Shown one piece after another: positions 1 through 42,400 of a stretch of 42,400 nucleotides of DNA. Made by a program: the position numbers and the translations under genes. The notes below the pieces were generated by a model. It worked only from the letters and a program-made list of their open reading frames with translations, was not told where the DNA came from and searched no databases. The stretch is from a virus. The stretch lies in the IMG/VR virus record IMGVR_UViG_3300031726_000881, positions 1-42,400 of that record; one strand, given 5' to 3'. Each line of letters opens with the position of its first letter. Position 1 is the first letter of the stretch.

Positions 1-531
1 ATGAATAACGCCTCATCAACATCGGCGGCAGGCCAGCGCATCATTAAGAAATACCCCAATCGACGTCTCTATGACACCATGACGTCGAGTTACATCACGT
101 TGCTGGAAGTCAAGGCACTGGTGATGAAGCGCGAGCCTTTTGAGGTGACGGATGTCAAGACCGGTGACAACATCACCCGTAGCATTTTGCTGCAGATCAT
201 TCTGGAAGAAGAAGCTGGCGGGTCGCCTATGTTCACCGCGCCTGTACTCGAGAGCTTGATCCGTTTTTATGGTCATGCAATGCAGGGCATGCTTGGTGGC
301 TATCTTGAGAAAAACATCCAGATGCTTATTGATGTACAAACCCGTTTTGCGGAGCAATCCAAAGGATTTACTCCAGAGATGTGGTCGCAGTTTGTGAATT
401 TGCAGCCACCCGTGCTGCAAGCCATGATGGGGGGGAGTTTGGAGCAGTCCAAAAGTATCCTGGCCCAAATGCAGGAACAGATGCAAAAGCAAACGGAGCA
501 GATGCTGGGTGCATTTGGTCTTAAAAGTTAG
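1..531 (+). CDS. phaR: PHA synthesis repressor PhaR
   Basis: This 176-residue protein is the transcriptional regulator of polyhydroxyalkanoate granule synthesis, which binds DNA and PHA and represses phasin genes. The N-terminal motif RIIKKYPNRRLYDT (about residues 13-26) is the signature of the PHB/PHA accumulation regulator DNA-binding domain. The segment after it (SYITLLEVKALV, ILLQIILEEE) matches the rest of the family, and the C-terminus is rich in Gln and Met (EQMQKQTEQM). The ATG is the first base of the window, so upstream control cannot be seen, but the length is normal for PhaR. It is a host gene just outside the prophage and, as in many Comamonadaceae, lies directly before rimO. 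Confidence 0.95.
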   Translation: MNNASSTSAAGQRIIKKYPNRRLYDTMTSSYITLLEVKALVMKREPFEVTDVKTGDNITRSILLQIILEEEAGGSPMFTAPVLESLIRFYGHAMQGMLGGYLEKNIQMLIDVQTRFAEQSKGFTPEMWSQFVNLQPPVLQAMMGGSLEQSKSILAQMQEQMQKQTEQMLGAFGLKS

Positions 532-555
532 TCTCGATCTTCAAATAAGTAGTGC

Positions 556-633
556 ATGAATAGTGTTATTTCTCCGGGCGCTCAAGCGCCGAAAGTTGGC
601 TTCGTCAGTCTGGGTTGCGCTAAAGATAGTTAA
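556..633 (+). pseudogene. rimO: rimO 5' fragment interrupted by the prophage
   Basis: The 25-codon frame reads MNSVISPGAQ then APKVGFVSLGCAKDS and stops. The PKVGFVSLGC segment matches the start of RimO, the radical-SAM methylthiotransferase that modifies Asp of ribosomal protein S12; its Cys belongs to the N-terminal iron-sulfur domain. After that Cys-Ala-Lys the frame runs into a stop and the remaining ~420 residues are absent, because phage DNA begins near base 620-630. I infer the left attachment site lies at about 613-630. The rest of rimO should lie at the other prophage end, outside this window. Confidence 0.75.
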
Positions 634-656
634 TATAAACCATCATTGCAGACGTA

Positions 657-684
657 AAAAAGCCCGCTTCAAGCGGGCTTTTCA
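657..684 (-). terminator. Intrinsic terminator of the leftward operon
   Basis: A perfect hairpin, AGCCCGCTT-CA-AGCGGGCT, lies at 661-678. On the minus strand it is followed by a run of T (A657-A661 on plus), and on the plus strand by TTTT, so it can work in both directions. It sits just after the last leftward gene and between phage and host DNA. Confidence 0.85.
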
Positions 685-701
685 TTTGGTGGTGTGCCTG
701 G

Positions 702-881
702 CTATTTCAGCGCGCTCTCGGTCCACCAGCTTTCTTGTGCGCGGCCATCTGCCGCCTTGTAGCGGAGCAAGTAGCTGTTTTCGCTGTGAACATACTCGGC
801 TCGGCCAATGATGATGCCTTGCTCACCGCTTGCCGCAATGGTCACTGGTTCATTCAGTTTGAACTTAAATTTCTCTGGCAT
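702..881 (-). CDS. Small phage protein, unknown function
   Basis: A 59-residue protein beginning MPEKFKFKLNEPV. I chose this start because GGAGAA lies seven bases upstream; a longer frame begins at 947 but lacks a ribosome site. The sequence (VTIAASGEQGIIIGRAEYVH then YLLRYKAADGRAQESWW) looks like a short beta-rich fold. It is the last gene of the leftward operon, directly before the terminator. I do not recognise a function. Confidence 0.65.
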   Translation of the reverse strand: MPEKFKFKLNEPVTIAASGEQGIIIGRAEYVHSENSYLLRYKAADGRAQESWWTESALK

Positions 882-933
882 GGGTTCTCCTAGATGTATT
901 GGCCACCATAGACAGGCGGTGACCGTGCCTGAT

Positions 934-1182
934 TTACTTGGTCGCAATCAGCTCGCTGTTGACGCGCAGATAGCCTTGACCTTTGAGGAAGTTGCGGTAG
1001 CAGTTAAGCGCCACGGCCTCGGCTTCTTTGGCCACCTGGATTCCTTCGGCAATGATCTGGCCATCGTCCGCAAGAATGGCCAGCCTGGCCGGTTTGCCAT
1101 TCACGGTGACGCTCAGCCCCTCGTGTGAGACGGCGCTGATGACGACATTGCTGATGGTGCCTTCGGGTTGTGTGCCTATCAT
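934..1182 (-). CDS. Hypothetical phage protein
   Basis: An 82-residue protein starting MIGTQPEGTISNVVIS, three bases after the stop of the gene before it. A TTG at 1188 overlapping that stop would add two residues. GGGG lies about seven bases before the ATG. The N-terminal half looks like a small beta domain (SVTVNGKPARLAILADDGQI) and the C-terminal half is helical. No known motif; it is part of the leftward operon. Confidence 0.6.
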   Translation of the reverse strand: MIGTQPEGTISNVVISAVSHEGLSVTVNGKPARLAILADDGQIIAEGIQVAKEAEAVALNCYRNFLKGQGYLRVNSELIATK

Positions 1183-1184
1183 GA

Positions 1185-1487
1185 TCAACCCCTGAGCTTG
1201 TGCTGAGTGATCGACGTAATGCCGTTGCGGTCACCTGGCTGCACTGTGGTGGATTCTTGGCCATCGGCTGCCGGTGGAGGCTGCTGCAGAAACTGGCTGC
1301 TGTCTTGGCAAGTGATCTTGAGGTAGTCGTTTTCGACCCGGGCAGTATCCACCAGCACGCTGGCCACGGTTGCCACTGTCTTGGCGCGGTCCAGATCCAT
1401 GGGGTTGGTGCGGTCGCGCAGATCCGCGAGTGTGGCCAGCAAAGCGTTGCGCACCTGGTCGATGTGAGGTGTGTTTTCTGTGGTCAT
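1185..1487 (-). CDS. Hypothetical phage protein
   Basis: A 100-residue protein. The N-terminal 60 residues are helical (HIDQVRNALLATLADLRDR, then DLDRAKTVATVASVLVDTAR); the C-terminus is Pro/Gln-rich and probably disordered. The start ATG overlaps the stop of the HNH gene (ATGA). It resembles a short conserved protein of Burkholderiales prophages with the pattern NPMDxDRAxxVAxVASVLVD, which I recall but cannot look up. Function unknown. Confidence 0.65.
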   Translation of the reverse strand: MTTENTPHIDQVRNALLATLADLRDRTNPMDLDRAKTVATVASVLVDTARVENDYLKITCQDSSQFLQQPPPAADGQESTTVQPGDRNGITSITQHKLRG

Positions 1488-2185
1488 GGTGCAAGGCTCT
1501 CCTTTTGGATACGGTTGACTTGACGGGTGATGGCGCCTTTGAGCTGGATCAGGCGGGCAAAAGCTGGGTTTGAACTATTGGGGTGGTTGCGCCTGGCTAA
1601 CTCGCGCCGGGTGATGCACTCCAGTCGATCAATGGTGATTTGCTCAAGCACCAGGGTGCTTTGACCGGGTTTGAATACGACAACATGCCCTCGCGGAACA
1701 GGGCCGTTTGCCTTCTCCCAAACCAGGCGGCTCACAGGGGTCCAGCGCATGTGATTGCCGCCCTTGGCTTCGCTGGTTTTCTGCTCCAGGTGTTTGGAGC
1801 CTTTGCAGTGCGTAACAATGCGGTAGGCACCCACCGGCAGCGTGGTGTGCGGTGAGTTGCCCGGCTTGAATCTGGTTTCGACGCTGCGGCCCCCGGCTTG
1901 GAAGCCTTTGAGCCCGTCATTCCAAGGCTTCTGGCCAGGAACAAACTGGTTGGCCTGCCCCAGCTTGCCACCCTTGAGGATGCGACCTGATTTGCTGGTA
2001 GCAAGAAAGTCGGCGCCTTTGGTCAACCCCATTCTGTTGGCCTTGCTGTACACCAGGTGCACTGGCAGCCCCAGTTGTGCGGCTATCTCTGACGTTATTT
2101 TGCTGGCGTACTGCGCCCGAATCACGGCCAGTTCGTCGGCGGTCCAAGTGTGCCTGGCCGCTTTGACGTTGCGGGATTTGGTCAC
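1484..2185 (-). CDS. HNH-type endonuclease, GTG start
   Basis: This 233-residue protein has two parts. Residues ~9-55 (HTWTADELAVIRAQY to LVYSKANRMGL) look like a DNA-binding helical segment. The C-terminal third (SRLVWEKANGPVPRGHVV, then IDRLECITRRELARRN) matches the HNH family of phage and homing nucleases, where GP(V/I)P-G-H and a terminal R-N are typical. The first His expected before LVWE appears to be replaced (PVSRLVWE), so activity is uncertain. The GTG start at 2185 has GGGGGAG upstream and overlaps the preceding stop (GTGA); the frame is open further upstream, but that extension is out-of-frame coding of neighbours. Confidence 0.75.
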   Translation of the reverse strand: MTKSRNVKAARHTWTADELAVIRAQYASKITSEIAAQLGLPVHLVYSKANRMGLTKGADFLATSKSGRILKGGKLGQANQFVPGQKPWNDGLKGFQAGGRSVETRFKPGNSPHTTLPVGAYRIVTHCKGSKHLEQKTSEAKGGNHMRWTPVSRLVWEKANGPVPRGHVVVFKPGQSTLVLEQITIDRLECITRRELARRNHPNSSNPAFARLIQLKGAITRQVNRIQKESLAP

Positions 2186-2376
2186 AGTGCCACTCCCCCG
2201 GTGTCGCCGCCATACGACCGCAACGCCATCGGCTGGCGGGCTTGCTGCTCGCGCAGCACGCGCTCCAGCTCGATGGCGGCGGACCTCAGGGCCTGCTCGG
2301 CCTGTTCGGCCCAGGTGGCTTTGCGCCTGGTGGTCAGGCGTGCGTCTGCGATTTGGCGCAGTTGTGTCGGGCTCAT
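2182..2376 (-). CDS. Small helical phage protein
   Basis: A 64-residue protein, mostly one long amphipathic helix (TWAEQAEQALRSAAIELERV). It starts at an ATG overlapping the stop of the gene before (ATGA) and ends overlapping the GTG of the HNH gene, so it is translationally coupled on both sides. No family recognised. Confidence 0.6.
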   Translation of the reverse strand: MSPTQLRQIADARLTTRRKATWAEQAEQALRSAAIELERVLREQQARQPMALRSYGGDTGGVAL

Positions 2377-2717
2377 GATGATTGACCCCCTGGACCGGTC
2401 TCGCTCGAGTGGGATTGCAGGTGGTCGCCTGCTGGCTGTTCCTGCAGCTTGGCCAGCAGGTCGGGCGAGCCTTTGAGCACCACAGCGGTGACGGGATTGC
2501 CGCCCAGCAGCACGCGCACGCGGCCCGCCAGTCCGTCAAATTCTGATGAGGCAATGATCAGCATTTGGTCAGGCTTGCCATCAATCGTGCGCAGCTCTTG
2601 CAGGCCGTTCCACTCAGATGACACCACCATCATCGGCAGTTCTTTACCAGTGGCCAGGGCCTTGACCTTGTAGCATTTGACTTCAGTCAGCTCGACCAGG
2701 TTGTTTTTATTGGTCAT
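2373..2717 (-). CDS. Hypothetical phage protein
   Basis: A 114-residue protein starting [20 protein letters not shown]. The first ~80 residues look like a compact beta-rich fold (MMVVSSEWNGLQELRTIDGK, then MLIIASSEFDGLAGRVRVLL); the tail is polar and probably disordered. Joined by ATGA overlaps to both neighbours. No function recognised. Confidence 0.65.
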   Translation of the reverse strand: MTNKNNLVELTEVKCYKVKALATGKELPMMVVSSEWNGLQELRTIDGKPDQMLIIASSEFDGLAGRVRVLLGGNPVTAVVLKGSPDLLAKLQEQPAGDHLQSHSSETGPGGQSS

Positions 2718-2923
2718 GATTCAATGCCCTGCAAAGTTTTTAGTGACCTGATCATTCGAATCACGTCACCCGACATGACGGCTTGGTCTGCCTCGCGCAG
2801 GTCTTGCTCAATGAAGGCTGCGCCTATCATTCCGGCGGGGCCGATTTCTTTATAGTGGCCCAGCACTTCACGCACTCGGGCCATCTCTTTGGGTAGGGCA
2901 TCTGCCAGGGTTTCGGTGGTCAT
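2714..2923 (-). CDS. Small helical phage protein
   Basis: A 69-residue acidic helical protein ([20 protein letters not shown], then [18 protein letters not shown]). It overlaps both neighbours by ATGA. It has the look of a conserved unknown protein of Burkholderiales phages, but no activity can be read from it. Confidence 0.65.
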
Positions 2924-3459
2924 GCTTGCCCCCGTGTGGTCATCAGCTCATGAAACCGCGCCAGAAACATCTGGCGGGCAATATAGGGCTGCATGGGCAC
3001 GATGTTTTGGGCAAGGGCTGGGATGCCGTCGATGCAGTCCCACGGTGTGTCATCGTGCGGGGGCATCAGGTCGCGCTGCTCAGTGGCCAACATCACAAGA
3101 TCCGCAACTTTGACGCATGGCGGCAGCTTTGCAGGCAGACCAAAATGCCCGAGCACCGCAGCTTCTACGCGGGCCTCGATGGCTTGGTAATCGGGCAGCA
3201 GGGCCTTGAGCGGCGCGGCCACGTCGCCGATGTAGGCTTCTGGTGCATCGTGCAGCAAGCCCGCCAACGCGTGCTCTGGCGGCACCAATTGGCTGACCAG
3301 CACGCAATGCTGCGCCACGCTGTAAAAGCTGCTGGTGTGGCCGGTGAACCTGCAGATATGCGCCAGTGCGTGGGCAATGGTGTCGATGTCGATGTGGCTG
3401 CGCTCGGGGGTCATGAAGTCGAAATAGGTGCCTGCGCGGGTGAGAATGTCTGAGCTCAT
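2920..3459 (-). CDS. HD-domain phosphohydrolase (YfbR-like)
   Basis: This 179-residue protein has the HD metal-binding pattern: [13 protein letters not shown] (His near residue 50), then [15 protein letters not shown] with the HD pair near 68-69, and a downstream Asp in [15 protein letters not shown]. The opening ([20 protein letters not shown]) is typical of phage and bacterial YfbR-like 5'-deoxynucleotidases, which remove phosphate from deoxynucleoside monophosphates. In a phage such an enzyme probably adjusts nucleotide pools. The family is clear; the exact substrate is inferred. It is coupled by ATGA overlaps inside the leftward operon. Confidence 0.85.
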
Positions 3460-3812
3460 GCTGCTTGCCTTTCAAAATGCCGCGCACGGCAGGTGCGGGC
3501 GGGGTGGGGTTGGGTGGTCTGCAGTTCGTGCAGATCCATGAACGTCTGCAGGGCGTCGAGCTCCTGGAACTGAGGGACGACGCACGCCCAGCGCCCGCCA
3601 CCGGCGTGCAGGGCGCTGGCATGGATAACCTGCAGGGCTTGGTCTGCTGCCCGAATGTGCCCCTGCAGGCCTCGCACGCTGTTCTGGCGGTTGCTGGCCA
3701 GCGCCACAGCGGTGGCAGCACACTGCCATTGCTGCTCTGTGGCCACGCCCTCGCGCAGCGCCTTGATGGCCTGGCCAAGTGGGTTTGTTTGGGGAACGGT
3801 GATGGTCAGCAT
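3456..3812 (-). CDS. Hypothetical phage protein
   Basis: A 118-residue protein starting [20 protein letters not shown]. It is helical through the middle ([18 protein letters not shown]), has a cysteine near residue 82 and another in the basic tail ([12 protein letters not shown]). The start overlaps the preceding gene by seven bases and the end overlaps the HD gene. No family recognised. Confidence 0.65.
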
Positions 3813-4195
3813 CCGACACCTCGGCTGGGCACGTCCCGGTTTCCGTTGTTGCGGACGAACGGATCAGCAGATTGGGTGGGCCATTTGGCGATGCTGCTGC
3901 TGAAGAAACGGCGGGGTGGCACCAGCTGCGGTGCCACATGGTTCTTTGCCGCTTCAAAGTCAGCCATTGCCCGGCGGCCTGTCATGGTGATGCCCAGCTG
4001 CAGCACGCCGCGCTGGTCTGGACCGGTGCGCTCGCGGGTGATCAGCCGGTGGTAAGCCAGCCGCTCCAGGTCGCGGTCAAGCATCTGGCGGCTGAGGCCG
4101 GTGGCAGTGAGTAGTGCCTCGCGGGTCTTTTCGGTCAGCTTGTCCAGGGCGGCCATGACCTGCGCCTGGCGTGGGGTTGGGGGTTTTGTGCTCAT
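3806..4195 (-). CDS. Winged-helix DNA-binding protein
   Basis: A 129-residue protein. Residues ~8-60 (RQAQVMAALDKLTEKTREAL, TATGLSRQMLDRDLERL) form a winged helix-turn-helix followed by a wing (TGPDQRGVLQLGITMTGRRA), the arrangement of MarR/phage replication-control folds. The C-terminal 45 residues are basic and low in structure. It starts at an ATG overlapping the stop of the ParB-like gene. A regulatory role is inferred from the fold; no target is visible. Confidence 0.65.
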   Translation of the reverse strand: MSTKPPTPRQAQVMAALDKLTEKTREALLTATGLSRQMLDRDLERLAYHRLITRERTGPDQRGVLQLGITMTGRRAMADFEAAKNHVAPQLVPPRRFFSSSIAKWPTQSADPFVRNNGNRDVPSRGVGC

Positions 4196-6405
4196 GCCGT
4201 CACCACCGTCAACTCAGAATGATCAAGGCTGGCTAGTCCACCCTTGCGTCCACGAAAGCTCACCATCCACGCCCCGGCACCCAGCTTTTGCTGAATGACG
4301 CCTTCCTTCCCGGCCCATTTGTGGTGGTGCACCGGCAGCTTGTCCAGGTCACTGGTCACCACTACACGCGCATCCACAGCCAGAGCCACACCCGCCACGA
4401 CCGGAGCGCTAGCGACGGGCGGGGTGGACGTGGCTACTGGCTGGCTACTGTCAGCTTTGTTGCCCTGCGCTTCAGCGCCTGGAGTGGACCCCTGGGCTTC
4501 CTGCAGCGCAGCGGCAATCAGGGCCTGCGCTTGCGCAGCTGTGGTTTTTGGTTTTTTCGCCTTACCCACACCCTGCGCTTGCGCAGCGGGGGTAAGGGGT
4601 AGAGGCACTTGCAGCAGCTCTTCAAGGGTTCCACCTTTTTCAAGGTGGATTTGCACCCACTTGGGTTTTTGGCCACGGCCTGTCCACGTGCTGTGGGTCA
4701 TGGGGCAGCGGTACATCACGTCTTTGGTGGTGGCCGGTGCTGCCTGGCGGCGCATCTTGGCCTTGACCTCGGCTTTGATGGCATCGGCATCCACACCATA
4801 GTCAGCCGCCACCAGCATCAGGCCCACGTTTTGCGGCCGGTCTGGGTAGTGCTCGGCCATGTAAGACAGGTACTCGACGTCCGCTTGCATGATCAGCAGC
4901 TGCAGCACGTCTTGTGGCCGCTCGGCGTCTGTGATGTAGTCAATCAGCGCGGCCTTGGGCGCCACCTTGCCCAGGTCAAGGATCTGGCACAGGCGTTTGG
5001 CGCGGTCGGTGTTGGCTACGTTGGCAAAGTGCATGGCCAAGTGGCGCAGCACCTTGTCGGTCAGCCCAAGATCTTCACCGTCATTTTTGATGGCAGCCCA
5101 TGTGCGCTCCAGCAGCAGGGTACGCCAGCCTTGCTCGTACTCGGTTTTGGTTTTGGCTTTCTCAAGCTCGGCGTCGGCCTTTTTGCTGCGCTCAAGGTTG
5201 CCAGCCACGCGCTCGGCGGCGTCGGCGTGCTGGGTGGCTTTGAGCAGATCGGCCACCTGGGTGTTGGGCAGCACGGCAATCAGCTCGCCTGCCTTGTGCG
5301 GGTTGGCGATCAAGGTGGGCTTGATGCCCTCGGCCTCTAGCTGCTTGTCAAGCAGCTTGCGCAGGGGCGTGTCGGTGGGGCTGTCTTGGACTTCGTCCAA
5401 GCGCAAATAACCATCCACACCCCCCCAGCTGTTGGGCATCAGTGCCTTGGCCTCGCGGCCCTCGATGATGGTCTGGCCGTTGGCCTGGGCATTGGCCAGC
5501 ATCAGGGCGCTGTGGGCCTCTTCTTTGCGGTGGTAGCAGGGCGGATCGGTGCACACGTCTGCACCTTGCACGTCAGAAAACAGGTCTGGGTTGTGGCCAG
5601 TGCGTTTGCTGCACGTCCTGCAGCTGCCCGCCTCGGCCACCAAGTTGGCATCGGTGATCTTGAATGGGGCACGGTCCAGGTGCAGCATGTACTGCTGCTG
5701 GATCAAGGCCTGGGCGGCACGGTAGCCCAGATTGACATCGCCAGAGTAATCCTTGGCGCTCAAGCTATCCAGCGCCTTGATCTGCAGGGTGGTGTCTGGA
5801 ATGCGGGCCAGCAGCAAGGCGCGGCTGGCATCAATGGCGCCGGTGCGCAGGGCGGTGCGAGCCTCGGTGCACAAATCCAGCAATTTGAGGCGTGCGTAGA
5901 CGTAGGCGCGGCTGCGTTTGATCTTGGCGCCCACTTGGTCAGCAGTGAGGCCAGCGTGCTGCATCAGCTGCTCAAGCCCCTCGGCCTCTTCCAGCTCGGT
6001 CAAATCGTCACGCTGCAGGTTTTCAGTGAGCTGAATCTCGCGCACCTGGTCATCGGTCAGGATGCGCACCAGCACCGGCACGCTCTCTAGCCCAGCCAGT
6101 TTTGCAGCGCGGAACCGCCGCTCGCCAGCGACAACTTCAAGGTGCACGTGGCGGTCTGTGTCGGCCATCCGGCTACCGGGCAAGGCACGCACGAGAATGG
6201 GCTGCAGCATGCCTTTTTCGGCGATGTCGTCGGCCAGGGCTTTGAGCTTGACCGGGTCAAAAGTCTTGCGTGGGTTGGTCAGGCTGGCGACGATGGCCCG
6301 CAGCTCTGCAATCACAAAAGCGTCTTGGGTCACCAGCTCCCACACGGCGGGCGTGACGGGGTCGGTTAAGGCAATGGCACTGGCGGGGGAGGATGGCGCG
6401 GTCAT
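4192..6405 (-). CDS. ParB-like DNA-binding protein (large)
   Basis: A 737-residue protein. Residues ~40-115 are a ParB/Srx N-terminal domain (PRKTFDPVKLKALADDI, GMLQPILVR, VVAGERRFRAAKLAGLE), including the GERRxRA box where ParB proteins bind CTP. A helix-turn-helix follows (GLTADQVGAKIKRSRAYVYA, ~152-171). Next comes a Cys-rich stretch (CRTCSKRTG, CTDPPCYHR), probably a zinc site, and a long region ending in a small C-terminal beta domain. This resembles the ParB-like proteins of PRTRC-type systems more than chromosomal ParB. No ParA is seen, so a role in partition is doubtful; a role in replication, DNA modification or nuclease activity is possible. ATGA overlaps couple it to both neighbours, including the DGR reverse transcriptase upstream. 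Confidence 0.8.
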   Translation of the reverse strand: MTAPSSPASAIALTDPVTPAVWELVTQDAFVIAELRAIVASLTNPRKTFDPVKLKALADDIAEKGMLQPILVRALPGSRMADTDRHVHLEVVAGERRFRAAKLAGLESVPVLVRILTDDQVREIQLTENLQRDDLTELEEAEGLEQLMQHAGLTADQVGAKIKRSRAYVYARLKLLDLCTEARTALRTGAIDASRALLLARIPDTTLQIKALDSLSAKDYSGDVNLGYRAAQALIQQQYMLHLDRAPFKITDANLVAEAGSCRTCSKRTGHNPDLFSDVQGADVCTDPPCYHRKEEAHSALMLANAQANGQTIIEGREAKALMPNSWGGVDGYLRLDEVQDSPTDTPLRKLLDKQLEAEGIKPTLIANPHKAGELIAVLPNTQVADLLKATQHADAAERVAGNLERSKKADAELEKAKTKTEYEQGWRTLLLERTWAAIKNDGEDLGLTDKVLRHLAMHFANVANTDRAKRLCQILDLGKVAPKAALIDYITDAERPQDVLQLLIMQADVEYLSYMAEHYPDRPQNVGLMLVAADYGVDADAIKAEVKAKMRRQAAPATTKDVMYRCPMTHSTWTGRGQKPKWVQIHLEKGGTLEELLQVPLPLTPAAQAQGVGKAKKPKTTAAQAQALIAAALQEAQGSTPGAEAQGNKADSSQPVATSTPPVASAPVVAGVALAVDARVVVTSDLDKLPVHHHKWAGKEGVIQQKLGAGAWMVSFRGRKGGLASLDHSELTVVTA

Positions 6406-7763
6406 GGTTGGCCTTTCTTTCGGTAAATCTTGGTCATATCGCCTGCAACCACATGCCCGCGCTTAAGCATCAGCTTGGCAATGCGGGTGCGGTCGTGGTG
6501 GCTGTGGGTGGCTTGGCGTAGCAGGCCGAAGTAGCTGTTGGCGGCTGGGTGCAGGTCGGCAGCGGGCATGTCTTGCAGGCGGTCCAGCGCCACATGTATG
6601 GTCTTGCGCCGGGTGATGCGCCGCCAGGGTTTGACCAGGTGGCCCACAAAGTCAATTCCGCGCGCTACTGGCTGCAGGATGGTCTTGCGTGGGTTGAGCT
6701 GTAGGTCAAGGGTGGTCAGCTTGGCCTCAATCTGGCTGCGTGCTTGGTTGAGCCATTGGGGGCTGTGGTGCAGCAGCACAAAGTCATCCACATAGCGCAC
6801 GTAAGTCGGCGCACCGATGCGGTGTTTGACAAACTGGTCCAGATCGTCCAGCAGCACATTGGCAAAAAACTGGCTGCTGAGGTTACCAATGGGCAGGCCG
6901 TAGCCCTGGGGTGCGTTGGCCAGCCGCTTGTGGGGTGGCACCAGTGCCAGCTCGGCAGGGGTGCCGCGCACCTCTACGTCCTGGCGCGGGTCGTGCATCA
7001 GGATGACTTGGGCCAGCGACATCCACCACGGCTCTGTCACCCGGCGCTGCAGTTGCTCCAGCAGCACGGCCTTGTTGATCGACACAAAGAAGTTGGCCAG
7101 GTCACACTTGAGGTAGTGCGCTGTCTGGCTCCAGTTGTGGGTGTAGCTGCGCACCTGGTGCTCCAGCCGCTTGGCAGCGTAGAGGGTGCCGCGCCCGGGG
7201 ATGCATGCACAGCTGTCGGCCACAAAACTGGCGTGAAAACGCGGCGCAATGTGGTTGTACAGCAGGTGGTGCACGATGCGGTCGCGGAAGCGTGCCGCCC
7301 ACACCTCGCGTGGCTTGGGGTGGGTGATCACAAAGCAGACAGACCGCCCGGGCTGGTAGGTGCCGGATGACAGCTCGTCATACAGCTGGTAGAGGTTGTG
7401 CTCGGCCTGGGCCTCAAAAGCCAGGGCACTGGTGCTGTTGCGCTTGGTGCGACGGCAATCAAGGTAGGCCTGCACCAGGTGGTAGAACAGGTGTGGATCT
7501 GCGGACGGCAACAGCACCACCTTCGTAGCTCTTGTGGTTGTTGTTCTGGTTGCCGTTGTTGAAGTTGCAATTCCAGGCGTAAGAGGCACCATCGCGCTAT
7601 TGAGGCTGCCCACCCGAAGGCCTGAGCCGATCAGGTGGGTGGCTGCACCAGACCGGGCCTGCACTTGTGCAGCGGTGTCTGTGATGTGCATGTCGGTGGC
7701 CTTGTGGGCCAGCGGCGCGACCAGATTCACTGTGCGCACGGGTGTGAGGGCCTTGACCGTCAT
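6402..7763 (-). CDS. DGR reverse transcriptase
   Basis: The reverse transcriptase copies the template RNA with adenine-specific errors for transfer into the variable genes. The catalytic box is VRYVDDFVLL. The motif GLPIGNLSSQFF has the (L/I)GNxxSQ form diagnostic of DGR enzymes rather than the QGxxxSP of retrons and group II introns. RT similarity begins at DPHLFYHLVQAYLDCRR (about residue 92) and runs to the end. The 453-codon frame starts at 7763, overlapping the Avd stop (ATGA). The first ~90 residues have no RT similarity, and residues ~59-87 are read through the TR. An in-frame ATG at 7592 would give 396 residues, nearer the usual size. No Met lies between the TR and the RT domain, so the true start is uncertain. 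Confidence 0.95.
   Translation of the reverse strand: MTVKALTPVRTVNLVAPLAHKATDMHITDTAAQVQARSGAATHLIGSGLRVGSLNSAMVPLTPGIATSTTATRTTTTRATKVVLLPSADPHLFYHLVQAYLDCRRTKRNSTSALAFEAQAEHNLYQLYDELSSGTYQPGRSVCFVITHPKPREVWAARFRDRIVHHLLYNHIAPRFHASFVADSCACIPGRGTLYAAKRLEHQVRSYTHNWSQTAHYLKCDLANFFVSINKAVLLEQLQRRVTEPWWMSLAQVILMHDPRQDVEVRGTPAELALVPPHKRLANAPQGYGLPIGNLSSQFFANVLLDDLDQFVKHRIGAPTYVRYVDDFVLLHHSPQWLNQARSQIEAKLTTLDLQLNPRKTILQPVARGIDFVGHLVKPWRRITRRKTIHVALDRLQDMPAADLHPAANSYFGLLRQATHSHHDRTRIAKLMLKRGHVVAGDMTKIYRKKGQP
7502..7587 (-). repeat. DGR template repeat (TR)
   Basis: An 86-bp sequence between the Avd gene and the RT domain matches two downstream copies, VR1 (8173-8258) and VR2 (8673-8758). Read in the frame of the variable proteins it encodes WNCNFNNGNQNNNHKSYEGG, with the AAC codons that are hallmarks of DGR templates. 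It has 25 adenines on the coding strand; 18 of them are changed in at least one variable copy and no other base is changed. It lies inside the long RT frame but is out of phase with it relative to the variable genes. Confidence 0.95.
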
Positions 7764-8122
7764 ACAGCAGGCGCCCTGTTCGTTTTCTTGAGCCAGCCAC
7801 CGGCTTGCTTCCCGATGCTGCCCAGCAGCTCGATGGACTCAGCCCAGAGCTTGGGCGAGATGTATCGGGCATCGTGACTGACGCGCAGCAGGACAGTGAT
7901 GGCGCGCTCGGTAGCGAGCAGCTTGTGAATGTACTTAGCGCGGGTTTCGTGCTGGGTAGCATTGGCAAGGGCCATCAGGTCCAGCATTTCAACGCAGTGC
8001 TGGGTGATCTTCTCGCCCAACGCCCGCTTGACTGTTCGCGGCATTTGAACCTGTGCTTTTATAGCCAGATCCAACAGCCGGATACCGGTGCGGTGAATTG
8101 GGATTTCGGTGTGCAAAGCCAT
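7760..8122 (-). CDS. avd: Avd-like accessory variability determinant
   Basis: A 120-residue basic all-helical protein (LLDLAIKAQVQMPRTVKRAL, ITQHCVEMLDLMALANAT, HKLLATERAITVLLRVSHD) of the four-helix-bundle family to which bAvd belongs. Avd binds the reverse transcriptase and the template RNA and is needed for mutagenic retrohoming in the Bordetella phage DGR. Its place between the variable genes and TR-RT is the canonical DGR layout. Its stop overlaps the first ATG of the RT frame. The function is assigned from fold and position. Confidence 0.88.
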   Translation of the reverse strand: MALHTEIPIHRTGIRLLDLAIKAQVQMPRTVKRALGEKITQHCVEMLDLMALANATQHETRAKYIHKLLATERAITVLLRVSHDARYISPKLWAESIELLGSIGKQAGGWLKKTNRAPAV

Positions 8123-8162
8123 GACTTGGTGCGGCTCAGTTAAAGGATTGAAGGACTAAATC

Positions 8163-8621
8163 TCAAAATCTACGGACGGCAACAGCACCACCTTCGTAGC
8201 TCTTGCGGCCGGTGCTCTGGTAGCCGCCGTAGAAGAGGCAACCCCAGGCGGAAGAGGCGTCTTCCTCATGTGTCTCGCTAGACCAATGCCACTCGGGCTT
8301 GAGGTGTGGCTTGCAGTTGGCGTACAGCAAGGCCTGCTCTTGGCGGGTTGGGATCGAGCCGCCAATGCTGGCGGCCCAATCCATAGCGGCCTGCCAGGTG
8401 AGCTTGCCTTGCGGCCGCTGAGTCATCAGCACCAAGTGGTGGTCAACATGGCCTGATTCGTTGAGCACCGGCCCGGCATAGCGCTCACCTGGGAAAAGCT
8501 CAATTTCAGCTTCTGCATAGCGCCAGAGCACTGGCTTATTGGCATCCGCTTTGAACTGGGCAATCAGCTTGCTCAATTCGGTTTGTTTGGCCTCGATGGC
8601 TTCAAGGGTGATGGTGGTCAT
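8163..8621 (-). CDS. DGR variable protein 1 (C-type-lectin/DUF1566-like)
   Basis: A 152-residue protein starting MTTITLEAIEAKQTELSKLI, chosen because AGGAG lies just upstream; the longer open frame to 8891 runs antisense to meaning inside variable gene 2. The N-terminal ~25 residues are helical. The rest is a compact domain (LTWQAAMDWAASIGGSIPTR, EWHWSSE) of the DUF1566/formylglycine-enzyme-like C-type lectin type used as a DGR target. The C-terminal 30 residues are VR1, ending SYEGGAVAVRRF. Compared with the template translation, changes fall at Asn, Tyr and His codons (for example FNNGNQNNNH becomes FYGGYQSTGR). It should display a ligand-binding surface; the partner is unknown. Confidence 0.9.
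   Translation of the reverse strand: MTTITLEAIEAKQTELSKLIAQFKADANKPVLWRYAEAEIELFPGERYAGPVLNESGHVDHHLVLMTQRPQGKLTWQAAMDWAASIGGSIPTRQEQALLYANCKPHLKPEWHWSSETHEEDASSAWGCLFYGGYQSTGRKSYEGGAVAVRRF
8173..8258 (-). repeat. DGR variable repeat 1 (VR1)
   Basis: This 86-bp copy of the TR forms the 3' end of variable gene 1. It differs at 14 positions, all at adenines of the TR coding strand; the 30 bp nearest the stop codon, where homing would initiate, are identical. Upstream of the repeat the two sequences diverge at once. Confidence 0.95.
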
Positions 8622-8650
8622 GGTGGCTCCTAAAAAAAAGGATTGAAGAA

Positions 8651-9040
8651 TTAAGCGATGAGGGGAATCAAGCGGACGGCAACAGCACCACCTCCGAAGC
8701 TCTTGCGGGTGTCGCTCTGGTAGCCGTAGCCGAAGTTGCAATACCAGGCGCAAGAGGCGTCGTCTTCCTCGCTGGTCCAGTGCCAGCCGCTCGGCAGCGT
8801 GGCCTTGATGTTGGCAAACAACAGCGCAGCCACGGGCCGAGTGGGCAGCACTCCGCCTTGTTTCTTGGCCCAGGTAATGGCCTTGTTCCACGTGAGGCTG
8901 GTGCCGTTTCCTGGCAGGCGGATCACAGCGCTGTGCACACCGTCTTTGGTGGTGATGACGCCCGCAAAGATGCCGCCTTCAAGCGGTTCACCCAAGGCGG
9001 GTAGATTGGAAATAGACAGGGTTTTGGTTTGAGTGGACAT
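8651..9040 (-). CDS. DGR variable protein 2 (C-type-lectin/DUF1566-like)
   Basis: A 129-residue protein with the same fold as variable protein 1: LTWNKAITWAKKQGGVLPTR aligns with LTWQAAMDWAASIGGSIPTR, and GWHWTSEEDDAS with EWHWSSETHEEDAS. It lacks the helical N-terminal extension of protein 1. Its C-terminus carries VR2 (CAWYCNFGYGYQSDTRKSFG) followed by an extra hydrophobic tail, LIPLIA. It is the upstream member of a tandem duplicated target pair. No signal peptide or membrane segment is visible in either protein, so display on a particle or binding inside the cell are both possible. Confidence 0.9.
   Translation of the reverse strand: MSTQTKTLSISNLPALGEPLEGGIFAGVITTKDGVHSAVIRLPGNGTSLTWNKAITWAKKQGGVLPTRPVAALLFANIKATLPSGWHWTSEEDDASCAWYCNFGYGYQSDTRKSFGGGAVAVRLIPLIA
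8673..8758 (-). repeat. DGR variable repeat 2 (VR2)
   Basis: An 86-bp copy of the TR at the 3' end of variable gene 2. It has 12 differences from the TR, all at coding-strand adenines and largely at a different set of sites from VR1, so the two targets have been mutated independently. The 20 bp nearest the stop end are identical to the TR. Confidence 0.95.
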
Positions 9041-9070
9041 GGTTGGCTTTCTGGGTGGTGGGTGAAGCGG

Positions 9071-9343
9071 TTAGAGGGTGGGGTTGGCGGCGTGGTCACC
9101 GTGGCATTGCCTGCGGTTGTTTTCGGCGGTGGTGCCGTAGTTGGCGATCTGAACGGCGGCGGCGTCGAGCCGCTTGGCCAGTCGATCGGCAGTGAGGCCC
9201 CACTGATGGCATGCGCGGATGTAGGCATCCATGCCTGCAGCCTGGGCGGGAGTTAGGGGCTTGCCGACTGCGGGCACAGCGTCGGTTTTGACGGACACAG
9301 TTTTGTCTGGCGTATCGGTGAAGGTGATGGTGACTGATGCCAT
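9071..9343 (-). CDS. Hypothetical phage protein
   Basis: A 90-residue protein starting MASVTITFTDTPDKTVSVKT with GAGAG upstream. An N-terminal beta segment leads into a helical half (LTPAQAAGMDAYIRACHQWG, ADRLAKRLDAAAVQI). I recall similar short proteins in Burkholderiales prophages. It lies directly upstream of the two DGR target genes, within the leftward operon. Function unknown. Confidence 0.65.
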   Translation of the reverse strand: MASVTITFTDTPDKTVSVKTDAVPAVGKPLTPAQAAGMDAYIRACHQWGLTADRLAKRLDAAAVQIANYGTTAENNRRQCHGDHAANPTL

Positions 9344-9356
9344 GGCGATCTCTCAA

Positions 9357-9680
9357 TCAGGTTGGAACGACGTGGATGTGGGCTGCATTGCTCGCGAAAA
9401 GGCGGATGTCTGACACTGCTGCCTGGATGGTGATTTGGGCGCCTTTTTTGAGGCGCCTGGCAGCGGCCTGGGCTTGGTCATGTGCACCCGCTGGGAAGCG
9501 TTGCTCGGCCACCAGGTGGGTGCGCTGGGCGTTGTTTAGCTGGATCACGCAATAAAGCACGGGCACCATGTGCCCCTCTAGGTCGGAGGAGCGGCTACGT
9601 GCCTCGGCTGCTTTGACCAGCGTGCCGGTGTACTCAAGCAAGGCAGTAGCCTGTGCAGACGTATGCACGGCGCCGTTCAT
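9357..9680 (-). CDS. Hypothetical phage protein
   Basis: A 107-residue protein. The middle (GHMVPVLYCVIQLNNAQRTH, VAEQRFPAGAHDQAQAAARR) could form a small mixed alpha/beta fold, perhaps OB-like, but no motif is certain. Starts at an ATG overlapping the stop of the membrane protein gene upstream. Confidence 0.6.
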   Translation of the reverse strand: MNGAVHTSAQATALLEYTGTLVKAAEARSRSSDLEGHMVPVLYCVIQLNNAQRTHLVAEQRFPAGAHDQAQAAARRLKKGAQITIQAAVSDIRLFASNAAHIHVVPT

Positions 9681-9904
9681 GATGTGCCCCAGATTGGCTG
9701 CGTGAGCACATACAGGAAGCCCAGGCCAAAGAAAAAGCCCGCCAGACCCGCGATGGCTACGCGCTCGTTGCGGAACTCCCGCCAGATGTCGTCAGGCTCG
9801 GGTAGTTGCACGTTGCCCGCCTCGGGTGGGGTGGTGGTGGGGCTGGGGGTAGCCCCGGCGCGAGGTGTTTTGCGCCGGTCTGGCAAGGGATAGGGTTTCA
9901 TCAT
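9677..9904 (-). CDS. Single-span membrane protein
   Basis: A 75-residue protein with a Pro-rich, polar N-terminal half and one C-terminal membrane segment (VAIAGLAGFFFGLGFLYVLT). It overlaps both neighbours by ATGA and is followed by a second small membrane protein's end, so the two may act together in the envelope. Function unknown. Confidence 0.6.
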   Translation of the reverse strand: MMKPYPLPDRRKTPRAGATPSPTTTPPEAGNVQLPEPDDIWREFRNERVAIAGLAGFFFGLGFLYVLTQPIWGTS

Positions 9905-10086
9905 GGTTGCTCCAGGACGAGTTGGGTGGTGCGGGCGGCAGCGGCGGCTATCTGGGCGTCGATAACGCTGTCTGCCGTGGCCTGGATGGCGTCAAGCTCG
10001 GTGGGGCCATCCAGCAGGTAAGTGCAGCTCAAGCCCAGGGCAATGAGCGCGGCCAGGGTCCAGTTGATGAGGCGGTGGCGGGTCAT
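9901..10086 (-). CDS. Small membrane-anchored or exported protein
   Basis: A 61-residue protein with a basic start (MTRHRLINW) and a hydrophobic segment (TLAALIALGLSCTYLL) followed by a polar helix. The cysteine in GLSC is not a good lipobox because Gly stands at -3. It is translationally coupled to genes on both sides. Confidence 0.55.
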   Translation of the reverse strand: MTRHRLINWTLAALIALGLSCTYLLDGPTELDAIQATADSVIDAQIAAAAARTTQLVLEQP

Positions 10087-10346
10087 GCGGCACCGCCTTC
10101 GCCGCGTTCACTAAAAGCAGAGTGAAATAAACCCTTGGGACTGGGCTCGCCGAGGGCTTTGGCAAAGGCGGTGCGCAAGTCCGCCGTTGCTTGGGGCGTG
10201 AGCACCCTCAGGCGCAAACCGTCGGGAAACACCTGGCAGAGCATGCTCCCGCCTTCTTCAAGGTGCTTTGCCGCAAGCTGCTCAATCAGTCGGCGCTGCT
10301 GTGGTGTGGTAATGACCGTGCTGGCGGCCTCGTGCACGGGCTTCAT
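10083..10346 (-). CDS. Hypothetical phage protein
   Basis: An 87-residue protein. I place the start at the ATG at 10346 (MKPVHEAASTVITTPQQRRL), which overlaps the previous stop as ATGA; a longer frame to 10418 would run deep into the preceding gene. It is helical in its first half, then has a beta segment (SMLCQVFPDGLRLRVLTPQA). No family recognised. Confidence 0.6.
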   Translation of the reverse strand: MKPVHEAASTVITTPQQRRLIEQLAAKHLEEGGSMLCQVFPDGLRLRVLTPQATADLRTAFAKALGEPSPKGLFHSAFSERGEGGAA

Positions 10347-10801
10347 GCTGCATGAACCTTCAGATCCGGGATGGCATCCTTGTTGCACTTGCCCTTGAGC
10401 CGCAGGGAGTGCGCCCACAGCTCCATGGTGTGGCCGGTGCTCTTGCCGTAGGGAACAGCGAGGATGGCATCCAGCAGCACATGGATCTCACACCAGCAGC
10501 GGCGGCTGTCCATGTGGATCACCATCATGGCCGCGTCGTGCAGACGGTCATCCAGGCGGCGCAGGTCCGTCAGGTCAAACTGGAAGCGGTCGCCGTTGTA
10601 CAGGCCCAGCAACAAGCGTGCGCAAGTGCCGCCGCCACCGGTGTCGAGCATGGTGCGGGCAGCGGTGTAGAGCTGCAGCGCGGCGTCTTGCTGCTGCTGC
10701 GAGTAGTGGCTAAGGGTGATTTCGCGCTGAGCCTGGATGGCGATTTGGCGCGGGGTGAGCGCTGGTGCGGGCGCTTCGGTGGCGGTGGGTGTTGACATCA
10801 T
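10343..10801 (-). CDS. Conserved hypothetical phage protein
   Basis: A 152-residue protein with a very strong ribosome site (GGGGAGGAATC) before its ATG. The central block (CARLLLGLYNGDRFQFDLTD, LRRLDDRLHDAAMMVIHMDS) is the kind of conserved block seen in an uncharacterised protein of Burkholderiales phages. Two Cys and two His in DSRRCWCEIHVL and GHTMELWAH might bind metal, but that is speculation. It is the first undisputed gene of the leftward operon. Confidence 0.65.
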   Translation of the reverse strand: MMSTPTATEAPAPALTPRQIAIQAQREITLSHYSQQQQDAALQLYTAARTMLDTGGGGTCARLLLGLYNGDRFQFDLTDLRRLDDRLHDAAMMVIHMDSRRCWCEIHVLLDAILAVPYGKSTGHTMELWAHSLRLKGKCNKDAIPDLKVHAA

Positions 10802-11292
10802 GATTCCTCCCCCACAATGCAGGTTTCAACTACGCGGGGAATGTCATGAGCCAACAGGTTCAAGCCATCGGCATGGTCTGGTACAAGCGCGAGAATTTCG
10901 ACAGGTTGATGGCCATGTTTGAGGACCGTCACAAACTGCATCGCACTTTCGACGAGTGGCTGCGGGATGCCGAGATAGGCAGAAAGGCTCAGGAGGCTAA
11001 AGGCGTCCGGGTTGTCTGTGTAGACATAGACCCGGCCACTTTCCCCGCCTGGTGCGCCGGGCGTGGCTTGCGTGTCGATGCCAAGGCTCGCACCGAATAC
11101 GCAAATCTGATCGCCTACAAGGTGCTCACCGGGGTTGAGCCGCCGAAAGGCGTCCAGTAGCGCTTGGTTGGCTTGCTCGGCGTGGCCGGGCTGTTGATCT
11201 GAGATTTGCGCTAACTCAAGAACTCGAAGGTTGAGTTGCGCCACCAGAACCGCGTGCTTAGCCGCAGCGATTGACTCACGGGTCGTTGCCAT
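10798..11292 (-). CDS. Possible first gene of the leftward operon (antisense overlap)
   Basis: A 164-codon frame starting MATTRESIAAAKHAVLVAQL. In its favour: it starts 37 bases after the predicted PL start point, has GGAG eight bases before its ATG, and its stop overlaps the next gene as ATGA. Against it: residues ~45-149 are codon-aligned antisense to a plus-strand gene with a recognisable family, a phase in which stops are rare in GC-rich DNA. No family is recognised. The N-terminal 44 residues do not overlap the other gene and could be real on their own. Confidence 0.4.
   Translation of the reverse strand: MATTRESIAAAKHAVLVAQLNLRVLELAQISDQQPGHAEQANQALLDAFRRLNPGEHLVGDQICVFGASLGIDTQATPGAPGGESGRVYVYTDNPDAFSLLSLSAYLGIPQPLVESAMQFVTVLKHGHQPVEILALVPDHADGLNLLAHDIPRVVETCIVGEES
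10846..11160 (+). CDS. Conserved hypothetical protein
   Basis: A 104-residue protein with GGGGA six bases before its ATG. The pattern GMVWYKRENFDRLMAMFEDR, TFDEWLRDAE, VDIDPATFPAWCAGRGLRVD, KARTEYAN matches a small uncharacterised family I recall from many proteobacteria, with conserved WY, EWL and DPxTFPxWC blocks. G/C is enriched at its third codon positions. It runs against the surrounding leftward operon and is wholly overlapped by an open frame on the other strand (10798-11292). I consider this strand the better supported of the two. Confidence 0.65.
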   Translation: MSQQVQAIGMVWYKRENFDRLMAMFEDRHKLHRTFDEWLRDAEIGRKAQEAKGVRVVCVDIDPATFPAWCAGRGLRVDAKARTEYANLIAYKVLTGVEPPKGVQ

Positions 11293-11335
11293 TTTTCACT
11301 CCAGAAAACCGCCGTGGGGTGGCGGGCTGGAGTGA

Positions 11336-11364
11336 ATTACACCAGTTGGTATAGATTGAGTCAA
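11336..11364 (-). promoter_or_regulatory. Leftward early promoter PL
   Basis: On the minus strand, TTGACT (11364-11359) and TGTAAT (11341-11336) are separated by exactly 17 bp. It points into the leftward operon that carries the DGR. The -35, spacer and -10 are nearly the same sequence as PR at 12964-12992. Two operator palindromes overlap it. Confidence 0.75.
11338..11353. promoter_or_regulatory. Operator OL-a
   Basis: TACACC-AGTT-GGTATA, an inverted repeat of the form TAYACC-N4-GGTRTA that covers the -10 and spacer of PL. The same motif occurs three more times: 11363-11378, 12950-12965 and 12975-12990. Confidence 0.65.
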
Positions 11365-11378
11365 TACCTTTTGGTGTA
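11363..11378. promoter_or_regulatory. Operator OL-b
   Basis: AATACC-TTTT-GGTGTA, centred 25 bp from OL-a and overlapping the upstream side of the PL -35. The 25-bp spacing is repeated exactly in the PR region, which suggests cooperative binding of two repressor dimers. Confidence 0.6.
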
Positions 11379-11450
11379 ACTAGCGTAAAATATTTTTCCG
11401 CACCGTCGTGGTGTTGCGTGCACGGGCTACAGTGGCCCTAAGGAGTTTTT

Positions 11451-11981
11451 ATGGAATTGATCGAATTTGCGGAGAAACGCGGCGAAGACGCTGCCAAGTT
11501 CAGTCTGTCTACGCTGGATGTTGCCCGTGTGCGAGCACACAACTTATTGGTGTTGCTGCTGGGTGGGGCGGGTGCTATGGTTGGGCTGGTCATTGCCAAC
11601 AGCGCCATGCGGCCCTGGGTGCTGCTGTTGGGCGGCGTGGCCGCTGTTTGGTGGTTCGGGTTGGCGGCCTGGCTGGCTGTGCGTGGGCTGCGTACCAGTC
11701 CAGCGCGCACTTGGGCGGGTATTGGTGCACGCATTCTGCGAAAGGGCGAAGAATGGCAAAAATTTGAGGCTGAATCTATTGCAGAAGGTGGTCAGCCCAA
11801 GGCTGCTCTGCTGGCTTTACGTGAGCAAGAACTCTCGCTAATGGCTGATGCCGCCGATGAGTACCGCGCGGCCAGCACGCAATGCGCTGCCGCACTCGAT
11901 AGCGCCTATCTGCTGGCGGCGCTCACCCCGGTGCCTATGCTGTTGGCATGGGTAGTCGGTTATTTTTTTTGCGGCGGGTAG
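11451..11981 (+). CDS. Membrane protein, unknown function
   Basis: A 176-residue protein with a strong ribosome site (AAGGAG). It has two adjacent membrane segments (LLVLLLGGAGAMVGLVIANS and WVLLLGGVAAVWWFGLAAWL), a soluble helical region (~75-150), and a C-terminal membrane segment (ALTPVPMLLAWVVGYFF). It lies between PL and the repressor, a place where lambdoid phages often carry lysogen-expressed genes such as exclusion proteins. That role is only a possibility from position; no family is recognised. Confidence 0.65.
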   Translation: MELIEFAEKRGEDAAKFSLSTLDVARVRAHNLLVLLLGGAGAMVGLVIANSAMRPWVLLLGGVAAVWWFGLAAWLAVRGLRTSPARTWAGIGARILRKGEEWQKFEAESIAEGGQPKAALLALREQELSLMADAADEYRAASTQCAAALDSAYLLAALTPVPMLLAWVVGYFFCGG

Positions 11982-12078
11982 TCCCTGCGCTCAATCGGGT
12001 CGGGCTCTTTTTGCGGGGCGGTTGCTTGTGTCATTTCAGTCGATGATTGGTTTGGAGGTGTGATCAAGTTATTTGGTG

Positions 12079-12465
12079 TCAGTAGCAAATGCCATCTTGG
12101 TCACCAATACAGTCACTCACCACTATTCCATTGCGCATAACAACTTTGTATGGCCGAAATCCCACGTAGCCACCATAGCTATTTTTTGCATTAACCGTGC
12201 CTGTTTGCAAATAGCCAAAGTGCGTTGTGCCGCCTCTGATTAAGCCGTCGCGAAGTGCCCCTTTGACGCATGCCCCACCGCTTGTGAACTGTGCAGACAT
12301 TGGGTCTTTTAAAGTGGATCTAACAAATTGTTCGGCGACATCTGTGCACTGTTTAGCGGTCATGGGTTGACCGTAGTCAGCGTTATCAAGTTCAGCCTGT
12401 GTGATTGGCGCTGTGTTGCAGCCTGCGAGAGCGCACACAGCTATGACGGTGAAAAGTCTTCTCAT
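12079..12465 (-). CDS. Predicted lipoprotein
   Basis: A 128-residue protein. I chose the ATG at 12465 because AAAGGAG lies before it and because it opens a lipoprotein signal: MRRLFTVIAVCALAGCNTAP, with lipobox LAGC. The mature part contains four cysteines (KQCTDVAEQFV, GGACVKG, SDCIGD, GICY) that could form disulfides. It is a leftward single gene between the membrane protein and the repressor, so it may be expressed in the lysogen and alter the cell envelope. Its base composition is lower in GC than its neighbours. The precise role is unknown. Confidence 0.7.
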   Translation of the reverse strand: MRRLFTVIAVCALAGCNTAPITQAELDNADYGQPMTAKQCTDVAEQFVRSTLKDPMSAQFTSGGACVKGALRDGLIRGGTTHFGYLQTGTVNAKNSYGGYVGFRPYKVVMRNGIVVSDCIGDQDGICY

Positions 12466-12546
12466 TTCCTCTCCTTTGTTTTTGAACCAAAAAATCGTCA
12501 ATTTGTCAGTCTCGGCTGTAGGCAAGATATAGTTTGAAGGGCGGTT

Positions 12547-12927
12547 TTAACTGTCTGTGCCGTTTGCCCTGAGAGTTAATTCTTGGTCTTGCTTCAGCTC
12601 TTCTTCAATAGCCGCACGAAATGCAGACTGAGCTGCAGCCTTTCCCTCAACGCTTAGAAGGTTGTATCGATCGATATCAACCCTCGGTAGATTCCATATT
12701 TTCAGCTTGGATCTAAGGTCGGCGCCCGGGCGGTCCATTACCCCACGTTCCAGCTCTAACTTTGCCTCGAGCTGCCGAACTTTTTTTTCTGCAAATGCTT
12801 TTGTGCTTCCTTCTGGGAGGATCGCGGCCCAGTAGCTATACCCCCCAATCCCAAGCGCGGCCAACTCAGTGGCAGTCATTCCAAGCCGCCGCAAATTGGC
12901 CTTTCTGATAAGAGTGTCTTCGCTCAT
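12547..12927 (-). CDS. CI-like phage repressor (HTH only)
   Basis: A 126-residue protein whose N-terminal half fits the helix-turn-helix of phage repressors: NLRRLGMTATELAALGIGGY, then SYWAAIL, and STKAFAEKKVRQLEAKLELE followed by a short GVMDRPG turn, like the SFGEKxARxIExxLGLxxGWLD pattern of the family. It has no C-terminal peptidase domain, so it would not be induced by RecA-stimulated self-cleavage. It is divergent from the Cro-like gene and separated from it by PR and two operators. I infer that it is the lysogeny repressor acting at the four TAYACC-N4-GGTRTA sites. Confidence 0.7.
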   Translation of the reverse strand: MSEDTLIRKANLRRLGMTATELAALGIGGYSYWAAILPEGSTKAFAEKKVRQLEAKLELERGVMDRPGADLRSKLKIWNLPRVDIDRYNLLSVEGKAAAQSAFRAAIEEELKQDQELTLRANGTDS

Positions 12928-12949
12928 CTTGCTAGTTAATCACGCGACA

Positions 12950-12965
12950 TACACCAAAAAGTGTT
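12950..12965. promoter_or_regulatory. Operator OR-b
   Basis: TACACC-AAAA-AGTGTT, the weakest of the four operator copies (the right arm matches at four of six positions). It overlaps the start of the PR -35 and lies 25 bp centre to centre from OR-a, and 22 bases before the repressor start codon, so it could also control the repressor gene. Confidence 0.5.
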
Positions 12966-12992
12966 GACGCAATCTATACCTAATGGTGTAAT
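12964..12992 (+). promoter_or_regulatory. Rightward early promoter PR
   Basis: TTGACG (12964-12969), a 17-bp spacer, and TGTAAT (12987-12992). A start point about seven bases later falls on the ATG of the Cro-like gene at 12999, so the message may be leaderless. The element shares CAATCTATACC and TGGTGTAAT with PL. Confidence 0.75.
12975..12990. promoter_or_regulatory. Operator OR-a
   Basis: TATACC-TAAT-GGTGTA, lying across the spacer and -10 of PR, in the same position relative to the promoter as OL-a has in PL. Confidence 0.65.
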
Positions 12993-12998
12993 GTCGGA

Positions 12999-13271
12999 AT
13001 GGAACTTAAAACCTTCATCCGGCGTTTGCCTATTGAGCGGCGCGAAGAATTCGCGGTCAAGTGCAAAACGACCATTGGCCACCTCCGAAACGTCATGTAT
13101 GGATACAAGCCGTGCGCAACAGAGCTGGCCGTCCGGATTGAGCGTGAGTCTGGATTGCTGGTTCGTCGGCAAGAACTGCGGTCTGATTGGGCTGACCACT
13201 GGCCCGAACTGGCCCAAGCTCTCGCCAATCAAGGGCAGGGCGTTACACAAACCGCAGCACAGGGGGCATAA
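12999..13271 (+). CDS. Cro/YdaS-like regulator
   Basis: A 90-residue protein starting MELKTFIRRLPIERREEFAV. The block FAVKCKTTIGHLRNVMYGYK, then ATELAVRIERESG fits the Cro/YdaS helix-turn-helix family, in which a short HTH is followed by an LAxRIExxSG helix. A C-terminal tail follows (RQELRSDWADHWPELA). It is the first gene from PR, divergent from the CI-like gene, the usual place of Cro. No ribosome site precedes the ATG; the predicted transcription start coincides with it. Confidence 0.8.
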   Translation: MELKTFIRRLPIERREEFAVKCKTTIGHLRNVMYGYKPCATELAVRIERESGLLVRRQELRSDWADHWPELAQALANQGQGVTQTAAQGA

Positions 13272-13505
13272 ATGTTGATTCACATTGACCGCAATGAGCC
13301 GCGCAAACTCGACGGCGCTGCACACATCTTGATCACGCTGGACGCAAATGGTTGTGCGCGTCTTCATTCCTTCTTCCAAGGTCGGCAAGACGCGAGCTAT
13401 GCACAACTGACCGATAGCCAGTTGCTGAGCAAAGAAATTCCCAAACTTTTGGCAGAGCTGCGCGGTCAGATTCAGTCTGATGTCGGATCGGCCACAACGG
13501 AGTAA
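13272..13505 (+). CDS. Hypothetical phage protein
   Basis: A 77-residue protein whose ATG immediately follows the cro stop codon, with GGGGG ten bases before it. Sequence MLIHIDRNEPRKLDGAAHIL suggests a small alpha/beta fold. Its last 34 bases overlap the end of a minus-strand gene (13472-13681). No function recognised. Confidence 0.55.
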   Translation: MLIHIDRNEPRKLDGAAHILITLDANGCARLHSFFQGRQDASYAQLTDSQLLSKEIPKLLAELRGQIQSDVGSATTE

Positions 13506-13681
13506 ACCTCGTTGAACTCGATTTGCACCAATATTGGCCCAGTCTTCGGGCCTCTGTCTTTCAGGCGATACAGGCTGAGGTCGCCTGATCCAAAGAAGAC
13601 TTCGTCTGCGTCGTCCATGGCGTTGAGTTCGTTCAGCAGTGTCAGGCGTAGCTCGCCAATCGTCACGGTTTTTGTTTTCAT
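13472..13681 (-). CDS. Small conserved phage protein
   Basis: A 69-residue acidic protein starting MKTKTVTIGELRLTLLNELN, with AAGGGA upstream. The block ELNAMDDADEVFFGSGDLSL, YRLKDRGPK, VQIEFNEVY looks like a conserved small phage protein; I cannot name it. It is convergent with, and overlaps, the gene to its left. Confidence 0.6.
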   Translation of the reverse strand: MKTKTVTIGELRLTLLNELNAMDDADEVFFGSGDLSLYRLKDRGPKTGPILVQIEFNEVYSVVADPTSD

Positions 13682-13764
13682 GGCGGTCCCTTTCGCTCGT
13701 GTGTTGTGGAAAGCGCATGGTAAGTCGATTGGGATCGCCACCCAAGCAATGCAGGGAGCTTGAG

Positions 13765-13989
13765 ATGGATGCTAAAGCTTTTGTAGCCGGTCTATTGCCC
13801 CTGCAGCGCATCCCCATGCTGGATGCCAGTTTGAACCCTAGCAAAGAGGATGTTTTGGCTGCAGAGGTCAGCTTGCCATTGGGCTGCGGCGTGGACGTTT
13901 CGACTTTGCGGCTGGTCCAGATGCGGCCGCCACACTCTTTTGAAACTCGGTCAGTTGTTCTAGACGTTTCGCGTCTGCCCGCGCCATGA
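13765..13989 (+). CDS. Possible small protein
   Basis: A 74-codon frame starting MDAKAFVAGLLPLQRIPMLD with GGGAG upstream. The last 122 bases overlap a convergent minus-strand gene (13868-14164), and only the first half is free of overlap. No family is recognised; it may be real because the same plus/minus arrangement is repeated on both sides of it. Confidence 0.4.
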   Translation: MDAKAFVAGLLPLQRIPMLDASLNPSKEDVLAAEVSLPLGCGVDVSTLRLVQMRPPHSFETRSVVLDVSRLPAP

Positions 13990-14164
13990 ACATTGGCAAC
14001 AACGCCAGCGCGTGTTCCGGCACCGCTTTTGTATCGAACACTGCTCGGGCTGCTGCCCAGCACAAATCTAGCGTGTCTGTCAGTTCTATGGCGCCATCGC
14101 GCATTGCGCTGGGCATGTTTTTCTGCACGGTGATCATTGTGTCGAACGGGTTTGCTGCTTTCAT
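13868..14164 (-). CDS. Hypothetical phage protein
   Basis: A 98-residue protein starting MKAANPFDTMITVQKNMPSA with AAGGGG upstream. It is helical (ELTDTLDLCWAAARAVFDT, ALALLPMFMARADAKRLEQL) with a basic, Ala/Pro-rich tail (AKSKRPRRSP) that could touch nucleic acid. A longer frame to 14215 would add a short peptide containing VLTQ. No family recognised. Confidence 0.55.
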   Translation of the reverse strand: MKAANPFDTMITVQKNMPSAMRDGAIELTDTLDLCWAAARAVFDTKAVPEHALALLPMFMARADAKRLEQLTEFQKSVAAASGPAAKSKRPRRSPMAS

Positions 14165-14188
14165 GAGTTGCCCCTTGATGAAGTTGAT

Positions 14189-14229
14189 TTGTGTGAGAAC
14201 CATCAGTGTATTCAAGCGGGCTGCTCGCC
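14189..14229. repeat. Repeated intergenic element, copy 1
   Basis: TTGTGTGAGAAC (14189-14200) and GCTCGCCTTTT (from 14223) recur at 14771 and 14805 with the same 34-base offset. Each copy lies just upstream of a minus-strand gene start. The sequence between the two blocks is only loosely conserved. Confidence 0.5.
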
Positions 14230-14250
14230 TTTTCCATTGTGGGGTGCGAT

Positions 14251-14487
14251 ATGTCTGAGCCTGTCATCCAGTACACATCTCGCACGGCCCGCTTTTTGGC
14301 GTGGCTGGTGTTTTGCCCGCCCTTCAACTGGATTGGCAACATGCAGTCGCGGGTTTCAACCGCACAGCTGAAGCAGATATTTGAGGAATACGACGCGCAG
14401 CCTATTTCTGTCTCTTTGATCTTTCGCGGTCCGCAGATATCACCGTTGTGGATTGCCACTCCGTCAGACCTGGATGGTTCGAAATGA
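14251..14487 (+). CDS. Hypothetical protein with hydrophobic segment
   Basis: A 78-residue protein starting MSEPVIQYTSRTARFLAWLV with GGGG upstream. Residues ~14-30 are hydrophobic and aromatic (FLAWLVFCPPFNWIGN) and the rest is soluble. Its last 86 bases overlap the end of the convergent gene 14402-14740. No function recognised. Confidence 0.5.
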   Translation: MSEPVIQYTSRTARFLAWLVFCPPFNWIGNMQSRVSTAQLKQIFEEYDAQPISVSLIFRGPQISPLWIATPSDLDGSK

Positions 14488-14740
14488 TGTTCAGGTCCAG
14501 CTCCAGCACGCTGATGTTGTCGCCCACTTTGGGGCTTATGGCCTTGCACAGTGCTTTGTGCAGGTCGCTGACCTCTTGGTTGGTTTTTCCGACGATACCG
14601 AAGCAGATGTTGGAGTTTAAGAACACTGCCATTTCCCGGAGATTGGCGCGAGCTGCAGCAAGTGCTGCAGTGCCAGCGTCGATCAATGCTTGGCCTTCCT
14701 GCTTGGCGGTGAAGTGGATCAGTACCAGTACACGTTTCAT
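14402..14740 (-). CDS. Hypothetical phage protein
   Basis: A 112-residue protein starting MKRVLVLIHFTAKQEGQALI. An opening beta strand, a long helix (ALIDAGTAALAAARANLREM) and another strand (VFLNSNICFGIVGKTNQEVS) suggest an alpha/beta fold. I chose the start at 14740 because AAGGAG lies upstream; the frame extends to 14872. Convergent with the gene on its left. No family recognised. Confidence 0.55.
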   Translation of the reverse strand: MKRVLVLIHFTAKQEGQALIDAGTAALAAARANLREMAVFLNSNICFGIVGKTNQEVSDLHKALCKAISPKVGDNISVLELDLNIISNHPGLTEWQSTTVISADRERSKRQK

Positions 14741-14770
14741 GGTTTTGAGCGCTCCTTTCAGCGGCTTTGG

Positions 14771-14811
14771 TTGTGTGAGAACGCCATTGTCCAACGGTCG
14801 GGGCGCTCGCC
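14771..14811. repeat. Repeated intergenic element, copy 2
   Basis: Second copy of the TTGTGTGAGAAC ... GCTCGCCTTTT pair described at 14189. Here the T-run is longer (CCTTTTTT) and follows a small GGCG-CT-CGCC hairpin. The stretch from 14741 to 15001 shows no other convincing gene. Confidence 0.5.
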
Positions 14812-15001
14812 TTTTTTGCACCCACCGCATCCCAACCCGGCACGTCTGTCGTGGTGATTTTTCCCTTGTCATCAGTAGCGCGCGCGGGCAGGTGCGCGCT
14901 GCCTGGCTTGCCGGGGCGGTGGGTGGTTTTTATTCCGTTCATGGCTGCACTGTCGCAGCCAACGTGCCCACCGTCTATCACAACCCATTGGAGCCGCTGC
15001 T

Positions 15002-15457
15002 ATGACCACACTCCGAGACCACGCATACGCACTTGCACGCGCTTACCCTGGCGGGGCTGCAGCTCTGGCGTTGCGTATGGACAAAAACGCCACCAGCCTC
15101 AGCCATGAGCTGCTGGGCCAGGGTAGCGCCAAGCTGGGTTTGGAGGATGCCGCTGCACTGACCGCGCTCAGTGGTGACCTGCGCATCCTGGAGGCGTGGA
15201 ACGCAGAACATGGCCTGCTGGTGATCCGCATGCCCATGGTTATGGGTGATGGCACGGGCGGTTGTCTGGACAAGCTGAGCACAGCCGCCAAAGAGTTCAG
15301 CGACTTTGTTTCTGAGGTGGCGTCTGACATGTCTGACAGCCGCTTGAGCGACAACGAGCTGGGCCGCATCGAGCGCGAGGGCGCCGAGCTGCTGGCCGCT
15401 GTGCACAGCTTGCTCAAGACTGCCCGCCAGATCAACGCCCTGGAGCGCGGCGAATGA
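15002..15457 (+). CDS. Phage regulatory protein CII family (CP76-like)
   Basis: A 151-residue protein starting MTTLRDHAYALARAYPGGAA with TTGGAG upstream. The pattern of a short helical start, ALALRMDKNATSLSHELLGQ, then KLGLEDAAALTALSGDLRIL, is that of the phage CII/CP76 regulator family found in P2-like and other temperate phages, with a helix-turn-helix near residues 20-60. The C-terminal half is helical and acidic. By analogy it would promote repressor synthesis or control early genes. It overlaps the next gene by four bases (ATGA). Confidence 0.8.
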   Translation: MTTLRDHAYALARAYPGGAAALALRMDKNATSLSHELLGQGSAKLGLEDAAALTALSGDLRILEAWNAEHGLLVIRMPMVMGDGTGGCLDKLSTAAKEFSDFVSEVASDMSDSRLSDNELGRIEREGAELLAAVHSLLKTARQINALERGE

Positions 15458-15756
15458 GGCCCGCTGGTGACGTCAACCAGGCGCTGATTCGTGCCGCCCG
15501 GCTTTTGGCCGCTGAGTCTGAGGCCGGTGGTGCCTCCCTGGCCGAGATTGCCGCCAAGGCCTGCGTGGGCCGTGATGCTGCCCGCCAGCACGTCGCCAAT
15601 CTCAAACGTCGGGATCGCTTGACGATTGTGGGCGAGCGCCGGGTGGACTACCGCAACCGCCCCGTGGCGCTGTATGCCCCTGCAGATCCGTCCGCGCCAT
15701 TGATCCAGCCGGGTCCAGTGCTGCTGGGCCAGTGCCTGCAGGCCTGGGTGGCGTAG
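15454..15756 (+). CDS. Winged-helix DNA-binding protein
   Basis: A 100-residue protein with a clear winged helix-turn-helix: ALIRAARLLAAESEAGGASL, AEIAAKACVGRDAARQHVAN, then a wing LKRRDRLTIVGERRVDYR. It starts in an ATGA overlap with the CII-like gene and precedes the primase/helicase, where lambdoid phages often have a replication initiator or regulator. The specific role is not shown. Confidence 0.7.
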   Translation: MRPAGDVNQALIRAARLLAAESEAGGASLAEIAAKACVGRDAARQHVANLKRRDRLTIVGERRVDYRNRPVALYAPADPSAPLIQPGPVLLGQCLQAWVA

Positions 15757-15773
15757 TAATTTGCTGAGTTCCT

Positions 15774-18449
15774 ATGACTGATTACAAGGGTTTGCCAGCG
15801 CCGAAATATGAGGCGCTGAACCGGGCTTTGCTCGACCGTATCGAGCACCTGGTGCCTGAATGGTTGCCGGGCGGCAAAAAGCTAGGTAAAGAGTATCAGT
15901 GTGGCTCCCTGTCAGGGGGCGCAGGTGATTCGTGCAGCGTCAATATTTCGGGCACCGAAAACCTGGGCTGTTGGTCAGACTTTGCTACGGGCGAGAAGGG
16001 CGGCGATTTAATCAGCCTGTACGCCGCCATCAATGGCCTGAGCCAGACCATGGCCGCTGTGACTGTGGCGCGAGAAGAGGGCCTGGAGGATGTTGCAGGC
16101 GTTACCCATGCGCGGGGTGATGCCCCTGCTGTGGTCAAGCCACCCAGGCCAGCGCCTGCGCCAAAGGCTGAAAAAACGAAGCCTGATGAAAAGTGGGAAG
16201 TAGTGACCCCGGTGCCAGACTTTGCGCCGCCGTTCAAGTTTCACCACCATCACTATCGCGCTGAGAATGTTGATCATACGGCTGAGTACCGTATTGACTC
16301 GGCGCTGTATGGCTACATCGTGCGCGTGATGCGCACGCAGGGTGGCAAGCTGCCGCTACCGTTCACCTGGTGCAGGTCTGAGCGTGATGGGTCGATGAAG
16401 TGGGTTAGCAAGACATTTGTCGAGCCGCGTCCGCTGTATTTCCCCGGGCAGACATCGCCAGCCGCATTTGCAGATTCACGTGGTCAGGATTTGCCCACGG
16501 TGGTGGTGGTCGAGGGTGAGAAAAAGGCGGGCATCCTGCAGAGCTTGCTTGATGCATGTGCCCCAGGCATCTACCTGGTGGCTAGCTGGCCGGGTGGCTG
16601 CAACGGTTGGAAAAAAGCCGACTGGGCTTGGTTGGCTGGCTGCACGGTGATCATGTGGCCTGACTGTGATGGCCACCGCGAAAAACTCACTCGAAAAGAG
16701 CGCGAGTCGTGCCTGGATGAGGGTGCTGTCGAGATCATGGAAGCCACCAAGCCGCTGCTGGATGAAGACAAACAGCCTGGCATGGCGGCCATGTTGGGCA
16801 TTGGTGCCTTGCTGCGCGACACCCATGGCTGCACCGTGCAGTTGCTGCCGATCCCAAAACCGCTTGAAGTGCCCAGCGGGTGGGACTGTGCCGACGCCAT
16901 CACAACCGATGGCTGGGACGGTGCGCGTGTATTGGCGTTTTTTGGTCAGGCGCAGCCGTTGCCGCAATCCAAGGCTGATGACGCAGCCAAGGGCCGTTTG
17001 GCCGTCGCGCCGGGCCATTCTGGTGCAGGTGGTGGGGGCGATTTTGCCGCGCCGCCTGCTGCCGCAATGGGGGAGGGCGGCGACGACTTCACTGCCCACT
17101 TGAACTTCATCGTGGATACGCTAGACCTCAAAGGTGTGCATGAGATCCATGTGAATCGCAAGCTGGTGATCGCGGCGCTGCGAAAAGCGCCAGGCTTGTG
17201 TGAGTGCCTTGGTTTTAATGAGCTGACGGATGTGCCCAGCACCCGCGTGCCGTGGCCTTGGCGGCGCAAAGCCGGGGCGCTGGAGGATATGGATGACCTG
17301 GCCTTGGGTGACTGGCTGAGCGACACCTACAAACTCAAAGCGGCCTCACGCGCTGCGCTAAGTGAGGCCATTGATACCGTGGCCGACTCGCGGCGTTATC
17401 ACCCGGTGCGGGACTGGCTCAAGGATTTGAAGTGGGACAACAAACCGCGCCTTGAGAAGTGGTTGATCCACGTGCTGGGGTTCGATCCTGCTGCGATGCA
17501 AAAAAAGCACCGGCGCTACATGGAACTGGTGGGTAAATACATGCTGCTGGGCCTGGTGGCCCGGGTGATGAAGCCGGGTTGCAAGTTCGACTATTCGCCT
17601 GTGCTTGAAGGCCCGGGTGGCATTGGTAAGAGCACGTTTGTTAAAGAACTGGTGGGTGAAGAGTTTTTCAGTGACACCCATTTCGACATCGGTCAGGGCA
17701 AAGACGGCATGGAGCAATTCTGTGGCGTTTGGGCCTATGAGCTGAGTGAGTTGACGGCTTTGCGCCGGGCTGACTCTGAGCAGGTTAAGCAGTTTTTTAG
17801 CTCGCAGAAGGATCGGTTTCGCGGGGCCTATGGCCGCTATGTGCAAGACCACCCGCGTCAGCTGGTGATTTTCTGCTCGACCAATAAAAAGCAATATCTC
17901 TATGACACGACAGGGAACCGGCGGTTTTGGCCATTTTGGATTGCGCAGGCGATCAACCTAACCTGGTTGCGCAAGTGGCGTGAGCAGCTGTTTGCTGAGG
18001 CTATGGCGCTGTACGTGGCCGGGGAGAGGATCTACCCAAGCCTGGAGGAAGAAGAACTGTACTTTGTGCCTGAACAGGATAATCGTCTGGTAGAGACATC
18101 GGTGCAGAGCATGCTTTATGAGTTGCTCACCCGCGATGGCGCTGGCTCCAAAGAAGGCAAGGCCACGCTCGAGCTCAACAAACTGACCGAATTTGTCACG
18201 ATTGACAAGTTGGTGGTAGCGCTCGGCACTGATCCGGGCAAAGCCAGCACCATGCTGGAAAGCCAAATTCGCGGCTGGCTTGAGGCTCAGGGCTGGGAGT
18301 ATGGCCGCGAGAAAACAGGTGCGCGCAGGCGGGGCTTCAAGCGGCCCAAGGTGTGGCCGCCAGAGATCAAAGACGACACGGATGCAGACGCATCCACACC
18401 GGCCAACGCTGCCGGTGCAACAGAGGGCGATGACGATGAGCCATTTTGA
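15774..18449 (+). CDS. VapE-type primase/helicase
   Basis: An 891-residue replication protein. The N-terminus has a primase-like segment (CGSLSGGAGDSCSVNISG, GCWSDFATGEKGGDLISLY). A Toprim-like domain follows, with VVVVEGEKKAGIL near residue 243 and WPDCDGH near 295. Residues ~550-780 are a virulence-associated E (superfamily 3-like) helicase: Walker A GPGGIGKST near 612, then YELSELTALRRADSEQVKQF, SSQKDRFRGAYGR, and TGNRRFWPFWI. This arrangement is typical of phage proteins that prime and unwind DNA at the phage origin. It is a single intact gene with no visible frameshift. The origin itself is not obvious. Confidence 0.9.
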   Translation: MTDYKGLPAPKYEALNRALLDRIEHLVPEWLPGGKKLGKEYQCGSLSGGAGDSCSVNISGTENLGCWSDFATGEKGGDLISLYAAINGLSQTMAAVTVAREEGLEDVAGVTHARGDAPAVVKPPRPAPAPKAEKTKPDEKWEVVTPVPDFAPPFKFHHHHYRAENVDHTAEYRIDSALYGYIVRVMRTQGGKLPLPFTWCRSERDGSMKWVSKTFVEPRPLYFPGQTSPAAFADSRGQDLPTVVVVEGEKKAGILQSLLDACAPGIYLVASWPGGCNGWKKADWAWLAGCTVIMWPDCDGHREKLTRKERESCLDEGAVEIMEATKPLLDEDKQPGMAAMLGIGALLRDTHGCTVQLLPIPKPLEVPSGWDCADAITTDGWDGARVLAFFGQAQPLPQSKADDAAKGRLAVAPGHSGAGGGGDFAAPPAAAMGEGGDDFTAHLNFIVDTLDLKGVHEIHVNRKLVIAALRKAPGLCECLGFNELTDVPSTRVPWPWRRKAGALEDMDDLALGDWLSDTYKLKAASRAALSEAIDTVADSRRYHPVRDWLKDLKWDNKPRLEKWLIHVLGFDPAAMQKKHRRYMELVGKYMLLGLVARVMKPGCKFDYSPVLEGPGGIGKSTFVKELVGEEFFSDTHFDIGQGKDGMEQFCGVWAYELSELTALRRADSEQVKQFFSSQKDRFRGAYGRYVQDHPRQLVIFCSTNKKQYLYDTTGNRRFWPFWIAQAINLTWLRKWREQLFAEAMALYVAGERIYPSLEEEELYFVPEQDNRLVETSVQSMLYELLTRDGAGSKEGKATLELNKLTEFVTIDKLVVALGTDPGKASTMLESQIRGWLEAQGWEYGREKTGARRRGFKRPKVWPPEIKDDTDADASTPANAAGATEGDDDEPF

Positions 18450-18461
18450 CCAGCGAGGGCC

Positions 18462-18755
18462 GTGCGTGGCCGAAAAGGTCGTGGCTCAACAAACGCGCCG
18501 CGACGCAACTCGTACCAGACGCAAGATTGGCAGTACGTGTTGTGGCGCGGTAGCGGGGATGTCATTGCATGCCCCTATGACGTAGCCCTATCTGTCGCGC
18601 CTGGGTGGCGCTGCTTGGGTGTGTGTCACGCCACATCCGTCCAGCCGTCCACCTTTGGCATGGAGCGCACAGCGCTGGTCATTTCCCTCAAAGGCCAGGT
18701 TGAAGCCGCTGCATTGCCCAACGATTGGCGCGGTCTCTTAAATGTGGGCGCGTGA
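18462..18755 (+). CDS. Hypothetical protein, GTG start
   Basis: A 97-codon frame beginning at a GTG 12 bases after the VapE stop. The central part (WQYVLWRGSGDVIACPYDVA, APGWRCLGV) has regular coding character. The start is uncertain. An overlapping frame from an ATG at 18436 (MSHFDQRGPCVAEKVV, to 18585) is an alternative for the first part. The right arm contains one half of an 18-bp inverted repeat. No function recognised. Confidence 0.5.
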   Translation: MRGRKGRGSTNAPRRNSYQTQDWQYVLWRGSGDVIACPYDVALSVAPGWRCLGVCHATSVQPSTFGMERTALVISLKGQVEAAALPNDWRGLLNVGA

Positions 18756-18839
18756 TGTGGGCGCGTCGCGCGCGCACACGCACTCGAGCGATTTGTGTGT
18801 GTATGTCATCCATGTATTTAAGTGGACGGCTGGACGGAT
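18635..18839. repeat. Long-range 18-bp inverted repeat
   Basis: ATCCGTCCAGCCGTCCAC at 18635-18652 is repeated as its exact reverse complement at 18822-18839, 169 bp later. The left copy lies inside the hypothetical gene and the right copy just before the next gene's ribosome site. It could be an origin, a protein-binding pair or an RNA structure. Confidence 0.6.
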
Positions 18840-18859
18840 CGGCAAAAAAGGAGCGGCAA

Positions 18860-19168
18860 ATGAGTGATTCAGTCGAGAAACAGATAGCCAACATCAAAAC
18901 CAACATGCCTGAGACCTACAAGGACATCCAGGCCAAGGCAGCTGTGATCGGAAAACCGGCCTATGCCCTCGTCCGCCGTGGGCTGCGCGGTGAGGCCAAT
19001 TGTTTCTATGCCTTTGAGCGCGGGCATGTGGCAGGAACACCGTTCAGCCTTTTGGAGGTATCCCGCACCGTGGCGGTGCACATGGTTAACTTTGGCTGCA
19101 CCTATTGTGTTGTGTGGGCCGAGTCCAGTGCTCAGGCTGACCCCGCATCGTCCGCTTCGAAAGGATGA
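18860..19168 (+). CDS. Hypothetical phage protein
   Basis: A 102-residue protein starting MSDSVEKQIANIKTNMPETY, with AAAGGAG seven bases upstream; the longer frame from 18725 has no such site. Two parts can be seen: a helical N-terminus, and a C-terminal part (FYAFERGHVAGTPFSLLEVS, MVNFGCTYCVVW) with a CxxC. It directly precedes the Q-like gene. No family recognised. Confidence 0.65.
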   Translation: MSDSVEKQIANIKTNMPETYKDIQAKAAVIGKPAYALVRRGLRGEANCFYAFERGHVAGTPFSLLEVSRTVAVHMVNFGCTYCVVWAESSAQADPASSASKG

Positions 19169-19171
19169 ACC

Positions 19172-19567
19172 GTGGCACGCGTTGAATGGATAAAACGGCG
19201 GCTTGAGAACTGGGCACGCTGGTGTGCATCGGGTGAATCGGGCAGTCTGGGATACCCCCGCCAAACGACATTTGCTAGGCTATCTCCGTCGGGTGGGAGC
19301 AATGATGGGGCTGTGCCAGTATCTGACCTGGACGCTAGCGAGATGAATGACGCGGTGACCGCCCTGCGCTGGTCTCAGCCACATCTGCACATGGTGCTGA
19401 CCCTGACCTACGTTAAAGGGCTGCCCCGCCACCAGGTCGCCACCCGCATGGCCCGCGCCGAATCCACCATCAAAGCCAACATAGAAGCCGCAGACCGTGC
19501 CATTGCACGCTGGCTTGATGACAAGCGCATCGCGCAGGAAAAAGCAAAAAAGAGTTTGACAACATAG
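19172..19567 (+). CDS. Q-like late antiterminator
   Basis: A 131-residue protein from a GTG with AAGGA upstream. It opens VARVEWIKRRLENWARWCAS and ends in a helix-turn-helix region (HLHMVLTLTYVKGLPRHQVA, TRMARAESTIKANIEAADRA). The spacing of an N-terminal WxxxxLxNWxRW motif and a sigma-region-4-like HTH is that of Q/ArpU-type late regulators. Its position, last before the late genes and with a promoter at its own 3' end, supports this. The family is reasonably sure; the mechanism is inferred. Confidence 0.7.
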   Translation: MARVEWIKRRLENWARWCASGESGSLGYPRQTTFARLSPSGGSNDGAVPVSDLDASEMNDAVTALRWSQPHLHMVLTLTYVKGLPRHQVATRMARAESTIKANIEAADRAIARWLDDKRIAQEKAKKSLTT

Positions 19568-19583
19568 ACCTTTTAGGTACATT
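19556..19583 (+). promoter_or_regulatory. Candidate late promoter
   Basis: TTGACA (19556-19561), a 16-bp spacer and TACATT (19578-19583). It overlaps the last codons of the Q-like gene and points into the late operon, as the lambda late promoter does. Confidence 0.6.
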
Positions 19584-19652
19584 TCAGGCAGCTGTCAAAA
19601 ATCTGCGAAATAAATGGCTTACCAGACGTTTTCATATCAATTAAGGGCTGCG

Positions 19653-19820
19653 ATGGAAGTGTCGGCAGCAAAGTCAAAGAAGCCTGTGATCGTTGACGCG
19701 GTCGAAAAACAGCGACGTAAAGATGTAGCCAAAGCGCGGGCCGAGAAGCTGCGCGCTGAGAACCTGGCACAACGCGCATTGATCGAAAGCCGACGAACCA
19801 CAAACGACGAATTCGACTGA
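19653..19820 (+). CDS. Small basic coiled protein
   Basis: A 55-residue protein starting MEVSAAKSKKPVIVDAVEKQ with AAGGG upstream; an ATG at 19614 would give 68 residues. It is highly charged and helical (RRKDVAKARAEKLRAENLAQ). It is the first frame after the candidate late promoter. Function unknown. Confidence 0.5.
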   Translation: MEVSAAKSKKPVIVDAVEKQRRKDVAKARAEKLRAENLAQRALIESRRTTNDEFD

Positions 19821-19858
19821 TACAACCCCGCCGAAAAGGGCAACGGTTGTGTGTCAAC

Positions 19859-19880
19859 GCTAGGAGCTTCGGCTCCTAGC
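19859..19880 (+). other. UUCG tetraloop hairpin
   Basis: GCTAGGAGC-TTCG-GCTCCTAGC: a perfect 9-bp stem closed by a C(UUCG)G loop, the most stable RNA tetraloop class. No T-run follows, so it is not a standard terminator. It lies in the late leader between the small protein and the first structural gene, where it could be a pause, processing or antitermination element. The rest of 19821-19995 shows nothing else. Confidence 0.7.
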
Positions 19881-19995
19881 CGCGATTTACACCAAGCCCA
19901 TGATGTTCTGAAAGACACAGAAACATCCCCAGCGGGGAACAATCGCAGGGCAGTTCAACACTTACCCTATGCCTTAAACCCTTTGGAGTTAGCCC

Positions 19996-20790
19996 GTGAT
20001 TCAGATCAGCGTCAAGAGTGATCTGGAGGCTACGGTGTCTCAATGGGCGAGGGTGGCTGGTGACCAGATGCCCTATGCCACAGCGGTGGCACTGACCCGT
20101 ACAGCCAAAGCAGCCAAAGAAGAGATTGAGCGGCAGCTGCCCAGCTTGATCGACCGGCCCACGCCGTACACCATGAAGGGTTTTCGCCTTTACCCAGCCA
20201 CCAAACGCAAGCTGCTGGCAGAGGTGGACTTCAGGGTGGCCATGGGTCGGGGTACATCAGCCCGTGACTATCTGGCGCCGCTGGTGTACGGTGGTGAGAG
20301 AAAACTCAAGGCGTTTGAGCGTTCGCTGCAAAGCACGGGCCTGTTGCCGACTGGTTATGCGGCATTGCCGGGCAGTGCTGCAAAACTGGATGCTTACGGC
20401 AACATGTCGAGAGGGCAGATCGTGCAGATACTGTCCTATTTCAAGGCGTTTGGGGAGCAAGGTTACTCGGCCAATATGAGCGACAAGAAGCGCTCGGCTC
20501 TGGCAAGGGGTAATAAGCGTACTGGGGCGCGTGGTTTTGAGTACTTTGTTGGTCGGCCTGGCAATGGCCGCTTGCCGCTGGGTGTGTGGCAACGCATCAG
20601 CTTTGGCGCCGCTGGCTCAGCCATCAAGCCGGTGATTATCTTTGTGTCAAAGCCCACGTATCCCAGGCAGTTGGACGTGCAGGGCATTGCCAAGCAGGTG
20701 ATTGAAAAGCGCTTCGTGATCGAGTTGCAGAGATCGGTGGCCGAAGCCATGCGCACCGCCATCCCCAAGCAGCAGATGACGTTGCTTTGA
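19996..20790 (+). CDS. Phage structural protein, tail-completion (gpZ-like) candidate
   Basis: A 264-residue protein from a GTG with TGGAG upstream. The start (DLEATVSQWARVAGDQMPYA, TAVALTRTAKAAKEEIERQL) resembles the opening of lambda gpZ-type minor tail proteins. The rest is basic, with a beta-rich centre (KRKLLAEVDFRVAMGRGTS) and C-terminus. It lies before the terminase genes rather than in the tail block, where gpZ usually sits, so the assignment is tentative. Confidence 0.5.
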   Translation: MIQISVKSDLEATVSQWARVAGDQMPYATAVALTRTAKAAKEEIERQLPSLIDRPTPYTMKGFRLYPATKRKLLAEVDFRVAMGRGTSARDYLAPLVYGGERKLKAFERSLQSTGLLPTGYAALPGSAAKLDAYGNMSRGQIVQILSYFKAFGEQGYSANMSDKKRSALARGNKRTGARGFEYFVGRPGNGRLPLGVWQRISFGAAGSAIKPVIIFVSKPTYPRQLDVQGIAKQVIEKRFVIELQRSVAEAMRTAIPKQQMTLL

Positions 20791-20819
20791 TGCCTGCCTA
20801 AAAAATCAGCGGGTCCTTC

Positions 20820-20937
20820 CCACCCCCCACCCCCTCGCGGGTAATTCGGGCCCCGAGGTTTACGGGTTTGCAGGTTTTTTTAATTGGTTTGCTTTGGTTT
20901 GGTTTGTATTGTTTGAATAAGGTTGCATAGATAAAAA
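20820..20937 (+). other. Candidate cos site and terminase-binding region
   Basis: CTCGCGGGT at 20834-20842 is the same nine bases as in the lambda left cohesive end, where they follow GGGCGGCGAC. It lies between the structural gene and small terminase, the normal place for cos. Just after it come repeats of GGTTTG/TTGGTTTG (20869-20910), which may be sites for the small terminase subunit, like lambda cosB. The cut positions cannot be fixed from the sequence. Confidence 0.5.
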
Positions 20938-21567
20938 ATGGGTAGGTTGGCGCGTAACCTGACGGGTGTTTCTGTCAGGGAGTGCGCTCGCCAGCTCGGC
21001 GTCAGCGACACAGCTATTCACAAGGCCATCAAAGCCGAACGCTGTCAGCGCTTTGCTGATGGCTCAGTCGATGTCGAGGCGGTGCGTCTGGGCATGAGCC
21101 TGACGGCTGATCCGTTTCGCGGTGGCCAGCGCGAGGCTGGTGTGTTTGGTGATTTGCAAATGGGCGCTACGGTCGTAGCCCAGCCAGTGGCTGTTGCCCC
21201 AGTCGGTATCGAAGCACCAGCCGTGGTTGCACAGCCAGTGCAAAAAGCCGCCATTCCGAGCCCGTTGCTGGATGCCAGGACCCTGACCGAGCAAAGCAAG
21301 GCCGAAAAGTCGCAGATTGACCTGGCCATCCTCAAAGGCACAGTTGCTGCCATTGAGCCGATGACCCGAGCGGTCACCGACGCCATGGTGTCTACACGAT
21401 CCGAGCTGATGTCCCTGCCAGACCGCCTCACGCCCCTGGTGACGCCCGAGACCGATGCCGCCAAGATCCACACCATGATCGAAGCCGAGGTCATGCGTGT
21501 CTGCGACACCCTGCGCGACAAGCTGCAGCTGCTGATTCTCAAAAACGCGCAGCAGACCACTGTATGA
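20938..21567 (+). CDS. Terminase small subunit (Nu1-like)
   Basis: A 209-residue protein starting MGRLARNLTGVSVRECARQL. The N-terminal helix-turn-helix (VRECARQLGVSDTAIHKAIK) is the DNA-recognition part. A proline/valine-rich linker (~80-105) leads to a helical C-terminal domain (LLILKNAQQTTV at the end) expected to bind the large subunit. It starts right after the candidate cos region and overlaps the large terminase by four bases (ATGA). Confidence 0.85.
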   Translation: MGRLARNLTGVSVRECARQLGVSDTAIHKAIKAERCQRFADGSVDVEAVRLGMSLTADPFRGGQREAGVFGDLQMGATVVAQPVAVAPVGIEAPAVVAQPVQKAAIPSPLLDARTLTEQSKAEKSQIDLAILKGTVAAIEPMTRAVTDAMVSTRSELMSLPDRLTPLVTPETDAAKIHTMIEAEVMRVCDTLRDKLQLLILKNAQQTTV

Positions 21568-23585
21568 ACTTGCGCGACGGTTACCAAGCGGTCATGGAAG
21601 CCGCAGCACGCGCCTGGATGCTGCCAGAGCGCCTGTCGATCTCAGACTGGGCGGACAAGTACCGCATGGTGCCCAGCAAGTCGTCGCCCGAAGGTGGCCA
21701 GTGGCGCACCAGCCGCACGCCTTATGCCGCCGAGGTCATGAACGAGCTCAGCTCCATGTCGCGCACGCAAGAAGTCGTGATCATGGCTGCCAGCCAGGTG
21801 CTGAAAACTGAGGTGCTATTGAACTGGGTGTTTGAGTCCATCGACCAGGACCCCGGCCCGATGCTGATCGTGCAGCCCACCGAGAAAGCGGTCAAGGACT
21901 TTGTCAGCCAGCGCCTGGAGCCCGCCATCGACATGATGCCGCGCATTCGGGTCAAGATTCCCAACGCTCGCAAGCGTGACAGCGGCAACAAGATCACCGA
22001 GAAGAATTTCCCCGGTGGCGTGCTGTATCTGGGGTGGTCCAACAGCCCTAGCGAGCTGGCCAGCAAGCCCATCAAGAAACTGGCGCTTGATGAGGTTGAC
22101 CGCTACCCGGTCAGTCTGAAAGACGAAGGCAGCCCGGTCAAACTGGCCGAGCAGCGCACCGCCAACTTCCCTCGCCGCAAGATCCTCAAGACCAGCACCC
22201 CCAAGGTGCGCGGCGCCTCGGTCATCACCGATGAATACGAATCCAGCAGCATGGCCCAGTACTGGGTGCCATGCCCGCACTGCCAGGAAATGCAGGTGCT
22301 GCAGTTCGAGAAACTGCGCTGGAAAAAAACCAAGGACGCCGAGGGCAAAACCCACCACTGGCCCGACACCGCCGTCTATGTCTGCGAGCACTGTGGCGCT
22401 GAAATCGAAGAGCACTACAAACCCGCCATGCTGGCCGGCGGCGAATGGCGACACCGCCACCCCGGGCGAGCCAAGCGCGGCTACCACATCAACGGCCTGT
22501 ATAGCCCCGTTGGCCTGGGCTTCACCTGGGCCGAGCGGGCACAGAAATTTATTGAAGCCAAAGACGACCCTGTCAAGCTGCAGACCTTTGTCAACCTGCA
22601 CCTGGGCGAGCCGTATGAAGATCACAGCGATGCCGTCCAGGCCAGCGCCCTGCAGCAGCGTGGCGAGGCCTACCCGCTGCGCTTCGTGCTGCCGGGTTAC
22701 CTGGTGCTCACTCTGGGCGTTGACGTTCAGCGGGCCGGTTACTTTGCCCTGCACCTGGTAGCCTGGGGCAGGGGAGAGCGCTGCCACACCGTCGACTACA
22801 CAGAGATCCCCGGCGACCCATCGCGCAGCGAAGACTGGGAGGTCATCACCACCTACCGTCGCCGCGCCATCCGCAACGCCTTTGGCATCGACCTGCGCAT
22901 CAGCATGACCGCCATTGACTCAGGCGACGGCGTCACCGTGCATGAGGCCTACAAATACGCCCGCAAATACCGGCATGACGACGTGATCGTCATCAAGGGC
23001 TACAGCCAACCCAACAAGCCGATCCTGGGCCGCCCCAGCAAGCAGGACGTGAAAAACGACCGAGGCGCCATGGACAAAAACGGCGTCGATCTCTGGATGG
23101 TTGGCACCGACACCGCCAAGAGCGCACTGTTTGCCCGCCTGGACAGTGATGCCATGCACGACCAGCAGACCGACCGCATGGTGCGCTACAGCAATGAGCT
23201 GCCCGCCACCTTCTTTGAAGGAATCGTCAGCGAGTACTACGACCGCGATACCGGCAAGTGGATCAAGCGCCCTGGCAAACGTAATGAGCCGCTGGACACC
23301 TGGGGCTATGCCTATGCCGCAGCACACCACCCCAGGGTGGCCATCCACACCGCCCGCGCTGCTGACTGGGAGGAATTGGAGCGCCTGCTGGAGCCACGTG
23401 TCAATGACATGTTCACACAGCAGGCCATGTTGACAACACCAGACGCTGCCGCCGTGCAGACGTCTGCACAGGCTGGCTTTGATGCAGCCACCCCGCCCGC
23501 TGCTGCAGCCCGGCCCGAACCGGCCAGGCAGGCAGCGCATGAACACAACAACTGGGTGCCCGACGTGCCCGACAACTGGATTTAA
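21564..23585 (+). CDS. Terminase large subunit (gpA family)
   Basis: A 673-residue packaging motor and nuclease of the lambda gpA type. Visible features: WADKYRMVPSKSSPEGGQW near the start; an ATPase region with VVIMAASQVLKTEVLLNW (~71-88, the modified Walker A of this family); Walker B LALDEVDRYP (~173-182). A zinc site follows, with CPHC near 237 and CEHC near 274. The C-terminal nuclease region contains MTAIDSGDG near 447. Length is normal. It packages concatemeric DNA by cos cutting, together with the small subunit. Confidence 0.95.
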   Translation: MNLRDGYQAVMEAAARAWMLPERLSISDWADKYRMVPSKSSPEGGQWRTSRTPYAAEVMNELSSMSRTQEVVIMAASQVLKTEVLLNWVFESIDQDPGPMLIVQPTEKAVKDFVSQRLEPAIDMMPRIRVKIPNARKRDSGNKITEKNFPGGVLYLGWSNSPSELASKPIKKLALDEVDRYPVSLKDEGSPVKLAEQRTANFPRRKILKTSTPKVRGASVITDEYESSSMAQYWVPCPHCQEMQVLQFEKLRWKKTKDAEGKTHHWPDTAVYVCEHCGAEIEEHYKPAMLAGGEWRHRHPGRAKRGYHINGLYSPVGLGFTWAERAQKFIEAKDDPVKLQTFVNLHLGEPYEDHSDAVQASALQQRGEAYPLRFVLPGYLVLTLGVDVQRAGYFALHLVAWGRGERCHTVDYTEIPGDPSRSEDWEVITTYRRRAIRNAFGIDLRISMTAIDSGDGVTVHEAYKYARKYRHDDVIVIKGYSQPNKPILGRPSKQDVKNDRGAMDKNGVDLWMVGTDTAKSALFARLDSDAMHDQQTDRMVRYSNELPATFFEGIVSEYYDRDTGKWIKRPGKRNEPLDTWGYAYAAAHHPRVAIHTARAADWEELERLLEPRVNDMFTQQAMLTTPDAAAVQTSAQAGFDAATPPAAAARPEPARQAAHEHNNWVPDVPDNWI

Positions 23586-23596
23586 AGGAAACGCAA

Positions 23597-23815
23597 ATGG
23601 CCGGATTCACCCTCGCCCACCTCGAAGCCATCGAGCGTGCCATTGCCAGCGGCACCCTCAAGGTCCGCTACGACGGCAAAGAAGTCCAGTACCAGGATCT
23701 GCCCTCGCTCATGAACGCCCGCAAGGTCATCCGTGATGAGCTGATTGCCAACGGCCAGCTGCCCGGTGGTCCGTCGCGTGGCATGGCCACCGTTACCGAA
23801 TTCGCCCGCTATTGA
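23597..23815 (+). CDS. gpW-like head-tail joining protein
   Basis: A 72-residue protein with AAAGGAA before its ATG. The pattern FTLAHLEAIERAIASGTLKV, YDGKEVQYQDLPSLMNARKV is the gpW fold: helix, short beta hairpin (VRYDGKEVQYQ) and helix. In lambda gpW closes the portal so tails can be joined. It is in the usual place between terminase and portal. Confidence 0.9.
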   Translation: MAGFTLAHLEAIERAIASGTLKVRYDGKEVQYQDLPSLMNARKVIRDELIANGQLPGGPSRGMATVTEFARY

Positions 23816-23822
23816 TCCGCCC

Positions 23823-25307
23823 ATGAAAACCACACCCATCGCAGGCGCCAACTTGTTGGATCGCGCCATCGAGGTCACTTTCCCCGGCTGGGCCTTGCGG
23901 CGCAGCTACGCCCGCATGGGCATGGAACACGCCCGCAGCTACGACGCCGCCAAAGCAGGCCGCCGCACCAGCGGCTGGAACGCCACCGGCGGCACTGCCA
24001 ACGCCGAACTTGGCTATGGCCTGGAGCGCATCCGCAACCGCTGCCGCGACACCATCCAAAACAACGAATACGCCAAACGCGCCGTATCTGTGTTTGCCAG
24101 CAACGTGGTCGGTTACGGCATCACCATCACCCCCGATGACCAGCGCGAGCGTGCCGCCTGGAACGCCTGGGCGGGCAGCCTGGCCTGTGATGCCGATGGC
24201 AATGACTGCCTGGCCGGTCTGCTGCGCCTGGGTGTACGCGAGCGATTCAGCGCTGGCGAGGTGTTGCTGCGCCGCCGGTGGCGCAGGCCGCAAGATGGCT
24301 ATGCCATACCCCTGCAAATCCAGGTGCTTGAGCCTGATTTTCTTGACCAGAACAAGACCGGCCCGGTCGGTGCCAACGGCAACCTCTGCATCCTTGGCAA
24401 AGAATTCAACCAGTTGGGCGACACGGTGGCCTACTGGCTCTACCCACAGCACCCGGGCGAGCTGGCTACCCGCACCGCCCGCGACCTGCAAAGCCGCCGC
24501 GTCCCAGCCAGCGAGATCATCCACTACTTTGGCCGCGACCGCCCCAGCGCTGTGCGCGGCGTCTCCGAGCTGGCAGTCAGCCTCATGCGCTACCGCGACA
24601 CCGCCGATTGGGACGATGCCGAGCTGATCCGTAAAAAGATGGAGGCCTGTATCGTCGCGCTCATCAGCAGCGCGGCACCTGACAAGGCGCTCGGCTTGCC
24701 CGGTAGCACCGCCGGTGTCGAAAAAATGCGCCCCGGCATGATTGGCCGCATCGGCAACAGCGATAGCGTCACCTTCAACAACCCGATCCCCAGCAGCGGC
24801 GGTGGTGAATACATGCGCCACCAACTGCACGCCCTGGCCGTTGGCTCTGGCATCACCTACGCCCAACTCACTGGCGACATGAGCCAAGCCAACTTTGCCA
24901 GCAACCGCATGGGCCTGATCGAGTTCCGGCAAATGATTGAGCAAGAGCAGTGGCTCAACATCGTGCCCAAGGTGCTGCAGCCCATTCGTGCCTGGTTTCG
25001 TGAGGCCGCCCAACTCGCCGGTGTGCGCTTGGGCGACGTGTCCAAGGACAAGATCAGCATGCCTCGCAAGTACCAGGTCGATCCCCTCAAAGACACCCTC
25101 ACCGCCAAGGAAGCCATCCGGGGCGGCTCCCGCACGCTCAGCGACGTGTTGCGGGAGGACGGCACAGACCTGGACGCCTACATCGAAGAGCGCAGCAGCG
25201 AGCTGTCCAAGCTCAAGGCCGCTGGCATCGTGGTTGACACCGACGCCGCCGTCACCGAATTGGGCCTCACCGGCGCCGATGTCCTGCAACACCCCGCCAC
25301 CCCGTAA
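23823..25307 (+). CDS. Portal protein (lambda family)
   Basis: A 494-residue portal protein. The block RIRNRCRDTIQNNEYAKRAV, SVFASNVVGYGITI and later GEVLLRRRWRR, VLEPDFLD, YFGRDRPSAVRGVSELA is typical of the lambda gpB family. The segment YAQLTGDMSQANFASNRMGL, EFRQMIE is the conserved C-terminal portal motif. I chose the ATG at 23823, just after gpW; the frame is open further upstream inside gpW. The portal is the twelve-fold ring for DNA entry and tail attachment. Confidence 0.95.
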   Translation: MKTTPIAGANLLDRAIEVTFPGWALRRSYARMGMEHARSYDAAKAGRRTSGWNATGGTANAELGYGLERIRNRCRDTIQNNEYAKRAVSVFASNVVGYGITITPDDQRERAAWNAWAGSLACDADGNDCLAGLLRLGVRERFSAGEVLLRRRWRRPQDGYAIPLQIQVLEPDFLDQNKTGPVGANGNLCILGKEFNQLGDTVAYWLYPQHPGELATRTARDLQSRRVPASEIIHYFGRDRPSAVRGVSELAVSLMRYRDTADWDDAELIRKKMEACIVALISSAAPDKALGLPGSTAGVEKMRPGMIGRIGNSDSVTFNNPIPSSGGGEYMRHQLHALAVGSGITYAQLTGDMSQANFASNRMGLIEFRQMIEQEQWLNIVPKVLQPIRAWFREAAQLAGVRLGDVSKDKISMPRKYQVDPLKDTLTAKEAIRGGSRTLSDVLREDGTDLDAYIEERSSELSKLKAAGIVVDTDAAVTELGLTGADVLQHPATP

Positions 25308-25327
25308 CCCTGCACTGAAAGACTCCC

Positions 25328-27502
25328 ATGCCAACCATTGCTCAAGAACACCCTCAGGCTCGATCCTCCATCATGCCGATGGCGAGCCTTCAAATGGCTG
25401 TGCGCAACTTCACCCGCGCCGATCCAGCTGATGGCGAAACATCCACTGCCCCAGCAGCCCGTTTTGAGATTGTCTTTACAACTGGTGCAGCAGTGCGCCG
25501 GTATGACTGGCAAAACGGCCGCTACTACATGGAGCAGCTCGAAGTCACACCAGAGGCTGTCAACCTTGACCGAATGCAGCGCGGTGTCTCGTTTCTCAAT
25601 GCCCATTCGGCCTGGAGTCTGGAAGACATCATCGGTGTGGTCGATCAGCCCGAAATTTCAAACGGTATCGGCACCGCTCAAGCGCAACTGAGCCGCCGTG
25701 AAAGTGTGCGCGGCATCGTCCAAGACTTGGAAGACCGCGTCATTCGTCACGTTTCCGTCGGTTATGCCCGCGACGCCATTGAAATGGTCGAGCCAAGCGA
25801 AGCCACTGGAATGTGGATCTATCGAGTCAAACGCTGGACACCTATGGAAGTGTCTCCCGTCCCAATCCAAGCAGACATGGATTGTGAGATCCGCAGCGAA
25901 GGCGGCCGTTTGCTTGACAGAGAAGGCCGCGAGATTCGCGCCTACCCCTGCCTCATCACCGTTGCAGAAACACCCCAACAGCGCGCCGCTGCCCCCGCAG
26001 CAGCGCCACACACTCCCGCGGCGGGAGACCCAGCCGAACCCCTCACTACTTTAGGAGCTACCATGCCAGGACAATCCCAGCAAGACGGCAGCGGCACCCC
26101 AGCCGCTACCAACGACAACGCCAACCGCGCAGCGCCCCAAGCCCCCGCGCCAACTGCAGATGCAGCCCGCGCCGCAGGCATCCAGGCCGAGCGCACCCGT
26201 GCTGCCGACATCCGCAGCGCTGCCCAGGCCGCCCGTGCCACCCTGGGCGAGGCTGACGCCAACGCCCTAGCCACCCGCCTGATCGACGCGGGCGTCGGCA
26301 TTGATGAAGCCCGCGCCCAGATCCTCACCGCTTTGTCCGAGCGCAGCAACGGCAACGCATCGCGCGGCGCGGCGAACCTGCGCACTGAGCGCGATGAGGT
26401 CGACACCCTGCGCCAACGCATGAGCGACGCCCTTGTCCTTCGCGCCGCCCCCGACGAAACCAAACGCCGGGGCATCACAATCGACGCAGAAGGCGCCCGC
26501 AACTTCCGTGGCATGGATCTGCTTGACATGGCCCGGCGTTGCATCGCCGCTGCCGGTGGCAATGCCGACGGCATGAGCCGCCGCGAGATCGCCCTGGCTG
26601 CCATGAACCTCGACCAAGACGCTATGCGTTCTGCAGGCATGCACGGCACCAGCGACTTCACCAACCTCATGGCCAGCACCGTCAACCGCAGCCTGCGGGC
26701 CGCGTATGAAGCCGCCCCGCGCACCTTCACCGCCTGGGCCAGCCAGTCCACCAACAAGGACTTCCGTGAAAAAGCCGTGTTGCAACTCAGCGGCATGAGT
26801 CAGTTCAAAAAGGTCAATGAAGGTGCCGAGTACAAGTACCTCAGCTTCAGTGACTCGTCTGAAAAGTACAGCCTCTCCAAATACGGCGGCATCATCGCCA
26901 TCACCTGGGAGTCGATCATCAATGACGACCTCAGTGGTTTCGCCCGCATCCCCACCATGATCAGTGAAGAGGCTACGGCGCTCGAGGGCGATCTGGTTTA
27001 CGCCGCGCTGATCGGCAACCCCACCATGTCCGACACCGTCGGCCTGTTTGATGCCCAGCACGGAAACCTGCTCGCTGGTGCAGCAATCACAGACGTGACG
27101 CTTGGCCTGGCCCGCGCTGCCATGCGCAAGCAAACCGGCGCCAATGGTCGTGTGCTCAACCTGGCACCTGACATCTTGATCGTCGGCCCAGACAACGAAG
27201 CCGCCGCGCTCAAGTACACCAGCTCCAACTTTGTGGCTGCCAAGGGTGTGGACATCAATCCCGCGTTCAACACCTCGCTGAGCGTGGTGGTGGACAACCG
27301 GGTCACCGGCAACCAGTGGTATCTAGCGGCCACCCCGGCCCGGGTTGACACCGTGGAGTATTCGTACCTTGAAGGCGAGTCCGGTCTCTTCACCACCCGG
27401 CGCGAAGGCTTCGAGGTGGACGGTGTCGAGATCAAAGCCCGCCACGTCTTTGCCGCCAAAGCCATCGACTGGCGCGGTGTTCAGAAAAACCCGGGCAACT
27501 GA
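25328..27502 (+). CDS. Prohead protease-major capsid protein fusion
   Basis: A 724-residue fusion. Residues ~25-190 are an HK97/S78-type prohead protease with His93 in FLNAHSAW and Ser143 in RHVSVGYARD, the expected His-Ser pair. Residues ~225-350 are Ala/Arg-rich and helical, like a scaffold. The last ~360 residues are a gpT-type major capsid protein (RSAGMHGTSDFTNLMASTVN, FSDSSEKYSLSKYGGIIAIT, PDILIVGPDNEAAALKYTSS). An in-frame ATG at 26063 with a very strong ribosome site can produce scaffold plus capsid without the protease. An intrinsic terminator follows the gene. Confidence 0.93.
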   Translation: MPTIAQEHPQARSSIMPMASLQMAVRNFTRADPADGETSTAPAARFEIVFTTGAAVRRYDWQNGRYYMEQLEVTPEAVNLDRMQRGVSFLNAHSAWSLEDIIGVVDQPEISNGIGTAQAQLSRRESVRGIVQDLEDRVIRHVSVGYARDAIEMVEPSEATGMWIYRVKRWTPMEVSPVPIQADMDCEIRSEGGRLLDREGREIRAYPCLITVAETPQQRAAAPAAAPHTPAAGDPAEPLTTLGATMPGQSQQDGSGTPAATNDNANRAAPQAPAPTADAARAAGIQAERTRAADIRSAAQAARATLGEADANALATRLIDAGVGIDEARAQILTALSERSNGNASRGAANLRTERDEVDTLRQRMSDALVLRAAPDETKRRGITIDAEGARNFRGMDLLDMARRCIAAAGGNADGMSRREIALAAMNLDQDAMRSAGMHGTSDFTNLMASTVNRSLRAAYEAAPRTFTAWASQSTNKDFREKAVLQLSGMSQFKKVNEGAEYKYLSFSDSSEKYSLSKYGGIIAITWESIINDDLSGFARIPTMISEEATALEGDLVYAALIGNPTMSDTVGLFDAQHGNLLAGAAITDVTLGLARAAMRKQTGANGRVLNLAPDILIVGPDNEAAALKYTSSNFVAAKGVDINPAFNTSLSVVVDNRVTGNQWYLAATPARVDTVEYSYLEGESGLFTTRREGFEVDGVEIKARHVFAAKAIDWRGVQKNPGN
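26051..26065 (+). promoter_or_regulatory. Internal ribosome site and start for capsid product
   Basis: TTAGGAGCTACC directly before an in-frame ATG (codon 246) of the protease-capsid fusion. Translation from here would give a 479-residue scaffold/capsid protein beginning MPGQSQQDGSGTPAA. This resembles the nested start of the lambda C/Nu3 pair. Confidence 0.7.
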
Positions 27503-27529
27503 TCCATCTGAGCTACCCCATCCGCTTGA

Positions 27530-27553
27530 AGCGCACCTCGGTGCGCTTTTTTT
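27530..27553 (+). terminator. Intrinsic terminator after the capsid gene
   Basis: AGCGCACC-TC-GGTGCGCT (27530-27547) followed by seven T. It can reduce expression of downstream tail genes relative to capsid, or be read through by the Q-modified polymerase. Confidence 0.8.
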
Positions 27554-27577
27554 CGTACCAATTTTTAGGAAACCATC

Positions 27578-27910
27578 ATGAAAAACTACCAACAAGAAGG
27601 TGACAACGTCACCGTCATCGCTCCCTACGCCCTGGCTTCTGGCGCTGGATGCCTGGTCGGCGCCATTTTCGGCATTGCGGTCAATGCCGCTGCCAGCGGT
27701 GCAGAAGCGCAGCTCAAACGCGAAGGCGTTTTCACCCACGCCAAGGCCTCTGCCGAGGCCTGGACCGTTGGCGCCAAGGTGTACTGGGACAACACCAACA
27801 AGGTATTGACAACCACAGCCACCAACAACACCTTGGTGGGCGCAGCCTGCGCCGTTGCAGCCAACCCCAGCCCCATCGGCACCGTGCTGCTCGACGGCGT
27901 CATCCGCTAA
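27578..27910 (+). CDS. DUF2190 capsid decoration protein
   Basis: A 110-residue protein (MKNYQQEGDNVTVIAPYALA, SGAGCLVGAIFGIAVN, WTVGAKVYWDNTNK, PIGTVLLDG) of the DUF2190 family, found beside gpT-type capsids and thought to stabilise the capsid surface. It has TTTTAGGAAACC before the ATG. Length and pattern fit the family. Confidence 0.88.
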   Translation: MKNYQQEGDNVTVIAPYALASGAGCLVGAIFGIAVNAAASGAEAQLKREGVFTHAKASAEAWTVGAKVYWDNTNKVLTTTATNNTLVGAACAVAANPSPIGTVLLDGVIR

Positions 27911-27930
27911 ACCTGCACCGCCTGGTTGAC

Positions 27931-28239
27931 ATGTTCGACGCCTCGTTTTTCATGGCCGCGTTTGAAGATCATGGCATGGCCACCCGCGCCGTGCGGCGCA
28001 CCGCGCCGCCAGGCAGCACCGGCTTTGTTGTGGGCTTCACACGGCCAGAACAGCTCATCTTGGGTGATGCCGTGCAGACCGCGCAGTTTGAGATCGAGTA
28101 CGCCACCGCTGACGCGCCTGACCTCGCCCTGGGTGAGGGGCTCACCATCAGCGGCACGCTGTACCGCGTAAACAACGTGCCCCGCAAGCAGGGCGACGGT
28201 ACGTTCACCCGCGCCGAACTCGAAGAGGCCCGCGCATGA
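27931..28239 (+). CDS. Head-tail joining protein (gpFII-like)
   Basis: A 102-residue protein starting MFDASFFMAAFEDHGMATRA. The pattern of a short helix and beta sandwich (DAVQTAQFEIEYATADAPDL, ALGEGLTISGTLYRVNNVPR) and its position after the decoration protein fit lambda gpFII-type connectors. It overlaps the next gene by four bases. Confidence 0.7.
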   Translation: MFDASFFMAAFEDHGMATRAVRRTAPPGSTGFVVGFTRPEQLILGDAVQTAQFEIEYATADAPDLALGEGLTISGTLYRVNNVPRKQGDGTFTRAELEEARA

Positions 28240-28703
28240 CCACCATGATCGACCAGGTGCTTGACGCCTTCATTGCCATCGTCGCCACCACCCCGGAAGC
28301 CACTGGCGGCGTGTTTGAAGATCGTGCCCAAGCCTTCACCGCAGACCAGGCCAACGCCATCAACATTACCCTGCAGGAAGCCGATGGCCGCACCCTGGGC
28401 GACAGCTCTCCCGTGCGCAGCGTGCTGGCCACCGTGGTGCAGGTTGAGCTGGCCATCTACACCCGCGCCGCCATCAGCAGTGCAGGCGTAGAGACCTCTG
28501 CCCGCAAGCTGTCTAACCCCATCTGGGCCAGCGCCCATGCCCGCCTTATGGCCGACCCGACCCTGGGTGGCCTGGCTGCGCGTGTGCGCTGGCGGCGTGC
28601 CAGCTGGCGGCGTGAAAACGCTGACGGCACCGCCGGTTGGGCCAGCCACACCTACGAGATCACCCTCGCCATGCGTGAGCAAAACCTGCTCGCCCCTTTG
28701 TAA
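28236..28703 (+). CDS. Tail terminator (gpU-like)
   Basis: A 155-residue protein (MTTMIDQVLDAFIAIVATTP, VVQVELAIYTRAAISSAGVE, ARVRWRRASWRRENADGTAG, THTYEITLA-like end HTYEITLAMREQ). The alternating helix and strand pattern and its place before the tube gene fit tail terminator proteins. Individual residues that would prove it are not conserved, so the assignment rests on pattern and order. Confidence 0.6.
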   Translation: MTTMIDQVLDAFIAIVATTPEATGGVFEDRAQAFTADQANAINITLQEADGRTLGDSSPVRSVLATVVQVELAIYTRAAISSAGVETSARKLSNPIWASAHARLMADPTLGGLAARVRWRRASWRRENADGTAGWASHTYEITLAMREQNLLAPL

Positions 28704-28741
28704 ATCACCCTGCGCTTCAAGCGCTTACCGGAGCCATCACC

Positions 28742-29506
28742 ATGATCATTTTCGGAGCAGGCAAGCTCATTGCCGTACCCACCACCGACGCGCTTGGCAA
28801 TGCCATTGCTGTCCCCACGCCCGTGGTCGTCGCTGTCATGCAAGACGTCTCGGTTGACTTTGATTACGAGACCAAAACCCTGCATGGCGAGAAGCAATTC
28901 GCCGTGGCCATCGCCCGGGGCAAAGCCAAAATCGGCTGGAAGGCCAAAAGTGGCGACTTCAGTGGCGCCGCCCTGGGTTCCCTGTTCCTGGGCGCCCAGC
29001 CTACCGCTGCCCGCAAAGGTGCCGTAGTTGATGAGGCTAAAACCATCCCGTCCGCCACCACCTACACCATCACCATTGCACCGCCCTCCAGTGGTGTTTT
29101 TGCCACCGATCTCGGGGTTATCAATGCCGTCACTGGCCAGCAAATGACGCGCGTAAGCAGCGCCCCAACAGCGGGGCAATACAGCCTTAATGTGGCCACT
29201 GGCATCTACACCTTTGCTGCTGCTGACGCCAGCGTGCCCGTGCTCATCAGTTACGAGTACAGCATCGCCAGCAGCGCCACCAGCAGCCTTTTCTCCATCA
29301 GCAATCAGTTGATGGGCTACACGCCCACTTTCAGCGCCATCTTTTACAACCAGTACGCAGGCAAAACGCTGGCCATGAAGCTCAACAGCAACGTGCTTGG
29401 CAAGCTCTCCCTGCCGTTCAAAAACGACGACTTCACCACCAACGACCTGGACGCTGAAGCCTTTGCCGACGCATCGGGCAACGTCGGCTACATCTGCCAG
29501 TACTGA
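28742..29506 (+). CDS. Major tail tube protein
   Basis: A 254-residue beta-rich protein. Features typical of siphovirus tube proteins are a strand-rich start, TKTLHGEKQFAVAIARGKAK, and late segments with QYAGKTLAMKLNSNVLGKLS and FTTNDLDAEAFADASGNVGY. It lies between the tail terminator and the chaperones, as expected. GGAG precedes the start. Confidence 0.8.
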   Translation: MIIFGAGKLIAVPTTDALGNAIAVPTPVVVAVMQDVSVDFDYETKTLHGEKQFAVAIARGKAKIGWKAKSGDFSGAALGSLFLGAQPTAARKGAVVDEAKTIPSATTYTITIAPPSSGVFATDLGVINAVTGQQMTRVSSAPTAGQYSLNVATGIYTFAAADASVPVLISYEYSIASSATSSLFSISNQLMGYTPTFSAIFYNQYAGKTLAMKLNSNVLGKLSLPFKNDDFTTNDLDAEAFADASGNVGYICQY

Positions 29507-29508
29507 TC

Positions 29509-29928
29509 ATGACCCAATCCACCCCCACCTTTGCCTCAGTGCAAAACTTGCTTGACGGTGTGGCTATCACGCTTGCTGGCACCGCCTACATCCTGCCGCC
29601 GTGCAGCCTGGCCACGCTCAAGCGCAACGCCAAAGGCATCGACGCCTTTGCCAAGCAGGGCGGCAGTTTCAATCTGTCAGAGTCAGCCATCGACACCATC
29701 AATGCCGTGGTGCATGAGGCGCTCAAGCGCAACTACCCCGACATCACCGCCGAGTTTGTAGCCGAGAACCTGGGCCTGGACGTCATCATGGAAACCTTCC
29801 AGGCCGCCATGGATGTCTCTGGCCTCATGCGCAAAGCCAAGCAGGCCACCACCAGCACCAGCCCCGCCGCCCAGGAGGGCGGCACGCTGGGGGAATCAAC
29901 TGGGACCGCATCACCGCCCACATCGTGA
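29509..29928 (+). CDS. Tail assembly chaperone (gpG-like)
   Basis: A 139-residue protein: a beta start (GVAITLAGTAYILPPCSLAT), a helical centre (ESAIDTINAVVHEALKRNYP) and a low-complexity Ala/Thr/Ser tail. It corresponds to lambda gpG, which binds the tape measure during tail assembly. A run of five G near its end (29889-29893) is a likely -1 frameshift site that would fuse it to the next frame. Confidence 0.75.
   Translation: MTQSTPTFASVQNLLDGVAITLAGTAYILPPCSLATLKRNAKGIDAFAKQGGSFNLSESAIDTINAVVHEALKRNYPDITAEFVAENLGLDVIMETFQAAMDVSGLMRKAKQATTSTSPAAQEGGTLGESTGTASPPTS
29889..29895 (+). promoter_or_regulatory. Probable -1 frameshift site G/GT
   Basis: The 0-frame codons are CTG GGG GAA, so G-GGG-GAA can slip to GGG-GGA. 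In the -1 frame the sequence continues INWDRITAHIVSGTGWTWQH with good coding character before the annotated GTG start of the next gene. A G-GT fusion of about 242 residues would result. Confidence 0.6.
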
Positions 29929-30236
29929 GCGGCACGGGCTGGACGTGGCAGCACGCCCAGCACCATTGCGACCTGCCCATGTACTTCGCCTTGTGCGATT
30001 GGTGGCGTGAGGTCCCACCCGCAGCCATCCAACTGCGGCGCATTGCCTCATTTATCGGCCTCAAGCCCGATGCCCAGCCCGGCACCCCGCGCCTGGCTGC
30101 TGCAACAGGCCCGGCTAGCAGCGAGCAAGACGTCGCCATGGCCGCAGCCATGGCAGGCATCCCCGCCTTTGATGGCCGCCCCGCTGACCCGATGCTGGAC
30201 CTGATCCCCCCGGCACCCATCGCCTCGCCCCTCTGA
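29925..30236 (+). CDS. Tail assembly chaperone T-domain (probably read by frameshift)
   Basis: A 103-codon frame from a GTG overlapping the gpG stop. The sequence (WTWQHAQHHCDLPMYFALCD, WWREVPPAAIQLRRIASFIG) matches the T part of siphovirus G-T chaperones. The open, protein-like sequence continues upstream of the GTG (INWDRITAHIVSG), so most of this domain is probably made as a -1 frameshift extension of gpG rather than from its own start. Confidence 0.65.
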   Translation: MSGTGWTWQHAQHHCDLPMYFALCDWWREVPPAAIQLRRIASFIGLKPDAQPGTPRLAAATGPASSEQDVAMAAAMAGIPAFDGRPADPMLDLIPPAPIASPL

Positions 30237-30257
30237 TCCTCAAATTGCTAACCCACC

Positions 30258-32549
30258 ATGGCCACACAAAACACCACCGGCTTTCAGGTCGACGCCAATA
30301 TCAACCCGTTTGAGCAGGCCATGCGCCGCATGGTCAGCGCATCGCGTGAGTCATCCGCAAGCATCAACAAAGCGCTTGGTGTGATTGGTGTCAGTTTGTC
30401 TGTGACCGCATTCACAATGTGGATTCGAGGCGCTGTTGATGCCGCTGACGAGACTTCAAAGCTGGCACAAAAAACAGGTCTGGCTGTCAACCAGGTCGCT
30501 GGGTTAAAACTGGCATATGAACAGGCAGGCGCGGGTGACTCATTTGCAAGCAGCATAGCCAAGCTTTCAAAAAGTGTGGTTGATGGCAGCAAATCCTTCG
30601 AGGCCATGGGCATCAATGTGCGAAACAGCGATGGCACGCTCAAGACAAGTCGGCAAGTCATTGGGGAGGTGGCAGATAAATTTTCCTCATACCGTGACGG
30701 CATCGAAAAAACAGCACTTGCGCAAGAAATATTTGGTAAGTCAGGTGCGGAACTTATTCCTTTGTTAAACGGCGGTGCTGCAGCCCTTGATGAATACGAT
30801 GCCATGGCCGCGAAGTTGGGCTTAACTATCGAAGAATCCACTGCCGAACAAGCCGAAAAATTTAACGACACGCTTGATTTGGTAAGTCAAGGCACAAAAG
30901 GCTTATCGACTCAGATTGCTGCCCAACTTCTGCCAACGCTTTCCAGCTTGGCTGATCAGTTTTTCACAAGCATGTCAAGTGGCGACAAGCTCAAAAACAC
31001 GGCGACCATTCTGTCAACAGCTATGAAGGGGCTGTACATATCGGGGCTGGCAGTGGTAGAGACTTTCAGCACGGTTGGCACAGTTCTGGGTGGCGTTTCT
31101 GCCGCAATCTTTGCAGCTGTCACAGGCAACTTCTCTGGGGCGATGGACATCATCAGCGGTCTCAAAAACGATATCGCCAGCGATTGGAAGACAACGCTTA
31201 GCGAAATTGATGCAGCCTGGAACGCCACCGGCAGCAATGCCGTTGAAAACATGGCTAAGCTGAGGAACGCAGGTAAAAACTCAGCACCAGAAACACCGTC
31301 TGAAAAAAAAGAGAAGAAAGAAAAAAAAGAAGAAAGCGCCATCCCCTCCTATGAAGCTGCCTTGGCCGCCCGCAAGATCGTCTTTGAAAAAGAAAACACT
31401 CTGCGCGAGTTCAGCAAGCAGCAAGAACTTGACTACTGGAAAGGCGTTTTAGCAGACGACGAGATCAGCAGCAAAGACCGCATCAAAATCCTCATCAAAA
31501 CCGGCAAGCTTGAACTGGACATCCTGCGCCAAAACGCCAAGGACAAGGCCCAGATCCAGCAGCTCCATGCCGAAGACCACAAGGCCGAAACGCTCGACTA
31601 TGTCAACGAGCTTGAAGCCCGCGCCGCCTACGAGCGCGATATGGGTGTCACCACCCAGGCCGACTACCTGGCTCGCCAGCAAGGCTTCAATCAGTTGCGC
31701 TTGCAGGCCGAGTTGGACTTCATCCAGCAAAAAATCACTGCTGCTCAAGCTGACCCCGATGCCAACGTGGTGGCGCTTGAGCAGTTGGAGATGCAGAAGC
31801 TTGAGATCAAGCGCAAGTACAAAGCGCTCGAACTCAATCTGGATCGTCAGGCCGCGCTTGAAAAAACTGCGCAACAGCGTGACATGTTTGCCAACATCCG
31901 CAGCGCCTCAGAAAACAGCCTGGCAAGCATGCTACAAGGCACGCTGACGTTGCAAAAAGGCCTTCAAGCCGTTTGGAACGCGGTGCTGCAAGGCTTTACC
32001 CAAATGATCGCCAAGCAAGTGATCGCCTGGGCGCTAGGTGAAAACTCGAAGACCGGCGCCACCGTCGCGGGCAATGCTACGCGAACAGCGTCTGACTGGA
32101 TGGCGGCCACCAAGTCGGTGGCTGCCAACGCTTGGGCCGCTGTCAAAAACATCGCCATCAAAGCCTGGGAGGTGGCCGCCGCTGTTTATGCCGCCATCGC
32201 TGCCATCCCGATGGTTGGACCCTTTCTCGCCCCGGCGCTAGCGGTCGCAGCAACTGGCGTGGTGCTGGGATATGCCGCAAATATCGCCAGTGCCTCGCAA
32301 GGCTTTGACATCCCCGCCGGGCTCAATCCGCTCACCCAACTGCACGAGCAAGAAATGGTGCTGCCCGCCGAACACGCCAACGTCATCCGCAGTCTGGCAG
32401 ACGGCGGGCAGGGCGGTGGCGAGACTGAACCCCGTGAGCTGAACGTGACCATCGCCGCGCACCCTATGCCGGGCAATTACTTCATGGCGCACCAGAGTCA
32501 GCTTGTGGCGGCCCTTAAAAAAGCCCACAGAAACATGGCATTTTCATGA
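30258..32549 (+). CDS. Tape measure protein
   Basis: A 763-residue protein. It opens with a tape-measure N-terminus (FQVDANINPFEQAMRRMVSA). A coiled, charged region includes an EKKEKKEKKEE run (~353-365) and long helices (KLELDILRQNAKDKAQIQQL). Hydrophobic segments follow near 600-680 (WAAVKNIAIKAWEVAAAVYA, AALAVAATG-like). At roughly 1.5 angstrom per residue it would set a tail of about 115 nm, which is short. The 3' end overlaps the next gene by four bases. Confidence 0.9.
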   Translation: MATQNTTGFQVDANINPFEQAMRRMVSASRESSASINKALGVIGVSLSVTAFTMWIRGAVDAADETSKLAQKTGLAVNQVAGLKLAYEQAGAGDSFASSIAKLSKSVVDGSKSFEAMGINVRNSDGTLKTSRQVIGEVADKFSSYRDGIEKTALAQEIFGKSGAELIPLLNGGAAALDEYDAMAAKLGLTIEESTAEQAEKFNDTLDLVSQGTKGLSTQIAAQLLPTLSSLADQFFTSMSSGDKLKNTATILSTAMKGLYISGLAVVETFSTVGTVLGGVSAAIFAAVTGNFSGAMDIISGLKNDIASDWKTTLSEIDAAWNATGSNAVENMAKLRNAGKNSAPETPSEKKEKKEKKEESAIPSYEAALAARKIVFEKENTLREFSKQQELDYWKGVLADDEISSKDRIKILIKTGKLELDILRQNAKDKAQIQQLHAEDHKAETLDYVNELEARAAYERDMGVTTQADYLARQQGFNQLRLQAELDFIQQKITAAQADPDANVVALEQLEMQKLEIKRKYKALELNLDRQAALEKTAQQRDMFANIRSASENSLASMLQGTLTLQKGLQAVWNAVLQGFTQMIAKQVIAWALGENSKTGATVAGNATRTASDWMAATKSVAANAWAAVKNIAIKAWEVAAAVYAAIAAIPMVGPFLAPALAVAATGVVLGYAANIASASQGFDIPAGLNPLTQLHEQEMVLPAEHANVIRSLADGGQGGGETEPRELNVTIAAHPMPGNYFMAHQSQLVAALKKAHRNMAFS

Positions 32550-33145
32550 GTAACGCTGTTTTCCCCACGCTCCCCGGTTTAGCTTGGGGCACGGTCCGCC
32601 AGCCCATCTGGTCGACCACAAAAAAGACTTCGGTCAGCCAGCGCGAATACCGTGTGGCCAACATGGTGTTTCCTCGATACCGGTACAAGCTGTCATTCAC
32701 TGTTTTGCGCCAGACCACTGGTTTTACAGAGTTCTCAACGCTGGTCGGGTTTTTCAACGCCCGCAACGGCTCATTCGACTCATTTCTGTACACCGACCCT
32801 GACGACAACACTGTTACAGCTCAAGTTTTGGGTATAGGTGATGGATCTAACAAGCTGTTTCAGTTGGTACGCACATTTGGTGGTTTTGTCGAGCCTGTTT
32901 ATGACGCCAACAGTGCCCCGCTCATTTATTGGGATGGTGTACTCAAGACGTTGGGCACGCACTACACACTTGGGGCCACAGGCCAGGTAACTTTTGTGGC
33001 CGCGCCTGGCGCAGGCGTGGTTGTCACCTGGTCGGGCACCTACTACAGGCGCATGTGTTTTGCCCAAGACACGGCAGACTTCTCAAAGTTCCTGGCCAAT
33101 CTGTGGGAGCTGAAAACGCTTGAGATGGTGACGGTGCTGCCATGA
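32546..33145 (+). CDS. DUF2460 distal tail protein
   Basis: A 199-residue protein of the DUF2460 family: FPTLPGLAWGTVRQPIWST, VGFFNARNGSFDSFLYTDPD, DGSNKLFQLVRTFGGFVEPV, and the terminal TADFSKFLANLWELKTLEMV. In the Rhodobacter GTA and related phages this family is the distal tail protein at the base of the tube. It is followed by the other members of the same tip module. Confidence 0.92.
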   Translation: MSNAVFPTLPGLAWGTVRQPIWSTTKKTSVSQREYRVANMVFPRYRYKLSFTVLRQTTGFTEFSTLVGFFNARNGSFDSFLYTDPDDNTVTAQVLGIGDGSNKLFQLVRTFGGFVEPVYDANSAPLIYWDGVLKTLGTHYTLGATGQVTFVAAPGAGVVVTWSGTYYRRMCFAQDTADFSKFLANLWELKTLEMVTVLP

Positions 33146-34014
33146 GATCAGCTTCATGGGAAACCAGCCCAGGCGCTTTGGCTGCGTTCTTGAATTCGAC
33201 GACGCAGGCCTACATGGCCGATCTGTTCACCATCACGCTGTCGGGTGGCACAGTGCTGCGCTACACCTCTGCGCAAGTGGCAGTGACAGTGAACGCGCTC
33301 ACTTACGCCGTTGGCCCGGTCATTACGCGTGGCAAAACCAAGCTGGCCGTTGGCGTGGCAGTCGATACGCTAGACCTGTCTATTTCGGCGGACGCCAGTG
33401 TCAATGTCAACGGCACGCCTCTGCTGCAGTTCATCGCGGCGGGCGGTTTTGATGGGGCCAAGCTGGTGCTGGAGCGCGCTTTTTCAAGCGGCCCTGGTGC
33501 GGCTTGGGTGGGTGCTTTGCCCTTGTTCCAAGGCAGCATCAGCGGCCCGCAGACATCGCGCTACACCGCCAGCATGACTGTCAACAGTGACAGCGAGTTG
33601 TTGAATGTGATGGTGCCACGCAATGTGTACCAGCCAGGGTGCAGCAACACGCTGTTTGACCCAACCTGTGGTCTAGCCAAGGCTGCTTATGCGTTGGCTG
33701 TCACCGCCACATCAGCAACAGACGCCACCCGCACCGTCTTTAGCAGTGCGCGTGGTGAGGCAGCGGGCTACTTTGCGTTGGGCTGGTTGGTGGGTGTAAC
33801 GGGCGCCAATGCAGGCGTCGGGCGCACTGTCAAGGCGTTCGCGGTGGGCACCTTCCAGGCCATCCAGCCTTGGCCCGCACCGGTAGCCGCCGGCGACACG
33901 TTCACCGGTTACCCAGGCTGCGACAAGACACAAGCGACATGCACCGCAAAGTTTGCCAACGTGGCCCGGTTTCGTGGCCACCCCTACGTGCCCGCACCCG
34001 AAAGCATTACATGA
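33142..34014 (+). CDS. DUF2163 (BR0599-type) tail hub protein
   Basis: A 290-residue protein with the marks of the BR0599 family: LTYAVGPVITRGKTKLAVG, LDLSISAD, YQPGCSNTLFDPTCGL and the Cys-rich end GCDKTQATCTAKFANVARFR then GHPYVP. In the GTA this family forms the baseplate hub and binds iron-sulfur or disulfide-linked Cys. It is coupled by ATGA overlaps to both neighbours. Confidence 0.92.
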   Translation: MRSASWETSPGALAAFLNSTTQAYMADLFTITLSGGTVLRYTSAQVAVTVNALTYAVGPVITRGKTKLAVGVAVDTLDLSISADASVNVNGTPLLQFIAAGGFDGAKLVLERAFSSGPGAAWVGALPLFQGSISGPQTSRYTASMTVNSDSELLNVMVPRNVYQPGCSNTLFDPTCGLAKAAYALAVTATSATDATRTVFSSARGEAAGYFALGWLVGVTGANAGVGRTVKAFAVGTFQAIQPWPAPVAAGDTFTGYPGCDKTQATCTAKFANVARFRGHPYVPAPESIT

Positions 34015-34457
34015 CAAGCGACCAACACCAGGCATTGCAACGCCAAGCGGTTGCAAAAGAAGCCGAGTCCTGGCTAGAAACCCCATACCACCACCATGCT
34101 CGCATCAAAGGCGTGGGCGTGGACTGTGCGCAGTTTCTGTGCGCGGTGTACGAAAACACCGGCCTTATCCCGCCCGTCGATCCCGGCACCTATGCCGTTG
34201 ATTGGCACCTTCACCACTCTGAAGAAAAGTTCAGCGGCTGGATGGAAAAGTACGCCCACCTGCAAGCGCCTGGAACGCCGCTTGGGCTTGGTGATGTGGT
34301 GTTGTGGAAATATGGCCGCTGCTTCTCGCACGGCTCAATCTACGTTGGCGACGGCATTTTTGTGCACAGCTACCTGCGCCTGGGCGTGATCAAGTCCCGC
34401 GCCGCGGAAGAACCACTGTGTGGGCGTGAGCTGCAGCACTGGAGTTTTTGGTCATGA
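34011..34457 (+). CDS. NlpC/P60 tail peptidase
   Basis: A 148-residue protein of the NlpC/P60 superfamily. The catalytic Cys is in VGVDCAQFLCAVY (about residue 42), the His in CFSHGSIYVGDG (about 109). It should cut peptidoglycan during infection to let the tip reach the inner membrane. I start at the ATG at 34011 in an ATGA overlap; a frame beginning at 33870 is an unneeded extension. Confidence 0.88.
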   Translation: MTSDQHQALQRQAVAKEAESWLETPYHHHARIKGVGVDCAQFLCAVYENTGLIPPVDPGTYAVDWHLHHSEEKFSGWMEKYAHLQAPGTPLGLGDVVLWKYGRCFSHGSIYVGDGIFVHSYLRLGVIKSRAAEEPLCGRELQHWSFWS

Positions 34458-37405
34458 GCGGCGGCAGCACGATCAGCACCAGTGAAACGCGCATCGAGGC
34501 GCTGAACATCCAGAGTTCGGCCTATGGGGTCACTGTGCCGCTGGTGTATGGCTCCAATAGGCTCAGTGGCAACATGATCTGGTACGGTGATTTCAAGGCC
34601 ACAGCCCACACCAGCACCACTTCCAGCGGGGGCAAAGGCGGTGGCGGCGGTGTGACTCAGCAAAGCACCACCTACACCTATTCGGCTTCGGTGATCATGG
34701 GCATCTGCGAGGGGACTATCAAGGCCATCCCTCGCATCTGGAAAGATAAGCAGCTTATTGCGGACGGCGCCACAACGGCCTTGTCGCAGTTGAGCATGTC
34801 GCTGGCCACTGGGGCGCTTGGGCAAGGCACCTGGCCTTACCTGACCAGCTTCACGCCAGCCGGTGGCGCGCCTGGCAGCCAAGCCTTGGGGTACAGTGGC
34901 CTAGCCTATGTATATGCCCGCGACTATGCGCTAGGCAGCGGCGCATCGGTGGTCAACCACTCTTTTGAGGTGTGCGGGCAGTTGTACGGCAGTGTCCCTG
35001 GCCGCCCAGACGCCAACACCGCGCTGGTGGCGGCTGATGTATTGACCAACGTGCGCTATGGTGCGTCGTTCCCGGTGGGCCAGCTTGTCACTGCCGATTG
35101 GTCAAACTACGTTCTGGCGGCAGGCCTGCTGACATCACCCGTGCTGGCTGAGCAGATCCAGGCCGGTGAGTTTCTGACAAAGATCTGTGCACTGACCAAT
35201 ACTGCGCCGGTGTGGTCAGGCGGCAAGCTCAAGATGGTTCCGTACGGCGACACAGCTATCAGTGGCAATGGCGCGACCTACACACCCAATGTCACGCCGC
35301 TGTTTGATCTGACAGATGACGACTTTTGCCCCGCCACCGATGGCGACCCGATCCGCGTCACGCGCAAGTCGCAGGCGGATGCCTATAACCACATCCGCAT
35401 CGAATTCGTTAACCGGGCAAATTACTACAACGTTGAAATTGCCGAGGCCAAGGACAGTGCCAGCATTGACGCCTATGGCCTGCGCTCGGCTGACGTGCTC
35501 GCGGCGCACTGGATTTGTGATGTGGCCGTTGCCCGCACCATGGCGCAAATACTGTTGCAGCGCGCCATGTATGTGCGCAACACCTATGAATTTGAGTTGC
35601 CCTGGACGCGGGCCATGCTGGAGCCGATGGACCTGGTGACGCTGACGGACAGTGCGCTAGGCTTCGACAAGTTGGCGGTACGTGTCACCGAGGTGGGCGA
35701 GTCCGAGGCCGGTGACCTGTCTATCGTGGCCGAAGACTTTGCAGTGGGGGTGGCTCACGCGGCCACCTACTCCAGCCAAGGCGGCGCTGGCTTCCAACAC
35801 AACTACAACGCTGCCCCGGGCCCGGTCTTGCCGCCCATGTTTTTTGAAGCACCGGTCGGGCGCACGACGACGGGGCTTGAGGTTTACGCGGCGGTGTGTG
35901 GCATTGATCCCAATTGGGGCGGCTGCAGGGTGTGGACGTCACTTGACGGTGTTCAGTACAAAGACAGCGGCATGATCTACGGTGGTGCTCGCTACGGTAA
36001 GTTGACTGGCCCTATTGCTGCAGGTGCTGTGCCTGTTTTGCTAAATGGCGGGCAAATGCTCAGTGGCAGTGAGACCGACAGCGTGAACCTGGCTACCTTG
36101 TGCTACATCGGTGGCGACAACCCTGAATACTTGGCACACGGCACTGCAACGCTGACCGGGGTGCTGGCCTATACGCTCACCGGCCTGACCCGATCGGCTT
36201 TTGGCACCAGCGGGGCCACGCACAGTTCAGGCGATGCTTTTGCCCGTGTGGATGATGCACTGGCGAAGTCGGGATCGCTGGATCTGAGCATGATCGGGCA
36301 GACGATCTATTTCAAGTTCACCAGCTTCAACATATATAAGGTTGCCGAAGAAGACCTGTCCACAGTAGTCGCTTATCCCTATGTGATCGCTGGCAGTATG
36401 GCTGGCTTGCCCCCACCGCCGTTTGATGAGTTTTTGGTGTTGAGTCAACCAGATGGCACGCGGCAATACAACTTCTCGTATGCCACGGCGGCGCCACCAG
36501 ACTGGCTTGGTGCCGAAATCAGGTATGTTGGCGGTACGGTCGCAAATCCTGACTGGTCAAGCATGACGCCGTTGCAGGACACAGCCACCTACTACACCGC
36601 GAGCCCAGTGGAGCTAAATGCACCGTTAGCTGGGGACTACACGTTTGCGTGCAAATCACTGGACCGCTTGGGCAACGAATCGACGTACAAGGTGGTCAAC
36701 ATCACCCTGCCATCGCGCCGCCTGGGTAATGTTTTTGATGAGTTCTTTGAACATACTGATGGATGGCTGGGCGTCAAGTCAGGCTGCCATATTGAGAAAA
36801 CGGCGTTGGTGGCCAACGACAGCACCACCTGGTCTACGCTGCCCAGCACGTGGGACGCGTGGACCCGCTGGATCATGGCGCCCGCCAGCCCCATCGTTTA
36901 CACGGCGCCGGTGCGTGACTTCGGTACGGTGATCGCGGGGCAAGTGGACGGCGTCATCGATGCAGATGGCTCGGTGACTCAAGAGCTGGCCACCAGTGCA
37001 GACGGCACCACCTGGAGTGCGTGGGGTAGTGCATCAGCAGCATTCAGCAGCCGGTACCTCAAAGTCCGGCTGACGGTTGCTGCTACCACTGCCGCGCCGG
37101 TGCCCGCTGTGCGCCAGTGGTCGTACCAAATCATCGCGCCGATGAAAAACGAGTACCTCAACGACATTGTTCTAAGCAGCTTGACCGGCGCCTACCGAAT
37201 CGGTGTGGGCGACATCCGCGTCCCGCTTGCTGGCAGCTACACGGTGCTCAAGCGCACCACAGTGGTGATTCAAGACGGCAGCGTGGGCACATGGACCTAT
37301 GCCCGCATAGACCAATCTTTGTCACCTGCACCCCGCTGGCAGTTCCGGCTCAACGGCGTGCTGGCCGACCCCGCTTTTGTTGATTTTTTTATTGAAGGGT
37401 ATTGA
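34454..37405 (+). CDS. Tail tip/host-specificity protein (megatron-like)
   Basis: A 983-residue protein. It starts MSGGSTISTSETRIEALNIQ with ATGA overlap (a TTG two codons earlier is also possible). The N-terminal block (SAYGVTVPLVYGSNRLSGNM, YSASVIMGICEGTIKAIPRI) and the middle (NHIRIEFVNRANYYNVEIAE, FELPWTRAMLEPMDLVTLTD) match the large tip protein of GTA-like and lambda J-like tails. The C-terminus is beta-rich and fibre-like. It probably binds the host surface. No variable repeat is present in it. Confidence 0.88.
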   Translation: MSGGSTISTSETRIEALNIQSSAYGVTVPLVYGSNRLSGNMIWYGDFKATAHTSTTSSGGKGGGGGVTQQSTTYTYSASVIMGICEGTIKAIPRIWKDKQLIADGATTALSQLSMSLATGALGQGTWPYLTSFTPAGGAPGSQALGYSGLAYVYARDYALGSGASVVNHSFEVCGQLYGSVPGRPDANTALVAADVLTNVRYGASFPVGQLVTADWSNYVLAAGLLTSPVLAEQIQAGEFLTKICALTNTAPVWSGGKLKMVPYGDTAISGNGATYTPNVTPLFDLTDDDFCPATDGDPIRVTRKSQADAYNHIRIEFVNRANYYNVEIAEAKDSASIDAYGLRSADVLAAHWICDVAVARTMAQILLQRAMYVRNTYEFELPWTRAMLEPMDLVTLTDSALGFDKLAVRVTEVGESEAGDLSIVAEDFAVGVAHAATYSSQGGAGFQHNYNAAPGPVLPPMFFEAPVGRTTTGLEVYAAVCGIDPNWGGCRVWTSLDGVQYKDSGMIYGGARYGKLTGPIAAGAVPVLLNGGQMLSGSETDSVNLATLCYIGGDNPEYLAHGTATLTGVLAYTLTGLTRSAFGTSGATHSSGDAFARVDDALAKSGSLDLSMIGQTIYFKFTSFNIYKVAEEDLSTVVAYPYVIAGSMAGLPPPPFDEFLVLSQPDGTRQYNFSYATAAPPDWLGAEIRYVGGTVANPDWSSMTPLQDTATYYTASPVELNAPLAGDYTFACKSLDRLGNESTYKVVNITLPSRRLGNVFDEFFEHTDGWLGVKSGCHIEKTALVANDSTTWSTLPSTWDAWTRWIMAPASPIVYTAPVRDFGTVIAGQVDGVIDADGSVTQELATSADGTTWSAWGSASAAFSSRYLKVRLTVAATTAAPVPAVRQWSYQIIAPMKNEYLNDIVLSSLTGAYRIGVGDIRVPLAGSYTVLKRTTVVIQDGSVGTWTYARIDQSLSPAPRWQFRLNGVLADPAFVDFFIEGY

Positions 37406-37407
37406 TC

Positions 37408-38343
37408 ATGACCTGGCCATCAAGCAATGTAAACACCACCAACGCCGACGCAGGCACCGACAGCCCGGCGCTATTTAGGGCTGATGTTTTAGACCTTTTG
37501 ACGAAGTTCAATTTGCTGCGCGCCCACGTATCAACGCTTGGTCAAACATTTCTTGCGCGGGCCACAGCCGCTTTGATGCGGGCGGATATTGGCGCGGCTG
37601 TGTCTGGGTCGAATGGCGACATCACCAGCCTGTCAGCAGTAACCACTATTGGTGGCAATCCTGCGTTTACCGGGCTGCCCACGACTACTACCCCGTCAGC
37701 CACAGACAACTCGTCTCGAATTGCAAGCACACAAATGGTTCAGTCAGTTGGGCTGCACAGTGCGGGGTACACGGCGTTTACCGCGTCAGCAACTTTAACC
37801 ACTGCTGACTTTGGCCGCGCTTGTTATTACGCAAGTGCTTCCGCAGGAACTTTAACGCTGCCGAACAATCCGCCCGCTGGCATCGTTATTACTGTTGTGA
37901 ATTTATCTACCGTCGTTTGTACGTTAGCCCGCAGTGGCGGGGCCACAATTTGCGGGCCTTTTACAAGCTATGCGACAACTATCGACTTGTGGCAGGGGGA
38001 CTCCCTGGAACTTTGTTTTGACGGGACAAACTGGCAGACCATTGCCAGCTCGGGTTTTATACAAGGGTGGAATCCCCCCGTGTTTTATGCTGCACCAGAC
38101 AGGAAGGTGGACGGCACCGTCTATACAAACTCCGCTCGCCGTGAAAGGTTTGTGAAAGTTGTTGTCACCCTGGCTGCTGGACAGGCCGCAAGCATGACGG
38201 TTGATGGTGGAGTGATTGATCGTGTCGGAAACAACAGTCCTAGTGCGACCCCTCTCTGCCTCAGCTACCCGGTACCCGCTGGTCGGACCTATTCGATCAC
38301 AGCGGGCGGCACTCCTGGTGTGATATGGACGGAGAAATCTTAA
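37408..38343 (+). CDS. Putative tail fibre protein
   Basis: A 311-residue protein with GAAGGG before the ATG. The first ~120 residues (AALMRADIGAAVSGSNGDIT, SLSAVTTIGG) form a repeat-rich, Thr/Ala-rich linker as in tail fibre stems. The C-terminal part is beta-rich (SAGTLTLPNNPPAGIVITVV, RRERFVKVVVTLAAGQAASM). It lies right after the tip gene, in the place of receptor-binding fibres. Function is inferred from position and composition. Confidence 0.65.
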   Translation: MTWPSSNVNTTNADAGTDSPALFRADVLDLLTKFNLLRAHVSTLGQTFLARATAALMRADIGAAVSGSNGDITSLSAVTTIGGNPAFTGLPTTTTPSATDNSSRIASTQMVQSVGLHSAGYTAFTASATLTTADFGRACYYASASAGTLTLPNNPPAGIVITVVNLSTVVCTLARSGGATICGPFTSYATTIDLWQGDSLELCFDGTNWQTIASSGFIQGWNPPVFYAAPDRKVDGTVYTNSARRERFVKVVVTLAAGQAASMTVDGGVIDRVGNNSPSATPLCLSYPVPAGRTYSITAGGTPGVIWTEKS

Positions 38344-38720
38344 TGAAATATTACTTAGACCCAGCCACGCAGACTCGCTACGCATTTGAAGGTGATGGAT
38401 CACAAGATGACTTCATCGATAAAAAACTTGTTCCTATAACCGAAGCGCAGGCCGATGCCATGTACGCAGCAGAGGTGGCTGCTGAGCCAGTGGTCAAACC
38501 GTTTGAATTTTTTTTAAGCATGTGTAGCGAATCTGAGCAGATCGGATTGGTGACGGCCGCGATGTCAGTGCCAGTGGTCAAACTTTGGTACGACCGCATG
38601 CTAGCCAGTGGCTGCGTCACGATCACGGATAGGCGCGCTGTAGCTGGCCTGGATGCGCTGGTGTCTGCCGGGCTGCTGACGGCAGAGCGCAAGCAGACGA
38701 TTTTTACGGCAATGAGCTAA
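38343..38720 (+). CDS. Tail-fibre-associated protein, unknown
   Basis: A 125-residue protein starting MKYYLDPATQTRYAFEGDGS; its ATG overlaps the last base of the previous stop (TAATG). The start (YLDP-x-TxxxYAFExDGSQDD) resembles short proteins encoded after phage fibre genes, some of which are fibre chaperones. The rest is helical. The exact role is not known. Confidence 0.6.
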   Translation: MKYYLDPATQTRYAFEGDGSQDDFIDKKLVPITEAQADAMYAAEVAAEPVVKPFEFFLSMCSESEQIGLVTAAMSVPVVKLWYDRMLASGCVTITDRRAVAGLDALVSAGLLTAERKQTIFTAMS

Positions 38721-38735
38721 GACTAGCTTGCACGT

Positions 38736-38763
38736 CACCCAAGCTGCTTTGGGGTGGTTTTAC
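38736..38763 (+). terminator. Possible terminator after the tail genes
   Basis: CACCC (38736-38740) pairs with GGGTG (38752-38756) with a further AAGC/GCTT pairing and a bulge, followed by GTTTT. The stem is imperfect, so this is a weak prediction; it divides tail from lysis genes. Confidence 0.4.
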
Positions 38764-38785
38764 ATCTAACAATTTTGGAAACGAT

Positions 38786-39193
38786 ATGCCCGAACCTACA
38801 TCCACCTGCGCCGCTGGCGTAACCTACGCAGCCGCCGGGGTCTGCGTGCCCATGCTGTCAGCATTTGGCGTGCCCCTTGGCCTGCGGGCAGACGTGCTGA
38901 TCGCTGGCTTTTGTGGCAGCCTGGTGGCCATCATCCTGCTCAACACTGTGCCCGCCTCGGGCGACACCTGGCAGCACCTGATTCGCACCACGGCCAAACG
39001 CATTTTTGTGGCGCTGGCCAGCAGCATCACCGCTGGTTACCTAACCCCGCTGGCCCTGCTGATGTGGAGCCTGCCAGACAGCATGTTTTTGGGTGCGGCC
39101 TTTGGGGTGGGTGGCGGTGCGCAGCGCGTGCTGCTGCAGCTCATTGCCCGCTTTGGCACACCAGCCGCCAAGGCTGGGGAGGGCGCACCATGA
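38786..39193 (+). CDS. Holin-like membrane protein
   Basis: A 135-residue protein with three hydrophobic segments: VTYAAAGVCVPMLSAFGVPL (~13-32), VLIAGFCGSLVAIILLNTVP (~37-56) and IFVALASSITAGYLTPLALL (~72-91), with a glycine-rich region after. It precedes a second membrane gene and the endolysin, so it is the likely holin. Class and start are inferred from length and layout. ATGA overlap with the next gene. Confidence 0.65.
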   Translation: MPEPTSTCAAGVTYAAAGVCVPMLSAFGVPLGLRADVLIAGFCGSLVAIILLNTVPASGDTWQHLIRTTAKRIFVALASSITAGYLTPLALLMWSLPDSMFLGAAFGVGGGAQRVLLQLIARFGTPAAKAGEGAP

Positions 39194-39489
39194 GCACCGG
39201 TTTGCTGATCTTGCACTGGCTGGCCGGGCTGGTCATCCTGGCCGAGGCGCTTAATAAGGTGGAGCGCACCGCGCCCTGCGCTCCAGGCCTCACACCCCAT
39301 GCCCGGCTGGTAGCCAGTCTCAAAGCGCTGGCCTGGGCGTTGCTGGCCATCGGTGGTGCGTTGGCGGTGTTTGCGCCACTGTTTTTCGCCCTGCAAGCCA
39401 CCAGCGCCAAGCCGCCCAGCCTGTCAGAGACCGCCATAGCGGCGGGCTTTGCGGTGCTGATCGTCCGAACCCGCGTCAAAGAAGGTTGA
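39190..39489 (+). CDS. Second small membrane protein of the lysis cassette
   Basis: A 99-residue protein with two clear membrane segments: LLILHWLAGLVILAEALNKV and ALAWALLAIGGALAVFAPLF, and a weak third at the C-terminus. Its place between the holin-like gene and the endolysin suggests a holin or antiholin. No family is recognised with confidence. Confidence 0.6.
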   Translation: MSTGLLILHWLAGLVILAEALNKVERTAPCAPGLTPHARLVASLKALAWALLAIGGALAVFAPLFFALQATSAKPPSLSETAIAAGFAVLIVRTRVKEG

Positions 39490-39491
39490 TC

Positions 39492-40106
39492 ATGATCAGA
39501 GACACCAGCCAATGGCTCAATAGCCTGCTGCACTGTCAAGTGCGCATCTCCGTGGCCAGCGCTTGGGCACCCGTATTTGCCCGCCAAGTGGGTGAGCACA
39601 CGTTCAGCCAGGGAGACGCTGAGATTGACGACTTCTTGGGCCAAATCCTGCATGAAAGCAACGGCCTGACCGAGTTCACTGAAAACCTGAACTACAGCGC
39701 CGCCCGGCTGTGCCAAGTGTGGCCCAAGCGCTTCCCCACGCTGGCCGATGCCCGGCCTTATGCCAACAACCCAGAGGCGCTGGCCAACCGGGTGTACGGC
39801 GGGCGCATGGGCAACACCCAGCCGGGCGATGGGTGGCGCTACCGTGGACGCACGCCGATACAGATTACCGGCAAGGTCAACTACCGTTTGATGAGTGATC
39901 TGATGGGCATCGACCTGGTGCGCCAGCCTGAGCTGCTGGAGCAACCAGACTACGCCCTCAAAGCCGCCATTTTGTGGTGGGAGGCAACAATTCCAGACAG
40001 CCTCATTGGCGACCCTGAAAAGATCACCGAGCGCGTCAACGGCGGCCTGATCGGCCTGACCGACCGCGAGCACCGCGCCGACCTGGCGCAGGCGGCACTG
40101 GCATGA
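39492..40106 (+). CDS. Endolysin, glycoside hydrolase family 19
   Basis: A 204-residue GH19 (chitinase-like) enzyme. ILHESNGLTEFTENLNYSAA contains the catalytic Glu (about residue 55) and the conserved motif; YGGRMGNTQPGDGWRYRGRT, PIQITGKVNY is the second signature. It cuts the glycan strands of peptidoglycan at lysis. No signal peptide is seen, so a holin is needed for export. GAAGGT precedes the ATG at 39492; a TTG two codons earlier overlaps the preceding stop. Confidence 0.93.
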   Translation: MIRDTSQWLNSLLHCQVRISVASAWAPVFARQVGEHTFSQGDAEIDDFLGQILHESNGLTEFTENLNYSAARLCQVWPKRFPTLADARPYANNPEALANRVYGGRMGNTQPGDGWRYRGRTPIQITGKVNYRLMSDLMGIDLVRQPELLEQPDYALKAAILWWEATIPDSLIGDPEKITERVNGGLIGLTDREHRADLAQAALA

Positions 40107-40411
40107 GCACTGGAGTCATCATGCACAACCCGGACGGCACCTACATCCTGTTTCGCTGCCCGGCCTGCCAGCAAGCGCACAAAGTACAAATTGAGGGGCA
40201 GGGCGCTTGGGGCTGGAATGGCGACGTCACCAAGCCCACCTTCACGCCTTCGGTGCTGGTCAGCTACGACGGCGCAGACGCTGGCCAAGATGGTGCCCCA
40301 CCCAAAACCTGCCACAGCTTTGTCACCGATGGCCGCATCCAGTTCCTGGGCGACTGCACCCACGCGCTGGCTGGCCAGACGGTAGACCTACCACCTTGGG
40401 GCGCATCATGA
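40103..40411 (+). CDS. DUF6527-like protein in the lysis cassette
   Basis: A 102-residue protein with FRCPACQQAH and later CHSFVTDGRIQFLGDCTHAL, AGQTVDLPPW. The CxxC and the His/Cys of the second block suggest a zinc site; the pattern fits DUF6527, a family seen beside phage endolysins. Function unknown. Overlaps endolysin and Rz genes by ATGA. Confidence 0.7.
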   Translation: MSTGVIMHNPDGTYILFRCPACQQAHKVQIEGQGAWGWNGDVTKPTFTPSVLVSYDGADAGQDGAPPKTCHSFVTDGRIQFLGDCTHALAGQTVDLPPWGAS

Positions 40412-40908
40412 ACCTGGCCACCCTTAACCCCCGCGTGTGGCTGGAGCTTGCCGCCGTTGCTATCTTGGCTACTGCGGGTTGGTATGGCTACAACTGGATC
40501 TACGACCGTGGCGCCGCCAGCGTGCAAGCCCGCTGGGATGCTGAGACAAAAGACGAGGCGATACAAAGCGCCAAAGTGGCCGTCGCCGCGCTGACCACCA
40601 CCCAGACTTTGATCACCGATTTTGCAAGCCAAAGGAGCACCACCAATGCGCAAATTTCTAGCCTTAACAACACTGTGGCTGCTGCTGTTGCAGGGCTGCG
40701 CAACCGCCCCGCGCGTGATAGTGCAGGCGGTGTGCCCAGCAATCCCGCCACTGGATCAGCCCTCGGCGCAACAGGAGCCGACCTTCTCAGGCAGGATTCA
40801 GAGTTTCTTGTTGGGGAGGGTGCCAGAGCCGACAAATTACGACTACAGCTTATCGAGTGCCAAGGCAAATACAACACCGTCTATGACGCCTTGAACCCTA
40901 AACATTAG
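40408..40908 (+). CDS. Inner-membrane spanin (Rz-like)
   Basis: A 166-residue protein with one N-terminal membrane segment (LELAAVAILATAGWYGYNWI, ~11-30) and a long periplasmic helical part (QARWDAETKDEAIQSAKVAV). This is the topology of Rz/DUF2514 i-spanins, which with Rz1 fuse the inner and outer membranes at lysis. The Rz1 gene lies wholly within it in another frame. Confidence 0.85.
   Translation: MNLATLNPRVWLELAAVAILATAGWYGYNWIYDRGAASVQARWDAETKDEAIQSAKVAVAALTTTQTLITDFASQRSTTNAQISSLNNTVAAAVAGLRNRPARDSAGGVPSNPATGSALGATGADLLRQDSEFLVGEGARADKLRLQLIECQGKYNTVYDALNPKH
40646..40894 (+). CDS. Outer-membrane spanin lipoprotein (Rz1-like), nested in Rz
   Basis: An 82-residue protein starting MRKFLALTTLWLLLLQGCAT with AAAGGAG upstream. 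The lipobox LLQGC gives a lipoprotein. The mature part is Pro-rich (CPAIPPLDQPSAQQEPTFSG), a typical Rz1 trait. It is completely inside the Rz gene in a different frame, the embedded arrangement seen in lambda. A frame from 40622 would add residues but lacks support. Confidence 0.85.
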   Translation: MRKFLALTTLWLLLLQGCATAPRVIVQAVCPAIPPLDQPSAQQEPTFSGRIQSFLLGRVPEPTNYDYSLSSAKANTTPSMTP

Positions 40909-40950
40909 GGTAAACCCCTAGAAAATATTTTCAAAAAAATCAAAAAAGGC

Positions 40951-40978
40951 TTGCATATACTCACAATGAGTATATCAT
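40951..40978 (+). promoter_or_regulatory. Promoter with palindromic operator
   Basis: TTGCAT (40951-40956), 16 bp, TATCAT (40973-40978). Between and across these lies a perfect inverted repeat ATATACTCA-CAA-TGAGTATAT (40955-40975). The layout suggests a regulated promoter for the small genes to its right, independent of the late operon. The stretch 40909-41051 holds no other feature. Confidence 0.65.
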
Positions 40979-41051
40979 TTGACCCATGGACAGGCAATAA
41001 AGCAAGTCCACCGACACCAACCGGCAGTTGGCTCCTTAAGAGGAATCCAAA

Positions 41052-41291
41052 ATGTTTATTAGCAACGTCCACGGTCAAGAAGTCATCAACAGCAAGGCCG
41101 CCTCCATCGCTTGCACAGCTGGCCTGTGCGGCTCTGGCTGGGGTGCAAAACCCGGTTTGACTGGCAACACCTTCGGCATCAAAGAACAACTCAAAGCAGC
41201 TGGTGCCCGCTGGGACGGCCTGAACAAAGCTTGGGCATTTGCTGACTGGGCAGCGCTTGAAGCTGCCCTCGATGCCATCATTGCAGCCTAA
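41052..41291 (+). CDS. Hypothetical protein of the right-end cluster
   Basis: A 79-residue protein starting MFISNVHGQEVINSKAASIA with GAGGAA upstream. The block GNTFGIKEQLKAAGARWDGL, NKAWAFADWAALEAALDAI resembles the domain of small proteins in which a pattern like TFxxKexLKxxGAxWdxxxKxW is found in DNA-modification and antirestriction-type proteins. That link is only a resemblance. It is the first gene behind the palindromic promoter. Confidence 0.65.
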   Translation: MFISNVHGQEVINSKAASIACTAGLCGSGWGAKPGLTGNTFGIKEQLKAAGARWDGLNKAWAFADWAALEAALDAIIAA

Positions 41292-41299
41292 ACCAACCC

Positions 41300-41317
41300 G
41301 CCCGCCACGGCGGGCAT
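41300..41317 (+). terminator. GC-rich hairpin, weak terminator candidate
   Basis: GCCCGCC-AC-GGCGGGC followed by only ATTT. The stem is strong but the T-run is short; it may act as an attenuator between the two genes. Confidence 0.4.
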
Positions 41318-41329
41318 TTGGAGCAAATC

Positions 41330-41611
41330 ATGCGCAAACCCCAAGTACAAAAAGCCTTTGAGTCATTTTGTGGTGGCTACCTGATCCCCAACAAAACGCC
41401 CGCTATCTACGGCGGCGCCAAGTGCCCGCAAGTGCACTTCGAGATTGCAGGCATACAGCTCACCTACCTGGCGCTGAAAAACCAAGTCGTCAAACCCCAG
41501 ACCCTTGCCCCGCTGGTGTTTGACGATGCCCGGGCGGTGCTGGATTACGCCAAAAAAATGGAAGCCATGAAGATGAACGACCCACTTTACCGAGGCACCC
41601 GCCATGACTAA
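41330..41611 (+). CDS. Hypothetical protein of the right-end cluster
   Basis: A 93-residue protein starting MRKPQVQKAFESFCGGYLIP, with GGAG seven bases upstream. It has a basic N-terminus, a Cys near 14 and another near 36 (GGAKCPQVHFEIAGIQLTYL), and a helical end (ARAVLDYAKKMEAMKMND). No family recognised. Confidence 0.6.
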   Translation: MRKPQVQKAFESFCGGYLIPNKTPAIYGGAKCPQVHFEIAGIQLTYLALKNQVVKPQTLAPLVFDDARAVLDYAKKMEAMKMNDPLYRGTRHD

Positions 41612-41858
41612 CAAAAATTTCGGCTGGCACAAAGCCTGGCGCCGCGACGAGCAAGGCCACCTAGTGCACACATCAGGCCTGCGCTTCTTGGTGACGCACG
41701 GCGCAGGTTTCGTAGACTTGGAAACCGACGACGCCAGCATGGCCATCTTCCAAGCGCGAGAAACCTCGCGGGGCGTTCCGGTGCACCAACTTGTCGAGCG
41801 CGTGCAGCGCCTGACCAAAGAGGCTCAGATGTTTATCGCAAAAAATAAATCATCATGA
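41604..41858 (+). CDS. Hypothetical protein of the right-end cluster
   Basis: An 84-residue protein starting MTNKNFGWHKAWRRDEQGHL; overlaps the gene before by eight bases and the next by four. The first half is beta-rich (LRFLVTHGAGFVDLETDDAS), the second helical. No family recognised. Confidence 0.6.
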   Translation: MTNKNFGWHKAWRRDEQGHLVHTSGLRFLVTHGAGFVDLETDDASMAIFQARETSRGVPVHQLVERVQRLTKEAQMFIAKNKSS

Positions 41859-42400
41859 CAAAATACAAAAATGTGTCTTGGACGCCAGAAATTCTGGCTC
41901 AACTCGGCAAGGTTCCTGATAAAAAAATTGGCGAAATGCTAGGGGTAGACGAAACCTATGTCTACCGCTACCGGAAAAAAAACGGGATCAAGACTGCCGT
42001 TTATAAAATTGGTGGCACGCCAGAAATTAAAGAGCAAATCTGCGCTCAACTTGGAAAAGTGTCTGATGCCGATTTAGCCAGGTCGTTGGGTGTGTCTGTG
42101 CGATCTGTCCGCACGTTGCGGCAAAAGCAAAAGATTCCCGCTCATAAAAAGTATCTGGCATCGGTTTTGGCAGACCCTCAAGCTTTAATAGTGCCTGTTG
42201 CATCGCCAGCAGAAATTAAGCAGGCTAGGCTGGATGCAAATCTTACGTTGCGGGAAGCTGCTACGTTGGCAGGATCTCCGAACGGCGCGCGGGCTTGGCT
42301 GCACTATGAGTCATCTACTAGGCAGATGGGTGTTGAGCGCTGGTCTTTGTTTCTGCTGGCAACAAACCAGCATCCACACTATCAACTGTACAAAAAATAA
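41855..42400 (+). CDS. Multi-HTH DNA-binding protein
   Basis: A 181-residue protein ending at the last base of the window. It has two tandem helix-turn-helix repeats with the shared pattern TPEI-x-AQLGKVxDxxxAxxLGV (residues ~10-45 and ~52-90; EMLGVDETYVYRYRKKNGI and SLGVSVRSVRTLRQKQKI). A third HTH, XRE-like, lies in the C-terminal part (IKQARLDANLTLREAATLAG). It could be the repressor acting at the palindrome at 40955-40975. That is inference from position. GC content is lower than in the late genes. Confidence 0.7.
   Translation: MTKYKNVSWTPEILAQLGKVPDKKIGEMLGVDETYVYRYRKKNGIKTAVYKIGGTPEIKEQICAQLGKVSDADLARSLGVSVRSVRTLRQKQKIPAHKKYLASVLADPQALIVPVASPAEIKQARLDANLTLREAATLAGSPNGARAWLHYESSTRQMGVERWSLFLLATNQHPHYQLYKK

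Follow-up and report, generated by a model that had tools for sequence, protein, structure and literature searches.

Phage diversity-generating retroelements (DGRs) are usually interpreted as switching host range through tail fibres, and Roux et al. (2021) found the viral targets of three DGR clades to be mostly tail proteins (PMC8144416). In BPP-1, the cassette (mtd-avd-TR-brt) lies in the tail module and has one 381-aa tail target; a spacer 3' of the template repeat (TR) recruits bRT-Avd and primes cDNA (PMC12875486). A closer relative of the locus studied here is the potential DGR of Burkholderia phage Magia, whose announcement names genes 47 and 57 as targets and suggests adaptation or host-range alteration; the part of its DGR account cited here makes no mention of template-RNA architecture (PMC7883833). 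We analysed a 42,400-nt stretch of viral DNA (IMG/VR record IMGVR_UViG_3300031726_000881), referred to below as the window. We conclude with good confidence that it carries a complete, recently active DGR and that this lies in the early-left/lysogeny operon of a lambda-type, temperate phage whose host probably belongs to the Betaproteobacteria.

The first-pass annotation of this DNA had proposed a complete DGR in which a single TR serves two targets, and all of the parts are indeed present. The minus-strand order that it gave (variable gene 2, variable gene 1, avd, TR, RT) was confirmed, as were the LPIGNLSSQ and YVDD motifs of a DGR-type reverse transcriptase (RT; IGxxxSQ, YxDD). The profile search that it had called for matched the RT (6402-7520, minus strand) to RVT_1 (2.5e-16) and PHROG 1423 (2.1e-110). 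The accessory protein Avd (120 aa; 7760-8122, minus strand) matched PF22296 bAvd at 43.1 bits against a cutoff of 40, and PHROG 3206, the Avd protein of DGRs, at 9.3e-24. The locus thus resembles BPP-1 in its target-avd-TR-RT order on one strand, its Avd, its adenine-specific changes, the position of the variable repeat (VR) at the 3' end of the target gene, and its RT, which is 29% identical to BPP-1 Brt. Directly downstream of the RT, positions 4192-6405 (minus strand) encode a 737-aa protein in which ParB N-terminal and HTH domains are joined to an H-NS C-terminal DNA-binding domain.

The 86-bp TR (7502-7587, minus strand) aligns without gaps to VR1 (8173-8258, minus strand) and VR2 (8673-8758, minus strand), and the two VRs share one codon register. 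Our recount reproduced the differences reported initially, 14 for VR1 and 12 for VR2: the repeats are near-identical, and all 26 differences fall at TR adenines, with none at the remaining 61 positions. The TR has 25 adenines, 18 of which are changed in at least one VR. Computing the bias over the three aligned repeats gave hypergeometric chances of 9.8e-10 for VR1 and 3.4e-8 for VR2. The TR reads ASYAWNCNFNNGNQNNNHKSYEGGAVAV and is rich in AAY codons; its eight AAY codons, together with the other adenine codons, allow about 1.7e14 possible protein variants. The window holds no further VRs beyond these two, and a scan of the same region for C-, G- or T-tolerant repeats gave no clean match. From a supposedly low overlap between the mutated sites, it had been argued that the two targets diversified separately. 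The overlap argument was wrong: eight sites are common to both VRs, against 6.7 expected by chance. Separate diversification nevertheless keeps some support, because at five of the eight common sites the VRs carry different bases, which is a better sign of independent events than the overlap count.

These repeats also bear on the identity of the RT. It matches PADLOC defence profiles (RT, 1.9e-41; RT_UG4, 1.5e-23), as would be expected if it were a defence RT of the DRT/UG type and the repeats were incidental. However, the same profiles match the RT of a tail-type DGR in a related phage (L090) equally well, whereas Avd, TR/VR pairs and adenine bias define DGRs and the RT itself groups with DGR RTs. 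We rejected the defence identity on these grounds and put its probability close to nil.

Whether the DGR has been active recently can be judged from near-identical phages. Two other IMG/VR records, L005 and L006, represent the same phage as the window. The 9,359 bp aligned between L006 and the window contain 17 differences: 14 in VR1, 1 in VR2 and 2 at the attachment site. Counted by region, there are 0/9,093 differences outside the repeats, 15/173 in the VRs and 0/87 in the TR, and 14 of the 15 VR changes are at TR-adenine sites. The VR1 of L006 differs from the TR at 12 positions, 11 of them adenines and one a T (position 7). Two other close pairs behave in the same way: L040 and L084 differ at 6/7694 background positions, 37/220 VR positions and 0/110 TR positions, and L031 and L032 at 6/2429, 14/107 and 0/107. 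The Pseudomonas aeruginosa phages Haboob and phPA-G differ at 2.6% of the background, 12.3% of the VRs and 0/103 of the TR. VR turnover with a fixed TR, the mark of one-way transfer, is thus found by comparison of records, and it supports a recently active DGR. One could instead suppose that the cassette is a relic, that the VR differences are old, and that near-identical phages differ through recombination with other phages. Some near-identical pairs do have identical VRs (L005/L006, L013/L014), and L005 shows, against the otherwise near-identical window, a cluster of divergence at 9915-11337 that looks recombinant and suggests recombination in the early region. But the window and L006 differ nowhere else in 9 kb than in the two VRs and two attachment-site bases, the changes are almost all at TR-adenine sites, and the window, like most relatives, has an open RT frame; we consider a relic very improbable.

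The RT search yielded 80 viral loci and 37 genome contigs, and the cassette is common to about 120 related loci in phages and prophages of Pseudomonadota, with named hosts that are mainly Betaproteobacteria, plus Pseudomonas. A few of these loci are not independent, being IMG/VR and genome-contig duplicates (L011/L097, L028/L107, L047/L117) or otherwise redundant (L126/L131, and L111/L112 from one MAG). TR/VR pairs are present in all viral loci and in most genome loci. The first TR/VR scan tolerated adenine mismatches, which would bias a count of adenine changes; adenine specificity was therefore recounted with neutral scoring. Across 172 VRs in 85 DGRs, 41.5% of A sites are changed, as against 1.1% of C, 2.0% of G and 3.2% of T sites. 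The adenine substitutions are skewed, with A going to G, T and C at 1069:658:324 (52%, 32% and 16%). Two VRs per cassette is the usual number, although some cassettes have a single one and others three or four; every VR is upstream and on the same strand, at distances of up to 9 kb. The cassettes of Magia, Cruim01, QDWS, Haboob and phPA-G belong to the same clade as that of the window, with RTs 59-64% identical, and share its small lectin-fold targets and early/lysogeny position. In Magia, our scan found three VRs, adding gene 46 to the two reported targets.

A feature that sets this cassette apart from BPP-1 is its template RNA. Immediately 5' of the TR, the window has a full-length match to RT-15 RNA (Rfam RF03018), a 192-nt structured leader (7585-7776, minus strand) that spans from the end of avd to the 5' edge of the TR and scores 169.6 bits, over the gathering cutoff of 82. 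RT-15 ends at the 5' edge of the TR in 40 of 40 related records and occurs in none of 14 control genomes; it is common to the window and the four named phages tested (Magia, Cruim01, QDWS and Haboob). Rfam lists this RNA as a generic sRNA, whereas we assign it here to the 5' portion of the DGR template RNA. The name RT-15 occurs in no paper found in the literature searched, a scope that leaves out Weinberg 2017 on RT-associated RNAs. In BPP-1 the structured DGR RNA, RF03022 (Phage_DGR), is 3' of the TR; the window has only RF03018, 5' of it. Also unlike BPP-1, RT coding starts at the 3' edge of the TR. We also asked whether, as in BPP-1, a structured RNA lies on the 3' side of the TR, here hidden among RT codons, and rejected this: the entropy of codon use is low only as far as GCA GAT, about four codons past the TR, and normal thereafter. 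With the 5' leader kept, and with the RT coding from the TR edge with normal codon use, there is no sign of a 3' spacer.

The start of the RT merits a separate comment. An open reading frame of 453 aa begins at 7763, but its first ~80 codons are RT-15 leader RNA and TR, it is interrupted by stops in many relatives, and its start codons are not conserved; we therefore rejected it as a real protein or N-terminal extension. Conservation of the RT begins at the 3' end of the TR. In-frame candidate starts are GTG 7520, GTG 7517, TTG 7511 and GTG 7475, and the start codon may lie among them inside the TR 3' end. Many relatives (L025, L028, L031, L045-L065, L085-L087) have an in-frame ATG ~60 nt inside the TR 3' end; in these, the template may double as coding sequence for the RT N-terminus.

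The leader appears to be tied to the far side of the TR. A conserved RT-15 segment, GTGAATCTG (7722-7730, minus strand), is unpaired in the Rfam structure and is complementary to CAGATCCAC (7493-7501, minus strand), the 9 nt directly 3' of the TR and inside the 5' RT coding sequence. In the window, 8/9 positions can pair; pair 6 is often an A-C mismatch, here as elsewhere. Across 68 distinct combinations of leader and flank, the share of paired cells is 86.3%, compared with 76.2 +/- 0.9 when shuffled, and two-sided changes occur at 7/9 pairs, for example TTGAATCCG with CGGATTCAA (L047) and CTCAACCTG with CAGGTTGG (L038). Covariation is 0.270, against 0.094 +/- 0.012 for shuffles and at most 0.138 for slid versions of the helix. 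The same leader pairs less well with VR flanks (5.2/9) than with TR flanks (7.8/9). These counts come from a composite alignment of two segments extracted from related phages, with shuffles that keep the relatedness, and the complementarity was spotted by eye before it was counted. This helix lies outside the Rfam RT-15 model. Single-sequence folding does not predict it and was uninformative for leader plus TR, a stretch that is not unusually stable (z -0.45). Judging from the covariation, the 9-bp helix would connect RT-15 with the 3' flank of the TR, hold the TR as a clamped loop and mark the TR 3' end.

Taken together with what is known from BPP-1, this suggests the following course of events. 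Once the operon is transcribed, the RT-15 leader would fold on the 5' side of the TR, and GTGAATCTG, left unpaired in it, would base-pair with the sequence immediately 3' of the TR, so that the TR forms a loop. RT and Avd would then bind, and the TR would be copied into cDNA with wrong bases inserted opposite adenines. This cDNA would take the place of VR1 or VR2, where one of the two small lectin-fold genes has its 3' end, leaving the TR unchanged, and the ligand-binding face of both variable proteins would be diversified, as their context suggests. The steps of cDNA priming, RT/Avd binding and retrohoming are modelled on BPP-1 and presumably apply here; the parts themselves, the adenine specificity, the VR turnover with fixed TR, the conserved RT-15 and the clamp covariation are read from the sequences.

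How the VRs would be recognised is suggested by what follows them. The element TTCAATCCTTT has only two copies in the 42.4 kb, one downstream of each VR (8142-8152 and 8637-8647, both minus strand), and is a candidate target-side element. It is possible that it serves as a target-recognition element in place of the BPP-1 stem-loop: no perfect stem of at least 7 bp follows VR1 or VR2 in the window. Across the family, such stems follow 43/172 VRs versus 2.2 expected from shuffles, and TTCAATCC follows 41/172. Other members have AT-rich repeats or GC-rich hairpins downstream of their VRs.

Both VRs sit at the 3' ends of genes that encode C-type lectin folds. Variable protein 1 (152 aa; 8163-8621, minus strand) has an N-terminal helix followed by a C-type lectin (Lcl_C-like) fold in an AlphaFold2 model with a pLDDT of 95.4. 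Its best PDB fold match is the C-terminal domain of Legionella Lcl (8q4e, E 1.4e-5), which is also the closest solved structure by sequence. Lcl is extracellular and binds sulphated glycosaminoglycans (PMC11162425), whereas no export signal is obvious in the phage proteins. Variable protein 2 (129 aa; 8651-9040, minus strand; PHROG 4245, 1.4e-5) also has a lectin fold; its model (pLDDT 80) is good except for the VR part, which is poor. Family targets are mostly 120-215 aa long and lectin-fold, and a crude hydropathy scan for signal peptides and transmembrane segments found a hydrophobic stretch (possible signal or membrane segment) in only 5 of 168.

The genomic setting of these genes is that of a lambda-type phage. 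Genes of the window are mostly on the minus strand up to about 15 kb, where a CII-like gene lies at 15,002; after it, helicase, Q-like antiterminator, terminase, capsid and tail genes follow on the plus strand. The cassette belongs to this minus-strand portion, at a distance from the tail genes, and thus, unlike that of BPP-1, it occupies the early/lysogeny region on the strand opposite the late genes and serves two small targets. Among related phages, 27 of the 29 records that carry a tyrosine integrase (PF00589) have it downstream of the RT at a distance of at most 9 kb, a count that assumes circular wrap in three records and whose binomial figure is not a strict probability because the records are related. 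Magia, Cruim01 and Haboob have repressor, DGR and integrase in this order on one strand, and QDWS has DGR and integrase on one strand. L005, whose VRs are the same as those of L006, joins the two ends of the window across a 2-kb gap that holds, downstream of the RT, a 541-aa serine integrase. Near 616, the left junction of the window has a core in common with this joined form; the window is therefore an integrated copy, with host DNA at 1-531. The junction (550-620) falls within the beginning of a host gene resembling rimO; the host gene at 1-531 is presumably phaR-like. In phages with readable maps, the cassette is on the lysogeny/early-left strand, operon position being no proof of expression time. 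We found no description of phage DGRs of the lysogeny region in the literature searched, a scope that leaves out the Wu 2018 survey. This position, the small targets and the 5' leader template RNA with its covarying clamp are what our analysis adds to the first-pass annotation.

What, then, do the variable proteins do? Their small size and few hydrophobic stretches, combined with the operon position, suggest soluble binding proteins of the early or lysogen stage rather than tail fibres. On the one hand, the best-studied phage DGR targets are tail proteins (PMC8144416), the lectin fold is of the same class as in tail-type targets, and host range is the role put forward for Magia; both variable proteins could therefore be virion receptor-binding proteins encoded outside the tail module, with the DGR switching host range as in BPP-1. 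On the other hand, the targets are on the strand opposite the late genes and adjoin lysogeny and early genes, the phages that carry them have unlike tails (a sheath gene in 4/40 records), the targets are small with no recognised tail-attachment part, and two of these phages have a separate DGR aimed at a large tail-module protein. A virion role thus seems doubtful to us.

The two phages in question, G009 (L090) and G026 (L091), carry an RT-15-type DGR and, in the tail module on the other strand, a second complete BPP-1-like DGR (6420-8277 and 6453-9209, respectively). The targets of the second DGRs, of 455 and 854 aa, are among tail/virion genes, and an avd gene or avd-sized open reading frame adjoins each TR. 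Their RTs are 35-40% identical to that of the window. In a 40-sequence tree they fall with BPP-1, apart from the RT-15 lineage (branch support 100/99 for the tail group and 87/60 for the RT-15 group as one side); Bacteroides phage F2 is at the edge of the RT-15 group and several branches are long, which leaves the exact root unsure. This separation indicates that the two cassettes in each phage are not recent duplicates.

We give about even odds to a distinct DGR lineage of temperate Pseudomonadota phages that uses an RT-15 clamp, not a 3' spacer, and is dedicated to diversifying small non-virion proteins of the early or lysogen stage, one conceivable use being to recognise proteins of the host or of rival phages inside the cell. 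The RT-15 assignment would give a function to a described RNA family, and the covarying clamp makes a clear prediction of how a DGR template RNA may work without the 3' spacer that BPP-1 needs. In the phages that carry both kinds of DGR, their roles can be compared within one genome, and in the cultured phages Magia, Haboob, phPA-G, Cruim01 and QDWS, the role of the targets and the template RNA can be tested now. If the targets do act at the early or lysogen stage, targeted hypermutation in phages would serve something besides adsorption.
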